Source of the DNA: an uncultured Pelagibacteraceae bacterium
Lineage (GTDB): Bacteria > Pseudomonadota > Alphaproteobacteria > Pelagibacterales > Pelagibacteraceae
NCBI GenBank assembly: GCA_902526405.1
Contig: CABZKL010000011.1
Span: 1 to 41,312 of the forward strand
Reading direction: 5' to 3'
Length of the DNA: 41,312 bases
Both the position numbers and the translations under genes were made by a program. Position 1 is the first letter of the stretch; every line of letters begins with the position of its first letter. Below the pieces are notes generated by a model that saw only the letters and a program-made list of their open reading frames with translations, searched no databases and was not told where the DNA came from. Shown here piece after piece: positions 1-41,312 of this stretch.

Positions 1-438
1 AAAATTATTGCCCGATCAGATGCAAAAGGAGTTGAAGGTATTGAGAAAATGATTGAGAGATGTAAGGCGTATCTTGATGCAGGTGCGGAAATCATATTTC
101 CTGAAGCGCTTCAAAATGAAAAAGATTATGAAAAAGTGAGAAAGGAACTCAAATGTTATTTACTTGCAAATATGACTGAATTTGGCAAATCGAAATTATT
201 TAATTACAAAGAATTAGAAAATATGGGATTCAACATTGTTATTTACCCAGTTACTACGCAAAGATTAGCTATGAAGAATGTTGAGGATGGATTAAGAGAC
301 ATTTATGCAAGTGGACATCAGAATAACATCATAGATAAGATGCAATCTAGAAAAAGGCTATATGAATTGGTTGAATATGAAAAATATAACTCTTTAGATG
401 AAAAAATTTATAACTTTAGTACCGAAGGACACGAATAA
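1..438 (+). CDS. prpB: Methylisocitrate lyase, C-terminal part (cut by window edge)
   Basis: This is the 3' part of a PEP mutase/isocitrate lyase superfamily gene. The reading frame is open from base 1, so the real start lies outside the window and the ATG at 49 is internal. The visible N-terminal residues KIIARSDAKGVEG and the following DAGAEIIFPEAL match the end of the barrel of 2-methylisocitrate lyases, which split 2-methylisocitrate into pyruvate and succinate in cytoplasmic propionate catabolism. The catalytic loop with its Cys is upstream and not seen. The stop overlaps the prpC start by one base (TAATG at 436-440), so the two are translationally coupled. The prpC partner makes prpB far more likely than another member of the superfamily. 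Confidence 0.88.
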   Translation, partial: KIIARSDAKGVEGIEKMIERCKAYLDAGAEIIFPEALQNEKDYEKVRKELKCYLLANMTEFGKSKLFNYKELENMGFNIVIYPVTTQRLAMKNVEDGLRDIYASGHQNNIIDKMQSRKRLYELVEYEKYNSLDEKIYNFSTEGHE

Positions 439-1562
439 TGAGTGATGAAATCAAAAAAGGTTTATTAGGAATTGTTGTGGATGAGACTGAAGTTTCAAAA
501 GTAATGCCAGAAATTAATTCTCTTACATATAGAGGGTATGCGGCTCAGGACCTATGTGAATATTGTAGATTTGAAGAAGTAGCTTACTTGATTTTAAATA
601 AAGATTTACCAAACACAATACAACTGAGAAAATTTGAAAAAGAGGAAAAAAATCACAGAGAACTATCAAAAAACTTATATGAGATTATAAAGCATATGCC
701 AAAAAAATCTCATCCAATGGACGTTGCAAGAACTGCAGTAAGTGTAATGGGTCTAGAAGATAAAGAAACTCAGGACTCTTCTCATGAAGCAAATATGAGG
801 AAAGCTCTAAGAATTTTTGCAAAAACTCCTACTGCTTTGGCTGCATTTTATAGAATTAGAAAAGGTAAGAAAATAATAAAACCTAAAAAGAATTTAACTT
901 TTGCTGAAAATTTCTTTTATATGTGCTTTGGTAAAGTACCTCAAAAAGAAATTGTTAAAGCTTTTGATGTGTCGTTAATTCTTTATGCTGAACACAGTTT
1001 TAACGTTTCAACTTTCACTGCAAGAACTATTACTAGTAGTTTATCAGATATACATGGAGCTATCACTGGAGCAATTGCTAGTTTAAAAGGACCATTGCAC
1101 GGCGGGGCTAATGAAGAAGTAATGCACATGATGAACAAAATTAAAAAACCCGAAAACGCACTTAAATGGATAAATAACGCCTTAAAAAATAAAGAAGTAG
1201 TTATGGGCTTTGGTCATAGAGTTTACAAATCTGGTGATTCTAGGGTTCCTACAATGAGACAGTATTTCAGAAAAGTTGCAAAAATAAAAAAAGATAAAAA
1301 GTTTGAGAAAATTTATGACATTGTTGAAAAAGTCATGATCACTAAAAAAAATATTCATCCCAATGTTGATTACCCAACAGGTCCGACATACCATTTAATG
1401 GGATTTGACACTGATTTTTTTACTCCGATTTTTGTTATTTCTAGAATAACTGGCTGGTCAGCTCATATAATGGAGCAACATTCGGAAAACAAACTTATCA
1501 GGCCATTAGCTAGTTACAAAGGAAACAAACATAGAAAAGTAATTGGCCTAAATCACAGATAG
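438..1562 (+). CDS. prpC: 2-methylcitrate synthase (citrate synthase family)
   Basis: A 374-residue type II-like citrate synthase fold protein, the usual length for short methylcitrate synthases and shorter than a TCA citrate synthase. The three catalytic residues can be seen: His in GPLHGGANEE (about residue 221), His in GFGHRVYKSGDSR (about 260) and Asp in GFDTDFFTPIF (about 323). It condenses propionyl-CoA with oxaloacetate to 2-methylcitrate and CoA. The one-base overlap with prpB supports the methylcitrate cycle over a housekeeping gltA. No prpD is seen downstream: the next gene is nrdB on the other strand, so prpD, if present, is upstream of the window or elsewhere. Confidence 0.9.
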   Translation: MSDEIKKGLLGIVVDETEVSKVMPEINSLTYRGYAAQDLCEYCRFEEVAYLILNKDLPNTIQLRKFEKEEKNHRELSKNLYEIIKHMPKKSHPMDVARTAVSVMGLEDKETQDSSHEANMRKALRIFAKTPTALAAFYRIRKGKKIIKPKKNLTFAENFFYMCFGKVPQKEIVKAFDVSLILYAEHSFNVSTFTARTITSSLSDIHGAITGAIASLKGPLHGGANEEVMHMMNKIKKPENALKWINNALKNKEVVMGFGHRVYKSGDSRVPTMRQYFRKVAKIKKDKKFEKIYDIVEKVMITKKNIHPNVDYPTGPTYHLMGFDTDFFTPIFVISRITGWSAHIMEQHSENKLIRPLASYKGNKHRKVIGLNHR

Positions 1563-1571
1563 CTTTTTGGC

Positions 1572-2603
1572 CTAACTAAAAGCTTCTACCCAGGTACCTT
1601 GTGTTGATGCTTTAGAATATTCTGTTGCACGACCTTCAAAAAAATTCATGTGCTCAACGGCATTAAGCATAGTATCTAACCATCCCAGAGGATTCTTATC
1701 AACATCATAAATACCCTCTAAACCAAGCTGAACTAGTCTTCTATTAGCTATAAATCGAATATAATCTTTAACATCTTTTGCAGTTAAACCCTCCATTGGA
1801 CCCATTTCAAAAGCTAAATCAATAAAAGCATCCTCATGCTCTATGATTGTTCTACAAGCTTCATAAAGTTCTTTCTTCAACTTTGGTGTCCATATTTCAG
1901 GGTTTTCATTTATGAATTCTTTAAAAACTCTGATCATAGAATTACAGTGAAGAGTTTCATCTCTTACAGACCAAGTAACAATCTGACCCATACCTTTCAT
2001 CTTGTTATGTCTTGGAAAGTTTAGCAAAATAGCAAAACTTGCAAATAACTGAAGTCCTTCAGTAAATGCACTAAATACTGCAACCGTTTTAGCAATATCT
2101 TCTTTTGAATTCACATTAAAGTTTTGCATGTAATCGTATTTATCTTTCATTTCTTTATACTTCATGAAAGCAGAATATTCAGACTCTGGCATTCCAATTG
2201 TATCTAAAAGATGCGAGTAAGCAGCAACATGAACTGTTTCCATTGATGCAAAAGCAGTCATCATCATTAAAACTTCAGTTGGTTTAAAAACTGTTGTGTA
2301 ATGTCTCAAGTAACAATTGTTTACCTCAACATCTGCTTGAGTAAAAAATCTAAAAATTTGCGTCAATAGATTTTTTTCTGACTGTGATAAATTTTTTTGC
2401 CAATCTCTTACATCGTCACCTAAAGGAACTTCTTCAGGTAACCAATGAATTCTTTGTTGAGTTAACCAAGCATCATAACACCAAGGATATCTAAATGGTT
2501 TATAAACTGGGTTCTCTACTAATAATCCCATTTTTTTTGGTTGAATAATTTCTTTTTTTTCAGATTGAATAATTTCTGAATTTATTTTTTCAGCTACTGA
2601 CAT
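1572..2603 (-). CDS. nrdB: Class Ia ribonucleoside-diphosphate reductase, beta (radical) subunit
   Basis: 343 residues from the ATG at 2603. A GTG nine bases upstream would overlap the Shine-Dalgarno GAGGAG, so I chose the ATG, which sits 8 nt behind that motif. All di-iron ligands and the radical tyrosine are visible with E. coli spacing: Asp91, Glu122, His125, Tyr129 (Glu+7), Glu182, Glu216 and His219. It generates the tyrosyl radical used by NrdA to make deoxyribonucleotides. There is no N-terminal ATP-cone. The C-terminal end is short (GTWVEAFS); in this family the tail docks on NrdA. The start lies inside the last codons of nrdA (10-nt overlap), so both are made from one message. Confidence 0.95.
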   Translation of the reverse strand: MSVAEKINSEIIQSEKKEIIQPKKMGLLVENPVYKPFRYPWCYDAWLTQQRIHWLPEEVPLGDDVRDWQKNLSQSEKNLLTQIFRFFTQADVEVNNCYLRHYTTVFKPTEVLMMMTAFASMETVHVAAYSHLLDTIGMPESEYSAFMKYKEMKDKYDYMQNFNVNSKEDIAKTVAVFSAFTEGLQLFASFAILLNFPRHNKMKGMGQIVTWSVRDETLHCNSMIRVFKEFINENPEIWTPKLKKELYEACRTIIEHEDAFIDLAFEMGPMEGLTAKDVKDYIRFIANRRLVQLGLEGIYDVDKNPLGWLDTMLNAVEHMNFFEGRATEYSKASTQGTWVEAFS

Positions 2604-4531
2604 GATAGACACTCCTCGTATTCTGTTTCTTCAGTTTTGGTTGATTTATTTTTGTAAACATTCGCCATAATATCTGTTGATTTAGCATCATTGATATTTT
2701 CAGCTCTTTGAATTGATTTTGATCTACAATAATAAAGGCTCTTCAAACCTTTTTTCCAAGCATCAAAATGAATTTTATGAAGTTCTTTCTTATGAACGTC
2801 AGCAGGTAAAAATAAGTTTACTGATTGCGCTTGAGATATAAATGGTGTTCTGTCTCCACTTAACTCAATAATCCAATTTTGATTTAACTCAAATGCTGTT
2901 TTAAATACATCTTTCTCTAAATCAGTCAGAAAATCTAAGTGTGATATTGAACCTTGATTGGTTGTAATACTTGACCAAGTTTCATCATCATTTTTACCAT
3001 GGCTTTCCAATATCTCCTCCAAGTATCTATTTTTAACATTAAACGAACCTGACAAAGTTTTATGAGTGTAACTATTAGCGGCAATTGGCTCTACTCCTGG
3101 TGAAGCCCCGCCGCAGATAATAGAAATTGAGGCTGTAGGTGCTATTGCAGTTTTGTTAGAAAATCTTTCTTTGTAACCATATTCTGCAGCATCGGGACAT
3201 GCCCCTCTTTCATCTGCTAAATCCTTAGAAGCCTGATTTACTTTTGCATCTATGTTTTTAAATATTTTTTTATTCCAGGACTTGGCCATTACAGACTCTA
3301 GTGGAATTCTATTTTTTTGAAGAAATGAATGAAATCCCATCACACCCAATCCAACACTTCGTTCTCTTTCAGCTGAATACTTAGCGTCTTTAAATTCATC
3401 TGGAGCTTTATTTATAAAGTCAGATAAAACATTATCTAAAAATCTCATAACATCATTAATCATGTTTGGATCATCTTTCCACTCATCGTATTTCTCTAAA
3501 TTTAAAGAAGACAAACAACAAACAGCTGTTCTGTCTCTACCATCTTTATCTATTCCAGTTGGTAGTGTAATTTCACTACACAAGTTAGAAGTTTTAACTG
3601 TTAGATTAGCTAATTTATGATGCTGTGGTATTTGTCTATTAACAGTATCAATGTAAATTATATATGGTTCACCAGTTTCTATTCTAGCAGTTAGCAATCT
3701 TATCCATAAATTTCTTGCCGAAATAGTCTGTTGAACTGTCCCGTCTACAGGACTTTTTAATGCCCATTGTTCGTCTGTTTCAACGGCTCTCATGAATGCA
3801 TCTGAGACTAAAACACCGTGATGTAAATTTAATGCTTTTCTATTTGGATCACCACCAGTCGGTCTCCTCATTTCTATAAACTCTTCTATTTCTGGATGAT
3901 CAACTGGAAGATAACAAGCAGCAGAACCTCTTCTTAGAGAGCCTTGGCTAATTGCCATGGTTAAGGAGTCCATAACTTTGATAAATGGAATTATCCCTGA
4001 AGTCTTTCCAACTTTACCAATTTTTTCACCTATTGATCGTAAGTTACCCCAATAACTTCCAATACCTCCACCTTTAGCTGCAAGCCAAACATTTTCACTC
4101 CATAAATCTAGAATACCACTCAAACTATCTGATGCTTCGTTTAAAAAACAAGAAATAGGTAATCCCCTTTTAGTTCCACCATTTGATAGAACAGGTGTTG
4201 CCGGCATAAACCAAAGGTTGCTTATATAATTATAAATTCTTTGAGCGTGAAGATTGTCATCAGCATATGAACTTGCAACTCTAGCAAATAAATCTTGGAA
4301 AGATTCGTTGTGACCAAGATATCTGTCTTTCAAAGTTGCTTTGCCAAAGTCAGTTAAATTTACATCTTTTGAACGATCAATCTTAATAATAATACCCTTG
4401 TCATTTTGAAATAGTTCTGTTTCGTTATTTAATGAGAAAAGATCAGGTCTTTTATCCTTTGAAATTTCATTAACTTGAGGGGTATATTCTGAGACAGCTT
4501 TCTTAAGGGCCTGCGATAAAATTTTATTCAT
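2594..4531 (-). CDS. nrdA: Class Ia ribonucleoside-diphosphate reductase, alpha (catalytic) subunit
   Basis: 645 residues from the ATG at 4531, preceded by AAGAG; a TTG at 4567 gives a 12-residue longer form without a ribosome site. Catalytic residues are seen: the Asn-Cys-Glu set in NLCSEITLPT (about residues 314-319), the redox Cys pair in SCFLN (about 126) and VCCLSSLN (about 336), the radical-relay Tyr-Tyr in SLYYCRS (about 599) and the C-terminal CxxC in ECLSCQ. It reduces NDPs to dNDPs with NrdB. It is about 115 residues shorter than E. coli NrdA and has no recognisable N-terminal ATP-cone, the domain that gives overall on/off control by ATP/dATP. The upstream region holds short repeats (see findings). 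Confidence 0.95.
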   Translation of the reverse strand: MNKILSQALKKAVSEYTPQVNEISKDKRPDLFSLNNETELFQNDKGIIIKIDRSKDVNLTDFGKATLKDRYLGHNESFQDLFARVASSYADDNLHAQRIYNYISNLWFMPATPVLSNGGTKRGLPISCFLNEASDSLSGILDLWSENVWLAAKGGGIGSYWGNLRSIGEKIGKVGKTSGIIPFIKVMDSLTMAISQGSLRRGSAACYLPVDHPEIEEFIEMRRPTGGDPNRKALNLHHGVLVSDAFMRAVETDEQWALKSPVDGTVQQTISARNLWIRLLTARIETGEPYIIYIDTVNRQIPQHHKLANLTVKTSNLCSEITLPTGIDKDGRDRTAVCCLSSLNLEKYDEWKDDPNMINDVMRFLDNVLSDFINKAPDEFKDAKYSAERERSVGLGVMGFHSFLQKNRIPLESVMAKSWNKKIFKNIDAKVNQASKDLADERGACPDAAEYGYKERFSNKTAIAPTASISIICGGASPGVEPIAANSYTHKTLSGSFNVKNRYLEEILESHGKNDDETWSSITTNQGSISHLDFLTDLEKDVFKTAFELNQNWIIELSGDRTPFISQAQSVNLFLPADVHKKELHKIHFDAWKKGLKSLYYCRSKSIQRAENINDAKSTDIMANVYKNKSTKTEETEYEECLSCQ

Positions 4532-4617
4532 AACTCTTGTTATATTTAGTTTATTTAACGAAAACAACTACATGTTGTAGGCGTTTTGACTTAATATACT
4601 ATATAATCAGTAAATCA

Positions 4618-4637
4618 ATAGAACATTTATAGAACAT
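4618..4637. repeat. Tandem 9-bp direct repeat ATAGAACAT, 11-bp period
   Basis: ATAGAACAT occurs at 4618-4626 and again at 4629-4637, separated by TT, which gives one helical turn between copies. It lies in the 179-bp divergent region between nrdA and the phosphohexomutase gene. Two overlapping inverted repeats, ACAAC-N5-GTTGT (4564-4578) and CTACA-TGT-TGTAG (4568-4580), sit nearer nrdA. None fits the NrdR box consensus well. A regulatory role is inference. Confidence 0.4.
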
Positions 4638-4710
4638 GACAAATTATATATCAATAAAAAAAATTAAAAAATTGGAGTTAATTAACATAAAAGAGATAAA
4701 AAATTAAAAA

Positions 4711-6165
4711 ATGACACAAAATATTAAAATTGATCCCTATGGTTTTAGAGAATATGACGCGCGATGGTTGTATGAAAAAGACATAAATATAGCAGGAATT
4801 GAGAATCTCGGAAAAGGTTTAGGAACTCAAATAATTAGTCACACTAAAAAAAACAATCCCAAAGTTATAGTTGGACACGACTATCGCTCATACAGTGAGG
4901 AGATAAAAGAAGCTCTAAAAAAAGGATTGTTATCAACAGGTTGTAATGTTGAAGATATTGGATTGTCATTGTCACCTATGGTTTACTTTGCGCAATTTAA
5001 TTTGAACTCTGATGCGATTGCAATGGTTACTGCAAGTCATAATGAAAATGGATGGACTGGAGTGAAGATGGGTATCAAAAGAGGATTAACTCACGCACCA
5101 GAAGAAATGAAGGAGTTAAAAGAAATAACATTAAATGAAAAATTTATATCAGGTCAAGGAAATGAAAAAAAAATTGAAAATTTTCAGCAAGTTTATAAAA
5201 ATGATTTAATCAAAAATAATAAAATTAATAAAAAAATAAAAGCAGTTGTTGCATGTGGTAATGGAACTGCAGGTATATTCGCTCCTGATATTTTAAGAGG
5301 AATAGGTTGTGATGTAATCGAACTAGATTGTAATCTCGACTGGACGTTTCCAAAGTATAATCCCAATCCTGAAGACTTAGAGATGCTTCATGAGATTGCA
5401 AAATCTGTAAAAGAAAATAATGCAGATATAGGTTTTGGTTTTGATGGAGATGGTGATAGGGTTGGAGTAATTGATAACAAAGGTAATGAAATATTCTCAG
5501 ATAAAATTGGTTTATTGATCGCTAGAAATTTATCTACAAAACATCAGAATTCAAAATTTGTAGTGGATGTTAAATCTACAGGTTTATACTCAAAAGATAA
5601 GTTATTATTGGAAAATAACTGTAATACAATTTATTGGAAAACAGGTCATTCACATATTAAAAGAAAAGTTAATTCAGAAAAAGCTTTAGCCGGATTTGAA
5701 AAAAGTGGACATTTCTTTTTTAATCAACCTTTAGGTTATGGATATGATGATGGGATTAATTCTGCAATTCAAGTATGTCATTTACTAAATAACCAAAATA
5801 AAGAAATGAGTGAAATTATCAATGAATTACCTATCACCTATCAATCACCTACTATGGCTCCTTTTTGTAAAGATGAAGAAAAATATCAAATAGTTGAGGA
5901 ATTAGTGAAACAGGTTGAGCAAGTTAAAAATGATAAAACAAAAATTGATAATCAAGTCATAGCAGAGATTTTAACGGTTAATGGTATTAGATTTTCTTTT
6001 GAAGATGGTTCTTGGGGCTTAATAAGAGCATCATCAAATAAACCTTCGTTAGTTGTTGTTACTGAAAGCCCAACATCCGATGATAGAAAAGTTAAGATAT
6101 TTAAGTTTATTGACAATTTACTCCAAAAAACAGGGAAAATTGGTGATTATGACCAAAAAATTTAA
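4711..6165 (+). CDS. Phosphomannomutase/phosphoglucomutase (AlgC/ManB type)
   Basis: 484-residue alpha-D-phosphohexomutase. Motifs in order: the phosphoserine loop TASHNENGWTG (Ser about 109), the Mg-binding loop GFDGDGDRVGV (about 243-253), and the sugar-specificity loop GFEKSGHFFF (about 328-337), followed by the C-terminal phosphate-binding domain. It interconverts hexose 6- and 1-phosphates to feed nucleotide-sugar and envelope polysaccharide synthesis. The E(K)SGH type of sugar loop fits dual mannose/glucose enzymes, but substrate cannot be fixed from sequence. The gene stands alone on its strand, with a good terminator 70 nt after the stop. Confidence 0.88.
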   Translation: MTQNIKIDPYGFREYDARWLYEKDINIAGIENLGKGLGTQIISHTKKNNPKVIVGHDYRSYSEEIKEALKKGLLSTGCNVEDIGLSLSPMVYFAQFNLNSDAIAMVTASHNENGWTGVKMGIKRGLTHAPEEMKELKEITLNEKFISGQGNEKKIENFQQVYKNDLIKNNKINKKIKAVVACGNGTAGIFAPDILRGIGCDVIELDCNLDWTFPKYNPNPEDLEMLHEIAKSVKENNADIGFGFDGDGDRVGVIDNKGNEIFSDKIGLLIARNLSTKHQNSKFVVDVKSTGLYSKDKLLLENNCNTIYWKTGHSHIKRKVNSEKALAGFEKSGHFFFNQPLGYGYDDGINSAIQVCHLLNNQNKEMSEIINELPITYQSPTMAPFCKDEEKYQIVEELVKQVEQVKNDKTKIDNQVIAEILTVNGIRFSFEDGSWGLIRASSNKPSLVVVTESPTSDDRKVKIFKFIDNLLQKTGKIGDYDQKI

Positions 6166-6236
6166 ATGTTAATAAAAGTTATTTTCAACCATTAGGTGTT
6201 CAAAAAAAGTCTTAGAATCATTTAAATTCAAATAGT

Positions 6237-6275
6237 GAGGTGATGGAGGGAGACTGAAATCACCTCTTTTTTTTT
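6237..6275 (+). terminator. Intrinsic terminator after the phosphohexomutase gene
   Basis: A perfect 8-bp stem GAGGTGAT (6237-6244) / ATCACCTC (6259-6266) encloses a 14-nt purine-rich loop and is followed at once by nine T. It ends the transcript 72 nt after the stop codon. The loop contains GGAGGGAG, unusual in so AT-rich a region. Confidence 0.85.
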
Positions 6276-6316
6276 GAAGGATTTTAACAAATCAATTTTT
6301 TATATATATCTAAAAA

Positions 6317-6517
6317 ATGGCAGACAAAAAAATAAGATCAGTCGCGAAAACTTTTTCTTGGAGACTTTTTATTTTTATTTATTGGGTGATATTTGGCTAT
6401 ATTTATACCGGAACTTTCGTTGGAGCTGGAATTTTAGGCGTTGGCTCAATTATTCCTCTTTTTTTCTATTATTTGCATGAAAGAATCTGGAATAAAGTCA
6501 AATGGGGCACTAACTAA
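6317..6517 (+). CDS. DUF2061 small membrane protein
   Basis: 66 residues. The opening RSVAKTFSWRLF, two hydrophobic segments (about 16-31 and 36-54) and the ending YYLHERIWNKV are the hallmarks of the DUF2061 family of small bacterial inner-membrane proteins, whose function is not established. The ATG at 6317 starts close to the conserved region, so the start is secure. Its stop overlaps that of the convergent malonyl-CoA decarboxylase gene by 4 bases. The gene follows a terminator, so its promoter should lie in 6276-6316. Confidence 0.8.
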   Translation: MADKKIRSVAKTFSWRLFIFIYWVIFGYIYTGTFVGAGILGVGSIIPLFFYYLHERIWNKVKWGTN

Positions 6518-7827
6518 ATAAATTTTTTAAGTTTATCTGAGATTATGACTTTTTTATTATTGATGTAGTCTTCATGATTTTTTTCAATGTTTTTAAGTTC
6601 ATATAGATAGTTTACCATAACTCCAAATGATCTATTAAAGCCAACTTCAGATACATTTGCATTTATATTTATATCCTCAATTGTAGCTCCATTTCCTAAG
6701 TGAAATCTGGTTACATCATTAATGGGTAATTGTTTATGATTTTTTTCATTTATTAAATAATGAGCTACTAATTTTAAAATAACATCTTTATTTGAAACTA
6801 TTCTGGTATCTCCAACTTTTAAATCTGAAGACTTTAAAAAAGAAATATTTTCTAAAGGTACATTACCTAAAATATTTTTTATTTTGTTATCCTCTAAATA
6901 TGAAAACCAATCTCTAAATCCTGGAATAGGTGACAAAGTTCCAAATTTTTTAATATTAGGTAATTCTTCTTGAATTTCATAAACAACTCTTTTTATTAAA
7001 AAGTTACCCAATGTCACTCTAGATAAACCATCTTGACAGTTACTAATTGAATAAAAAGTTGCTGTATCAAGATTTTTACCTTTAACAGTATGTGGTTTTG
7101 TAATTTCTTGGATAGATTTACTTAAACCATTTGTAAGTGCTACCTCAACGAATATTATTGGTTCATCCTCAAGTGCTGGATGAAAGTAAGAAAAAAATCT
7201 TCTATCTTCACCTAGTCTTCTTTTGAGTTCATCCATATCTTTAATTTCATGAACTCTTTCATATTTCATAATTTTTTCTAAAACAGCTGCTTTAGTATCC
7301 CAAGTAATTTTAGCCAATCTTAAAAATCCAGGATTAAACCAAGATTTAAATAATTCTCGTAAATCATCATCTAAAGGCTTTAATTCTGGATTCTCTTTTA
7401 ATACTTTTAGTAAATCTTCTCTTAACGAAACTATGGTAGAAATACCATTTGGGGCCATATTCATCCTTCTAAACAATTCTCTTCTCTTTCCTTCAGATAC
7501 AATAAATAGTTTAAATAAATTTTTGTCATTCTGCGTTTTTTGATAAGTTTCTATAGCTTCTGAGACTTTGGTGTGACTAGGTTTAAATTTCTCATTGATT
7601 TTCTTGAAAAAAGCTAGTTTATTCTCGGGTGTAAGGCTTTGATAAAGATCTGTCACATCTCTTGCAACTGTGATACCAAAAGCTGCACCCTTGTTTGAAA
7701 TTAAGTCATCACATAATGACAATATTGTATCTAAATCATTTCTTTTAAGCTCTTTTTTCTTGAATAGCTTTTGACCAACATCGGCGATAGATGAAATTAT
7801 ATCTTTTAATTTAAATATGTTTTTCAT
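6514..7827 (-). CDS. Malonyl-CoA decarboxylase
   Basis: 437 residues, the usual length for bacterial malonyl-CoA decarboxylase (MCD/MatA/MlyCD). An N-terminal helical domain is followed by the acyltransferase-like catalytic domain with FHPALEDEPIIFVEVALT, FYSISNCQDG, LGNFLIKRVVYE, the Ser motif LSPIPGFRDW (about residue 296) and the His motif RFHLGNGAT (about 374). These correspond to the family's Ser-His catalytic pair. It converts malonyl-CoA to acetyl-CoA and CO2. It is the last gene of a run (TRAP genes, dusA, tauE, MCD) with only 2 nt to the tauE stop. With the TRAP system and the nearby CoA-transferase this suggests use of malonate or a relative (inference). Confidence 0.93.
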   Translation of the reverse strand: MKNIFKLKDIISSIADVGQKLFKKKELKRNDLDTILSLCDDLISNKGAAFGITVARDVTDLYQSLTPENKLAFFKKINEKFKPSHTKVSEAIETYQKTQNDKNLFKLFIVSEGKRRELFRRMNMAPNGISTIVSLREDLLKVLKENPELKPLDDDLRELFKSWFNPGFLRLAKITWDTKAAVLEKIMKYERVHEIKDMDELKRRLGEDRRFFSYFHPALEDEPIIFVEVALTNGLSKSIQEITKPHTVKGKNLDTATFYSISNCQDGLSRVTLGNFLIKRVVYEIQEELPNIKKFGTLSPIPGFRDWFSYLEDNKIKNILGNVPLENISFLKSSDLKVGDTRIVSNKDVILKLVAHYLINEKNHKQLPINDVTRFHLGNGATIEDININANVSEVGFNRSFGVMVNYLYELKNIEKNHEDYINNKKVIISDKLKKFI

Positions 7828-7829
7828 AA

Positions 7830-8666
7830 TTAACTTATACTTAAATATTCATAAAAGGATCTAATTGAAACAATTAATAAAAATGTCCCAAAAATCTTAC
7901 TTAATAGGCTTTTATTAATTTTATACACTGCCCTAGCACCAAGACGTGCCATAAACATCGTCACAGGTACAAACACAATAAACCCTAATAAATTTATATA
8001 TCCAAAACTAAAAGGTGTATTTACATTATTGATTATTTTGCCTCCAATTATCATTGTAGTGGTTCCTGTAACAGCAATTAAAATACCTACTGCAGCAGCA
8101 GTTCCTATTGATTTTCTAATATCATAGCCAAAAGTTCTCATGAAAGGAACCATCAAAGACCCTCCACCGATACCAAGAGGAACTGAAATAAATCCTATAA
8201 CAATTCCTGAAATATTTTTAACTATATTTGATATTTTTTTAGGATTTTCTAAAAGCTTCTCTCTAATAAATATGAAAAATAAACCAACAATAAATGCAAA
8301 TATTGAAAAAAATAATACTAAGGCTGGTGTTTTTAGATTAACTGCTAAAAAAGTTCCAGATATTACACCTAATAAAATAAATATACCAAATGACTTTACC
8401 ATCTTAAAATCTACAGCATCATATTCCATATGTGTTTTTGTAGAAATTATTGAGGTAGGAATTATGATTGCTAAAGAGGTACCAACTGAAAGATGCATTC
8501 TTGTAACGATATCGAAATCTAAAACTGTAAAAGCATAATATAAAGCTGGAACCATTATTATTCCTCCACCAACACCAAGTAGTCCTGCCATAAAACCAGC
8601 TACTGCAGCGGCAATAGCCAAAACAACTAATAAATTTATAATTTCATTAATATTTGAAATATCCAT
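7830..8666 (-). CDS. TauE/SafE family sulfite/anion exporter
   Basis: 278 residues with about eight hydrophobic segments. The two internal repeats each carry the family signature: AGLLGVGGGIIMVPAL near residue 27 and PLGIGGGSLMVPF near 162. TauE/SafE proteins are inner-membrane carriers, several of which export sulfite, sulfoacetate or other organic anions; the substrate here is unknown. It starts with a TAATG overlap on dusA and sits directly before malonyl-CoA decarboxylase, so it is co-transcribed with both. A role in exporting an anion made by the neighbouring pathway is possible but only inferred. Confidence 0.88.
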   Translation of the reverse strand: MDISNINEIINLLVVLAIAAAVAGFMAGLLGVGGGIIMVPALYYAFTVLDFDIVTRMHLSVGTSLAIIIPTSIISTKTHMEYDAVDFKMVKSFGIFILLGVISGTFLAVNLKTPALVLFFSIFAFIVGLFFIFIREKLLENPKKISNIVKNISGIVIGFISVPLGIGGGSLMVPFMRTFGYDIRKSIGTAAAVGILIAVTGTTTMIIGGKIINNVNTPFSFGYINLLGFIVFVPVTMFMARLGARAVYKINKSLLSKIFGTFLLIVSIRSFYEYLSIS

Positions 8667-9670
8667 TATGTATTTGCTTGATTAGCTTTTTCGTTATTTT
8701 GAACAATTGTCATTATATGTTTCGTTTTTTGAAAATCAGACTCACGAGCCATTAAATTGTCACTTAAATATTTTTTCCATTCCTTTGATCCTATTTGTCC
8801 ATGATATAATCCTACAGTATGTCTCATTATGTGGTTAACTTTAGTTCCTAACTTAACCTCTTTAGCTACATACTCTAAAAGTTGTTCAGCAACTTGCTCT
8901 CGAGTGGGATTATTTTTTGTATTAAATATTTCTTTTTCAATTTCTACTAAAGAATATGGATTTTGATATATGGATCTTCCAATCATTACTCCATCACAAA
9001 TATTTAGATGTTTATTTATTTCATCTATTTTAGAAATACCTCCATTTATAATTATTTCTAGTTCAGGATTTTGTTTTTTAATTTCATAAACCATATTGTA
9101 ATTAAGTTTTGGAATATTTAAATTTTGCTTTGGCGAAAGTCCTGTTAACATTGCCTTTCTAGCGTGTAAAATAAATGTTTTGGTGCCAGCATCTCTCATT
9201 TTGTGTATAAAATTGTTTAAATATTCAAACCTTTCCTCATTATCAAATCCAATTCTAGTTTTAGCAGTAACTGGAATTTTACATGAATTAACCATCGCAC
9301 TTATGCATTCTGCCACAAGATCAGGCTCTTTCATTAAACAAGCACCAAACATATTTTTTTGAACCTTTTTACTAGGACAACCTAAATTAATATTAATTTC
9401 ATTATAGCCTAAATCTTCTGCAATCTTTGCAACTTCGGCTAGCTCCTCTTTATTTGATCCACCAACCTGCAACGCTAATGGTTTTTCTTCAGGACTGTAA
9501 GATAATATTTTTTTTCTATCCCCGTGTATTGCAGATTTTGTTGCAACCATTTCCGTATAAAGCATCACGTTTTTACTCATTAATCTTAAGAAAAAACGAT
9601 CGTGTCTATCTGTGCAATCCATCATTGGAGCAACTGAGATTTTTCTATTAATTTTATTTTTAATATCCAA
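8666..9670 (-). CDS. dusA: tRNA-dihydrouridine(20/20a) synthase
   Basis: 334-residue FMN enzyme that reduces U20/U20a in the tRNA D-loop using NADPH. The N-terminal VAPMMDCTDRHDRFFLRL is diagnostic of the DusA branch, and NLGCPSKKVQKNMFGACLM holds the catalytic Cys98. MIGRSIYQNPY is the FMN phosphate site. The frame has a stop just upstream, so the TTG at 9670 is the only reasonable start; it overlaps the end of dctM by 11 bases and has no clear ribosome site, which implies coupling. A housekeeping tRNA gene inside a transport operon probably reflects genome compaction, not function. Confidence 0.92.
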   Translation of the reverse strand: MDIKNKINRKISVAPMMDCTDRHDRFFLRLMSKNVMLYTEMVATKSAIHGDRKKILSYSPEEKPLALQVGGSNKEELAEVAKIAEDLGYNEININLGCPSKKVQKNMFGACLMKEPDLVAECISAMVNSCKIPVTAKTRIGFDNEERFEYLNNFIHKMRDAGTKTFILHARKAMLTGLSPKQNLNIPKLNYNMVYEIKKQNPELEIIINGGISKIDEINKHLNICDGVMIGRSIYQNPYSLVEIEKEIFNTKNNPTREQVAEQLLEYVAKEVKLGTKVNHIMRHTVGLYHGQIGSKEWKKYLSDNLMARESDFQKTKHIMTIVQNNEKANQANT

Positions 9671-10991
9671 GAGGTTTACCCATTATTTTATCAGGAAGCC
9701 ATGTCACTATTTCTGGAAAGATACATAAAATTAAAATAGCTAATGCCATTATAATCATAAATGGTATTGAGCCTTTTAAAATTTCTGACAAACTTACATC
9801 TGGGGTAATGCCTTTTATTATATAAAGATTTAATCCAACAGGCGGAGTTATTAATCCTATCTCCATATTAATAGTAAATACAATTGCAAACCAATAGGGA
9901 TCAAAACCTAATGTAGTAATTACTGGTAATAATATAGCAGAAGTCATAACGATAACTGCTACTGGAGGTAAAAAGAAACCAGCTATCAAAAGAAATATAT
10001 TTATTAAAAGAAATACAACCCACTTATTTGAACTTAGCTCAACCATACTCTGGGCTAAAGATTGGGTTACATAAAGTTGTGAAAGTGTAAATGCAAATAG
10101 ATAAGACGCTGCAATGATAAACATTATCATCACACTTTCCTTCATTGAAACTTTAACAATATTCCATATTTTTTTTGGCTGATAAATTTTGTAAACAATT
10201 GCTATCAAGACAAAAACTAAGAATGCTCCAACACCTGAAGCTTCTGATGGAGTTGCAACACCGCCATATAAAACGTATAAGACGCCTGCTATAATAGCTA
10301 AGAATGGAAGAACTCTGGGTAACACCTCAAGTTTCTCTCTTAAGGTAGGAGGTGTTCTGTTTTTTAGAGCCTTGGCAGAGTCTTTATCAATAAAATAGCT
10401 ATGTATAAGAGCCCATATAGCAAACATGCCTGCAAGCATAAATCCTGGAACTAAACCACATAAGAACAATCTACCAATTGAAGTACCTGTTGCAATTCCA
10501 TAAACTATTAGAACTATACTTGGAGGAATTAAAACTCCCAACGTACCACCAGCAGCAATAGTGCCTGTAGCAATTTGATCAGAGTAACCTCTTTTTCTCA
10601 TCTCAGGTATTCCCATTGTTCCAATTGCAGCACATGTAGCTGGACTAGATCCACTTAGAGCTGCAAAAATAGAACAAGCACCTATGTTAGAAATAACTAG
10701 GCCTCCTGGAAGCCTCCAAAGCCACCTATCTAAGCCAGTGTATAAATCTTTTCCTGCTGGAGAATTAGCAACAGCCATCCCCATTAAAATAAACATCGGG
10801 ATCGAAAGTAAAACGAATGAATTAAGACCTGCATAAAATGTTTCTGCAAAAACGTCTAGCATTTGAAAACCTTCAAATGATACTAAAAGAACAATTGATA
10901 CAAAACTTAAACCAAATGCAATTGGAATTCCTGAAAATAATACAATTAAAGTAAAAACTGCTACGATTATTGCTATTATTAGAGGGTCCAT
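9660..10991 (-). CDS. TRAP transporter large permease (DctM family)
   Basis: 443 residues with about 12 membrane segments, the normal size of DctM. Motifs include IPMFILMGMAVANS, a Gly/Ser/Ala-rich SIFAALSGSSPATCAAIGTMGIPEM and GLITPPVGLNLYII, all typical of the family. It is the Na+-coupled transport subunit of a TRAP carboxylate importer. It begins at a TAATG overlap with dctQ (10991). Together with dctQ and dctP it forms a complete three-gene system. Confidence 0.93.
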   Translation of the reverse strand: MDPLIIAIIVAVFTLIVLFSGIPIAFGLSFVSIVLLVSFEGFQMLDVFAETFYAGLNSFVLLSIPMFILMGMAVANSPAGKDLYTGLDRWLWRLPGGLVISNIGACSIFAALSGSSPATCAAIGTMGIPEMRKRGYSDQIATGTIAAGGTLGVLIPPSIVLIVYGIATGTSIGRLFLCGLVPGFMLAGMFAIWALIHSYFIDKDSAKALKNRTPPTLREKLEVLPRVLPFLAIIAGVLYVLYGGVATPSEASGVGAFLVFVLIAIVYKIYQPKKIWNIVKVSMKESVMIMFIIAASYLFAFTLSQLYVTQSLAQSMVELSSNKWVVFLLINIFLLIAGFFLPPVAVIVMTSAILLPVITTLGFDPYWFAIVFTINMEIGLITPPVGLNLYIIKGITPDVSLSEILKGSIPFMIIMALAILILCIFPEIVTWLPDKIMGKPLGY

Positions 10992-11485
10992 TATTTTTGA
11001 TCAGCCTCGTCGGTTAACTTTATGATTTCTGCAATATATTGAAGAATCATTAAAATAGCTCCTAACATCATAGATGAATATGGTATCCAAAGAGGTGGGT
11101 CCCAAACTGTGCCAGTTGAGTAATTTTTAGTAAATGCTTCTTCAACCATTAGGAAACCAAAATAAAATAGAATTAAAAAAAATAATAAACTTAGTAAAGA
11201 TGTAAAAATTTTTAATCTTAAAATATTTTTTGAGGACAAAAAGTCATATATCCATTCCATACTAACATGTGCTTTTTCACTTAAAACATAAGCACTACCA
11301 ATAAATGTAGATGCAACTAATAGCATTGTGACCAACTCAGTTTGCCATGTTATTGCTCTTTGAAAAAAATATCTTTCGAATACTAATTCGACAATTACAA
11401 GAATTGATAAAAGTAAAGCCAGAACAGCAAAAGCTCCGCAAGCTTTAGCTGTAAAATCACAGAATTTTAAATATTTATTTTTCAT
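10991..11485 (-). CDS. TRAP transporter small permease (DctQ family)
   Basis: 164 residues with four hydrophobic segments (about 14-34, 45-66, 88-112 and 130-152), as in DctQ. VYVL-like and SEKAHVSMEWIYDFLS motifs match the conserved 'G.R.. HI.vd' region after helix 2. It is the small membrane subunit pairing with DctM. The start codon follows a hairpin and nine T directly. The AGGGG in the hairpin's 3' arm is the only Shine-Dalgarno candidate. Confidence 0.9.
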   Translation of the reverse strand: MKNKYLKFCDFTAKACGAFAVLALLLSILVIVELVFERYFFQRAITWQTELVTMLLVASTFIGSAYVLSEKAHVSMEWIYDFLSSKNILRLKIFTSLLSLLFFLILFYFGFLMVEEAFTKNYSTGTVWDPPLWIPYSSMMLGAILMILQYIAEIIKLTDEADQK

Positions 11486-11523
11486 AAAAAAAAACCCCTA
11501 CTTATTTTTGATAAATAGGGGTT
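11486..11523 (-). terminator. Attenuator-like hairpin between dctP and dctQ
   Basis: On the minus strand, an 8-bp stem AACCCCTA/TAGGGGTT (11516-11523 with 11493-11500) is extended inward by a mismatch and four more pairs around a 5-nt loop. Nine T (11486-11494) then run straight into the dctQ ATG. It has the form of an intrinsic terminator. Its 3' arm also contains AGGGG at Shine-Dalgarno distance from dctQ, so folding could both cut transcription and hide the ribosome site. Confidence 0.8.
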
Positions 11524-11537
11524 CTTTATATATTAAT

Positions 11538-12548
11538 TTATTTAACTGCCAAAGCCATTTCCATTAGTTTATCACCACCTGGAACTTTTTCAGCAAAAGC
11601 TTTATGAGAAGATTTCTTTGCAATTTCAACCCATGCCGCATGATCTTTTTCATCCATGTAGACTAATTTAACACCTGCAGCTTTATATGCGTCTTCAAAC
11701 TTTTTGTCTAAGTTCTCAACTTGAGCTGTCATATATTTTTCAGCTACTTTACCCGCAGCCATTAGTGCTTTTTGTTGTTTAGAATTTAAAGCATCATATG
11801 ATTTTTTAGACATTAGAATTGGCTCATACATAAACCATAATCCAAATTTTCCTGGAGGTGTTGCGCAAGTTACTTGCTCGTAAATTTTATAACTTACAAA
11901 ACTTCCTGAACTTGTATTTGCACCTGTTAATACACCTGTTTGTAATCCAGTATAAATTTCAGATGATGGCATACTTTGAATACCTGCACCCGCTGCTTCT
12001 AACATTTGATTAAAAGCTTTTCCAGCAGCCCTCATGACCTGCCCTTTTGCATCACTAGGATTTTTAATACATTGAGATTTAGAAGCAAATCCGCCACCTA
12101 ACCAAGCATCTGATAAAACAACAACACCTGCATCATTTATAATTCTTTTAATTTCAGTCATCATAGGACCTTTATTAAATCTTAATGCATGGTCGTGATT
12201 TTTTACAGTTCCTGGCATTAAAGTTGCGTCAAATTCTGGATGGAATTTAGAAGCATATGCTAAAGGAAATGCAGAAATATCCAATTGACCAGTTGTCATT
12301 GGTTTCCACTGCTCTTTTGGTTTGTATAAAGATTTTGCTGGGTAAATTCTTATATCTATTCCAACATTAGCCTTTTTAACCTCATCTGCAATTATTTGAA
12401 CCATTTCATGTCTTGGATCAAATGAACCGTCAGCTCTTGGAGTTCCTGGCCATTGGTGACTTGCTTTTAAAGTTACAGCATAAGCAGATCCAATTAAAGT
12501 GAACGCAAGAACGAATGAAGTTAAATATAAAGATATTTTTTTTAACAT
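11538..12548 (-). CDS. TRAP transporter periplasmic solute-binding protein (DctP family)
   Basis: 336 residues with a clear signal peptide (MLKKISLYLTSFVLAFTLIG, cleavage likely after SAYA). The DctP fold follows: an LKASHQWPG first strand, a central GQVMRAAGKAFNQML segment carrying the Arg that normally binds the ligand carboxylate, and PGKFGLWFMYEPILMSKKSYDAL. It captures a carboxylate in the periplasm for DctQM. A strong ribosome site (GAGGGAG) precedes the ATG. Substrate cannot be read from sequence; the neighbourhood (malonyl-CoA decarboxylase, class III CoA-transferase) suggests a dicarboxylate such as malonate. Confidence 0.92.
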   Translation of the reverse strand: MLKKISLYLTSFVLAFTLIGSAYAVTLKASHQWPGTPRADGSFDPRHEMVQIIADEVKKANVGIDIRIYPAKSLYKPKEQWKPMTTGQLDISAFPLAYASKFHPEFDATLMPGTVKNHDHALRFNKGPMMTEIKRIINDAGVVVLSDAWLGGGFASKSQCIKNPSDAKGQVMRAAGKAFNQMLEAAGAGIQSMPSSEIYTGLQTGVLTGANTSSGSFVSYKIYEQVTCATPPGKFGLWFMYEPILMSKKSYDALNSKQQKALMAAGKVAEKYMTAQVENLDKKFEDAYKAAGVKLVYMDEKDHAAWVEIAKKSSHKAFAEKVPGGDKLMEMALAVK

Positions 12549-12583
12549 TTAATTCTCCCTCTATTGTTATTTATGATAGTAGT

Positions 12584-12612
12584 ATTAAAATGAAGATATC
12601 TTTAAGAGTCAA
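12584..12612 (-). promoter_or_regulatory. Sigma70-like promoter of the TRAP operon with spacer palindrome
   Basis: On the minus strand, TTGACT (12607-12612) and TTTAAT (12584-12589) are 17 bp apart. This predicts a transcript start near 12577 and a leader of about 29 nt to the dctP ATG. The spacer contains the perfect 10-bp palindrome AAGATATCTT (12593-12602), a possible operator. Confidence 0.6.
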
Positions 12613-12644
12613 GGCTACAAAATACGATTAATTTTATATAACAA

Positions 12645-13790
12645 ATGGATGGACCTTTAAAAAATCTATTGGTAGTTGATTTAACAAGGGTATTGGTGGG
12701 CCCTTATTGTACAATGATTTTATCAGACCTTGGTGCGAGGGTGATAAAAGTTGAGGCTCCTGAAATTGGCGATGACTCTAGAAAATTTGGTCCTTTTATT
12801 GAGGATTATTCTGCGTATTTTATGTCTCTTAATAGAGGAAAAGAAAGCATAGCTTTAAATTTAAAAAATTCTGATGATAAAAAAATATTTGATAAAATTT
12901 TGGCTAAAGCAGATATTTTAGTCGAAAATTTCAAACCTGGTACTCTAAAAAAGTGGGGATATGGTTGGGAAGAGGTTAATAAAAAATTTCCTAAATTAAT
13001 TTATGCCTCGGCTTCGGGTTTTGGTCAAACTGGTCCATTAAAAGAATTGCCAGCTTACGATATGGTTGTTCAAGGTATGGGTGGATTAATGAGCGTAACT
13101 GGTCAGCCTAATTCAGAACCGACTAGAGTTGGAACTTCAATTGGTGATATTACGGCAGGCTTATTTACTGCCATAGGAATTAACGCAGCACTATATGATA
13201 GACAAATGACAGGCAAGGGAATGTATATAGATGTATCAATGCTTGATTGTCAAATTGCAATTCTTGAAAACGCAATTGCAAGATATTTATCTAAAAATGA
13301 AATACCTAAGCCTATGGGTTCAAGGCACCCTTCGATAGCTCCGTTTGAAGCATTTAAAACTAAAGATAGCTATATAATTATTGCTGCAGGAAATGATAAA
13401 TTATTTGAAAAACTCTGCAACATTCTAGATATTTCAGAAATTTTTACTAATGAAAAATTTAAAACTAATTCTGCAAGAGCAAAAAACATGGATGAGCTTA
13501 AAGCAATTCTAGAAAATAAACTTTCTGCTAAATCAACAGATGAATGGGTTAGTAAAATGGAGAAAGATAAAATTCCTTGTGGTCCTATATTTAATATTAA
13601 AGAAGCAGTTGAAAATCCACAAATTGAAGCAAGAAACATGATTGTAAAAGCGTATCATAAAGTAATAGGAGATTTTAGATTGGCAGGAAACCCAATTAAA
13701 ATGTCTACATATGACGATCCTGATAAAAGAGGTGATATTCCAGATCTAGATGAGCACAGAGAAAAAATAATAAAAGAATTTATAAATTAA
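12645..13790 (+). CDS. Class III (CaiB/BaiF family) CoA-transferase
   Basis: 381 residues, full length for the family. It opens with LLVVDLTRVLVGPYCTMILSDLGA and RVIKVEAPEIGDD, followed by NRGKESIALNLK. GKGMYIDVSMLD contains the catalytic Asp201, equivalent to Asp169 of formyl-CoA transferase. Such enzymes move CoA between carboxylic acids through an aspartyl-CoA anhydride. The gene is divergent from dctP across 96 bp. If the TRAP system imports malonate, this enzyme could make malonyl-CoA for the decarboxylase (inference); succinate, oxalate or mesaconate-type acids are alternatives. There is no ribosome site, and TATATA lies only about 10 nt before the ATG, so the message may be nearly leaderless. 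Confidence 0.9.
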   Translation: MDGPLKNLLVVDLTRVLVGPYCTMILSDLGARVIKVEAPEIGDDSRKFGPFIEDYSAYFMSLNRGKESIALNLKNSDDKKIFDKILAKADILVENFKPGTLKKWGYGWEEVNKKFPKLIYASASGFGQTGPLKELPAYDMVVQGMGGLMSVTGQPNSEPTRVGTSIGDITAGLFTAIGINAALYDRQMTGKGMYIDVSMLDCQIAILENAIARYLSKNEIPKPMGSRHPSIAPFEAFKTKDSYIIIAAGNDKLFEKLCNILDISEIFTNEKFKTNSARAKNMDELKAILENKLSAKSTDEWVSKMEKDKIPCGPIFNIKEAVENPQIEARNMIVKAYHKVIGDFRLAGNPIKMSTYDDPDKRGDIPDLDEHREKIIKEFIN

Positions 13791-13793
13791 AAT

Positions 13794-14315
13794 TTATTGA
13801 TCTTCTTGAGTATCCTCTTTAGTTGGCTCTTCACTATCTGAAACTTCGTCTAAAGATACTTCACCATCTTCATTCATAGTTTCTTCTCCAACTGAACTAT
13901 CGACATCTGCTTTAGCAGTTTCAGATAATTCAGCTAAATCCTCTTTTGTAAGTTGAATTTTTTCTGGAGTTTTTCTTGCTCTTTTCGATGGAAGAATTGG
14001 GGTTCCACTTTTAGAAATTTCTCCTTTGTATAAATTTTCAAAATCATCACCAATGTCTTCATCATCTTCAGCGGTGTCATCGACTTGTTCAACATGTTTT
14101 CTAAGTTTATAAACTGCATTGTCCGTTAAATCAGATACTTGAATTTTTTCCTCAGCGATTTCTCTCAATGAAATGACTGTGTTTTTATCATTATCTCTGT
14201 TAATTGTTGGCTCTATACCAGCATTTAGTTGGGTAGCTCTTTCTTTAGCTACCAATACTAATTCATAGGGGCTATCTACTTTATCGATGCAGTCTTCTAC
14301 AGTTACTCTTGCCAT
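13794..14315 (-). CDS. rpoZ: RNA polymerase omega subunit with long acidic C-terminal tail
   Basis: Residues 1-80 are a standard omega subunit ([20 protein letters not shown], then AKERATQLN and [12 protein letters not shown]), which helps assemble beta' into RNA polymerase. From about residue 80 to 173 the protein becomes a low-complexity tail rich in Asp and Glu, broken by a short basic patch ([11 protein letters not shown]). Most omegas are 70-130 residues, so this is long. The gene is convergent with the CoA-transferase gene (3 nt apart) and follows the MFS gene on the same strand by 43 nt. Confidence 0.88.
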
Positions 14316-14358
14316 GCGAGGTATCTATACAGAGAGACCTATAAAAGCAAGGAGTTTT

Positions 14359-15564
14359 TTATATATATTGTGGATTTAGCTTACTTCTAACTAAATAAAG
14401 CAGAATTATTGAGGTCAAAATATATACCCCTGAAACAATAGCTATTTGCTCAATTGAAAATTTAATATCTATAAGTATGCCAAATAATGCTGTTCCAAAA
14501 GCAGTAGCAAATACCATTAATGCTGTTGTGAGAGCTTTAATAGATCCAATATGCTTAACGCCGTAAATTTCAGCCCATGTAGATGATCCTAAAACATTAG
14601 CTAGACCGTTAGTAATACCAAGTAAACCAAAGAAAAAAAATGATGAAATCTCAACATCAAAATAGAATAGGACTACAGTTGAAAAAAATAGAGGTACATT
14701 CATATAAATTAATAATTTTCTGCTGGTAAATTTATCAATCAAGAAACCTGAAATAAATAATGTTACCACAGATAATATTGAGTAGACCATGAAGGATTGA
14801 GCAATTACATATGGACCCCAATCTTTTGAACTTGTTATAAAAGATTGGTAAACAAATGTACCTGTTGCAATCCATGGCATAGCTAGCATAGTCATACAAA
14901 CAATATAAAATCTATAATCTTTCAAAACTTCTATTCTTTTCCATTGTTTTATTGGTTTGGTGATAACTTCGTTATTACTATCTTCTCTGGTATCAAGTTT
15001 AACTTCTTTGACTAAAAAATATGAAGCAATTGGTAAAAATATAATTACTAAAATAGAAATAGAAACCCAAATATCTCTCCAATGTATAAATGTAAGTAAA
15101 AAAACAATTAAAACAGGTAAGATAAATTCTGCTAAAGATAAACCTAACCAGCCAGTACTTAAAGCTCTACCTCTATTTTTTTCAAAAAACCGGGAAATTG
15201 TTGTTGTTGCAGTATGGCTTGATAAACCTTGACCTGATAATCTCATTAAAAAAATTCCAACAAATAAAAAAATGACAGAAGAAATTTTAGAAAATATAAA
15301 ACAAGAAATTGATAGAAATATAATTACATAGGATGCAAATTTTAAAATATTAACATCATCTATTTTTTTTCCTATCCAAACTAAAACGATACTACTTAAT
15401 AAAGTTGCTGATGCATAAATTGAGCCAAATTGTCCGTGGGTAATTGATAAAGCATCTCTAATACTAGAATTAAAAAGACCAAGAAAAAAACTCTGTCCAA
15501 AACTTGAAAAAAATGTAAAAATAAAACCAAATATAATTACTTTTAAACTTAAACTTTTAAACAT
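14359..15564 (-). CDS. Major facilitator superfamily transporter
   Basis: 401 residues with about 12 hydrophobic segments in two halves joined by a charged loop near residues 190-215. It shows the MFS loop 2-3 type motif (GKKIDDVNILK) and the helix 4 region LMRLSGQGLSSHTATTTISRFFEKNRGRAL, with RGRA at the start of helix 5. Related carriers are often monocarboxylate or oxalate/formate-type MFS proteins, but no substrate can be assigned. Its start codon is only 11 bp from that of the divergent dehydrogenase gene, so its promoter must overlap that gene. Confidence 0.85.
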   Translation of the reverse strand: MFKSLSLKVIIFGFIFTFFSSFGQSFFLGLFNSSIRDALSITHGQFGSIYASATLLSSIVLVWIGKKIDDVNILKFASYVIIFLSISCFIFSKISSVIFLFVGIFLMRLSGQGLSSHTATTTISRFFEKNRGRALSTGWLGLSLAEFILPVLIVFLLTFIHWRDIWVSISILVIIFLPIASYFLVKEVKLDTREDSNNEVITKPIKQWKRIEVLKDYRFYIVCMTMLAMPWIATGTFVYQSFITSSKDWGPYVIAQSFMVYSILSVVTLFISGFLIDKFTSRKLLIYMNVPLFFSTVVLFYFDVEISSFFFFGLLGITNGLANVLGSSTWAEIYGVKHIGSIKALTTALMVFATAFGTALFGILIDIKFSIEQIAIVSGVYILTSIILLYLVRSKLNPQYI

Positions 15565-15575
15565 AGATAAAAATT

Positions 15576-16451
15576 ATGACTTTTAATGTTGCTTTCATAG
15601 GTCTTGGGGTTATGGGCTACCCAATGGCTGGATATATATCAAAAGCCGGACACAATGTAACTGTTTTTAATAGAACAAAATCAAAAGCAGAAAAATGGAT
15701 TGGTGAATACAAAGGTAAAATGGCTAATACGCCAGCTGAAGCTGCAGATAGTGCTGACTTTATTTTTACTTGCGTTGGAAACGACAATGATCTTAAAGAA
15801 GTATCTTTAGGAGAAAATGGATTATTTAACACGGCTAAAAAAGGTTGTGTTTATATTGATAATTCTACTGTATCAGCAGAAATTTCTAGAGAGCTTTACA
15901 AAGCTGCAAAAGAAAAAGGATTTGAGTTTTTAGATGCACCTATTTCTGGTGGTCAAGCAGGTGCAGAGGGTGGAATATTAACAGTTATGGTTGGTGGTGA
16001 TGAAGATACATTTAAAAAAGCACAACCGGTCATTGATTGTTATAGTCAAAAAGTTAAATTAATTGGTCCTTCTGGTAGTGGACAGCTAACTAAAATGATG
16101 AACCAAATGTGTATAGCTGGAACTGTTCAAGGATTGTCTGAAGCTATTAACTTTGGAATTAATGCTGGGCTAGATATGGACAAAGTTATGGAAACTATTT
16201 CAAAGGGTGCGGCTCAGTCTTGGCAAATGGAAAACAGATATCGAACAATGACAGATGATAAGTTTGATTATGGTTTTGCTGTAGATTGGATGAGAAAAGA
16301 TTTAGCAATAGTTATTGAGGAAGCTAAGAGAAATGGTTCACCTGTACCCATCACAGAAATTGTGGATGGTTATTATTCTAAAGTTCAAGAAATGGGTGGT
16401 AATCGTTGGGATAGCTCAAGTTTGATAGCTCTATTAAAAAAGAAAAAATAA
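15576..16451 (+). CDS. NAD(P)-dependent beta-hydroxyacid dehydrogenase (3-hydroxyisobutyrate dehydrogenase family)
   Basis: 291 residues. The Rossmann motif GLGVMG is at 9-14, and an Arg (NRT, 32-34) after the second strand points to NADPH. The substrate-binding DAPISGGQAGAEGG lies at 120-133, and the catalytic Lys173 sits in GSGQLTKMMNQM. The family includes 3-hydroxyisobutyrate dehydrogenase, tartronate semialdehyde reductase and glyoxylate/succinic semialdehyde reductases. The NADP-type loop favours a semialdehyde reductase, but the exact substrate is open. The next gene follows after 3 nt. The start is fixed by its closeness to the Rossmann motif. Confidence 0.9.
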   Translation: MTFNVAFIGLGVMGYPMAGYISKAGHNVTVFNRTKSKAEKWIGEYKGKMANTPAEAADSADFIFTCVGNDNDLKEVSLGENGLFNTAKKGCVYIDNSTVSAEISRELYKAAKEKGFEFLDAPISGGQAGAEGGILTVMVGGDEDTFKKAQPVIDCYSQKVKLIGPSGSGQLTKMMNQMCIAGTVQGLSEAINFGINAGLDMDKVMETISKGAAQSWQMENRYRTMTDDKFDYGFAVDWMRKDLAIVIEEAKRNGSPVPITEIVDGYYSKVQEMGGNRWDSSSLIALLKKKK

Positions 16452-16454
16452 TTT

Positions 16455-17060
16455 GTGACTGATACTGTTCCTTATTACGAGGACTTTTCTGAGATCAAAA
16501 AGAAAATTTGGTCAATGTTGAACAATGCTGTCAAAGACAGAAGTTCTCAATTTAGAATCCCAGTTTTTTCGTGTGGAAACAATGACAACATTGAAAGTAG
16601 AATTGTAGTTTTAAGAAAATCAGATGAAAATAATAATATAGTCCAATTTCACAGTGATATTAGATCTGACAAAATAAATATTTTAAAAAAAAATCCTAAA
16701 GCATCTTTTCTGTTTTACGATAAAGAATTAAAAATCCAAGTTAGATTAAAAGTGGAAGCACTTATTAACCATAATAATGATATTGCAAAACAATCTTGGG
16801 AAAAAACTCAACATATAAGTAGAAAATGTTATTTAGTTGATAATGGTCCTGGCACAATTTCAGATGAACCAACTTCTGGCTTAAAACCAGAACTTGATAA
16901 TTTTGATTATACAAAAGAGCAAAGTGAGGCAGGTTATAAAAATTTTACTGTTATTCAGTGTAAAATTAAGTCTATTGAATGGTTGTACTTAGCAGCTAAA
17001 GGTCACCGAAGAGCCAGATTTGATTTAGAAAATAATAAAGATAATTGGTTAGTTCCCTAA
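16455..17060 (+). CDS. Pyridoxamine 5'-phosphate oxidase-like FMN-binding protein
   Basis: 201 residues from a GTG start 3 nt after the dehydrogenase stop. The split-barrel flavin fold is suggested by SRIVVLRKSDENNNIVQFHSD, then SDKINILKKNPKASFLFYD and the C-terminal SIEWLYLAAKGHRRARFD. The ending resembles the Alr4036/Pyridox_oxase_2 branch, not true PdxH. It probably binds FMN and acts as a small oxidoreductase; a role in vitamin B6 synthesis is unproven. Co-transcription with the dehydrogenase is likely. Confidence 0.8.
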   Translation: MTDTVPYYEDFSEIKKKIWSMLNNAVKDRSSQFRIPVFSCGNNDNIESRIVVLRKSDENNNIVQFHSDIRSDKINILKKNPKASFLFYDKELKIQVRLKVEALINHNNDIAKQSWEKTQHISRKCYLVDNGPGTISDEPTSGLKPELDNFDYTKEQSEAGYKNFTVIQCKIKSIEWLYLAAKGHRRARFDLENNKDNWLVP

Positions 17061-17070
17061 TTATCTAATT

Positions 17071-17991
17071 TCAAATCCTAGACTCAATATATTTTAATAT
17101 TTTTGTGTTGTAATGCTGAAAACAAGTAGCTTGATCCATTTGATGACCGTCATTAACTGAAAATTTATCTGTTGCTAATTTCCCTAATTTAAAACATTTT
17201 TTCCCATTAATTTTATAATCATCAGATATGATTATTCTTTCCATACCAGGAATTCTATCTATCCAATCAGACGTTAAGCCTTCATAAGAATCTTTTGGAT
17301 GAGTAAAAATTAAAAGTGGAGTTTTCAATTGATCTAAAATTTGTTTGTTTAATTTGTCTCTAAGATCAGATTGAGCAGGTTTTTTTTTTTTAAATTTTGC
17401 TAAAGCAGCTTCTGAACCAACTTTTTTGGCTTTATATTTTTTACTTAACTTTCCAAAACATGCAGGAGCGTAAGCTATACCTCCTGCTGCTTTTTCAGGA
17501 TACTTAGAAAAAAATAGTAAAGTTGTTAATCCACCACATGAATGTCCTGTAACAAATATTTGTTTTCTCGGTACACCTAAGGATACCAACTTGTCGATTA
17601 ATTCAAGATTTTGCTCTACTCTCTTTTCAAGTTTATGTTTACCTACATACGGTTTTTTTGATATCCACCATTTCATACCCATATCCCCCTCGATGTGACC
17701 AGCGCAAAGATTGAAAAGCATAATGGTTTTTTCGTTAACTTTCTCGTTTACTAAAGATACTCGATTTCTTATTTGATCAATCGAGGTGCACCCTTTTTGT
17801 TTTCCATCATTGGTATTTTGACCATGATTGTTAATTAGTATTATTTTATTTTCAGGATTATCAATCGATGAAAGTTTTGTAATTTTAAAATCTTTAGAAA
17901 CAAAACCCATTTTAGTAATCTTATGTCCATCACTTAGTGCAGCTGTAAAACTAAATAATGATAATAATAAAATTAAAAATATTTTTTTCAT
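17071..17991 (-). CDS. Secreted alpha/beta hydrolase
   Basis: 306 residues with a signal peptide (KKIFLILLLSLFSFTAALS). The nucleophile elbow GHSCGG places Ser151 as nucleophile, FTHPKDSYEG offers an acid residue, and NDGHQMDQ near the C-terminus holds the likely catalytic His. The oxyanion region is LINNHGQNTND. It therefore looks like an exported esterase or dienelactone-hydrolase-like enzyme acting in the periplasm; the substrate is unknown. It is convergent with the flavoprotein gene. A 7-bp inverted repeat lies 35-51 nt upstream of its start (18026-18042). Confidence 0.78.
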   Translation of the reverse strand: MKKIFLILLLSLFSFTAALSDGHKITKMGFVSKDFKITKLSSIDNPENKIILINNHGQNTNDGKQKGCTSIDQIRNRVSLVNEKVNEKTIMLFNLCAGHIEGDMGMKWWISKKPYVGKHKLEKRVEQNLELIDKLVSLGVPRKQIFVTGHSCGGLTTLLFFSKYPEKAAGGIAYAPACFGKLSKKYKAKKVGSEAALAKFKKKKPAQSDLRDKLNKQILDQLKTPLLIFTHPKDSYEGLTSDWIDRIPGMERIIISDDYKINGKKCFKLGKLATDKFSVNDGHQMDQATCFQHYNTKILKYIESRI

Positions 17992-18025
17992 ATTGTCAAA
18001 ATTGTTTAATTAAATCTAGAATGGT

Positions 18026-18042
18026 ATGTGATATGATCACAT
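18026..18042. promoter_or_regulatory. Inverted repeat ATGTGAT-ATG-ATCACAT
   Basis: Perfect 7-bp arms with a 3-nt spacer lie at the end of the 85-residue gene and upstream of the hydrolase gene. It recalls a CRP/FNR site (TGTGA...TCACA), but the half-sites are 5 bp apart where the usual spacing is 6. No T-run follows, so it is not a terminator. Regulator unknown. Confidence 0.35.
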
Positions 18043-18294
18043 TATTTTCTCAAGTTTCCAAGCTTCATCTTTAGCATTAAACTTTGCGTTCCAGTCTTTA
18101 GATCTTTGATCTTCAAATAAAGCATAAAATTTTTCTTCATCAGTGACATTTGCAATAAAAATCATTTTACCTTCACGAATGTGAGCCCATTCAAATGATG
18201 ACGTGCACTTTGCAAGATCATCTTTAAACATACTGTATAAATCATCTGCATCTTTTTGAGTTCCTTCATATGTTGTTGTTCCAACAAAGTTCAT
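18037..18294 (-). CDS. Small conserved-looking protein of unknown function
   Basis: 85 residues, unrecognised. It starts MNFVGTTTYEGTQKDADDLY and has alternating beta/alpha character (KMIFIANVTDEEKFYALFED) that could form a ferredoxin-like or dimeric alpha/beta-barrel fold. There is no signal peptide and no membrane segment. A ribosome site (AAAGGAAAA) precedes the ATG. It is divergent from the GYD-domain gene, another small alpha/beta-barrel candidate, across 147 bp. The codon pattern and start signal favour a real gene. Confidence 0.65.
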   Translation of the reverse strand: MNFVGTTTYEGTQKDADDLYSMFKDDLAKCTSSFEWAHIREGKMIFIANVTDEEKFYALFEDQRSKDWNAKFNAKDEAWKLEKIM

Positions 18295-18441
18295 AGTTTT
18301 TCCTTTCTTTAATTAGGTTAATTTAATTAAATCATAAAATAATAAAAAAAAATAGAATATTTACTGAATTTTTATTGAGACAATTTGTAAAAGAAAATTG
18401 TATCATCTCATGCTAGATTATTAATTTTAAAGGAGGAAATA

Positions 18442-18768
18442 ATGAAAGCATATATAATGGGAAACTACACTGAAAAAGCATTTCAGGGTTTTTTAAAAGA
18501 TCCTAAAACTGATAGAAAAGCAGTTGTAGAACAATTAACTAAAGCTATGGGTGGAACGATGCATAGTATGGATATCGTTCGTGGGTCATATGATTTTGTA
18601 GTTGTTAATGAATTAGCTACATTTGAGGATTTTGCAGCTGTAAAACTTGTTGTTGAGGCTTCAGGAGCAATTAAAAACCTAACTATGTTAGAGGCTATTG
18701 ATTTTACAAAAGCTACAACGAAAGCAAGTGAAGTAGCTTCAGGTGCCTATAAAGCTCCAGGTCAATAA
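18442..18768 (+). CDS. GYD-domain protein
   Basis: 108 residues. YIMGNYTEKAFQGFLKDP, then AMGGTMHSMDIVRGSYDFVVV and the downstream AIKNLTMLEAI follow the GYD domain pattern, a dimeric ferredoxin-like fold with no settled function. The domain's GxYDFV core reads GSYDFV here. The residues after about 90 are an Ala/Ser/Thr-rich tail. The very strong ribosome site AAAGGAGG before the ATG suggests high expression. Its stop abuts the stop of the convergent DUF779 gene. Confidence 0.85.
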   Translation: MKAYIMGNYTEKAFQGFLKDPKTDRKAVVEQLTKAMGGTMHSMDIVRGSYDFVVVNELATFEDFAAVKLVVEASGAIKNLTMLEAIDFTKATTKASEVASGAYKAPGQ

Positions 18769-19128
18769 TTAAGATTGATTAATTTTTTTGTCGTTATCGA
18801 CAACTAGGCAGATTTCTGACTTTGTCAGGAATCTGCGTCCTCGCCCATTATCAAGAGAGAACATTCCGCCAATTCCATTAACTGCGTCAATAGTTAAATC
18901 AGTATGTTTCCATTTCTCGTACTGATCCTCATTCATATAAAATGGAACACCATCAATATCTCCTAACTTGACGTCACTATCTCCAACTAGATATTCTTTG
19001 GCTGGATAACACATTGGTGCGCTTCCATCACAGCATCCGCCAGATTGATGGAAAATTAATTCGTCACCATGGTCTTTTTTAATATCATTAAGAAGTTTTT
19101 TTGCTGATAGAGTTGCGCTTACTTTCAT
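18769..19128 (-). CDS. DUF779 protein, partner of aldehyde dehydrogenase
   Basis: 119 residues. HQSGGCCDGSAPMCYP, with its three Cys, together with GVPFYMNEDQYEKWKHT and NGRGRRFLT is the DUF779 signature. Genes of this family are commonly found directly beside ExaC/AcoD-type aldehyde dehydrogenases, as here, and the Cys cluster suggests metal binding or redox sensing; the biochemical role is not established. It lies 43 nt after the dehydrogenase stop, with a strong hairpin in the gap. Confidence 0.88.
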   Translation of the reverse strand: MKVSATLSAKKLLNDIKKDHGDELIFHQSGGCCDGSAPMCYPAKEYLVGDSDVKLGDIDGVPFYMNEDQYEKWKHTDLTIDAVNGIGGMFSLDNGRGRRFLTKSEICLVVDNDKKINQS

Positions 19129-19136
19129 AATTTATT

Positions 19137-19159
19137 CTGGCCCGTGAATCACGAGCCAG
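19137..19159 (-). promoter_or_regulatory. GC-rich intercistronic hairpin before the DUF779 gene
   Basis: The minus strand reads CTGGC-T-CGTG, loop ATT, CACG-G-GCCAG: two stems of 5 and 4 bp with one mismatch and a 3-nt loop. It is by far the most GC-rich short segment nearby and ends 8 nt before the DUF779 ATG. No T-run follows, so it is more likely an mRNA-stability or translation element than a terminator. Confidence 0.55.
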
Positions 19160-19171
19160 TATAACACTTAA

Positions 19172-20719
19172 TTACAGATAAAATCCATCAGGTTCTTCCT
19201 TATATGAAACTAACAAATTCTTAGTTTGTCTATAATGATTTAACATCATTTTGTGAGTTTCTCTTCCAATACCTGATTGTTTGTATCCACCAAAAGCTGC
19301 ATGAGCTGGATAAGCATGGAAACAATTAGTCCATACTCTTCCTGCTTCAATTGATCTTCCAAACTTATAGGCTGTATTTATGTTTCTTGTCCAAACACCA
19401 GCACCTAATCCGTAAAGAGTATCATTAGCAATTTCTAATGCTTCAGCTTTATCTTTAAAAGTAGTAACAGAAACGACGGGTCCAAAAATTTCTTCTTGGA
19501 AAATTCTCATTTTGTTATGTCCTTTAAAAACAGTCGGTTGGATATAGTTACCTTTTTCAAGACCACTATTTAATTTAGCAATATCTCCTCCAGCTAAAAC
19601 CTCCGCACCTTCTTTTTTACCTAAATCGAGATAAGATTTAATCTTCTCCATTTGTTCAACTGATGCCTGAGCTCCAAGAGCTGTATCACTAATAAGTGGA
19701 TTGTCTTGCTTAATGTTTTTTACTCTTTCCAAGGCTTTTTCCATGAATTTTTCATAAATAGATTCTTGGACAAGAGCTCTACTAGGACAAGTACATACCT
19801 CCCCTTGGTTGAAAGCAAACATTGCAAAACCTTCAAAACATTTTGAAAGATAAGCATCATCCTCAAGCATGATGTCTTCAAAGAAAATGTTAGGAGATTT
19901 ACCACCCAACTCTAAAGTAATAGGTATTAAGTTTTGGGAAGCGTACTGCATTATTAATCTACCAGTTGTAGTTTCACCTGTAAAAGCAACTTTCTTAACT
20001 CTTTTGGAAGATGCTAATGGTTTACCAGCTTCTAAGCCGTAACCACTAACTACATTTAAAACACCCGGTGGAATTAAATCACCAATAAGATCCATCATCA
20101 CCATTATCGATGCTGGAGTTTGTTCTGCTGGTTTAAGAACTATACAGTTTCCTGCTGCTAAAGCTGGAGCTACTTTCCATGCTGCCATTAAAAGTGGAAA
20201 GTTCCATGGTATAATCTGACCAACTACTCCAAGTGGTTCTGGGATATGATAAGCATACATGTCATTACTTATCTCAGCCACTGAACCCTCCTCTGCTCTA
20301 ATTACGCCAGCAAAGTATCTAAAGTGATCTATTGTTAATGGAATGTCTGCACCTGCAGTCTCTCGAATTGGTTTACCATTATCCATCGTTTCCGCTGTGG
20401 CCAATAACTGGGCATTTGCCTCTAAAACATCAGCTATTTTATTAAGCATTATAGATCTTTCAGTTATCGAAGTTTTACCCCATTTAGGAAAAGCAGCGTG
20501 TGCTGCATCTAAAGCAGCCTCGACGTCTTGTTCATTCGAACGTGCTACAGAACAGATAGTCTCATTTGTTATCGGGCTTGGATTATCAAAATACTTGCCC
20601 GACTTTGGTTCAACAAATTTTCCATTAATATAGTTTCCGTATCTTGCTTTAAATGGAAATTTAACCTTTAAATGAGAGGTATCTAGTGCTGATGACACTT
20701 TCATTTCTTCTGCACTCAT
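19172..20719 (-). CDS. Aldehyde dehydrogenase (ExaC/AcoD type)
   Basis: 515 residues from the ATG at 20719, preceded by a strong GAGGAG ribosome site 8 nt away. The frame continues open 63 codons further upstream (ATG 20908). The segment [16 protein letters not shown] at the start and [20 protein letters not shown] match acetaldehyde/propionaldehyde dehydrogenases of about 506 residues. FTGETTTG is the NAD loop, LELGGKSPN holds the general-base Glu, and GEVCTCPSR the catalytic Cys at about 309. It oxidises short aldehydes to acids with NAD+. The adjacent DUF779 gene is the usual partner of this subfamily. Confidence 0.92.
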
Positions 20720-20908
20720 TTTTTTCTCTCCTCTTGTTTTGTTAGATTTAATGTTATTAGATCTTCCAGATTTTTTTACAGGTTTCTTGGTCGCAGACTT
20801 TTTTGTCCCAACTTTTTTAGTCTTAACCTTTTTTTTATTTTTTATTTTTCTAGAAGTTTTGACTAATTTCTTTTTTTTCTTTTTGGTTTTTTTAAGCAGT
20901 TTAGCCAT
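20720..20908 (-). other. Lysine-rich in-frame extension upstream of the aldehyde dehydrogenase
   Basis: This open segment of 63 codons is in frame with the dehydrogenase and would give a leader starting [17 protein letters not shown], nearly half Lys with interspersed Val, Ser and Thr, like a histone-H1-type tail. The ATG at 20908 has no ribosome site. It may be a true N-terminal tail, a translated leader, or simply an open frame arising from A-rich sequence; a strong internal ribosome site favours one of the last two. Confidence 0.35.
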
Positions 20909-21021
20909 TTATATAAGTGAAATTAAAAACCTATTAAAAGGACTTGTAAACAAAACAATTGTGTCTTCAATTCAAGGTTGTATTGATTTACTTGTTAAAT
21001 AAAAAAAAAATTATTTAATTT

Positions 21022-21462
21022 CTAATTACCTATTTTGGACAATTTTTTTTTTAATTTTTTTGACAGTTTAGAAAACCATTCTTTCTCTTTCCCTGACTCA
21101 GGTAATACTGCACCATATTCAATCATTTGAGATGGTGGTAGGTCAATTATGTAAACCCAAACCTGTGTGTCATCTAATTTAGATTTTTTAATTATAACAT
21201 CTCTTAAATTAGAAATTAATTTATCTTTTATTTTTTTTGGTCTTCCAGCTCTAATTTGACCAAATAAAAATATTGAAGGCTCTTTAACTTTTTTTCCTCC
21301 CATGAAATGATTGTTTTTTTTTGTTTTATTAAATATCACTTGTGCAAAATAAGTATTTGCACCCGTTACAACATTATGAACCTTGGTAATTCCTTCTGCT
21401 AAATTTTTTTGCTGTTTAGAACTTAAATTAAAATTTGAATTAGTAACGGTATAAGTTGGCAT
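21022..21462 (-). CDS. cis-CaaD-like tautomerase superfamily protein
   Basis: 146 residues. After Met removal, Pro1 is N-terminal, as required for this superfamily. Numbered from Pro1, the six catalytic residues known for cis-3-chloroacrylic acid dehalogenase appear at the same positions without a gap: Pro1, His28, Arg70, Arg73, Tyr103 and Glu114 (VWVYIIDLPPSQMIEYG). GKEKEWF further on also matches the family. Relatives hydrate cis-3-haloacrylates or acetylenecarboxylates to malonate semialdehyde. The real substrate here is unknown. The C-terminus is a Lys-rich helix (SKLSKKLKKKLSK). The stop of the upstream carbonic anhydrase gene is 5 nt away, so the two are co-transcribed. Confidence 0.85.
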   Translation of the reverse strand: MPTYTVTNSNFNLSSKQQKNLAEGITKVHNVVTGANTYFAQVIFNKTKKNNHFMGGKKVKEPSIFLFGQIRAGRPKKIKDKLISNLRDVIIKKSKLDDTQVWVYIIDLPPSQMIEYGAVLPESGKEKEWFSKLSKKLKKKLSKIGN

Positions 21463-21467
21463 AAAAA

Positions 21468-21980
21468 TTAGAATATAGATTTTGAATATTTTTTCCAGTT
21501 ATCCTGGTAATGCTTTGTATTTTCAACTATCGCTTCTTTTTCATCCTCGGTTACTTCTCTTATAACTTTACCAGGTGAACCAACTACTAATGAGTTATCA
21601 GGTATTTCCTTATTTTCTGTTATTAAAGCTTTAGCACCAATGATACAGTTTTTTCCAATTATAGCTTTGTTAAGAATAACAGCACCAATACCAATCAAAC
21701 TACTGTCACCAATAGTACATCCATGAAGCATAACCATATGACCTATAGTTACATCTTTACCAACTTTTAACGGGCAACCTGGATCTGTATGTAAAACGCT
21801 CCCATCTTGAACATTTGATCCTTCACCAATAAATATGTTCTCAACATCTCCTCTTAAAACTGCATTAAACCAAATACTTGTATTTTTCTCTAATGTAACA
21901 TCACCTATTATAGTTGCATTTGGTGCTACCCAATTTTCGCCAGAGTTTTTTGGTTTTTTATCTTTTAAATCGTAAAACAT
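21468..21980 (-). CDS. Gamma-carbonic anhydrase family protein
   Basis: 170 residues forming a left-handed beta helix of hexapeptide repeats (I/V-G-x repeats throughout 20-145). The three zinc-binding His are seen at 64 (VLHTD), 81 and 86 (TIGHMVMLHGC). It may hydrate CO2 or, as in many proteins of this family, have an acyl or CoA-related role. VVGSPGKVIREVT is the usual C-terminal cap. Its start is only 20 bp from that of the divergent thioredoxin-like gene. Confidence 0.9.
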   Translation of the reverse strand: MFYDLKDKKPKNSGENWVAPNATIIGDVTLEKNTSIWFNAVLRGDVENIFIGEGSNVQDGSVLHTDPGCPLKVGKDVTIGHMVMLHGCTIGDSSLIGIGAVILNKAIIGKNCIIGAKALITENKEIPDNSLVVGSPGKVIREVTEDEKEAIVENTKHYQDNWKKYSKSIF

Positions 21981-22000
21981 AATTTATACATTATTACATT

Positions 22001-22555
22001 ATGCCAATACAAACTCCAATATGTGATTTTGGTAAAAAAGCTGTTCCATTTGAACTAAAATCAACTGATGAAAAAATTCTTAAGCTTGATGATATTAAAG
22101 GAGAAAATGGAACTCTAATAATGTTTATTTGTAACCATTGTCCCTATGTTAAAGCAGTTACAAAAGATATAGTTGAAGACTGCAATAATTTAAAAAAATT
22201 AGGTATAAACTCTGTCGCGATTTGTTCAAATGATGCCGTTAATTATCCTGAAGACTCATTTGAAAATATGATAAAGTTCTCTAGTAGTAATAGTTTTAGT
22301 TTTCCGTATTTAGTAGATGAAACCCAAGAAGTAGCAAAGGCTTATGATGCTGTTTGTACTCCTGATTTCTTTGGATACAATAAAAATTTAGAGCTTCAAT
22401 ACAGAGGTCGAGTGAGAGAATTAAAAAAACTTATTCCAGTTAGAAGTGGAGATAGTGATCTATTTCAAGCAATGAAACAAATAGCTAAAACAGGTAAAGG
22501 TCCAAAAGAACAAATTCCAAGTGCTGGATGTGGCATTAAATGGAAATATGATTAA
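22001..22555 (+). CDS. Thioredoxin-like/peroxiredoxin-like family protein
   Basis: 184 residues of thioredoxin fold without a signal peptide. LIMFICNHCPYVKAV carries a CxxC (Cys44, Cys47), the pattern seen in the 'thioredoxin family protein/alkyl hydroperoxide reductase' group. CTPDFFGYNKNLELQYRGRV supplies the cis-Pro region and the following strand. It ends with GCGIKWK, another conserved feature of the group. It is probably a cytoplasmic thiol oxidoreductase of unknown partner. It overlaps the following glycosyltransferase by one base (TAATG). Confidence 0.85.
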   Translation: MPIQTPICDFGKKAVPFELKSTDEKILKLDDIKGENGTLIMFICNHCPYVKAVTKDIVEDCNNLKKLGINSVAICSNDAVNYPEDSFENMIKFSSSNSFSFPYLVDETQEVAKAYDAVCTPDFFGYNKNLELQYRGRVRELKKLIPVRSGDSDLFQAMKQIAKTGKGPKEQIPSAGCGIKWKYD

Positions 22556-23637
22556 TGTATTTAGTTGTTACTAGATCTTTTCCACCAGAGCTTGGTGGAA
22601 TGCAAAGTTTAATGTGGGGTCTTTCAAGAGAATTATCAAAAAATTTTATGATTAAAGTTTTTGCAGATTATATTGAAGGTCATAAAGAATTTGATGAACA
22701 AGCATCTTTTTCAATTGAAAGAGTTGGAGGAATTAAACTTTTAAGAAAATACAGAAAAGCTCAATTAATAGATGAATTTATTAAAGATAACAAAATACAG
22801 GGAATTATTGCTGATCATTGGAAGAGCTTAGAGCTAATTAAATCATCTGAAAATAAATATTGCCTAATTCATAGTAAAGAAATTAATCATCCAAAAGGCT
22901 CAAGTTTAAATAAAAGAGTTTTAAATGTTTTGAATAATGTTGAGAGAGTAATTGCCAACTCACAATTTACAAAAAATCTAGCAATTGACTGTGGTGTTAA
23001 TGAAAATAGAGTTGTTGTAATCAACCCTGGAGTAGATCCTGCTAAAGAATTAGATAAAAAAACTATGAATAAAGTTGAGAGTTTACTTAAAGTAAAAACA
23101 CCTCGTTTAATTACAGTTTCAAGATTTGATAAAAGAAAAAATCATGAAAAAGTAATCATGGCTATGAGAAACTTAAAACAAATTTATCCTGATATTGTTT
23201 ATATTTGTGTGGGTTATGGAGAAGAAGAAGAAAATATTAAAAATCTTGTCAAAGAATTAGATTTAGAAGGTCAGGTTATGTTTTTTAAGGATATAACTAA
23301 TGATTTAAAAAATGCTTTGATTGCAAAATCTAATGTATTTGTTATGCCTTCTATAATTCACAAAACATCAGTTGAAGGATTTGGAATTGCCTATGTAGAG
23401 GCTGCTCAATATGGAATTCCTTCAATTGGAGGAAAAGATGGTGGTGCAGCAGATGCAATTGAGCATGAAAAAACTGGTCTAATATGTGATGGAAATAATT
23501 TAGATGATATCTACTCATCTATAAATGCATCTTTAGAAAATAAAAAATATTTGGAATTTGGAAAAAATGCAAAAGAATTTGTTACTAAATTCCAATGGTC
23601 TAAAATTATTGAAGATTATAAAAAAATTTTAAACTAA
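22555..23637 (+). CDS. Glycosyltransferase family 4 (GT-B fold)
   Basis: 360 residues. The N-terminal half begins with VVTRSFPPELGGMQSLMWGL, where the GG loop is typical of GT4. The C-terminal half has VSRFDKRKNHEKVI and the EX7E motif in VEGFGIAYVEAAQYGIPSIG, which bind the nucleotide-sugar. It transfers a sugar in glycolipid or surface polysaccharide synthesis at the cytoplasmic face of the inner membrane; donor and acceptor are unknown. The stop overlaps that of the convergent tctA gene by 4 bases. Confidence 0.9.
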   Translation: MYLVVTRSFPPELGGMQSLMWGLSRELSKNFMIKVFADYIEGHKEFDEQASFSIERVGGIKLLRKYRKAQLIDEFIKDNKIQGIIADHWKSLELIKSSENKYCLIHSKEINHPKGSSLNKRVLNVLNNVERVIANSQFTKNLAIDCGVNENRVVVINPGVDPAKELDKKTMNKVESLLKVKTPRLITVSRFDKRKNHEKVIMAMRNLKQIYPDIVYICVGYGEEEENIKNLVKELDLEGQVMFFKDITNDLKNALIAKSNVFVMPSIIHKTSVEGFGIAYVEAAQYGIPSIGGKDGGAADAIEHEKTGLICDGNNLDDIYSSINASLENKKYLEFGKNAKEFVTKFQWSKIIEDYKKILN

Positions 23638-25133
23638 TTCTTCTTCATAAAAGTTTTATATATATGCCAAATTACAATAAAGGCTGTAGTGAGCAAAATA
23701 CACAAAGTTAACATTCTGTCCCATAAAAATTCCCATGAACCATTACTTAATAACAAAGATCTTCTTAAATTTTCTTCCATTAATCCTCCAAGGACAAAAG
23801 CTAAAATAAGAGGTGGCATAGGAAAGTCATATAAGCGCAAAAATGTTGCAACAACTGCAATTCCGATCATTAAATAAATATCAAAATTATTAAATGACAT
23901 TACGTAAATACCAGTAATTGAGAAAAATAAAATTAATGGAATTAAATAATTTTTTGGTACAGCAAGAATTCTAGCAATATAGGGAATTAAAGGTAAATTT
24001 AAAATTAATAAAATAACCATCCCGATATACATTGACATAATAATTGACCAGAAAATTTCAGGGTTTGTCATATAAAGTCTTGGTCCTGGTTGAACACCAA
24101 ATCCTAAAAGAGCACCTAACATCACTGCTGTTGTTCCACTTCCTGGAATTCCTAATGTTAGCATGGGCACAAATGAACCAGAGCACGCAGCATTATTTGC
24201 TGTTTCAGGTGCAGACAATCCATTTACACTCCCTTTACCAAACTTCTGTTTTTCATCATCATTGACTAAATTTCTTTCCATTCCATAAGCTAAAAATGAT
24301 GCAATAGTTGCTCCAGCCCCTGGCAAAACACCAATTAAAAAACCAATTACTGAAGAACGAGGAATTGTTTTATACATTTTTTTTCTATCTTCTTTTTCAA
24401 TTTTTATTGAACCTAATTCAGTTAAAGAAACTTGTTTAGCAGCAGCAGTTGGATCATTTCTTTTTAAAATAATTGTCAAAGCTTCGCTCATTGCAAATGT
24501 CGCCATTACAACTAAAACAAAACTGATACCATCTGTTAAATTCATATTATCAAAAGTAAATCTAGTAATATCTGAAAGGCTATCTTGTCCAACTGAAGCT
24601 AACATCAAACCAAGTACTACCATCATCATTGCTTTTAAAAACTGTCCTTTAGATGAGAATGCTGCTATTGCGGTTAAACCTAGAATCATTAAAGCAAAAT
24701 AATCTGGAGATCTAAATGATAAACTAACTTTAGATAAACTTGGGGCCAAAAATAGCAAATAAATTGCTGAAAATGTTCCACCAGCAAATGAACTCCAGGC
24801 AGCAATAGCTAAAGCTTTTCCAGCTTTACCTTGCTGAGCCATTGGATAACCGTCAAAAGATGTTGCAACAGTTCCTGGGACGCCTGGAGCATTTAATAAT
24901 ATTGATGATGTAGACCCACCAAATACTGCTCCGTAATAAACACCTGCCATTAAAATTAATCCTGTTGCAGGATCAAAACCATAAGTAATAGGTATCATAA
25001 GAGCAATAGCAGTCATTGGACCTAGGCCAGGTAGCATTCCTATAATTGTTCCAAAAAAACAACCAATCATTACCATAAATATATTTTGTAGGGTTAGAGC
25101 AGTTGATAGACCGATTAATATTCCCTCAATCAT
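23634..25133 (-). CDS. tctA: Tripartite tricarboxylate transporter large permease (TctA)
   Basis: 499 residues with about 12 membrane segments. The conserved FFGTIIGMLPGLGPMTAIALMIP near residues 27-49, its repeat FLIGVLPGAGATIASFLAYG and GIPGSGTTAVMLGAL are diagnostic for TctA. It is the transport channel of a Na+-coupled binding-protein-dependent carboxylate importer. Its start overlaps the tctB stop by 4 bases (ATGA), and it is the last gene of tctC-tctB-tctA. Confidence 0.94.
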   Translation of the reverse strand: MIEGILIGLSTALTLQNIFMVMIGCFFGTIIGMLPGLGPMTAIALMIPITYGFDPATGLILMAGVYYGAVFGGSTSSILLNAPGVPGTVATSFDGYPMAQQGKAGKALAIAAWSSFAGGTFSAIYLLFLAPSLSKVSLSFRSPDYFALMILGLTAIAAFSSKGQFLKAMMMVVLGLMLASVGQDSLSDITRFTFDNMNLTDGISFVLVVMATFAMSEALTIILKRNDPTAAAKQVSLTELGSIKIEKEDRKKMYKTIPRSSVIGFLIGVLPGAGATIASFLAYGMERNLVNDDEKQKFGKGSVNGLSAPETANNAACSGSFVPMLTLGIPGSGTTAVMLGALLGFGVQPGPRLYMTNPEIFWSIIMSMYIGMVILLILNLPLIPYIARILAVPKNYLIPLILFFSITGIYVMSFNNFDIYLMIGIAVVATFLRLYDFPMPPLILAFVLGGLMEENLRRSLLLSNGSWEFLWDRMLTLCILLTTAFIVIWHIYKTFMKKN

Positions 25134-25600
25134 CCCATCACCCCAATCAATTGTAAAAATGGATCTCTTAAATAAATCTCAAGCACACCATGTAACAAAT
25201 ACATAAACGCAGCTACAAAAGGGAATGATAATAAAAACATCAATATCCATCGTCTTTCACCTAAAAAATAATAAGAACCGAATAAAAAAAATGAAGTAGT
25301 TAAAAAATATCCAACTTTTAAAATTGTTGCTCCATAAATAATTGCAATAATGATTAATATAGTAGTTTTTTTATATTCTAAATTTCTATGTTCAACTTTA
25401 ATGGTTTTAGGATCTGGAAGAATTAATTTTAATCCTGAAAAGAATAAACCTGCATAACCTAAATAAATTGGGAATGTTTTTGCATTAAATGGTGCGTTCT
25501 CATCAAATGTAAATACTTGAATTTGGTAAGCTGTATATAAATAAAATACAGAAAAAATAAAAAAGAGCAGTGATATAATTTTAGTAGTATTTATATTCAC
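25130..25600 (-). CDS. tctB: Tripartite tricarboxylate transporter small permease (TctB)
   Basis: 156 residues with four hydrophobic segments (about 9-26, 47-63, 79-110 and 117-142), the normal shape of TctB. NAKTFPIYLGYAGLFFSGLKLI matches the family's 'FP.. l.. ' region after helix 1. The GTG start at 25600 is buried in the 3' end of a long hairpin spanning 25564-25606, so translation may depend on unfolding or on ribosomes arriving from tctC. Confidence 0.87.
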   Translation of the reverse strand: MNINTTKIISLLFFIFSVFYLYTAYQIQVFTFDENAPFNAKTFPIYLGYAGLFFSGLKLILPDPKTIKVEHRNLEYKKTTILIIIAIIYGATILKVGYFLTTSFFLFGSYYFLGERRWILMFLLSFPFVAAFMYLLHGVLEIYLRDPFLQLIGVMG

Positions 25601-25606
25601 TGCTCT
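25559..25606 (-). terminator. Attenuator-like hairpin covering the tctB start
   Basis: On the minus strand AGAGCAGTG (25598-25606) pairs perfectly with CACTGCTCT (25564-25572). With one bulged base the stem extends by about six more A-T pairs. The 3' arm runs into T6, A, T6. The GTG start of tctB is the GTG of the 5' arm. The shape is that of an intrinsic terminator placed inside the first codons of tctB. Confidence 0.75.
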
Positions 25607-25631
25607 AATTTTTACTTGCTAATCTATAAGA

Positions 25632-26612
25632 CTAGATAACTCCTAGCTTTTTCATAAGAGCTGTCATTTCCTCAGTTTGTTTTTCCAAGAAAGAAACAAA
25701 TTTATCCTCAGGGTTATAAATATTTACCCAAGCATTTCTTGCTCTAACAGCTTCCCATTCTGAAGTTTTTTGAACATCACCAAGCATTTTAGCAATTTTA
25801 GATTTATCAGAATTGCTCATACCTGGAGGTCCAAAAAATCCTCTCCAATTTACAAATTGCACATCATAACCTTGTTCTTTAAGTGTCGGTGCATCTGGAG
25901 CATCTGAAACTCTCGATGGTGCGGTGATGCCAATAATTCTTACTTGATCTCTTGCACCCATAAGTTCCCCTAAACCTGTAGAGATAATTTGTGTCTCTCC
26001 AGATAAAAGTCCAGCCAATGCTTTTCCACCTGCATCATAAGGAATATATGCAACAGCATTTGGATCTGCTCCTGCAGCTTGGAATGCTAATGCACCAATC
26101 AAATGGTCCATGCTTCCTCTTACTGATCCACCAGCCATTTTAACTGAGTCTGGATCTTTTTTGTATGCATCGACCACATCCTTAAAATTTTTAAAAGATG
26201 AATTTTTAGCAACAGCAATTGCGCCGTAGTCACCAATTACACCAGCAATTGGCACAACATCTTTATATGATAAAGTTCCATTGCCTTTAACATAACCTTT
26301 ATGTCTTGTTATTGATCTTAAAACTAATGGAGTAGATTGTACTAATACTGTGTTCGCAGGCTTAGTATTGATCATATAAGCTAGTGCTTTACCTCCACCA
26401 CCACCTGACATATTTTCAAATGATGCGCTTTTTAACATTCCAGCTTTAGTTAAAGCTTCTCCAGTACCTCTAGCAGTTCCATCCCAACCACCACCAGCAC
26501 CACCACCTATCACGAAGTGAATTTTATCAATCGCAATTGAACTAGTTGCAGATGCTGAGAATAATAGGATTGCCGAGAATAATACTGAAACAATTTTTTT
26601 TATATTTATCAT
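25632..26612 (-). CDS. tctC: Tripartite tricarboxylate transporter binding protein (TctC/Bug family)
   Basis: 326 residues with a signal peptide (INIKKIVSVLFSAILLFSAS, cleavage near SSIA). IHFVIGGGAGGGWDGTARGTG is the ligand-binding first loop. Later come VKMAGGSVRGSMDHLIGAL, AYIPYDAGGKALAGLLSG and RIIGITAPSR, all typical for Bug/TctC receptors. It binds an organic acid in the periplasm for TctAB; citrate is the family's founding ligand but specificity varies. A GAGG ribosome site precedes the ATG. Confidence 0.92.
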   Translation of the reverse strand: MINIKKIVSVLFSAILLFSASATSSIAIDKIHFVIGGGAGGGWDGTARGTGEALTKAGMLKSASFENMSGGGGGKALAYMINTKPANTVLVQSTPLVLRSITRHKGYVKGNGTLSYKDVVPIAGVIGDYGAIAVAKNSSFKNFKDVVDAYKKDPDSVKMAGGSVRGSMDHLIGALAFQAAGADPNAVAYIPYDAGGKALAGLLSGETQIISTGLGELMGARDQVRIIGITAPSRVSDAPDAPTLKEQGYDVQFVNWRGFFGPPGMSNSDKSKIAKMLGDVQKTSEWEAVRARNAWVNIYNPEDKFVSFLEKQTEEMTALMKKLGVI

Positions 26613-26643
26613 TATATTCCTCTTTCTCTTATTTAAAGGTTAA

Positions 26644-26672
26644 ATTAAATTACATTACCTTAGGTTATGCAA
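26644..26672 (-). promoter_or_regulatory. Sigma70-like promoter of tctCBA with palindromes
   Basis: On the minus strand, TTGCAT (26667-26672) and TTTAAT (26644-26649) are 17 bp apart; the start would be near 26637, about 25 nt before tctC. The spacer holds ACCTTAGGT (26657-26665). A second inverted repeat, AGGTT-ATGC-AACCT (26662-26675), overlaps the -35 and is flanked by AAATTAC/GTAATTT arms (26647-26653, 26676-26682). AGGT can pair with ACCT on either side. Confidence 0.55.
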
Positions 26673-26796
26673 CCTGTAATTTGTTAGTACAACTTTAGAT
26701 TGAAATCATATTTCTGAAAAAATATTGTGAGTAAACAATAGAAAAATTTTTTTTTAAATAACAAGTTTTGAACTTTTAATCTAATTAAAATTATTA

Positions 26797-27876
26797 ATGT
26801 TCAATTTTATTAATTACACAACTATTACAAATTATTTTAGTTCAATCATTAACAGTTATAAAGCTATAATCATAGGTTTAATAGGTGGTTATTTGGGAAC
26901 AATAATTGGTCTACCTCTTCCTTGGCTGTTGGGTTCATTAGGTTTAAATCTTTGTTTTGCATTTACAAAATTTAAAATTGAATTTCCTACTAAATTATTA
27001 AATCCTGTTTTTTTAATAGTGGGTATTATTTTGGGTGGAACCTTGAATGTATCTCTACTTTATAAAATTCATTTGTGGATTTTTTCATCAATTGCTATGA
27101 TTTTTTGTACAGTCATAAGTACTATATTGGCTGGATATTATTTTTTTAAAATTTGTAAGTTTAGTAAATTTATTTCAGTATTGGCTGCACTTCCTGGGGC
27201 ATTTGTTCCAATTTCAGCAGCATTATTAGAATTTGGCAAAAGTAAAGATGATAAAAAAGTTTTGATCCCACAGGCCACAAGAGTAATTTTTATTGTTAGT
27301 TTTGTTCCTTTATTTTTCATTAATAATTTAGGCTTTTCAGAAATAACTGGTTATAATTTTTCTAATATTTATGATTACAATTACTTCTTAGAAATTATAT
27401 TTCTCGTGTTTATTTGTTTTTTATTCGCAAATTTACTAAAAAAATTCAATATCCCTTCTCCTGCATTAATTGGTGCTATGGCTTTATCAGGATTATTTTA
27501 TACCTTTGAAATTATTGATTCTAGGTTTCCAGATACATTTATAAATATTGCATTTGTCTTTTTGGGAACTGCATTAGGTACTAGACTAAATGGTTTAAAA
27601 TTAAATGAATTGCTCTACTTTATATTTCATGGAATAGTTGTTAGTGCAATTTTAATAATTATTGCAATGACTACTGCTTATGTTTTAACTTATGCAGGTT
27701 TTGATTTTATTCCAACATTCTTAAGTTTTGCACCTGGAGGAATTCACGAAATGGTAGTTATAAGTGTAGCTTACAAAATTGATCCGATCTTCGTAAGTTA
27801 TCATCATTTTTTAAGAATTTTTTTAATTGTGATGTTTTTACCTATTCTTTTATCTAAATTTTATAAAAATAAATAA
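26797..27876 (+). CDS. AbrB family (PF05145-type) membrane protein
   Basis: 359 residues with about ten hydrophobic segments. It is a duplicated protein: YLGTIIGLPLPWLLGSLGLN near the start is echoed by FNIPSPALIGAMALSGLF in the second half. Each half then has a GIILGG/GTALGTRL motif, and the end has LSFAPGGIHEMVVISVAYKID. This fits the AbrB/'ammonia monooxygenase' membrane family, which is unrelated to the DNA-binding AbrB; function is not established. Genes of the family are often near tripartite tricarboxylate transporters, and here the gene is divergent from tctC across 184 bp. Confidence 0.85.
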   Translation: MFNFINYTTITNYFSSIINSYKAIIIGLIGGYLGTIIGLPLPWLLGSLGLNLCFAFTKFKIEFPTKLLNPVFLIVGIILGGTLNVSLLYKIHLWIFSSIAMIFCTVISTILAGYYFFKICKFSKFISVLAALPGAFVPISAALLEFGKSKDDKKVLIPQATRVIFIVSFVPLFFINNLGFSEITGYNFSNIYDYNYFLEIIFLVFICFLFANLLKKFNIPSPALIGAMALSGLFYTFEIIDSRFPDTFINIAFVFLGTALGTRLNGLKLNELLYFIFHGIVVSAILIIIAMTTAYVLTYAGFDFIPTFLSFAPGGIHEMVVISVAYKIDPIFVSYHHFLRIFLIVMFLPILLSKFYKNK

Positions 27877-27881
27877 CAATC

Positions 27882-28823
27882 CTAATTTAAATGTAATAAA
27901 ATATTCTCAAATACTTTATTTGCTGAAAGTTTTGAAAGATCACTTACTTGAATAGCTTTAAAATTTTCTCTCTCTATACTTACTTTATGTGCTGTTGTGT
28001 GTGCACCAAATAAAGCAATTCCTTTTGATCCTAAATGAGCTGTCATATGAGCAGGTCCAGTATCATTTGCAACAACGAAAGAACTATCTTTAATCAATGC
28101 TGCCAACTGAGAAATATCTAGGGGTTTACCATTATCCAATATACAAAGTGCATTTATACTTGCTGCGTCTTTAATTTCTCCTGGTCCAGGTGCTATAACT
28201 ACTTTAAATTTATTTTCTAATTTTTCATTAATCAAAGAAATTAAATCATTATAATAAGACCATTTCTTTGAGGCTAGATGAGGAGAGCAGAAAGGGAAGA
28301 GAACAATATATTTTTCTAATTCATGGTGATTTTTTATTTGAGAAATATCTGATGTGCTCCATGAGAAATCAGGGGCTAAAGTATGATTAGTGTTAATTCC
28401 AGAACTTTTTAATTGATGATCAAATCTTTCTAACACAGAGTCTTTATCAAAATCCTGCTTAGTAGTACCTTCTGGTAAAGTAGTTTCAGTTGACGACCAT
28501 ATTTCCTTACCAACTTTAGGAAATAGAATCTTTTTATATAAAGAAGTTCTGCTAGAATTTTGAAGATCAAAAACTTTGGAAAAACTATATTTTTTAATTT
28601 CTCTCATTAATGAATATAAATAAATGAGATTTAATCTTGATAGCCGCTTATCTACAATTACATTTGAAATATTAGGATTTTTTTTAAAAAGGTCATAATA
28701 AGGTTTTGTCGTTAACAAATGAATTTGATCGTCTGGGTAATTTTCAGAAATATCTTGAATTGCTCCACAAGCTTGAGCTATATCTCCTAAAGAGCCGTGT
28801 TTAATAATTAAAATATTAGACAT
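27882..28823 (-). CDS. Glycosyltransferase family 9 (heptosyltransferase-like)
   Basis: 313 residues. The N-terminal ILIIKHGSLGDIAQACGAI and the C-terminal VVANDTGPAHMTAHLGSKGIALFG are the two GT9 signatures (ADP-heptose:LPS heptosyltransferase family). PFCSPHLASKKW is the middle motif. It probably adds a sugar to the lipopolysaccharide core on the inner face of the inner membrane; whether the sugar is heptose is not certain. It starts 32 bp from the divergent DUF6165 gene. Confidence 0.9.
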   Translation of the reverse strand: MSNILIIKHGSLGDIAQACGAIQDISENYPDDQIHLLTTKPYYDLFKKNPNISNVIVDKRLSRLNLIYLYSLMREIKKYSFSKVFDLQNSSRTSLYKKILFPKVGKEIWSSTETTLPEGTTKQDFDKDSVLERFDHQLKSSGINTNHTLAPDFSWSTSDISQIKNHHELEKYIVLFPFCSPHLASKKWSYYNDLISLINEKLENKFKVVIAPGPGEIKDAASINALCILDNGKPLDISQLAALIKDSSFVVANDTGPAHMTAHLGSKGIALFGAHTTAHKVSIERENFKAIQVSDLSKLSANKVFENILLHLN

Positions 28824-28855
28824 ATTTAAAACAACTTAACATAGTATATTTATTT

Positions 28856-29245
28856 ATGAATAAAATTCTGGTTGAAGTATCTGTTGGTGAGCTGTTGGAT
28901 AAAATTTCAATTTTAGAAATTAAACAAAATAAAATTAAAGATCTTGAAAAACTTAAATTTATCAAAGAAGAGCATTCAATCCTTAATGATCAATTAAATA
29001 GAAATGTTAAATCTGATGAAAAACTAAATAATCTTTTTTCTTCATTAAAAGAGATTAACGCAAAACTTTGGGTGATTGAAGATGAAAAAAGACAATGTGA
29101 AAAAGATCAAAATTTCACAGATAAATTTATTAAACTTTCAAGGGATGTACATTTTTTAAATGATGATCGAGCAAAAATTAAGTTAGAAATAAATAATCAT
29201 ACTGGCTCAAAAATCAAAGAGATCAAAGAATATCCTAGCTATTAA
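28856..29245 (+). CDS. DUF6165-like coiled-coil protein
   Basis: 129 residues, no signal peptide or membrane segment. It begins ILVEVSVGELLDKISILEIK and continues as charged heptad-like helices (about 15-65 and 75-115), suggesting a helical hairpin or coiled coil. I recall this pattern from the DUF6165 family, which tends to lie beside glycosyltransferase genes. Function unknown. Its stop overlaps the stop of the convergent permease by 11 bases. Confidence 0.7.
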   Translation: MNKILVEVSVGELLDKISILEIKQNKIKDLEKLKFIKEEHSILNDQLNRNVKSDEKLNNLFSSLKEINAKLWVIEDEKRQCEKDQNFTDKFIKLSRDVHFLNDDRAKIKLEINNHTGSKIKEIKEYPSY

Positions 29246-29912
29246 AAGAATATTTTTTTTCTAAAAATTTAATCACATTATTAATAATAAAAGTCATAAA
29301 TAAGTATATTCCTCCCGCAACAATAAACACCTCAATTGGCTTAAACGTTGTTGATATTATATATTTTGCTACACCAGTCAAATCCATTAAAGTAACTGTG
29401 CTAGCTAGTGAAGTTCCTTTCATCATCAATATTATTTCATTTCCGTAAGCAGGAAGAGATTGTCTAATAGCAATTGGAATTTGTATTTTATAAAAAATAA
29501 TTTTATTTGGTATACCTAAGCTTTTACCAGCTTCAATTATTCCTGGCTTTATCGTTTGAAATGCTGATCTTAATATTTCAGACGTGTAGGCACCTGTATT
29601 TAAAGTAAAAGCTATAATTGCACACCAATAAGGCTCTTTTAAAATAACCCATAAAAATGTTGACCTTAAATATTCAATTTGCCCTAGTCCAAAATAAATT
29701 ATGAAAATTTGAACTAGTAAAGGAGTTCCTCTAAACAAATAAGAATATACATAAGCAAATTTATTTATAAATATATTTTTATCTAATCTTAAGATTGCAA
29801 AAAAAAGCCCAATAAATAATCCAAAGAATAATGATGCAGATAATAATTTTAAAGTTACTATAGTTGCTGCTAAAAGTTTAGGAAAACTAGTGAACATTAA
29901 ATCAAAATCCAT
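29235..29912 (-). CDS. Amino-acid ABC transporter permease (HisM-like)
   Basis: 225 residues with five or six membrane segments. YSYLFRGTPLLVQIFIIYFGLG near residue 55 and the EAGKSLGIPNKIIFYKIQIPIAI loop (EAA motif, about 140-165) are those of polar amino-acid permeases. It pairs with the preceding permease gene, sharing a TAATG overlap at 29912. No ATPase gene follows. Confidence 0.9.
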   Translation of the reverse strand: MDFDLMFTSFPKLLAATIVTLKLLSASLFFGLFIGLFFAILRLDKNIFINKFAYVYSYLFRGTPLLVQIFIIYFGLGQIEYLRSTFLWVILKEPYWCAIIAFTLNTGAYTSEILRSAFQTIKPGIIEAGKSLGIPNKIIFYKIQIPIAIRQSLPAYGNEIILMMKGTSLASTVTLMDLTGVAKYIISTTFKPIEVFIVAGGIYLFMTFIINNVIKFLEKKYSFNS

Positions 29913-30604
29913 TAATACCCCCTGCTGTATTTAATTTCTAATCTGTTAATAATTTTCATACTCAGATAAGTGAGCAGAAGATACAAAACTGCCGCAAAGC
30001 TATAAAAGAATAAAGGATCTCTTGTTGAGCCAGCTGCAATATAGGATTGTCTCATAATTTCAACAAGTCCTGTGACAGAAATTAATGATGTATCTTTTAA
30101 AGTAATTTGCCAAACATTGCTTAAGTTTGGAATTGCCAGTCTTAGCATTTGAGGCAAAATAATTTTAAAGAAGTAAATATATTTGTTAAATCCTAAAACT
30201 TTTGCAGCTTCAAACTGACCATTATCAATTGATTGTAGCGCTCCTCTAAATACTTCAGTCGAGTATGCTCCTGATATTATCCCTATTGAAAATGAACCGG
30301 TTAAAAAAGCATTAATTTCGATGTAATCATTATAACCAAATATTGAAGCAACAAACATAATTGCTCCACTTCCACCAAAGAAAAATAAATAAATTACAAG
30401 AAGCTCTGGTACACCTCTAATAACTGTAGTGTATGAATTACCAATTATGATTAAAATTTTGTTGTTAGATAATTTTAATGGAGTAAATAAAGCAGCAAAT
30501 ATAAAGCCTATTATCATTGCGGTTATTGAAACCGCAATCGTCATTAAAGTTGCAAAGAATAACTCGTCTCCCCAACCTTTATCACCAAAATATAGAAGTT
30601 CCAT
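29912..30604 (-). CDS. Amino-acid ABC transporter permease (HisQ-like)
   Basis: 230 residues with five or six membrane segments. SYTTVIRGVPELLVIYLFFFGG near residue 60 and the EAA loop FEAAKVLGFNKYIYFFKIILPQM (about 130-153) mark it as the HisQ/ArtQ branch. ISVTGLVEIMRQSYIAAGSTRDP is typical of lysine/arginine/ornithine and opine-type systems. It starts 6 nt after an 8-bp hairpin that separates it from the binding protein gene. Confidence 0.9.
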   Translation of the reverse strand: MELLYFGDKGWGDELFFATLMTIAVSITAMIIGFIFAALFTPLKLSNNKILIIIGNSYTTVIRGVPELLVIYLFFFGGSGAIMFVASIFGYNDYIEINAFLTGSFSIGIISGAYSTEVFRGALQSIDNGQFEAAKVLGFNKYIYFFKIILPQMLRLAIPNLSNVWQITLKDTSLISVTGLVEIMRQSYIAAGSTRDPLFFYSFAAVLYLLLTYLSMKIINRLEIKYSRGY

Positions 30605-30610
30605 AATATA

Positions 30611-30630
30611 GGTGGCTAATTATAGCCACC
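30611..30630 (-). promoter_or_regulatory. Intercistronic hairpin between binding protein and permease genes
   Basis: A perfect 8-bp stem GGTGGCTA/TAGCCACC with a 4-nt loop sits between the binding-protein stop and the permease ATG, which follows 6 nt later. There is no T-run on the minus strand. Such stems often protect the upstream binding-protein mRNA or lower permease translation. Confidence 0.65.
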
Positions 30631-30643
30631 CATAAATAATTTA

Positions 30644-31471
30644 TTACATAGAAGCGTCAAAACCAAAATGTTTTATAGCAAGCTTACTAATAATGCCATC
30701 ATCTCTAGCTTTATCAATTGCTGCGTTAAAATCATTTAAAAGTTTAGAGTCACCTTTTCTAATACCTACACCTACACCATTACCAAAATCTCCACCTGCA
30801 AATGTTGGTCCAGTTAATACAACTCCTTTACCAGATTTTTCTGCATAATCCGTAAAAGCAACTGCTGCGGCTAGTGCTGCATCTATTCTACCAGCAGATA
30901 AATCTAGGTTTACTTCATCTTGAGTTTTGTAAGTTCTAATTTTTACATTACCCATTAAACCAGATTCTAAGAAGTTTTGGTGAATTGTTGCTGTTTGTAC
31001 ACCAATAGTTTTGCCTTTAAATGCTTTGGTCAAAACATCTAGAGTTGCTTTTTCATCTGCACTTACGTCGGATAAATTTATAGCTGACATTGTTTTAAGG
31101 CCTTCGTTTTTCGATCCCTTCATAACAGCTAACGATGCAACTTCATCTGCATAACCTTGAGAAAAGTTTATTGTTTTCATTCTCTCACCAGTTATTGACA
31201 TACCAGCCATGATGGCATCAAATTTTCTTGAGACTAAAGCTGGTATCATTCCATCCCAGTCTTGCTCTACAATAGTGCAATCATGTTTCATAATTTTACA
31301 TAATTCATTTGCTAATTCGACTTCAAAGCCAATCAAATTTCCCGCTGAGTCTTTAGAATTCCAAGGTGGATATGCACCTTCAGTTCCTATTTTAATTTGA
31401 TCTGCAATAGAAGAAATTGTTAGAAATGATGATATTAATATACCGAGTCCTAATACTTTTAGTTTTTTCAT
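30644..31471 (-). CDS. Amino-acid ABC transporter substrate-binding protein
   Basis: 275 residues with a signal peptide (KKLKVLGLGILISSFLTISS, cleavage near SIA-D). IKIGTEGAYPPWNSKDSAGNLIGFEVELANELC, here quoted in parts (TEGAYPPW, GFEVELANEL), is the classic type 2 periplasmic fold of lysine/arginine/ornithine/histidine receptors. Arg in MSITGERMKTINFSQGY binds the ligand carboxylate. GGAGG before the ATG predicts strong translation. It is first in a three-gene operon with two permeases and lies 60 nt after the speDE stop. Ligand is probably a basic or polar amino acid (inference). Confidence 0.9.
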   Translation of the reverse strand: MKKLKVLGLGILISSFLTISSIADQIKIGTEGAYPPWNSKDSAGNLIGFEVELANELCKIMKHDCTIVEQDWDGMIPALVSRKFDAIMAGMSITGERMKTINFSQGYADEVASLAVMKGSKNEGLKTMSAINLSDVSADEKATLDVLTKAFKGKTIGVQTATIHQNFLESGLMGNVKIRTYKTQDEVNLDLSAGRIDAALAAAVAFTDYAEKSGKGVVLTGPTFAGGDFGNGVGVGIRKGDSKLLNDFNAAIDKARDDGIISKLAIKHFGFDASM

Positions 31472-31531
31472 TTTTTTTCCTCCAAAATTTTTAAAGATTA
31501 TTTCATAAAATTTACTAATTAAAAAGAAAAA

Positions 31532-32572
31532 TCAATGGTTTATTGAAGAAGAGAAATTCCATGAACAATCAAAACTTGGTATGTATACTCTTGATAATTT
31601 TGTGTTTCCAAAATTTTGATTAAAAACATTTAACCAATTTTCAACCTGCTGTGGTTTTTTATCTTGGCTACCAACTTGTGCAGTGATAACTCCTTTTGGT
31701 TTTAAAATTCGAACTAACGAGTCCATATTCTTTGAAGCTAGATCAATGCAGAATTGGTCATCATTTAAATCTACATAAATATGATCGTAAGTATCATCAC
31801 TTACAGACTTTATACTTTCAAAAGCATCTCCCCAAACACACTTTACGGAATTTTTTTCAGTTGCTTTTTTTCCTATATCTCCAAGATGTTTATTACATAC
31901 ATCAACAACCTCTGGATCTAATTCATACCAATCAATAAAATTAAAATTTTTTGATATGCATTCTCTGGCAACTCCTCCATCACCGCCACCAATTATAGCT
32001 GTTCGCTCACTGTTATAATTTAAATCTAGACCTGCTCTAACAAATGTTGAACTGTATAAATGTTCATCCGTAGTTGCTACTTGGATTTCACTGTCAATAA
32101 AAAGAGATTTTCCAAATTGTTCTAACTCTAGAATTTCAATATGCTGACCTACTTTTGACTTAAAATCTTCCAAAACATCCTTTACTATATAAGATTTTTG
32201 TAGACCTGGTGAGCTGTAAATATCAGGATAAAGAGACTTGGTGTCTCTATTAAACTCTTTTTTAACTATTCTTGTATGTTCAAATTCTTTTCTTATAATT
32301 TCTACAGCTACAGAAGGATTTATTTTTCCACATGTAAAAAAATCAAAACTAATAATACCTTTTTCTGGAAAGGTATGAAAACTGATGTGGCTTTCTGCTA
32401 ATAAAGCTAAAATTGTAAAACCTTGGGGTTCAAATTTATATTTAGAAATATTAAGTATAGTAACTTTAGCAGCTTTAGCTATGTCGTGAATTACTTTTTC
32501 GAAAACTGAAGGATCGTATTCTTGTGTGGTTCCAATAATGTCTAGAGTTATATGCTCTCCAACTTTAGTCAT
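31532..32572 (-). CDS. Fused S-adenosylmethionine decarboxylase and aminopropyltransferase (SpeD-SpeE)
   Basis: 346 residues with two enzymes in one chain. Residues 1-115 are a class 1b AdoMet decarboxylase: self-cleavage at Glu60-Ser61 (LAESHISFHTFPE) would create the pyruvoyl group, with His66 and Cys81 at the family spacing (+5, +20). Residues 125-346 are a spermidine-synthase-like Rossmann domain with IIGGGDGGVARE (193-204), YELDP (216-220) and the acidic VDLNDD (267-272). The latter replaces the usual D-S-x-D-P-x-GPA. The chain would make decarboxylated AdoMet and transfer its aminopropyl group, releasing methylthioadenosine. It is 3 nt downstream of the aldolase gene and last in the mtnP-mtnA-aldolase operon. 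The altered acceptor loop leaves the amine substrate open. Confidence 0.88.
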   Translation of the reverse strand: MTKVGEHITLDIIGTTQEYDPSVFEKVIHDIAKAAKVTILNISKYKFEPQGFTILALLAESHISFHTFPEKGIISFDFFTCGKINPSVAVEIIRKEFEHTRIVKKEFNRDTKSLYPDIYSSPGLQKSYIVKDVLEDFKSKVGQHIEILELEQFGKSLFIDSEIQVATTDEHLYSSTFVRAGLDLNYNSERTAIIGGGDGGVARECISKNFNFIDWYELDPEVVDVCNKHLGDIGKKATEKNSVKCVWGDAFESIKSVSDDTYDHIYVDLNDDQFCIDLASKNMDSLVRILKPKGVITAQVGSQDKKPQQVENWLNVFNQNFGNTKLSRVYIPSFDCSWNFSSSINH

Positions 32573-32575
32573 CTA

Positions 32576-33208
32576 TTATCCCTTCTTATAATTTTTTGCC
32601 TTGGATATAACTTTTTTCATCTCTTTTAAAGAAAGAATTTTTGGCTTACCCAATTTAAGGCTGGTTATATACTGAAGGGATATATTTTCAACCTCTTCAG
32701 CCAGCTCAAAAGCTTTTGTTAAATTTTCCTCAAATGCAATCTGACCGTGATTTGCTATAAGGCAAGCTTTTCTATCTCTCAACGCTTTTAAAATATTATT
32801 TGATAGTTCTCTAGTTCCGAAGGTTGCATACTTTGCACACTTAATGTCATGTCCTCCTGCCATTGCAACCATATAATGAAATGGTGGTATTCCTCTTTTA
32901 TGAGTAGCTAATGCAGTCGCATTAGTTGAATGTGCATGAACGATTGCTTTTGCATTTTTTTTGTTATTATAGATATCCTGATGAAATTTCCATTCAGATG
33001 AAGGTAATCCATTTTTTTTATCGTATTTTCCACTTAAAGATACGAAAACAATATCTCTATTTTTTAAGGACGAGTACTTTTTTCCTGACGGTGTAATTAA
33101 AAAACCATCTTTATACCTTGTAGATATATTACCAGATCTTAATGCAGACAATTTTGTTGAATTCAACATTCTTGAATATTTTATTATTTCAATTCTTAAA
33201 TTTTTCAT
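32576..33208 (-). CDS. Class II aldolase of the FucA type, probable methylthioribulose-1-phosphate aldolase
   Basis: 210 residues. SGNISTRYKDGFLITPSG, LPSSEWKFH, HYMVAMAGG, YATFGTREL and the ANHGQIAFE region follow E. coli L-fuculose-1-phosphate aldolase nearly line by line. Zinc ligands His91, His93 and His154 and catalytic Glu72 each sit one residue before their FucA counterparts. The gene overlaps mtnA by 4 bases (ATGA), so its natural substrate is probably the MtnA product, 5-methylthioribulose 1-phosphate. Cleavage would give DHAP and methylthioacetaldehyde, as in the known DHAP shunt. MtnB (dehydratase) is a relative, but the FucA-like motifs argue against it. Confidence 0.82.
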   Translation of the reverse strand: MKNLRIEIIKYSRMLNSTKLSALRSGNISTRYKDGFLITPSGKKYSSLKNRDIVFVSLSGKYDKKNGLPSSEWKFHQDIYNNKKNAKAIVHAHSTNATALATHKRGIPPFHYMVAMAGGHDIKCAKYATFGTRELSNNILKALRDRKACLIANHGQIAFEENLTKAFELAEEVENISLQYITSLKLGKPKILSLKEMKKVISKAKNYKKG

Positions 33209-34275
33209 TTAAATAATTTTTGTAAACCATCATAAGAAGCTTTTGCAATTCCTTTTTCAGTAATTAAACCTGTAACATATTTTGCAGGAGTTACGTCAAA
33301 AGCTAAATTTAATGCTTTACTTTTATTGGGATATATCAAAACTTTTTTAATTTCGTTATTTTCGTCAATTCCTTCTACATGTGATAATTCGTCTAAGTTT
33401 CTTTCCTCAATAGGAATATTTTTTGAATCTTTTATATCCCAATCTATTGTTGAACTAGGTAAGGCTACGTAAAAAGGAATATTATTATCATAAGCCGCTA
33501 ATGCCTTTAGATAAGTTCCAATTTTATTACAAACATCCCCATTAGATAGTGTTCTATCAGTTCCAACAATACACATATCTACTTCACCCCTTTGCATTAA
33601 AATACCACCGGTGTTATCAGCGATAATTGTATTGGGAATCTCTTCTTCGTTTAACTCATACGAAGTTAAATTCGCTCCTTGGTTTCTTGGTCTTGTTTCA
33701 TCTACCCAAACATGAACAGGAATTCCTTTTTTATGAGCATGATAAATTGGTGATGTTGCTGTTCCCCAATTAATTGTCGCTAACCAGCCCGCATTACAAT
33801 GAGTAAGAATATTTACGGTACTTTTTTTCTTATTATAGATTTCCTCAATTATTTTTAATCCGTTAATACCTATGTTTTCACAAAACTTTACATCTTCATC
33901 GCATATTTCTTTAGCTTCTTTTAAAGCTATGTCTAAAATTTGATCACTATTGATACCGGATAATTTTTTCATCATGCGGTCTACTGCCCATTTTAAATTA
34001 ATTCCAGTAGGTCTTGATTGAATTAATTCTTCTGCACTTTTTTTAATAAATTCAAGATTATGATTTTGTTGAGCCGCGAGAGCTATTCCATAAGCGGCTG
34101 TACCACCAATTAAAGGTGCACCTCTTACTTCCATAGTTTTAATTGCATGAACTGCTTCTTTTACAGTCTTAAGTTCTTTTACAGTAAACTTATGAGGAAG
34201 TTTGGTTTGATTAATTATTTTAACAATATTATTTTCATACCAAATCGTTCTGTATTCTTTTCCGTCAATTCTCAT
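33205..34275 (-). CDS. mtnA: S-methyl-5-thioribose-1-phosphate isomerase
   Basis: 356 residues, full length. VRGAPLIGGTAAYGIALA (50-67), catalytic Cys160 in ILTHCNAGWLAT and Asp240 in VGTDRTLSNGDVCNKIGTY match the B. subtilis enzyme residue for residue in position. It isomerises methylthioribose 1-phosphate to methylthioribulose 1-phosphate in methylthioadenosine salvage. It overlaps both neighbours by 4 bases (mtnP stop at 34272-34275 and aldolase start at 33205-33208), so the operon is tightly coupled. The related eIF2B-like ribose-1,5-bisphosphate isomerases are less likely given mtnP. Confidence 0.94.
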   Translation of the reverse strand: MRIDGKEYRTIWYENNIVKIINQTKLPHKFTVKELKTVKEAVHAIKTMEVRGAPLIGGTAAYGIALAAQQNHNLEFIKKSAEELIQSRPTGINLKWAVDRMMKKLSGINSDQILDIALKEAKEICDEDVKFCENIGINGLKIIEEIYNKKKSTVNILTHCNAGWLATINWGTATSPIYHAHKKGIPVHVWVDETRPRNQGANLTSYELNEEEIPNTIIADNTGGILMQRGEVDMCIVGTDRTLSNGDVCNKIGTYLKALAAYDNNIPFYVALPSSTIDWDIKDSKNIPIEERNLDELSHVEGIDENNEIKKVLIYPNKSKALNLAFDVTPAKYVTGLITEKGIAKASYDGLQKLFK

Positions 34276-35144
34276 TTGTTTAAAGCTCTTCCAGCAACAG
34301 TTTTAAGTTTTTCTATTGTCTTTTGGGTTCGTTTTTCTGGAGCAGTTATAATGGCTACATCTAAGCAATTATTTGTGGGGTCGTTTATATCTATATGATT
34401 TTCAAAATTATCTATTAAATTTTTAATCATTACTTTGGCTTTTTCAACGTTTCCTAATAAAACTTTAATTACTTGTTGAACATCAACATTTTCGTGATCT
34501 GAATGCCAACAATCAAAATCTGTAACCATAGATACCGATGCATATCGAATTTCAGCTTCTCTTGCTAACTTAGCCTCTGGCATATTTGTCATACCAATTA
34601 CATCCGCTTTCCAGGATCGATATAAATTTGACTCAGCTAATGTTGAAAATTGTGGACCCTCCATTACAACATAAGTTCCATTTCTTTGATAATCTATATT
34701 CGATTTTTTTATAGCATCTTCGCATGCATTCATTAAACCATTAGAAGTTGGATAAGCCATTGAAACATGTGCTACAATTTCATCATCAAAAAAAGTTTTT
34801 ACTCTTGAAAAAGTTCTATCAATAAATTGGTCCACAATAACAAATTTTCCAGGTTGTAAACCCTCTTTTAAAGATCCTACTGCTGAGACTGAAACAATGT
34901 CTGTTACACCTAACTGTTTAAGAGCGTCTATGTTAGCTCTAAAATTAATATTAGATGGAGAGACAAAATGGCCTCTTCCGTGTCTTGGTAAAAAGTAAAC
35001 TTCCTTACTATTATAATAAGTTTTTAATATTTTATCAGATGGTTTTCCCCAAGGTGTATTTATGTCGATTAATTCTCTTTCTTTAAATTCTTCGACATCA
35101 TATAGACCACTACCACCTATAATACCTAATTTATGTGTTGTCAT
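34272..35144 (-). CDS. mtnP: S-methyl-5'-thioadenosine phosphorylase
   Basis: 290 residues. LGIIGGSGLYDVEEF, FLPRHGRGH, YVVMEGPQFSTLAES and NMPEAKLAREAEI are PNP/MTAP family motifs. VTDFDCWHSDHENVDVQQVI matches the methylthioadenosine-specific branch where purine nucleoside phosphorylases differ. It splits methylthioadenosine with phosphate into adenine and methylthioribose 1-phosphate. It is the first gene of the operon leading to speDE and is divergent from apt, which salvages the adenine, across 41 bp. Confidence 0.94.
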   Translation of the reverse strand: MTTHKLGIIGGSGLYDVEEFKERELIDINTPWGKPSDKILKTYYNSKEVYFLPRHGRGHFVSPSNINFRANIDALKQLGVTDIVSVSAVGSLKEGLQPGKFVIVDQFIDRTFSRVKTFFDDEIVAHVSMAYPTSNGLMNACEDAIKKSNIDYQRNGTYVVMEGPQFSTLAESNLYRSWKADVIGMTNMPEAKLAREAEIRYASVSMVTDFDCWHSDHENVDVQQVIKVLLGNVEKAKVMIKNLIDNFENHIDINDPTNNCLDVAIITAPEKRTQKTIEKLKTVAGRALNK

Positions 35145-35185
35145 AATTTAAAATTTATTTATCTATAGATTTATAATTTACTATT

Positions 35186-35713
35186 ATGAATTTAAAAGAT
35201 TATATTAGATCAATACCTGATTATCCAAAAAAAGGTATTTTATTTAGAGATATAACTACACTCATAAAAAATGAAAAAGCTTTTGAAGAAACAATTAATC
35301 AAATTGTTGAAAAATCAAAAGAATTTAATTTTACAAAAATTGCTGCAATAGAGTCTAGAGGTTTTGTTTTTGCTTCCGCAGTTTCTTATATTCTCAAAAA
35401 ACCTTTTATTATGCTTAGAAAAAAAAATAAGCTACCAGCAGATGTTCATTCAGTTGATTTTAAACTAGAATATGGAACAGCAACTATAGAAGTGCATAAA
35501 GATTCTATAGAAAAAGGCGAATCTGTTTTAATTATAGATGATTTGATTGCTACTGGCGGCACTGCAAAGGCCGCAGCTAAATTGATAGAAATTTCAAATG
35601 GAAATGTTGCTGCTTTTGTATTTGTAATAAATCTGTTTGATTTAGGTGGATCAGATTATTTGATTAAAGAAAATTATAAAGTTATAAATTTAATTGATTT
35701 TCCTGGTCATTAA
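35186..35713 (+). CDS. apt: Adenine phosphoribosyltransferase
   Basis: 175 residues, standard size. It opens with the family's IRSIPDYPKKGILFRDITTL. AAIESRGFVFASAVSYIL and MLRKKNKLPADVHSVDF form the adenine pocket, and VLIIDDLIATGGTAKAAAKLI (about 112-132) is the PRPP loop. It converts adenine and PRPP to AMP. Its divergence from mtnP places it next to the main source of free adenine in the cell. Its stop is one base from the 3' end of the convergent tRNA gene. Confidence 0.95.
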   Translation: MNLKDYIRSIPDYPKKGILFRDITTLIKNEKAFEETINQIVEKSKEFNFTKIAAIESRGFVFASAVSYILKKPFIMLRKKNKLPADVHSVDFKLEYGTATIEVHKDSIEKGESVLIIDDLIATGGTAKAAAKLIEISNGNVAAFVFVINLFDLGGSDYLIKENYKVINLIDFPGH

Positions 35714-35714
35714 T

Positions 35715-35791
35715 TGGTAGCGGGAAGTGGGATCGAACCACTGACCTCAGGCTTATGAGTCCTGCGCTCTAACCAACTGAGCTACCCCGCC
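35715..35791 (-). tRNA. tRNA-Met (anticodon CAT)
   Basis: A 77-nt cloverleaf with encoded CCA. The acceptor stem is GGCGGGG/TCCCGCT (G-T pairs at both ends), the D-arm GCTC-AGTTGGTTA-GAGC, the anticodon loop CTCATAA, the variable loop AGGTC, and the T-arm AGTGG-TTCGATC-CCACT. CAT plus a paired 1-72 position indicates elongator Met (or Ile-lysidine), not initiator. The base of the anticodon loop has an A31-G39 mismatch. Confidence 0.95.
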
Positions 35792-35806
35792 ATGATAGAA
35801 ATTTGA

Positions 35807-35834
35807 TTTATACAACTTTAGTTTAATTGTGCAA
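35807..35834 (-). promoter_or_regulatory. Probable promoter of the tRNA gene
   Basis: On the minus strand, TTGCAC (35829-35834) and TATAAA (35807-35812) are 16 bp apart. The predicted start is within about 10 nt of the tRNA 5' end, as expected for a single tRNA gene. Confidence 0.5.
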
Positions 35835-35851
35835 GTGTATAGAAAATAAAA

Positions 35852-36043
35852 TTAAATATTTATTTTGAATGTTCTTATTTCTTTTGCATCTGTAATTTTT
35901 AAAATTTTAAACTTTGAAGTTTTTTCTAATTTCTGTCCTTTATTTGTTATAAAAGATTTCATTTTTTTAACCTCCGCTTCAGGCATTTTTCTTGTATATT
36001 TTAATGTATGTTTTTTTGATCCTATCTCAAATATTGTTTTCAT
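35852..36043 (-). CDS. Small basic protein, hypothetical
   Basis: 63 residues, unrecognised, Lys-rich and soluble (KTIFEIGSKKHTLKYTRKMP at the start). No ribosome site is visible. It overlaps a 61-codon open frame on the other strand (35865-36050). This strand looks better because it gives a balanced charged protein with a beta-like FKILKITDAKEIRTFKINI end. If it is not a gene, the stretch 35792-36374 is largely empty apart from the tRNA promoter. Confidence 0.4.
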   Translation of the reverse strand: MKTIFEIGSKKHTLKYTRKMPEAEVKKMKSFITNKGQKLEKTSKFKILKITDAKEIRTFKINI

Positions 36044-36110
36044 ATGTTAATCTAACAAAATTTTTTTTAAAAGTATCTGTTTCAAAAAAATTTATTTTTT
36101 ATTTAAATAA

Positions 36111-36320
36111 TTATATAATTAGATAAGTAGTAAATAGACTTATCAAAGCTATAATAATAATCGAATTTATTAACCTTTTTATAAAAGTTTTTTTTTTATC
36201 TAATCTAACTCTGTTTAATAAAATATTTACATTTGTTGTTTTGGTTTGTTGGTTTAAATACATATTTTTTGACTTATTTTCTTTTTCATTTTCAAATTGA
36301 TTTTCAAAATTTTTTTTCAT
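36111..36320 (-). CDS. Small tail-anchored membrane protein, hypothetical
   Basis: 69 residues, unrecognised. A polar, Asn/Lys/Glu-rich N-terminal half (1-44) is followed by a single hydrophobic segment at the extreme C-terminus (LINSIIIIALISLFTTYLII, about 50-69) with Lys/Arg just before it. This is the layout of a tail-anchored or type II membrane protein. There is no ribosome site, and the region is very AT-rich, so an accidental frame is possible. Confidence 0.4.
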   Translation of the reverse strand: MKKNFENQFENEKENKSKNMYLNQQTKTTNVNILLNRVRLDKKKTFIKRLINSIIIIALISLFTTYLII

Positions 36321-36374
36321 AATTTCATTTAAGCAAATATAAATCTAGAACACAAATAAATTAATAAAAAAAAT

Positions 36375-38819
36375 TTAAATATTTTTATAATTATTTATTT
36401 TTAAGGGTTTTGTAATTAATTCAGCTTTATATTTTTGCTTCTCTACCTCAATATAAATTTCATTTTTACTTAGCACTTCATCTGTATAATCATTATTTAT
36501 GTAACCGAATGCTAAATTTTTTTTAAAATTAAAAGAATAATTAGCTGAAGTTGTTCTTCCTATTATTTTATCTTTAAAATAAATTGGTTCATCATGCAGT
36601 AATAACGGTGAGCCAGGTTTATTGTTTTTAAGCGCAAGCATAATAAATTTTTTATCAATTTTTTTGCTCTTAATTCTCTGAAGAGCCTCTTTTCCAATGA
36701 AATCAGTTTTCTTTTTGTTACTTATGGTAAATGCAAGACCTGATTGATATTGATTTTCTTCTGGAGAAATATCATGTCCCCAATGCAAAAAACCACTTTC
36801 CATTCTCATAGTATCTAAAGCATGCACTCCACAATTAGAAAGATTAAATTTCTTTCCTTTTTCAATAATTAGTTCGTAAATTTTTTTAGCTTCAGTTATT
36901 TTTATATATAATTCATAACCAAGTTCTCCAACGTAGGATAATCGTTGAGCCCAAATTTTTATATTATCGATTTTAATATATTTCGCATAACCAAATTTAA
37001 AATTTTCATTAGTAAAATCCTCTTCACTTAACTCTTGCATTAAAGATCTGCTTTTTGGACCAAAAATACCAAATACACAATAATCATCAGTTATATCTTT
37101 AAGATTAATTCCATCTGACAAATGTTTTTTAATATGAAATTTATCTCTTTCTCTTGTTGCTGCTGAACTAATAATTCTGAAATGATTGTGATCAATACAG
37201 ACTACTGTCAAATCAGTTTCAACGCCACCATCTTCATTTAACATTTGAGTATAAGTGCACTTTCCAACTTCATTTTTAATATTTGCTGTACAAATTTTTT
37301 GTAAATTTTCATGAGCTTTATCTGACTTGATCTCGAATTTTGAAAATGGGGTTAAATCAAATAAACCTACATTATTTAAAGTATTACTTGTTTCATATTC
37401 AACAGCTGGATACCAATTTTGATAGTTGTAACTATATTCATATTCTGTTTTCTCACCATCAAGTGCGAACCACATAGGTCGCTCATATCCAGCTGATACT
37501 CCAAAGCAGGCACCAAAACTTTTTAATAAATCATGATGTGGTAAAATTTTTATATTTCTCGATGTTTTATGTTGTTTGAAAGGCCAATGCATTCCGTATA
37601 AGTCCCCTAAAGACTCTGTAATCCTGTCTTTAATAAAACTTATCTCTGAATTAAATTTTTGAAATCTTTTAATATCATAATTAAAAATATCCTCATTTAT
37701 ATGTCCATTCATTAACCATTCAGCAGTTACTTTACCAACTCCACCTCCACTTCCAATTCCAATACTATTTAAACCACAACTAACAAATAAATTTTTTACT
37801 TCTGGTACTTCACCTAGTAAAGAGTTGGTATCAGGAGTAAAAGACTCTGGACCTGAAAAAAATTTTCTAATACCTATTTTTTTTAATACAGGAAATCTTT
37901 TCATAGATTTTTCTAAATAAGGTTCAAAGTGCTCAAAGTTTTCAGGAAACTCTCCAAAAGAAAAATCTTCTGGTACTTGATTAGTTTTATTAAAGGCAGG
38001 AATTGATTTACCTTCAAATATTCCTATTAATAATTTTCCAGCATCCTCTTTAAAATAAACACTGCTATCAAAATCTCTTACTACAGGTAGAGTTGGTGAA
38101 AGCTTTTCTATTGGTTCAGTAATTACATAAAAATGTTCTGCGGGATAAAGAGGAATACTAACTCCAATCTTTTCACCAATTTGTCTTGACCACATTCCAG
38201 TTGCTAAAACTACATAATTACACTCTATATCTTGACCTTTAACTCTAACACCATGAACTCTTCCGTTTTTAGTCAATATAGTTTCAACAGGGGATTGTTC
38301 ATATATTTTTGCCCCTCCTTTTCTTGCTCCTTTTGCAAGCATATGAGTTACCCCACTTGGGTCAGCTGAACCATCTCCAGGCATTAAAACTCCACCTTTT
38401 AAGTCTTCTGTGCTCATCATTGGGTATTTTTTTTTAATTTCTTCTTTATCAAGTATCATTAGATCAACATCATAAAGTTGAGCGGTAGTTGCTTGTCTTT
38501 TAAGTTCCTGCCAACGGCTATCAGTTTGTGCAATTGAAAGTGCACCGTTAAGTCTTAGTCCTGCTGAGTGATCAACTTCTTTTTCAAGATTTTTATATAA
38601 ATCTAAAGTGTATTTTCTAATTTTAGTTACCACAGCTGATGGACCTAACTGACTTACTAATCCTGCTGCATGCCATGTTGTTCCCGATGTTAGTTGGTCT
38701 CTTTCTAATAAAACTACATCTTTCCAACCAAACTTTGTTAAGTGATATGCAACAGAACATCCAATCACTCCACCACCTATTACAACAACTTTTGTGCTTG
38801 AGGGATACTTTTTATCCAT
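36375..38819 (-). CDS. FAD-dependent dimethylglycine/sarcosine dehydrogenase-like protein with GcvT domain
   Basis: 814 residues from the ATG at 38819 (a GTG at 38822 is an alternative). Residues 1-400 are a DAO-type FAD domain: VVVIGGGVIGCSVAYHL (11-27) and GTTWHAAGLVSQLG, where His50 is the residue that carries covalent FAD in the family. Residues about 430-814 are a GcvT/aminomethyltransferase domain with GVHALDTMRMESGF. Such fusions oxidatively demethylate dimethylglycine or sarcosine and pass formaldehyde to tetrahydrofolate, as in glycine betaine use. The start touches the alanine dehydrogenase stop (TAGTGATG), so the two are co-translated. Exact substrate unresolved. Confidence 0.85.
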   Translation of the reverse strand: MDKKYPSSTKVVVIGGGVIGCSVAYHLTKFGWKDVVLLERDQLTSGTTWHAAGLVSQLGPSAVVTKIRKYTLDLYKNLEKEVDHSAGLRLNGALSIAQTDSRWQELKRQATTAQLYDVDLMILDKEEIKKKYPMMSTEDLKGGVLMPGDGSADPSGVTHMLAKGARKGGAKIYEQSPVETILTKNGRVHGVRVKGQDIECNYVVLATGMWSRQIGEKIGVSIPLYPAEHFYVITEPIEKLSPTLPVVRDFDSSVYFKEDAGKLLIGIFEGKSIPAFNKTNQVPEDFSFGEFPENFEHFEPYLEKSMKRFPVLKKIGIRKFFSGPESFTPDTNSLLGEVPEVKNLFVSCGLNSIGIGSGGGVGKVTAEWLMNGHINEDIFNYDIKRFQKFNSEISFIKDRITESLGDLYGMHWPFKQHKTSRNIKILPHHDLLKSFGACFGVSAGYERPMWFALDGEKTEYEYSYNYQNWYPAVEYETSNTLNNVGLFDLTPFSKFEIKSDKAHENLQKICTANIKNEVGKCTYTQMLNEDGGVETDLTVVCIDHNHFRIISSAATRERDKFHIKKHLSDGINLKDITDDYCVFGIFGPKSRSLMQELSEEDFTNENFKFGYAKYIKIDNIKIWAQRLSYVGELGYELYIKITEAKKIYELIIEKGKKFNLSNCGVHALDTMRMESGFLHWGHDISPEENQYQSGLAFTISNKKKTDFIGKEALQRIKSKKIDKKFIMLALKNNKPGSPLLLHDEPIYFKDKIIGRTTSANYSFNFKKNLAFGYINNDYTDEVLSKNEIYIEVEKQKYKAELITKPLKINNYKNI

Positions 38820-38821
38820 CA

Positions 38822-39940
38822 CTAAATTTTAATAGCTTCTCCAGGTTCTACAAAACTATGACCAAATACATCAGCAACAGCTTTATAGGTCACGTGACCT
38901 TTATGAACATTTAGTCCTGCTAAAAAATGTTTGTCTTCTCCTAAAGCTTTTTGATAACCTTTATTTGCAAGTTTTACTAAAAATGGAAGTGTGGCATTAT
39001 TTAAGGCTAATGTTGATGTTCTTGGTACACCACCTGGCATATTTGCTACACAATAATGCACAACATCATCAACTATATAAGTTGGATCTCCATGAGTAGT
39101 TGGTTTACTTGTTTCAACACATCCACCTTGATCTATAGCAACATCAACAATTACAGATCCACGTTTCATAAATTTTAACATTTCTTTAGTAACTAATTTT
39201 GGTGCCTCAGCCCCTGGAATTAAAACACCTCCAACTAACAGATCAGCTTCTGTTAACAATTTAGTTAAATCAATTTTATCACTTTGTTCTGGAATAATTT
39301 TATCACCAAACATTTCAGTAAGTTGTTTTAATCTTTCTTCAGATTTGTCAACAATGTGAACTTTAGCCTGCATTCCAGTTGCAATAACTGCTGCATTTTC
39401 TCCAACCACACCACCACCTAAAATAACAACATTTGCTCCTGTTACACCGGGTGCTCCTCCTAATAAAAGACCTCTTCCATTTTGATTTTTTTCAAGACAA
39501 TGAGCTCCAGCTTGTACTGACATTCGACCAGCAACTGCACTCATAGGAGCAAGCAAAGGTAATCTGCCATTATTATCAGTAACCGTTTCATATGCAATAT
39601 TTATACTTTTTGATTTAATCAACCCTTTAGTTAATTCTTTAGCTGCCGCTAGATGTAAATAAGTATAAACAATTTGATTTTCTTTAATCATTTCTACTTC
39701 TGATTTTTGAGGCTCTTTAACTTTAACAATTATTTCAGCATCATCAAAAATATCCTCTGCAGTGTTAGCAATTTTTGCGCCAGCTTTTATGTATTGCTCA
39801 TTTTCAAAGCCAGCTTCATAACCTCCATTATTTTCAATAATGATTTCGTGTCCCTCGGAAACTAAAGTTTTAACACTTTCAGGAGTTAGACCAATCCTAT
39901 TCTCTTGAGGTTTTATCTCTTTAGGTACGCCAATCTTCAT
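38822..39940 (-). CDS. ald: Alanine dehydrogenase
   Basis: 372 residues, the standard length. KIGVPKEIKPQENRIGLTPE opens the protein. Substrate-binding Lys75 (KVKEPQ) and catalytic His96 (YTYLHLAAA) are at the same numbers as in the M. tuberculosis enzyme. VVILGGGVVGENAA is the NAD site, and VDVAIDQGGCVETSKPTTH carries the second catalytic Asp. It interconverts alanine with pyruvate and ammonia. It lies 26 nt downstream of the aminotransferase gene, which would feed it alanine, and it regenerates the amino acceptor pyruvate. Confidence 0.95.
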   Translation of the reverse strand: MKIGVPKEIKPQENRIGLTPESVKTLVSEGHEIIIENNGGYEAGFENEQYIKAGAKIANTAEDIFDDAEIIVKVKEPQKSEVEMIKENQIVYTYLHLAAAKELTKGLIKSKSINIAYETVTDNNGRLPLLAPMSAVAGRMSVQAGAHCLEKNQNGRGLLLGGAPGVTGANVVILGGGVVGENAAVIATGMQAKVHIVDKSEERLKQLTEMFGDKIIPEQSDKIDLTKLLTEADLLVGGVLIPGAEAPKLVTKEMLKFMKRGSVIVDVAIDQGGCVETSKPTTHGDPTYIVDDVVHYCVANMPGGVPRTSTLALNNATLPFLVKLANKGYQKALGEDKHFLAGLNVHKGHVTYKAVADVFGHSFVEPGEAIKI

Positions 39941-39966
39941 GGACTTTTTTTATAAGTTAAAATTAA

Positions 39967-41312
39967 CTAATTTTTTTGGTTTTTTTGATAATTAGTTATA
40001 CCAGTTCTAAGTTTGTCTATAATTTCATCTATGTGTTTTTCTTCACAAATAAACTGTGGAGCTATAATTAAACAGTCACCTGTAGCTTTAAAATTTACTC
40101 CTGCTTCATAACAAGCTTTGAAAGTTTCGTACCCTGCTTTACCAGGTTTGGTGTTTAATTTCATATCAATTCCACCCATCATTCCATATCCTCTTATATT
40201 TTCCACAGTCTCTAAATCTTGAAGTGAAAATAATCCTTTTTGGAAATAAGGAGCTAAATTTTTTGCCCTTTCAAATATATCTTCTTTTTCGAAAATGTCT
40301 TGAACTGCTAAAGCTGCAGCTACTGCAACTGGTATTCCTGAATATGTATAACCGTGAAATAATTCTACTGATCCCATCGGAGAGGCATCCATCACTGCAT
40401 CGTAAATTTCATCTTTGCAAGCAACAACACCCATAGGAACAACACCATTTGTTGTTGCTTTCGCCATCGTCATAATATCTGGTGTTACACCAAACTCGTG
40501 ACTTGCAAATGCAGAGCCCGTTCGGCCCCATCCTGTAATTACTTCATCAAAAATTAAAAGTATTCCATGTTTATCACATGTCTCTCTCAATTTTTGTAAG
40601 TAACCTTTTGGTGGTACTAAAGTTCCAGTTGATCCTGCTATTGGTTCAACAATACATGCCGCAATGTTTTCAGGACCAAAGTTTGTAGCTATTCTTTCTA
40701 AGTCATCTGCTAAATCAGCACCAGTCTCTGGTTGACCACTTACAAATTTATGTTCAGGTAAATGTGTATGTCTCATATGTTGAACACCTGGCATTAAAAT
40801 ACTTGCGAAAGTTTTAACATTGTTAATCATTCCTCCAACAGATACGCATCCAATATTCATACCATGGTATCCACGCTCACGACCTACAAATCTAAATCTA
40901 TGAGCATTACCTTTTGCTCTGTGATAGGCTACTGCAATTTTTATTGCTGTCTCTACAGCTGTTGATCCACAAATTGTGTAAAACATTTTATTTAAATCAC
41001 CTGGAGTGTGTTTCGAAATTTTTGTGGCTAACTCAAAAGATCCGCCAAAACCTTGTTGAAAAGGTTGAGCATAATCTAAAGTTTCTAATTGTTTGGTTAC
41101 AGCTTCAGTAATTTCTTTTCTTCCGTGACCTAATGGATTACAAAATAATCCAGAACTTGCATCAATTTGGGTTTTACCATGATGGGTTTTTAAATAAACT
41201 CCTTTAGCTTCAGTGATTAATCTTGGATTAGCCTTAAAATCTTTATTGGATGTAAATGGCATCCAATGTTCGTTTAAAGAATTTGGTACCGAAGTTCTGT
41301 TTTCTGAGCTCA
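39967..41312 (-). CDS. Class III omega-amino acid:pyruvate aminotransferase, N-terminus cut by window edge
   Basis: The frame is open to the right edge. The ATG at 41262 is internal, because the codons before it read SSENRTSVPNSLNEHW, and NEHW-MPFTSNKDFKANPRLI matches the LDAHWMPFTANR start region of beta-alanine:pyruvate aminotransferases. Counted from that internal Met, Asp239 (IFDEVITGWGRTG) and the PLP Lys268 (MAKATTNGVVPMG) are present, with GSTAVETAIKIA for phosphate binding. It moves an amino group from beta-alanine, taurine or a similar omega-amine to pyruvate. Alanine dehydrogenase next door recycles the alanine. Confidence 0.88.
   Translation of the reverse strand, partial: SSENRTSVPNSLNEHWMPFTSNKDFKANPRLITEAKGVYLKTHHGKTQIDASSGLFCNPLGHGRKEITEAVTKQLETLDYAQPFQQGFGGSFELATKISKHTPGDLNKMFYTICGSTAVETAIKIAVAYHRAKGNAHRFRFVGRERGYHGMNIGCVSVGGMINNVKTFASILMPGVQHMRHTHLPEHKFVSGQPETGADLADDLERIATNFGPENIAACIVEPIAGSTGTLVPPKGYLQKLRETCDKHGILLIFDEVITGWGRTGSAFASHEFGVTPDIMTMAKATTNGVVPMGVVACKDEIYDAVMDASPMGSVELFHGYTYSGIPVAVAAALAVQDIFEKEDIFERAKNLAPYFQKGLFSLQDLETVENIRGYGMMGGIDMKLNTKPGKAGYETFKACYEAGVNFKATGDCLIIAPQFICEEKHIDEIIDKLRTGITNYQKNQKN

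What the first reader, a model, noticed from the sequence alone, without database searches (positions are those of the whole stretch)
31532..35713. Operon linking spermidine synthesis to a DHAP-shunt style methylthioadenosine salvage
mtnP, mtnA, a FucA-type aldolase and a speD-speE fusion overlap or abut (4, 4 and 3 nt), with apt divergent. Each product is the next substrate: the fusion releases methylthioadenosine, MtnP yields adenine (to Apt) and methylthioribose 1-phosphate, MtnA isomerises it, and the aldolase could give DHAP plus methylthioacetaldehyde. No mtnB/C/D-type genes are seen. Having the MTA-producing enzyme in the same transcript as its recycling route is elegant and, to my knowledge, not standard.
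Basis: partly seen in the sequence, partly recalled or inferred. Interest (0 to 1): 0.8.

Follow-up and report, generated by a model that had tools for sequence, protein, structure and literature searches.

The report
Polyamine operon with swappable waste disposal
In SAR11, the commonest bacteria of the surface ocean, the gene for a fusion enzyme predicted to make polyamines lies next to genes predicted to destroy its harmful by-product methylthioadenosine, and across the family that neighbouring spot holds one of several alternative gene sets that would each likely do this job, with the genome that by its length is probably the laboratory strain HTCC1062 carrying a different set from this one.

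Summary
In detail: mtnP, mtnA, a FucA-type aldolase and a speD-speE fusion lie on one strand (overlaps 4 and 4 nt, gap 3 nt), with apt divergent. No mtnB, mtnC, mtnD, mtnK or RuBisCO-like gene passes its cut-off in this genome (77% complete). The best reading is the known MtnP form of the DHAP shunt, coupled to polyamine synthesis. The coupling was not seen in 60 other alphaproteobacterial mtnA loci or 50 other speD loci. In SAR11 every readable speDE site has an MTA-consuming neighbour: 93 of 93 in the family sample and 80 of 80 in a second, capped sample (in 4 and 6 of these the contig ends before mtnA). The set changes: (A) mtnP-mtnA-aldolase, 55; (B) mtnP-mtnA plus a divergent aldolase-SDR fusion, 33; (C) a short nucleosidase-like gene, 4, including the genome of HTCC1062's length; (D) mtnP, 1. 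A quick speDE tree needs about 12 set changes. The aldolase falls in a clade in which every sampled member is mtnA-linked. Activities are inferred; only orthologous fusions were assayed, by others. This is a new variant of a known kind.

The parts
34272..35144 (-). mtnP, S-methyl-5'-thioadenosine phosphorylase, 290 aa
   Evidence: TIGR01694 304.1 bits, cut-off 274.85; PF01048
33205..34275 (-). mtnA, S-methyl-5-thioribose-1-phosphate isomerase, 356 aa; overlaps mtnP by 4 nt
   Evidence: TIGR00512 416.8 bits, cut-off 279
32576..33208 (-). class II (FucA-type) aldolase, predicted methylthioribulose-1-phosphate aldolase (Ald2-like), 210 aa; overlaps mtnA by 4 nt
   Evidence: PF00596 166.5 bits; FucA positions E73, H92, H94, Y113, H155, Y209 conserved (their roles recalled); in an all-mtnA-linked clade
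31532..32572 (-). speD-speE fusion (AdoMet decarboxylase + aminopropyltransferase), 346 aa; 3 nt after the aldolase
   Evidence: TIGR03330 over cut-off, PF01564 and PF17284; orthologous fusions of HTCC1062 and HTCC7211 assayed by others (PMC11107197 passages)
35186..35713 (+). apt, adenine phosphoribosyltransferase, 175 aa, divergent from mtnP
   Evidence: TIGR01090 201.1 bits, cut-off 185.85; same place in most SAR11 loci that reach that far
30644..31471 (-). ABC-transporter substrate-binding protein of the arginine/lysine/ornithine/nopaline family, 60 nt after speDE; possible continuation of the transcript
   Evidence: TIGR01096 232.1 bits, under its cut-off 256.35; best PDB match 8hqr_A 393 bits, labelled only ABC transporter; next to speDE in many SAR11 loci
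29912..30604 (-). amino-acid ABC permease (ArtQ/HisQ-like)
   Evidence: NF008337 173.6 bits, below its cut-off 277
29235..29912 (-). amino-acid ABC permease (ArtM/HisM-like), overlaps the previous gene by 1 nt
   Evidence: NF008336 175.2 bits, below its cut-off 248

Best explanation
Four tightly packed same-strand genes encode an MTA phosphorylase, an MTR-1-P isomerase, a FucA-type aldolase and an AdoMet decarboxylase-aminopropyltransferase fusion, and they are predicted to form one operon in which the fusion would make MTA along with polyamines and the other three would likely turn that MTA into adenine, DHAP and 2-(methylthio)acetaldehyde. Shown here: the genes, their order, the lack of classical methionine-salvage genes, the conservation of the site in SAR11, and its repeated exchange for other sets. 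Inferred: co-transcription; MtnP and MtnA acting on MTA and MTR-1-P; the aldolase cleaving methylthioribulose-1-phosphate; Apt, read divergently, returning adenine to AMP. Selection would favour the pairing because aminopropyl transfer yields one MTA per step (two per spermine or thermospermine made from putrescine) and MTA is a cellular inhibitor (so called in PMC5893883). The place between apt and speDE then acts as a slot for any set that removes MTA. Set A is the full shunt. Set B has mtnP-mtnA and an aldolase fused to a short-chain dehydrogenase, read divergently from speDE, which would cleave the sugar phosphate and also process the aldehyde. Set C is a nucleosidase that would give adenine and leave methylthioribose. 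Set D is mtnP alone. The fate of the methylthio-aldehyde in set A is unknown.
For: Window families over curated cut-offs. In the family sample 94 of 118 genomes have speD. With the own genome, 93 of these 94 can be read upstream of speDE: A 55, B 33, C 4, D 1; the other (G032) starts at a contig end. A and B were called on the aldolase gene; in 4 of the 93 (G091, G093, G011, G116) the contig ends before mtnA. 47 of 54 fetched A loci have a gap of at most 10 nt between aldolase and speDE. In a second sample, the best 80 of at least 570 speDE relatives in GTDB species genomes, 70 are A, 4 B, 6 C, none empty (6 of the 80 end before mtnA, and the samples may share species). A quick speDE tree of 52 rows needs 12 set changes; set C needs 6 by itself, at least 5 forced by well-supported branches. 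Own genome: one PF00596 gene only, no mtnD, no RuBisCO-like gene, no mtnK or mtnC over cut-off. Aldolase tree: 22-row all-mtnA-linked clade, 100/99. FucA catalytic and metal positions intact. The set C protein of G026 matches 35 PDB sequences, all named MTA/SAH or aminodeoxyfutalosine nucleosidases. Orthologous fusions make spermidine and spermine/thermospermine (PMC11107197). MtnP, MtnA and Ald2 carry an aerobic DHAP shunt in R. palustris (PMC5893883).
Against: No activity, transcript or metabolite was measured for this genome. The aldolase passes no curated NCBIfam cut-off. mtnA-linked aldolases as a whole are not one clade (p-AU 7e-7): E. coli Ald2 sits beside FucA, so linkage to mtnA does not fix the substrate. 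The nearest non-SAR11 aldolase (L180, 68% identical) is beside mtnA but without speDE nearby, so the shunt does not need the pairing. In set B (33 of 93) the aldolase is on the other strand, so the whole shunt is not one transcript there. Other genes sit between mtnP and mtnA, or between mtnA and the aldolase, in many loci. One genome, G100, has mtnP-mtnA with neither aldolase nor speDE in about 6 kb downstream. The three set C proteins scanned score below curated MTA-nucleosidase cut-offs. The own genome is only 77% complete.
Confidence: 0.74

Rival explanations
1. The set mainly disposes of 5'-deoxyadenosine from radical-SAM enzymes (DrdA-type 5-deoxyribose disposal): MtnP and MtnA act on 5'-deoxyadenosine and 5-deoxyribose-1-P and the aldolase gives DHAP and acetaldehyde; closeness to speDE is incidental.
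For: Clusters of MTA-phosphorylase-like or kinase, MtnA-like and FucA-like genes were assigned to 5-deoxyribose disposal in six phyla (PMC6079011, passages); the E. coli shunt handles both substrates (PMC10986504, passages); the solved aldolase 6btd, labelled fuculose phosphate aldolase in the PDB and recalled as DrdA, is a homologue (124.5 bits). Two genomes of genus g5 lack speD and mtnA but keep the nucleosidase.
Against: Every readable speDE locus has an MTA-removing set, or its aldolase end, beside it, and genus g5 has no match for speD, mtnA, MTAP or PF00596 in any sampled genome (genus tallies). Dual use is likely, so this rival concerns the main flux, not the chemistry.
Confidence: 0.15
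2. The aldolase is a sugar-phosphate aldolase (L-fuculose- or ribulose-1-phosphate) that happens to sit in the operon, and MTA degradation stops at methylthioribulose-1-P or feeds something else.
For: Best PDB match is E. coli FucA, 178 bits; plasmid homologues at 43-47% identity sit beside or near FGGY sugar kinases.
Against: No sugar kinase or sugar isomerase in the operon; the clade holds only mtnA-linked members; among SAR11 loci the FucA-type aldolase and the aldolase-SDR fusion replace each other beside mtnA and were never seen together in one locus; of 60 other alphaproteobacterial mtnA loci 28 have a FucA-type aldolase within 0.3 kb of mtnA and 12 an aldolase-SDR fusion within 2 kb.
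Confidence: 0.07
3. Adjacency reflects genome streamlining only: unrelated housekeeping genes packed together and inherited without functional coupling.
For: SAR11 genomes are compact with many short intergenic gaps (general knowledge), and unrelated genes are inserted in the same region.
Against: The set beside speDE is exchanged repeatedly for non-orthologous sets of the same predicted function while apt and speDE stay in place; no pairing in 60 other mtnA loci or 50 other speD loci.
Confidence: 0.04

Closest known systems
DHAP shunt, MtnP form (R. palustris aerobic DHAP-methanethiol shunt; R. rubrum mtnP-mtnA-ald2 operon)
   Same: MtnP, MtnA and a class II FucA-like aldolase; no MtnB/C/D needed; aerobic in R. 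palustris (PMC5893883, passages and part 1 of section 12).
   Different: There ald2 is with mtnP-mtnA (R. rubrum) or elsewhere (R. palustris) and no polyamine gene is mentioned in what was read; here the run ends in the speD-speE fusion. The cited paper describes the known carriers as mostly terrestrial; this is a marine streamlined clade.
E. coli ExPEC DHAP shunt (mtnK-mtnA-ald2)
   Same: MtnA followed by a FucA-like aldolase annotated L-fuculose-phosphate aldolase (L230:13148-14935).
   Different: Uses a nucleosidase plus MtnK; E. coli Ald2 groups with FucA, not with the SAR11 aldolases; serves growth on outside 5'-deoxynucleosides.
SAR11 AdoMetDC-aminopropyltransferase fusion (Ca. Pelagibacter)
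   Same: Same fusion: the window protein is 84% identical to that of G026, whose length is that of HTCC1062, and 92% to that of G035, whose length fits HTCC7211. Orthologues make spermidine, spermine and thermospermine (PMC11107197).
   Different: The passages read report the enzyme, not its gene neighbourhood.
5-deoxyribose disposal (DrdA) clusters
   Same: Phosphorylase or kinase + MtnA-like + FucA-like aldolase (PMC6079011, passages).
   Different: No polyamine gene mentioned in the passages; thought to serve a radical-SAM by-product.
Bifunctional aldolase/short-chain dehydrogenase PRK08324.1-6 (set B)
   Same: L052 protein scores 886.7 bits, cut-off 639.
   Different: Known relatives are named rhamnulose-1-P aldolase/short-chain dehydrogenase; here it stands near mtnA in place of Ald2. 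No paper listed ties this fusion to MTA.

Membership tests
DHAP shunt (MtnP form) | MTA phosphorylase gene | tested here: met
   TIGR01694 over cut-off
DHAP shunt (MtnP form) | MtnA isomerase gene | tested here: met
   TIGR00512 over cut-off
DHAP shunt (MtnP form) | class II FucA-like aldolase linked to mtnA, active-site residues intact | tested here: met
   PF00596; residues; mtnA-linked clade
DHAP shunt (MtnP form) | same clade as a biochemically proven Ald2 | tested here: inconclusive
   E. coli Ald2 falls elsewhere; no R. rubrum or R. palustris Ald2 sequence was identified by name
DHAP shunt (MtnP form) | cleavage of 5-methylthioribulose-1-P to DHAP and methylthioacetaldehyde | not testable with these tools
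   needs enzyme assay
Classical methionine salvage | mtnB | tested here: not met
   only PF00596 gene of the own genome is the operon aldolase, TIGR03328 65.2 of 137.05 bits; of 23 off-operon PF00596 genes in relatives 12 were fetched and 10 scanned, none over the mtnB cut-off (best 88.2)
Classical methionine salvage | mtnD (ARD) | tested here: not met
   0 of 118 over cut-off, own genome no match
Classical methionine salvage | mtnC, or RuBisCO-like mtnW | tested here: not met
   mtnC 0 of 118 over cut-off; PF00016 in 1 of 118, not own; mtnX not searched
Nucleosidase-kinase entry | mtnK | tested here: not met
   0 of 118 over cut-off; own genome 22.7 of 275 bits
MTA-isoprenoid shunt | RuBisCO-like protein RLP1 | tested here: not met
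   no PF00016 match in the own genome
FucA sugar aldolase | TIGR01086 equivalog score | tested here: not met
   189.4 of 400.25 bits
FucA sugar aldolase | sugar kinase or isomerase beside the gene | tested here: not met
   neighbours are mtnA and speDE
SAR11 AdoMetDC-aminopropyltransferase fusion | fused SpeD and SpeE domains in one frame | tested here: met
SAR11 AdoMetDC-aminopropyltransferase fusion | makes spermidine/spermine/thermospermine | not testable with these tools
   shown by others for HTCC1062 and HTCC7211 proteins (PMC11107197)
5-deoxyribose disposal (DrdA) | phosphorylase or kinase + isomerase + aldolase cluster | tested here: met
5-deoxyribose disposal (DrdA) | preference for 5-deoxyribulose-1-P | not testable with these tools
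   needs enzyme assay

The most novel reading that the evidence does not exclude
In SAR11 the site between apt and the polyamine-synthase fusion is a dedicated exchange slot for methylthioadenosine disposal: non-orthologous sets (phosphorylase-isomerase-aldolase; phosphorylase-isomerase plus an aldolase-dehydrogenase fusion; a minimal 175 aa nucleosidase; phosphorylase alone) have replaced one another there about a dozen times while polyamine synthesis stays in place. The aldolase-dehydrogenase fusion (PRK08324.1-6) is a previously unassigned one-protein version of the last shunt steps, used near mtnA well beyond SAR11. Strains therefore release different sulfur leftovers (methylthioribose, or methylthio-aldehyde, alcohol or acid) for the same polyamine output.
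Probability: 0.5. Interest if true: 0.74.

Novelty: new variant of a known kind. Interest (0 to 1): 0.62.

Why it matters
SAR11 cells are among the most numerous on Earth. SAR11 is reported to need reduced sulfur from outside (title of a cited paper, seen in a reference list), so how they discard or recover the methylthio group of MTA bears on ocean organosulfur and methanethiol budgets. A published claim that SAR11 SpeE runs backwards was less clear for HTCC1062 than for HTCC7211 (PMC8437039, passages), and MTA removal would bear on the direction of that reaction, so the strains form a natural test pair. The aldolase-SDR fusion near mtnA (33 SAR11 genomes beside speDE, and 12 of 60 other alphaproteobacterial mtnA loci) is a ready candidate for a new enzyme assignment.

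Tried and rejected
Tried and dropped: AlphaFold models of a set C nucleosidase (mean pLDDT 43) and of the window aldolase (60.5) were too uncertain for a fold search, which was not run. The promoter and terminator scan of 28400-36400 found no more than shuffles gave. Rfam found only the tRNA at gathering scores, so no known riboswitch family was seen. Phage records: the fusion matches only partly (138 records, none covering 80% of it) and mtnA has 3 hits; no phage link pursued. The first motif pattern for the SDR (1 of 31) was too strict; a looser one gave 26 of 31 for the nucleotide motif and 31 of 31 for S-Y-K; both motifs are recalled. Rejected: 'mtnA-linked aldolases are one clade'. One search ended in a script error after the tree and total counts were printed; the script's separate A-against-B and C counts were not obtained (the per-group table was). 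Paper searches. None of the listed titles or opened passages describes speDE linked to MTA genes, but subscription papers, including the main DHAP-shunt surveys as recalled, are not held.

Rows left out before counts: SAR11 aldolases over 80% identical (92 rows to 54), speDE rows over 92% identical within one state (170 to 52), long open-frame N-terminal extensions cut to the last 235 or 360 residues. Regions were read for 60 of 146 non-SAR11 mtnA-bearing genomes, picked by hand from the list, and for 50 of 78 non-SAR11 speD genomes, mostly the best-scoring (28 with about 5 kb on each side where the contig allows, 22 with 1.5 kb). The neighbour search had a positive control for mtnA and mtnP (60 and 26 hits in the 60 mtnA loci) but none for the nucleosidase queries, so a distant nucleosidase beside another group's speD could have been missed.


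Full report
What is there. The window is contig C11 of a SAR11-type genome (982,615 bases in 42 contigs, 77% complete). One search confirms four same-strand genes, mtnP, mtnA, a 210 aa aldolase and a 346 aa speD-speE fusion, with overlaps of 4 and 4 nt and a gap of 3 nt, and apt divergent 41 nt upstream. Curated models name mtnA, mtnP, SpeD and Apt above cut-off. The SpeE half has its Pfam domain but no equivalog, and the aldolase passes only PF00596. After 60 nt the run goes on into an ABC binding protein of the arginine/nopaline family (best PDB chain 8hqr_A, labelled only 'ABC transporter', 393 bits) and two permeases.

Is there another MTA pathway? In the own genome PF00596 has one match, the operon aldolase. 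ARD/mtnD and RuBisCO-like genes have no match, and mtnK and mtnC reach 22.7 of 275 and 20.9 of 128.1 bits. Over 118 family genomes none passes for mtnD, mtnK or mtnC, and one (G008) passes for RuBisCO. Relatives hold 23 off-operon PF00596 genes; 12 were fetched and 10 scanned: they score best as adducin-type aldolases or AraD, none passes for mtnB. The own genome is incomplete, but finished relatives give the same answer for mtnC, mtnD and mtnK.

Which aldolase is it? It aligns with E. coli FucA over most of its length and keeps FucA positions E73, H92, H94, Y113, H155 and Y209 (the roles of these residues are recalled). A tree of 54 aldolases puts it in a clade of 22 rows (support 100/99): 14 SAR11 rows and 8 other alphaproteobacterial rows, every one beside mtnA. 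The 10 sugar-context rows, from plasmids and mostly beside or near FGGY kinases, fall outside, as does FucA. Against a simple story, all mtnA-linked aldolases together are not one clade (p-AU 7e-7), and E. coli Ald2 is nearest to FucA. Aldolases have thus joined mtnA more than once, and linkage alone does not prove the substrate. One aldolase of another family (L180, 68% identical) falls among the SAR11 rows; it is beside mtnA but has no speDE nearby. R. rubrum and R. palustris Ald2 could not be placed by name.

Is the link to speDE special? In 60 mtnA loci from other Alphaproteobacteria (picked by hand from 146 with mtnA), with about 6 kb on each side where the contig allows, none had a speD or speE homologue. 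In 50 speD loci from other Pseudomonadota (of 78), none had mtnP, mtnA or an MTA nucleosidase found nearby. The same search gave 60 mtnA and 26 mtnP hits in the 60 mtnA loci, but the nucleosidase queries had no positive control. Twenty-two of the 50 were read only 1.5 kb each way. In SAR11, 94 of 118 genomes have speD. The upstream neighbour is readable in 93 including the own genome, and in all 93 it is an MTA-consuming set or, in 4 where the contig ends before mtnA, its aldolase. In a second sample, the best 80 of at least 570 speDE relatives in GTDB species (chosen by similarity to one query, so mostly genus Pelagibacter, and possibly sharing species with the first sample), it is again 80 of 80, with 6 ending before mtnA.

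The set is exchanged. Set A, mtnP-mtnA-FucA-type aldolase: 55 of 93 and 70 of 80. Set B, mtnP-mtnA and, on the other strand and divergent from speDE, a protein of about 680 aa joining an aldolase to a short-chain dehydrogenase (one member scanned: NF006192, 886.7 bits, cut-off 639): 33 of 93 and 4 of 80. Set C, no mtnP-mtnA-aldolase but a 173-178 aa PF01048 protein: 4 of 93 and 6 of 80. For the G026 protein all 35 PDB matches are MTA/SAH or aminodeoxyfutalosine nucleosidases; the three scanned score below the curated nucleosidase cut-offs. Set D, mtnP alone: 1 of 93. On a quick speDE tree of 52 rows the sets change 12 times; set C alone needs 6 changes, at least 5 of them forced by well-supported branches. 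The set C nucleosidase is found in only 7 of 118 genomes: the four set C genomes, two of genus g5 without speD, and G010. G100 is the one mtnA locus with room downstream but no aldolase or speDE.

Named strains. G026 is 1,308,759 bases long, the length printed for Cand. P. ubique in PMC3090418 (passage). By rounded length (PMC3815206 Table 1) G035 fits HTCC7211, G078 HIMB5, G040 IMCC9063 and G022 HIMB114. On that reading HTCC1062, HIMB5 and IMCC9063 carry set C, and HTCC7211 and HIMB114 set A. Only the HTCC1062 match is to the base.

How it most likely works. The fusion makes decarboxylated AdoMet and uses it on putrescine and spermidine; orthologous fusions from HTCC1062 and HTCC7211 make spermidine, spermine and thermospermine in E. 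coli (PMC11107197 passages). Each transfer yields one MTA. MtnP and MtnA would give adenine and methylthioribulose-1-phosphate, the aldolase DHAP and methylthioacetaldehyde, as in the MtnP form of the DHAP shunt shown for R. palustris (PMC5893883, passages and part 1 of section 12), and Apt would return adenine to AMP. All steps after the fusion are inferred for SAR11. The aldehyde's fate in set A is open. In set B the fused SDR, whose S-Y-K motif is present in 31 of 31 full-length proteins and nucleotide motif in 26 of 31, would handle it. The downstream transporter may bring in arginine: the P. ubique ODC homologue is reported to be an arginine decarboxylase (PMC10407285 passage). That would place supply, synthesis and waste removal in one run, but the transporter's ligand was not tested.

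Known and new. The shunt, the fusion and their enzymes are known. New here are the fixed pairing of MTA disposal with the polyamine enzyme in SAR11, the exchange of non-orthologous sets at one site, and the aldolase-SDR fusion near mtnA in SAR11 and in 12 of 60 other alphaproteobacterial loci. Paper searches found no statement of these in titles or opened passages; subscription papers are not covered. Verdict: new variant of a known kind, interest 0.62.

Noticed in passing
L047, L048, L050, L051 (G026, G078, G012, G040), between apt and speDE: A 174-178 aa MTA/SAH-nucleosidase-like gene replaces mtnP-mtnA-aldolase, including in the genome whose length equals that of HTCC1062; it is shorter than the E. 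coli enzyme (232 aa).
   Followed up: yes
L052:9296-11329 and 30 other full-length SAR11 copies; 12 of 60 non-SAR11 mtnA loci (L168-L227): A bifunctional aldolase/short-chain dehydrogenase (PRK08324.1-6 for the one scanned) stands near mtnA in place of the FucA-type aldolase; no paper found that assigns it to MTA metabolism.
   Followed up: partly
window 29235-31471: Arginine/nopaline-family ABC binding protein and two permeases follow speDE by 60 nt, also in many relatives; a possible precursor-uptake part of the same transcript.
   Followed up: partly
SAR11 loci between mtnP and mtnA or between mtnA and the aldolase (e.g. L081, L089, L043, L086): Varied inserted genes, named from one scanned member each: tautomerase_3-like (7 g4 genomes), enoyl-CoA hydratase + CoA-binding pair (9 g2 genomes), SMR/EmrE-like 112 aa protein (11 g3/g6 genomes); also an unscanned protein of about 310 aa. 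The site looks like an insertion hotspot.
   Followed up: partly
G100 (L120): mtnP-mtnA followed by what read as an ABC ATPase and an FGGY-like kinase (by eye, not scanned) instead of aldolase and speDE; the one exception seen.
   Followed up: no
G008:C20:1220-1990: A RuBisCO-large-like gene (396 aa frame, 146.5 bits), the only one in 118 family genomes.
   Followed up: no
G005:C1:614087-614587, G028:C32: Genus g5 has no match for speD, mtnA, MTAP or PF00596, yet two members keep the nucleosidase, perhaps for 5'-deoxyadenosine or SAH.
   Followed up: no
phage records MT836472.1, MT835472.1, MT837376.1: Three unannotated gut 'Bacteriophage sp.' contigs encode MtnA-like proteins at 40-49% identity.
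   Followed up: no
L241: apt and mtnP lie downstream of the ABC permeases instead of upstream of the aldolase and speDE: a rearrangement or an assembly fault.
   Followed up: no
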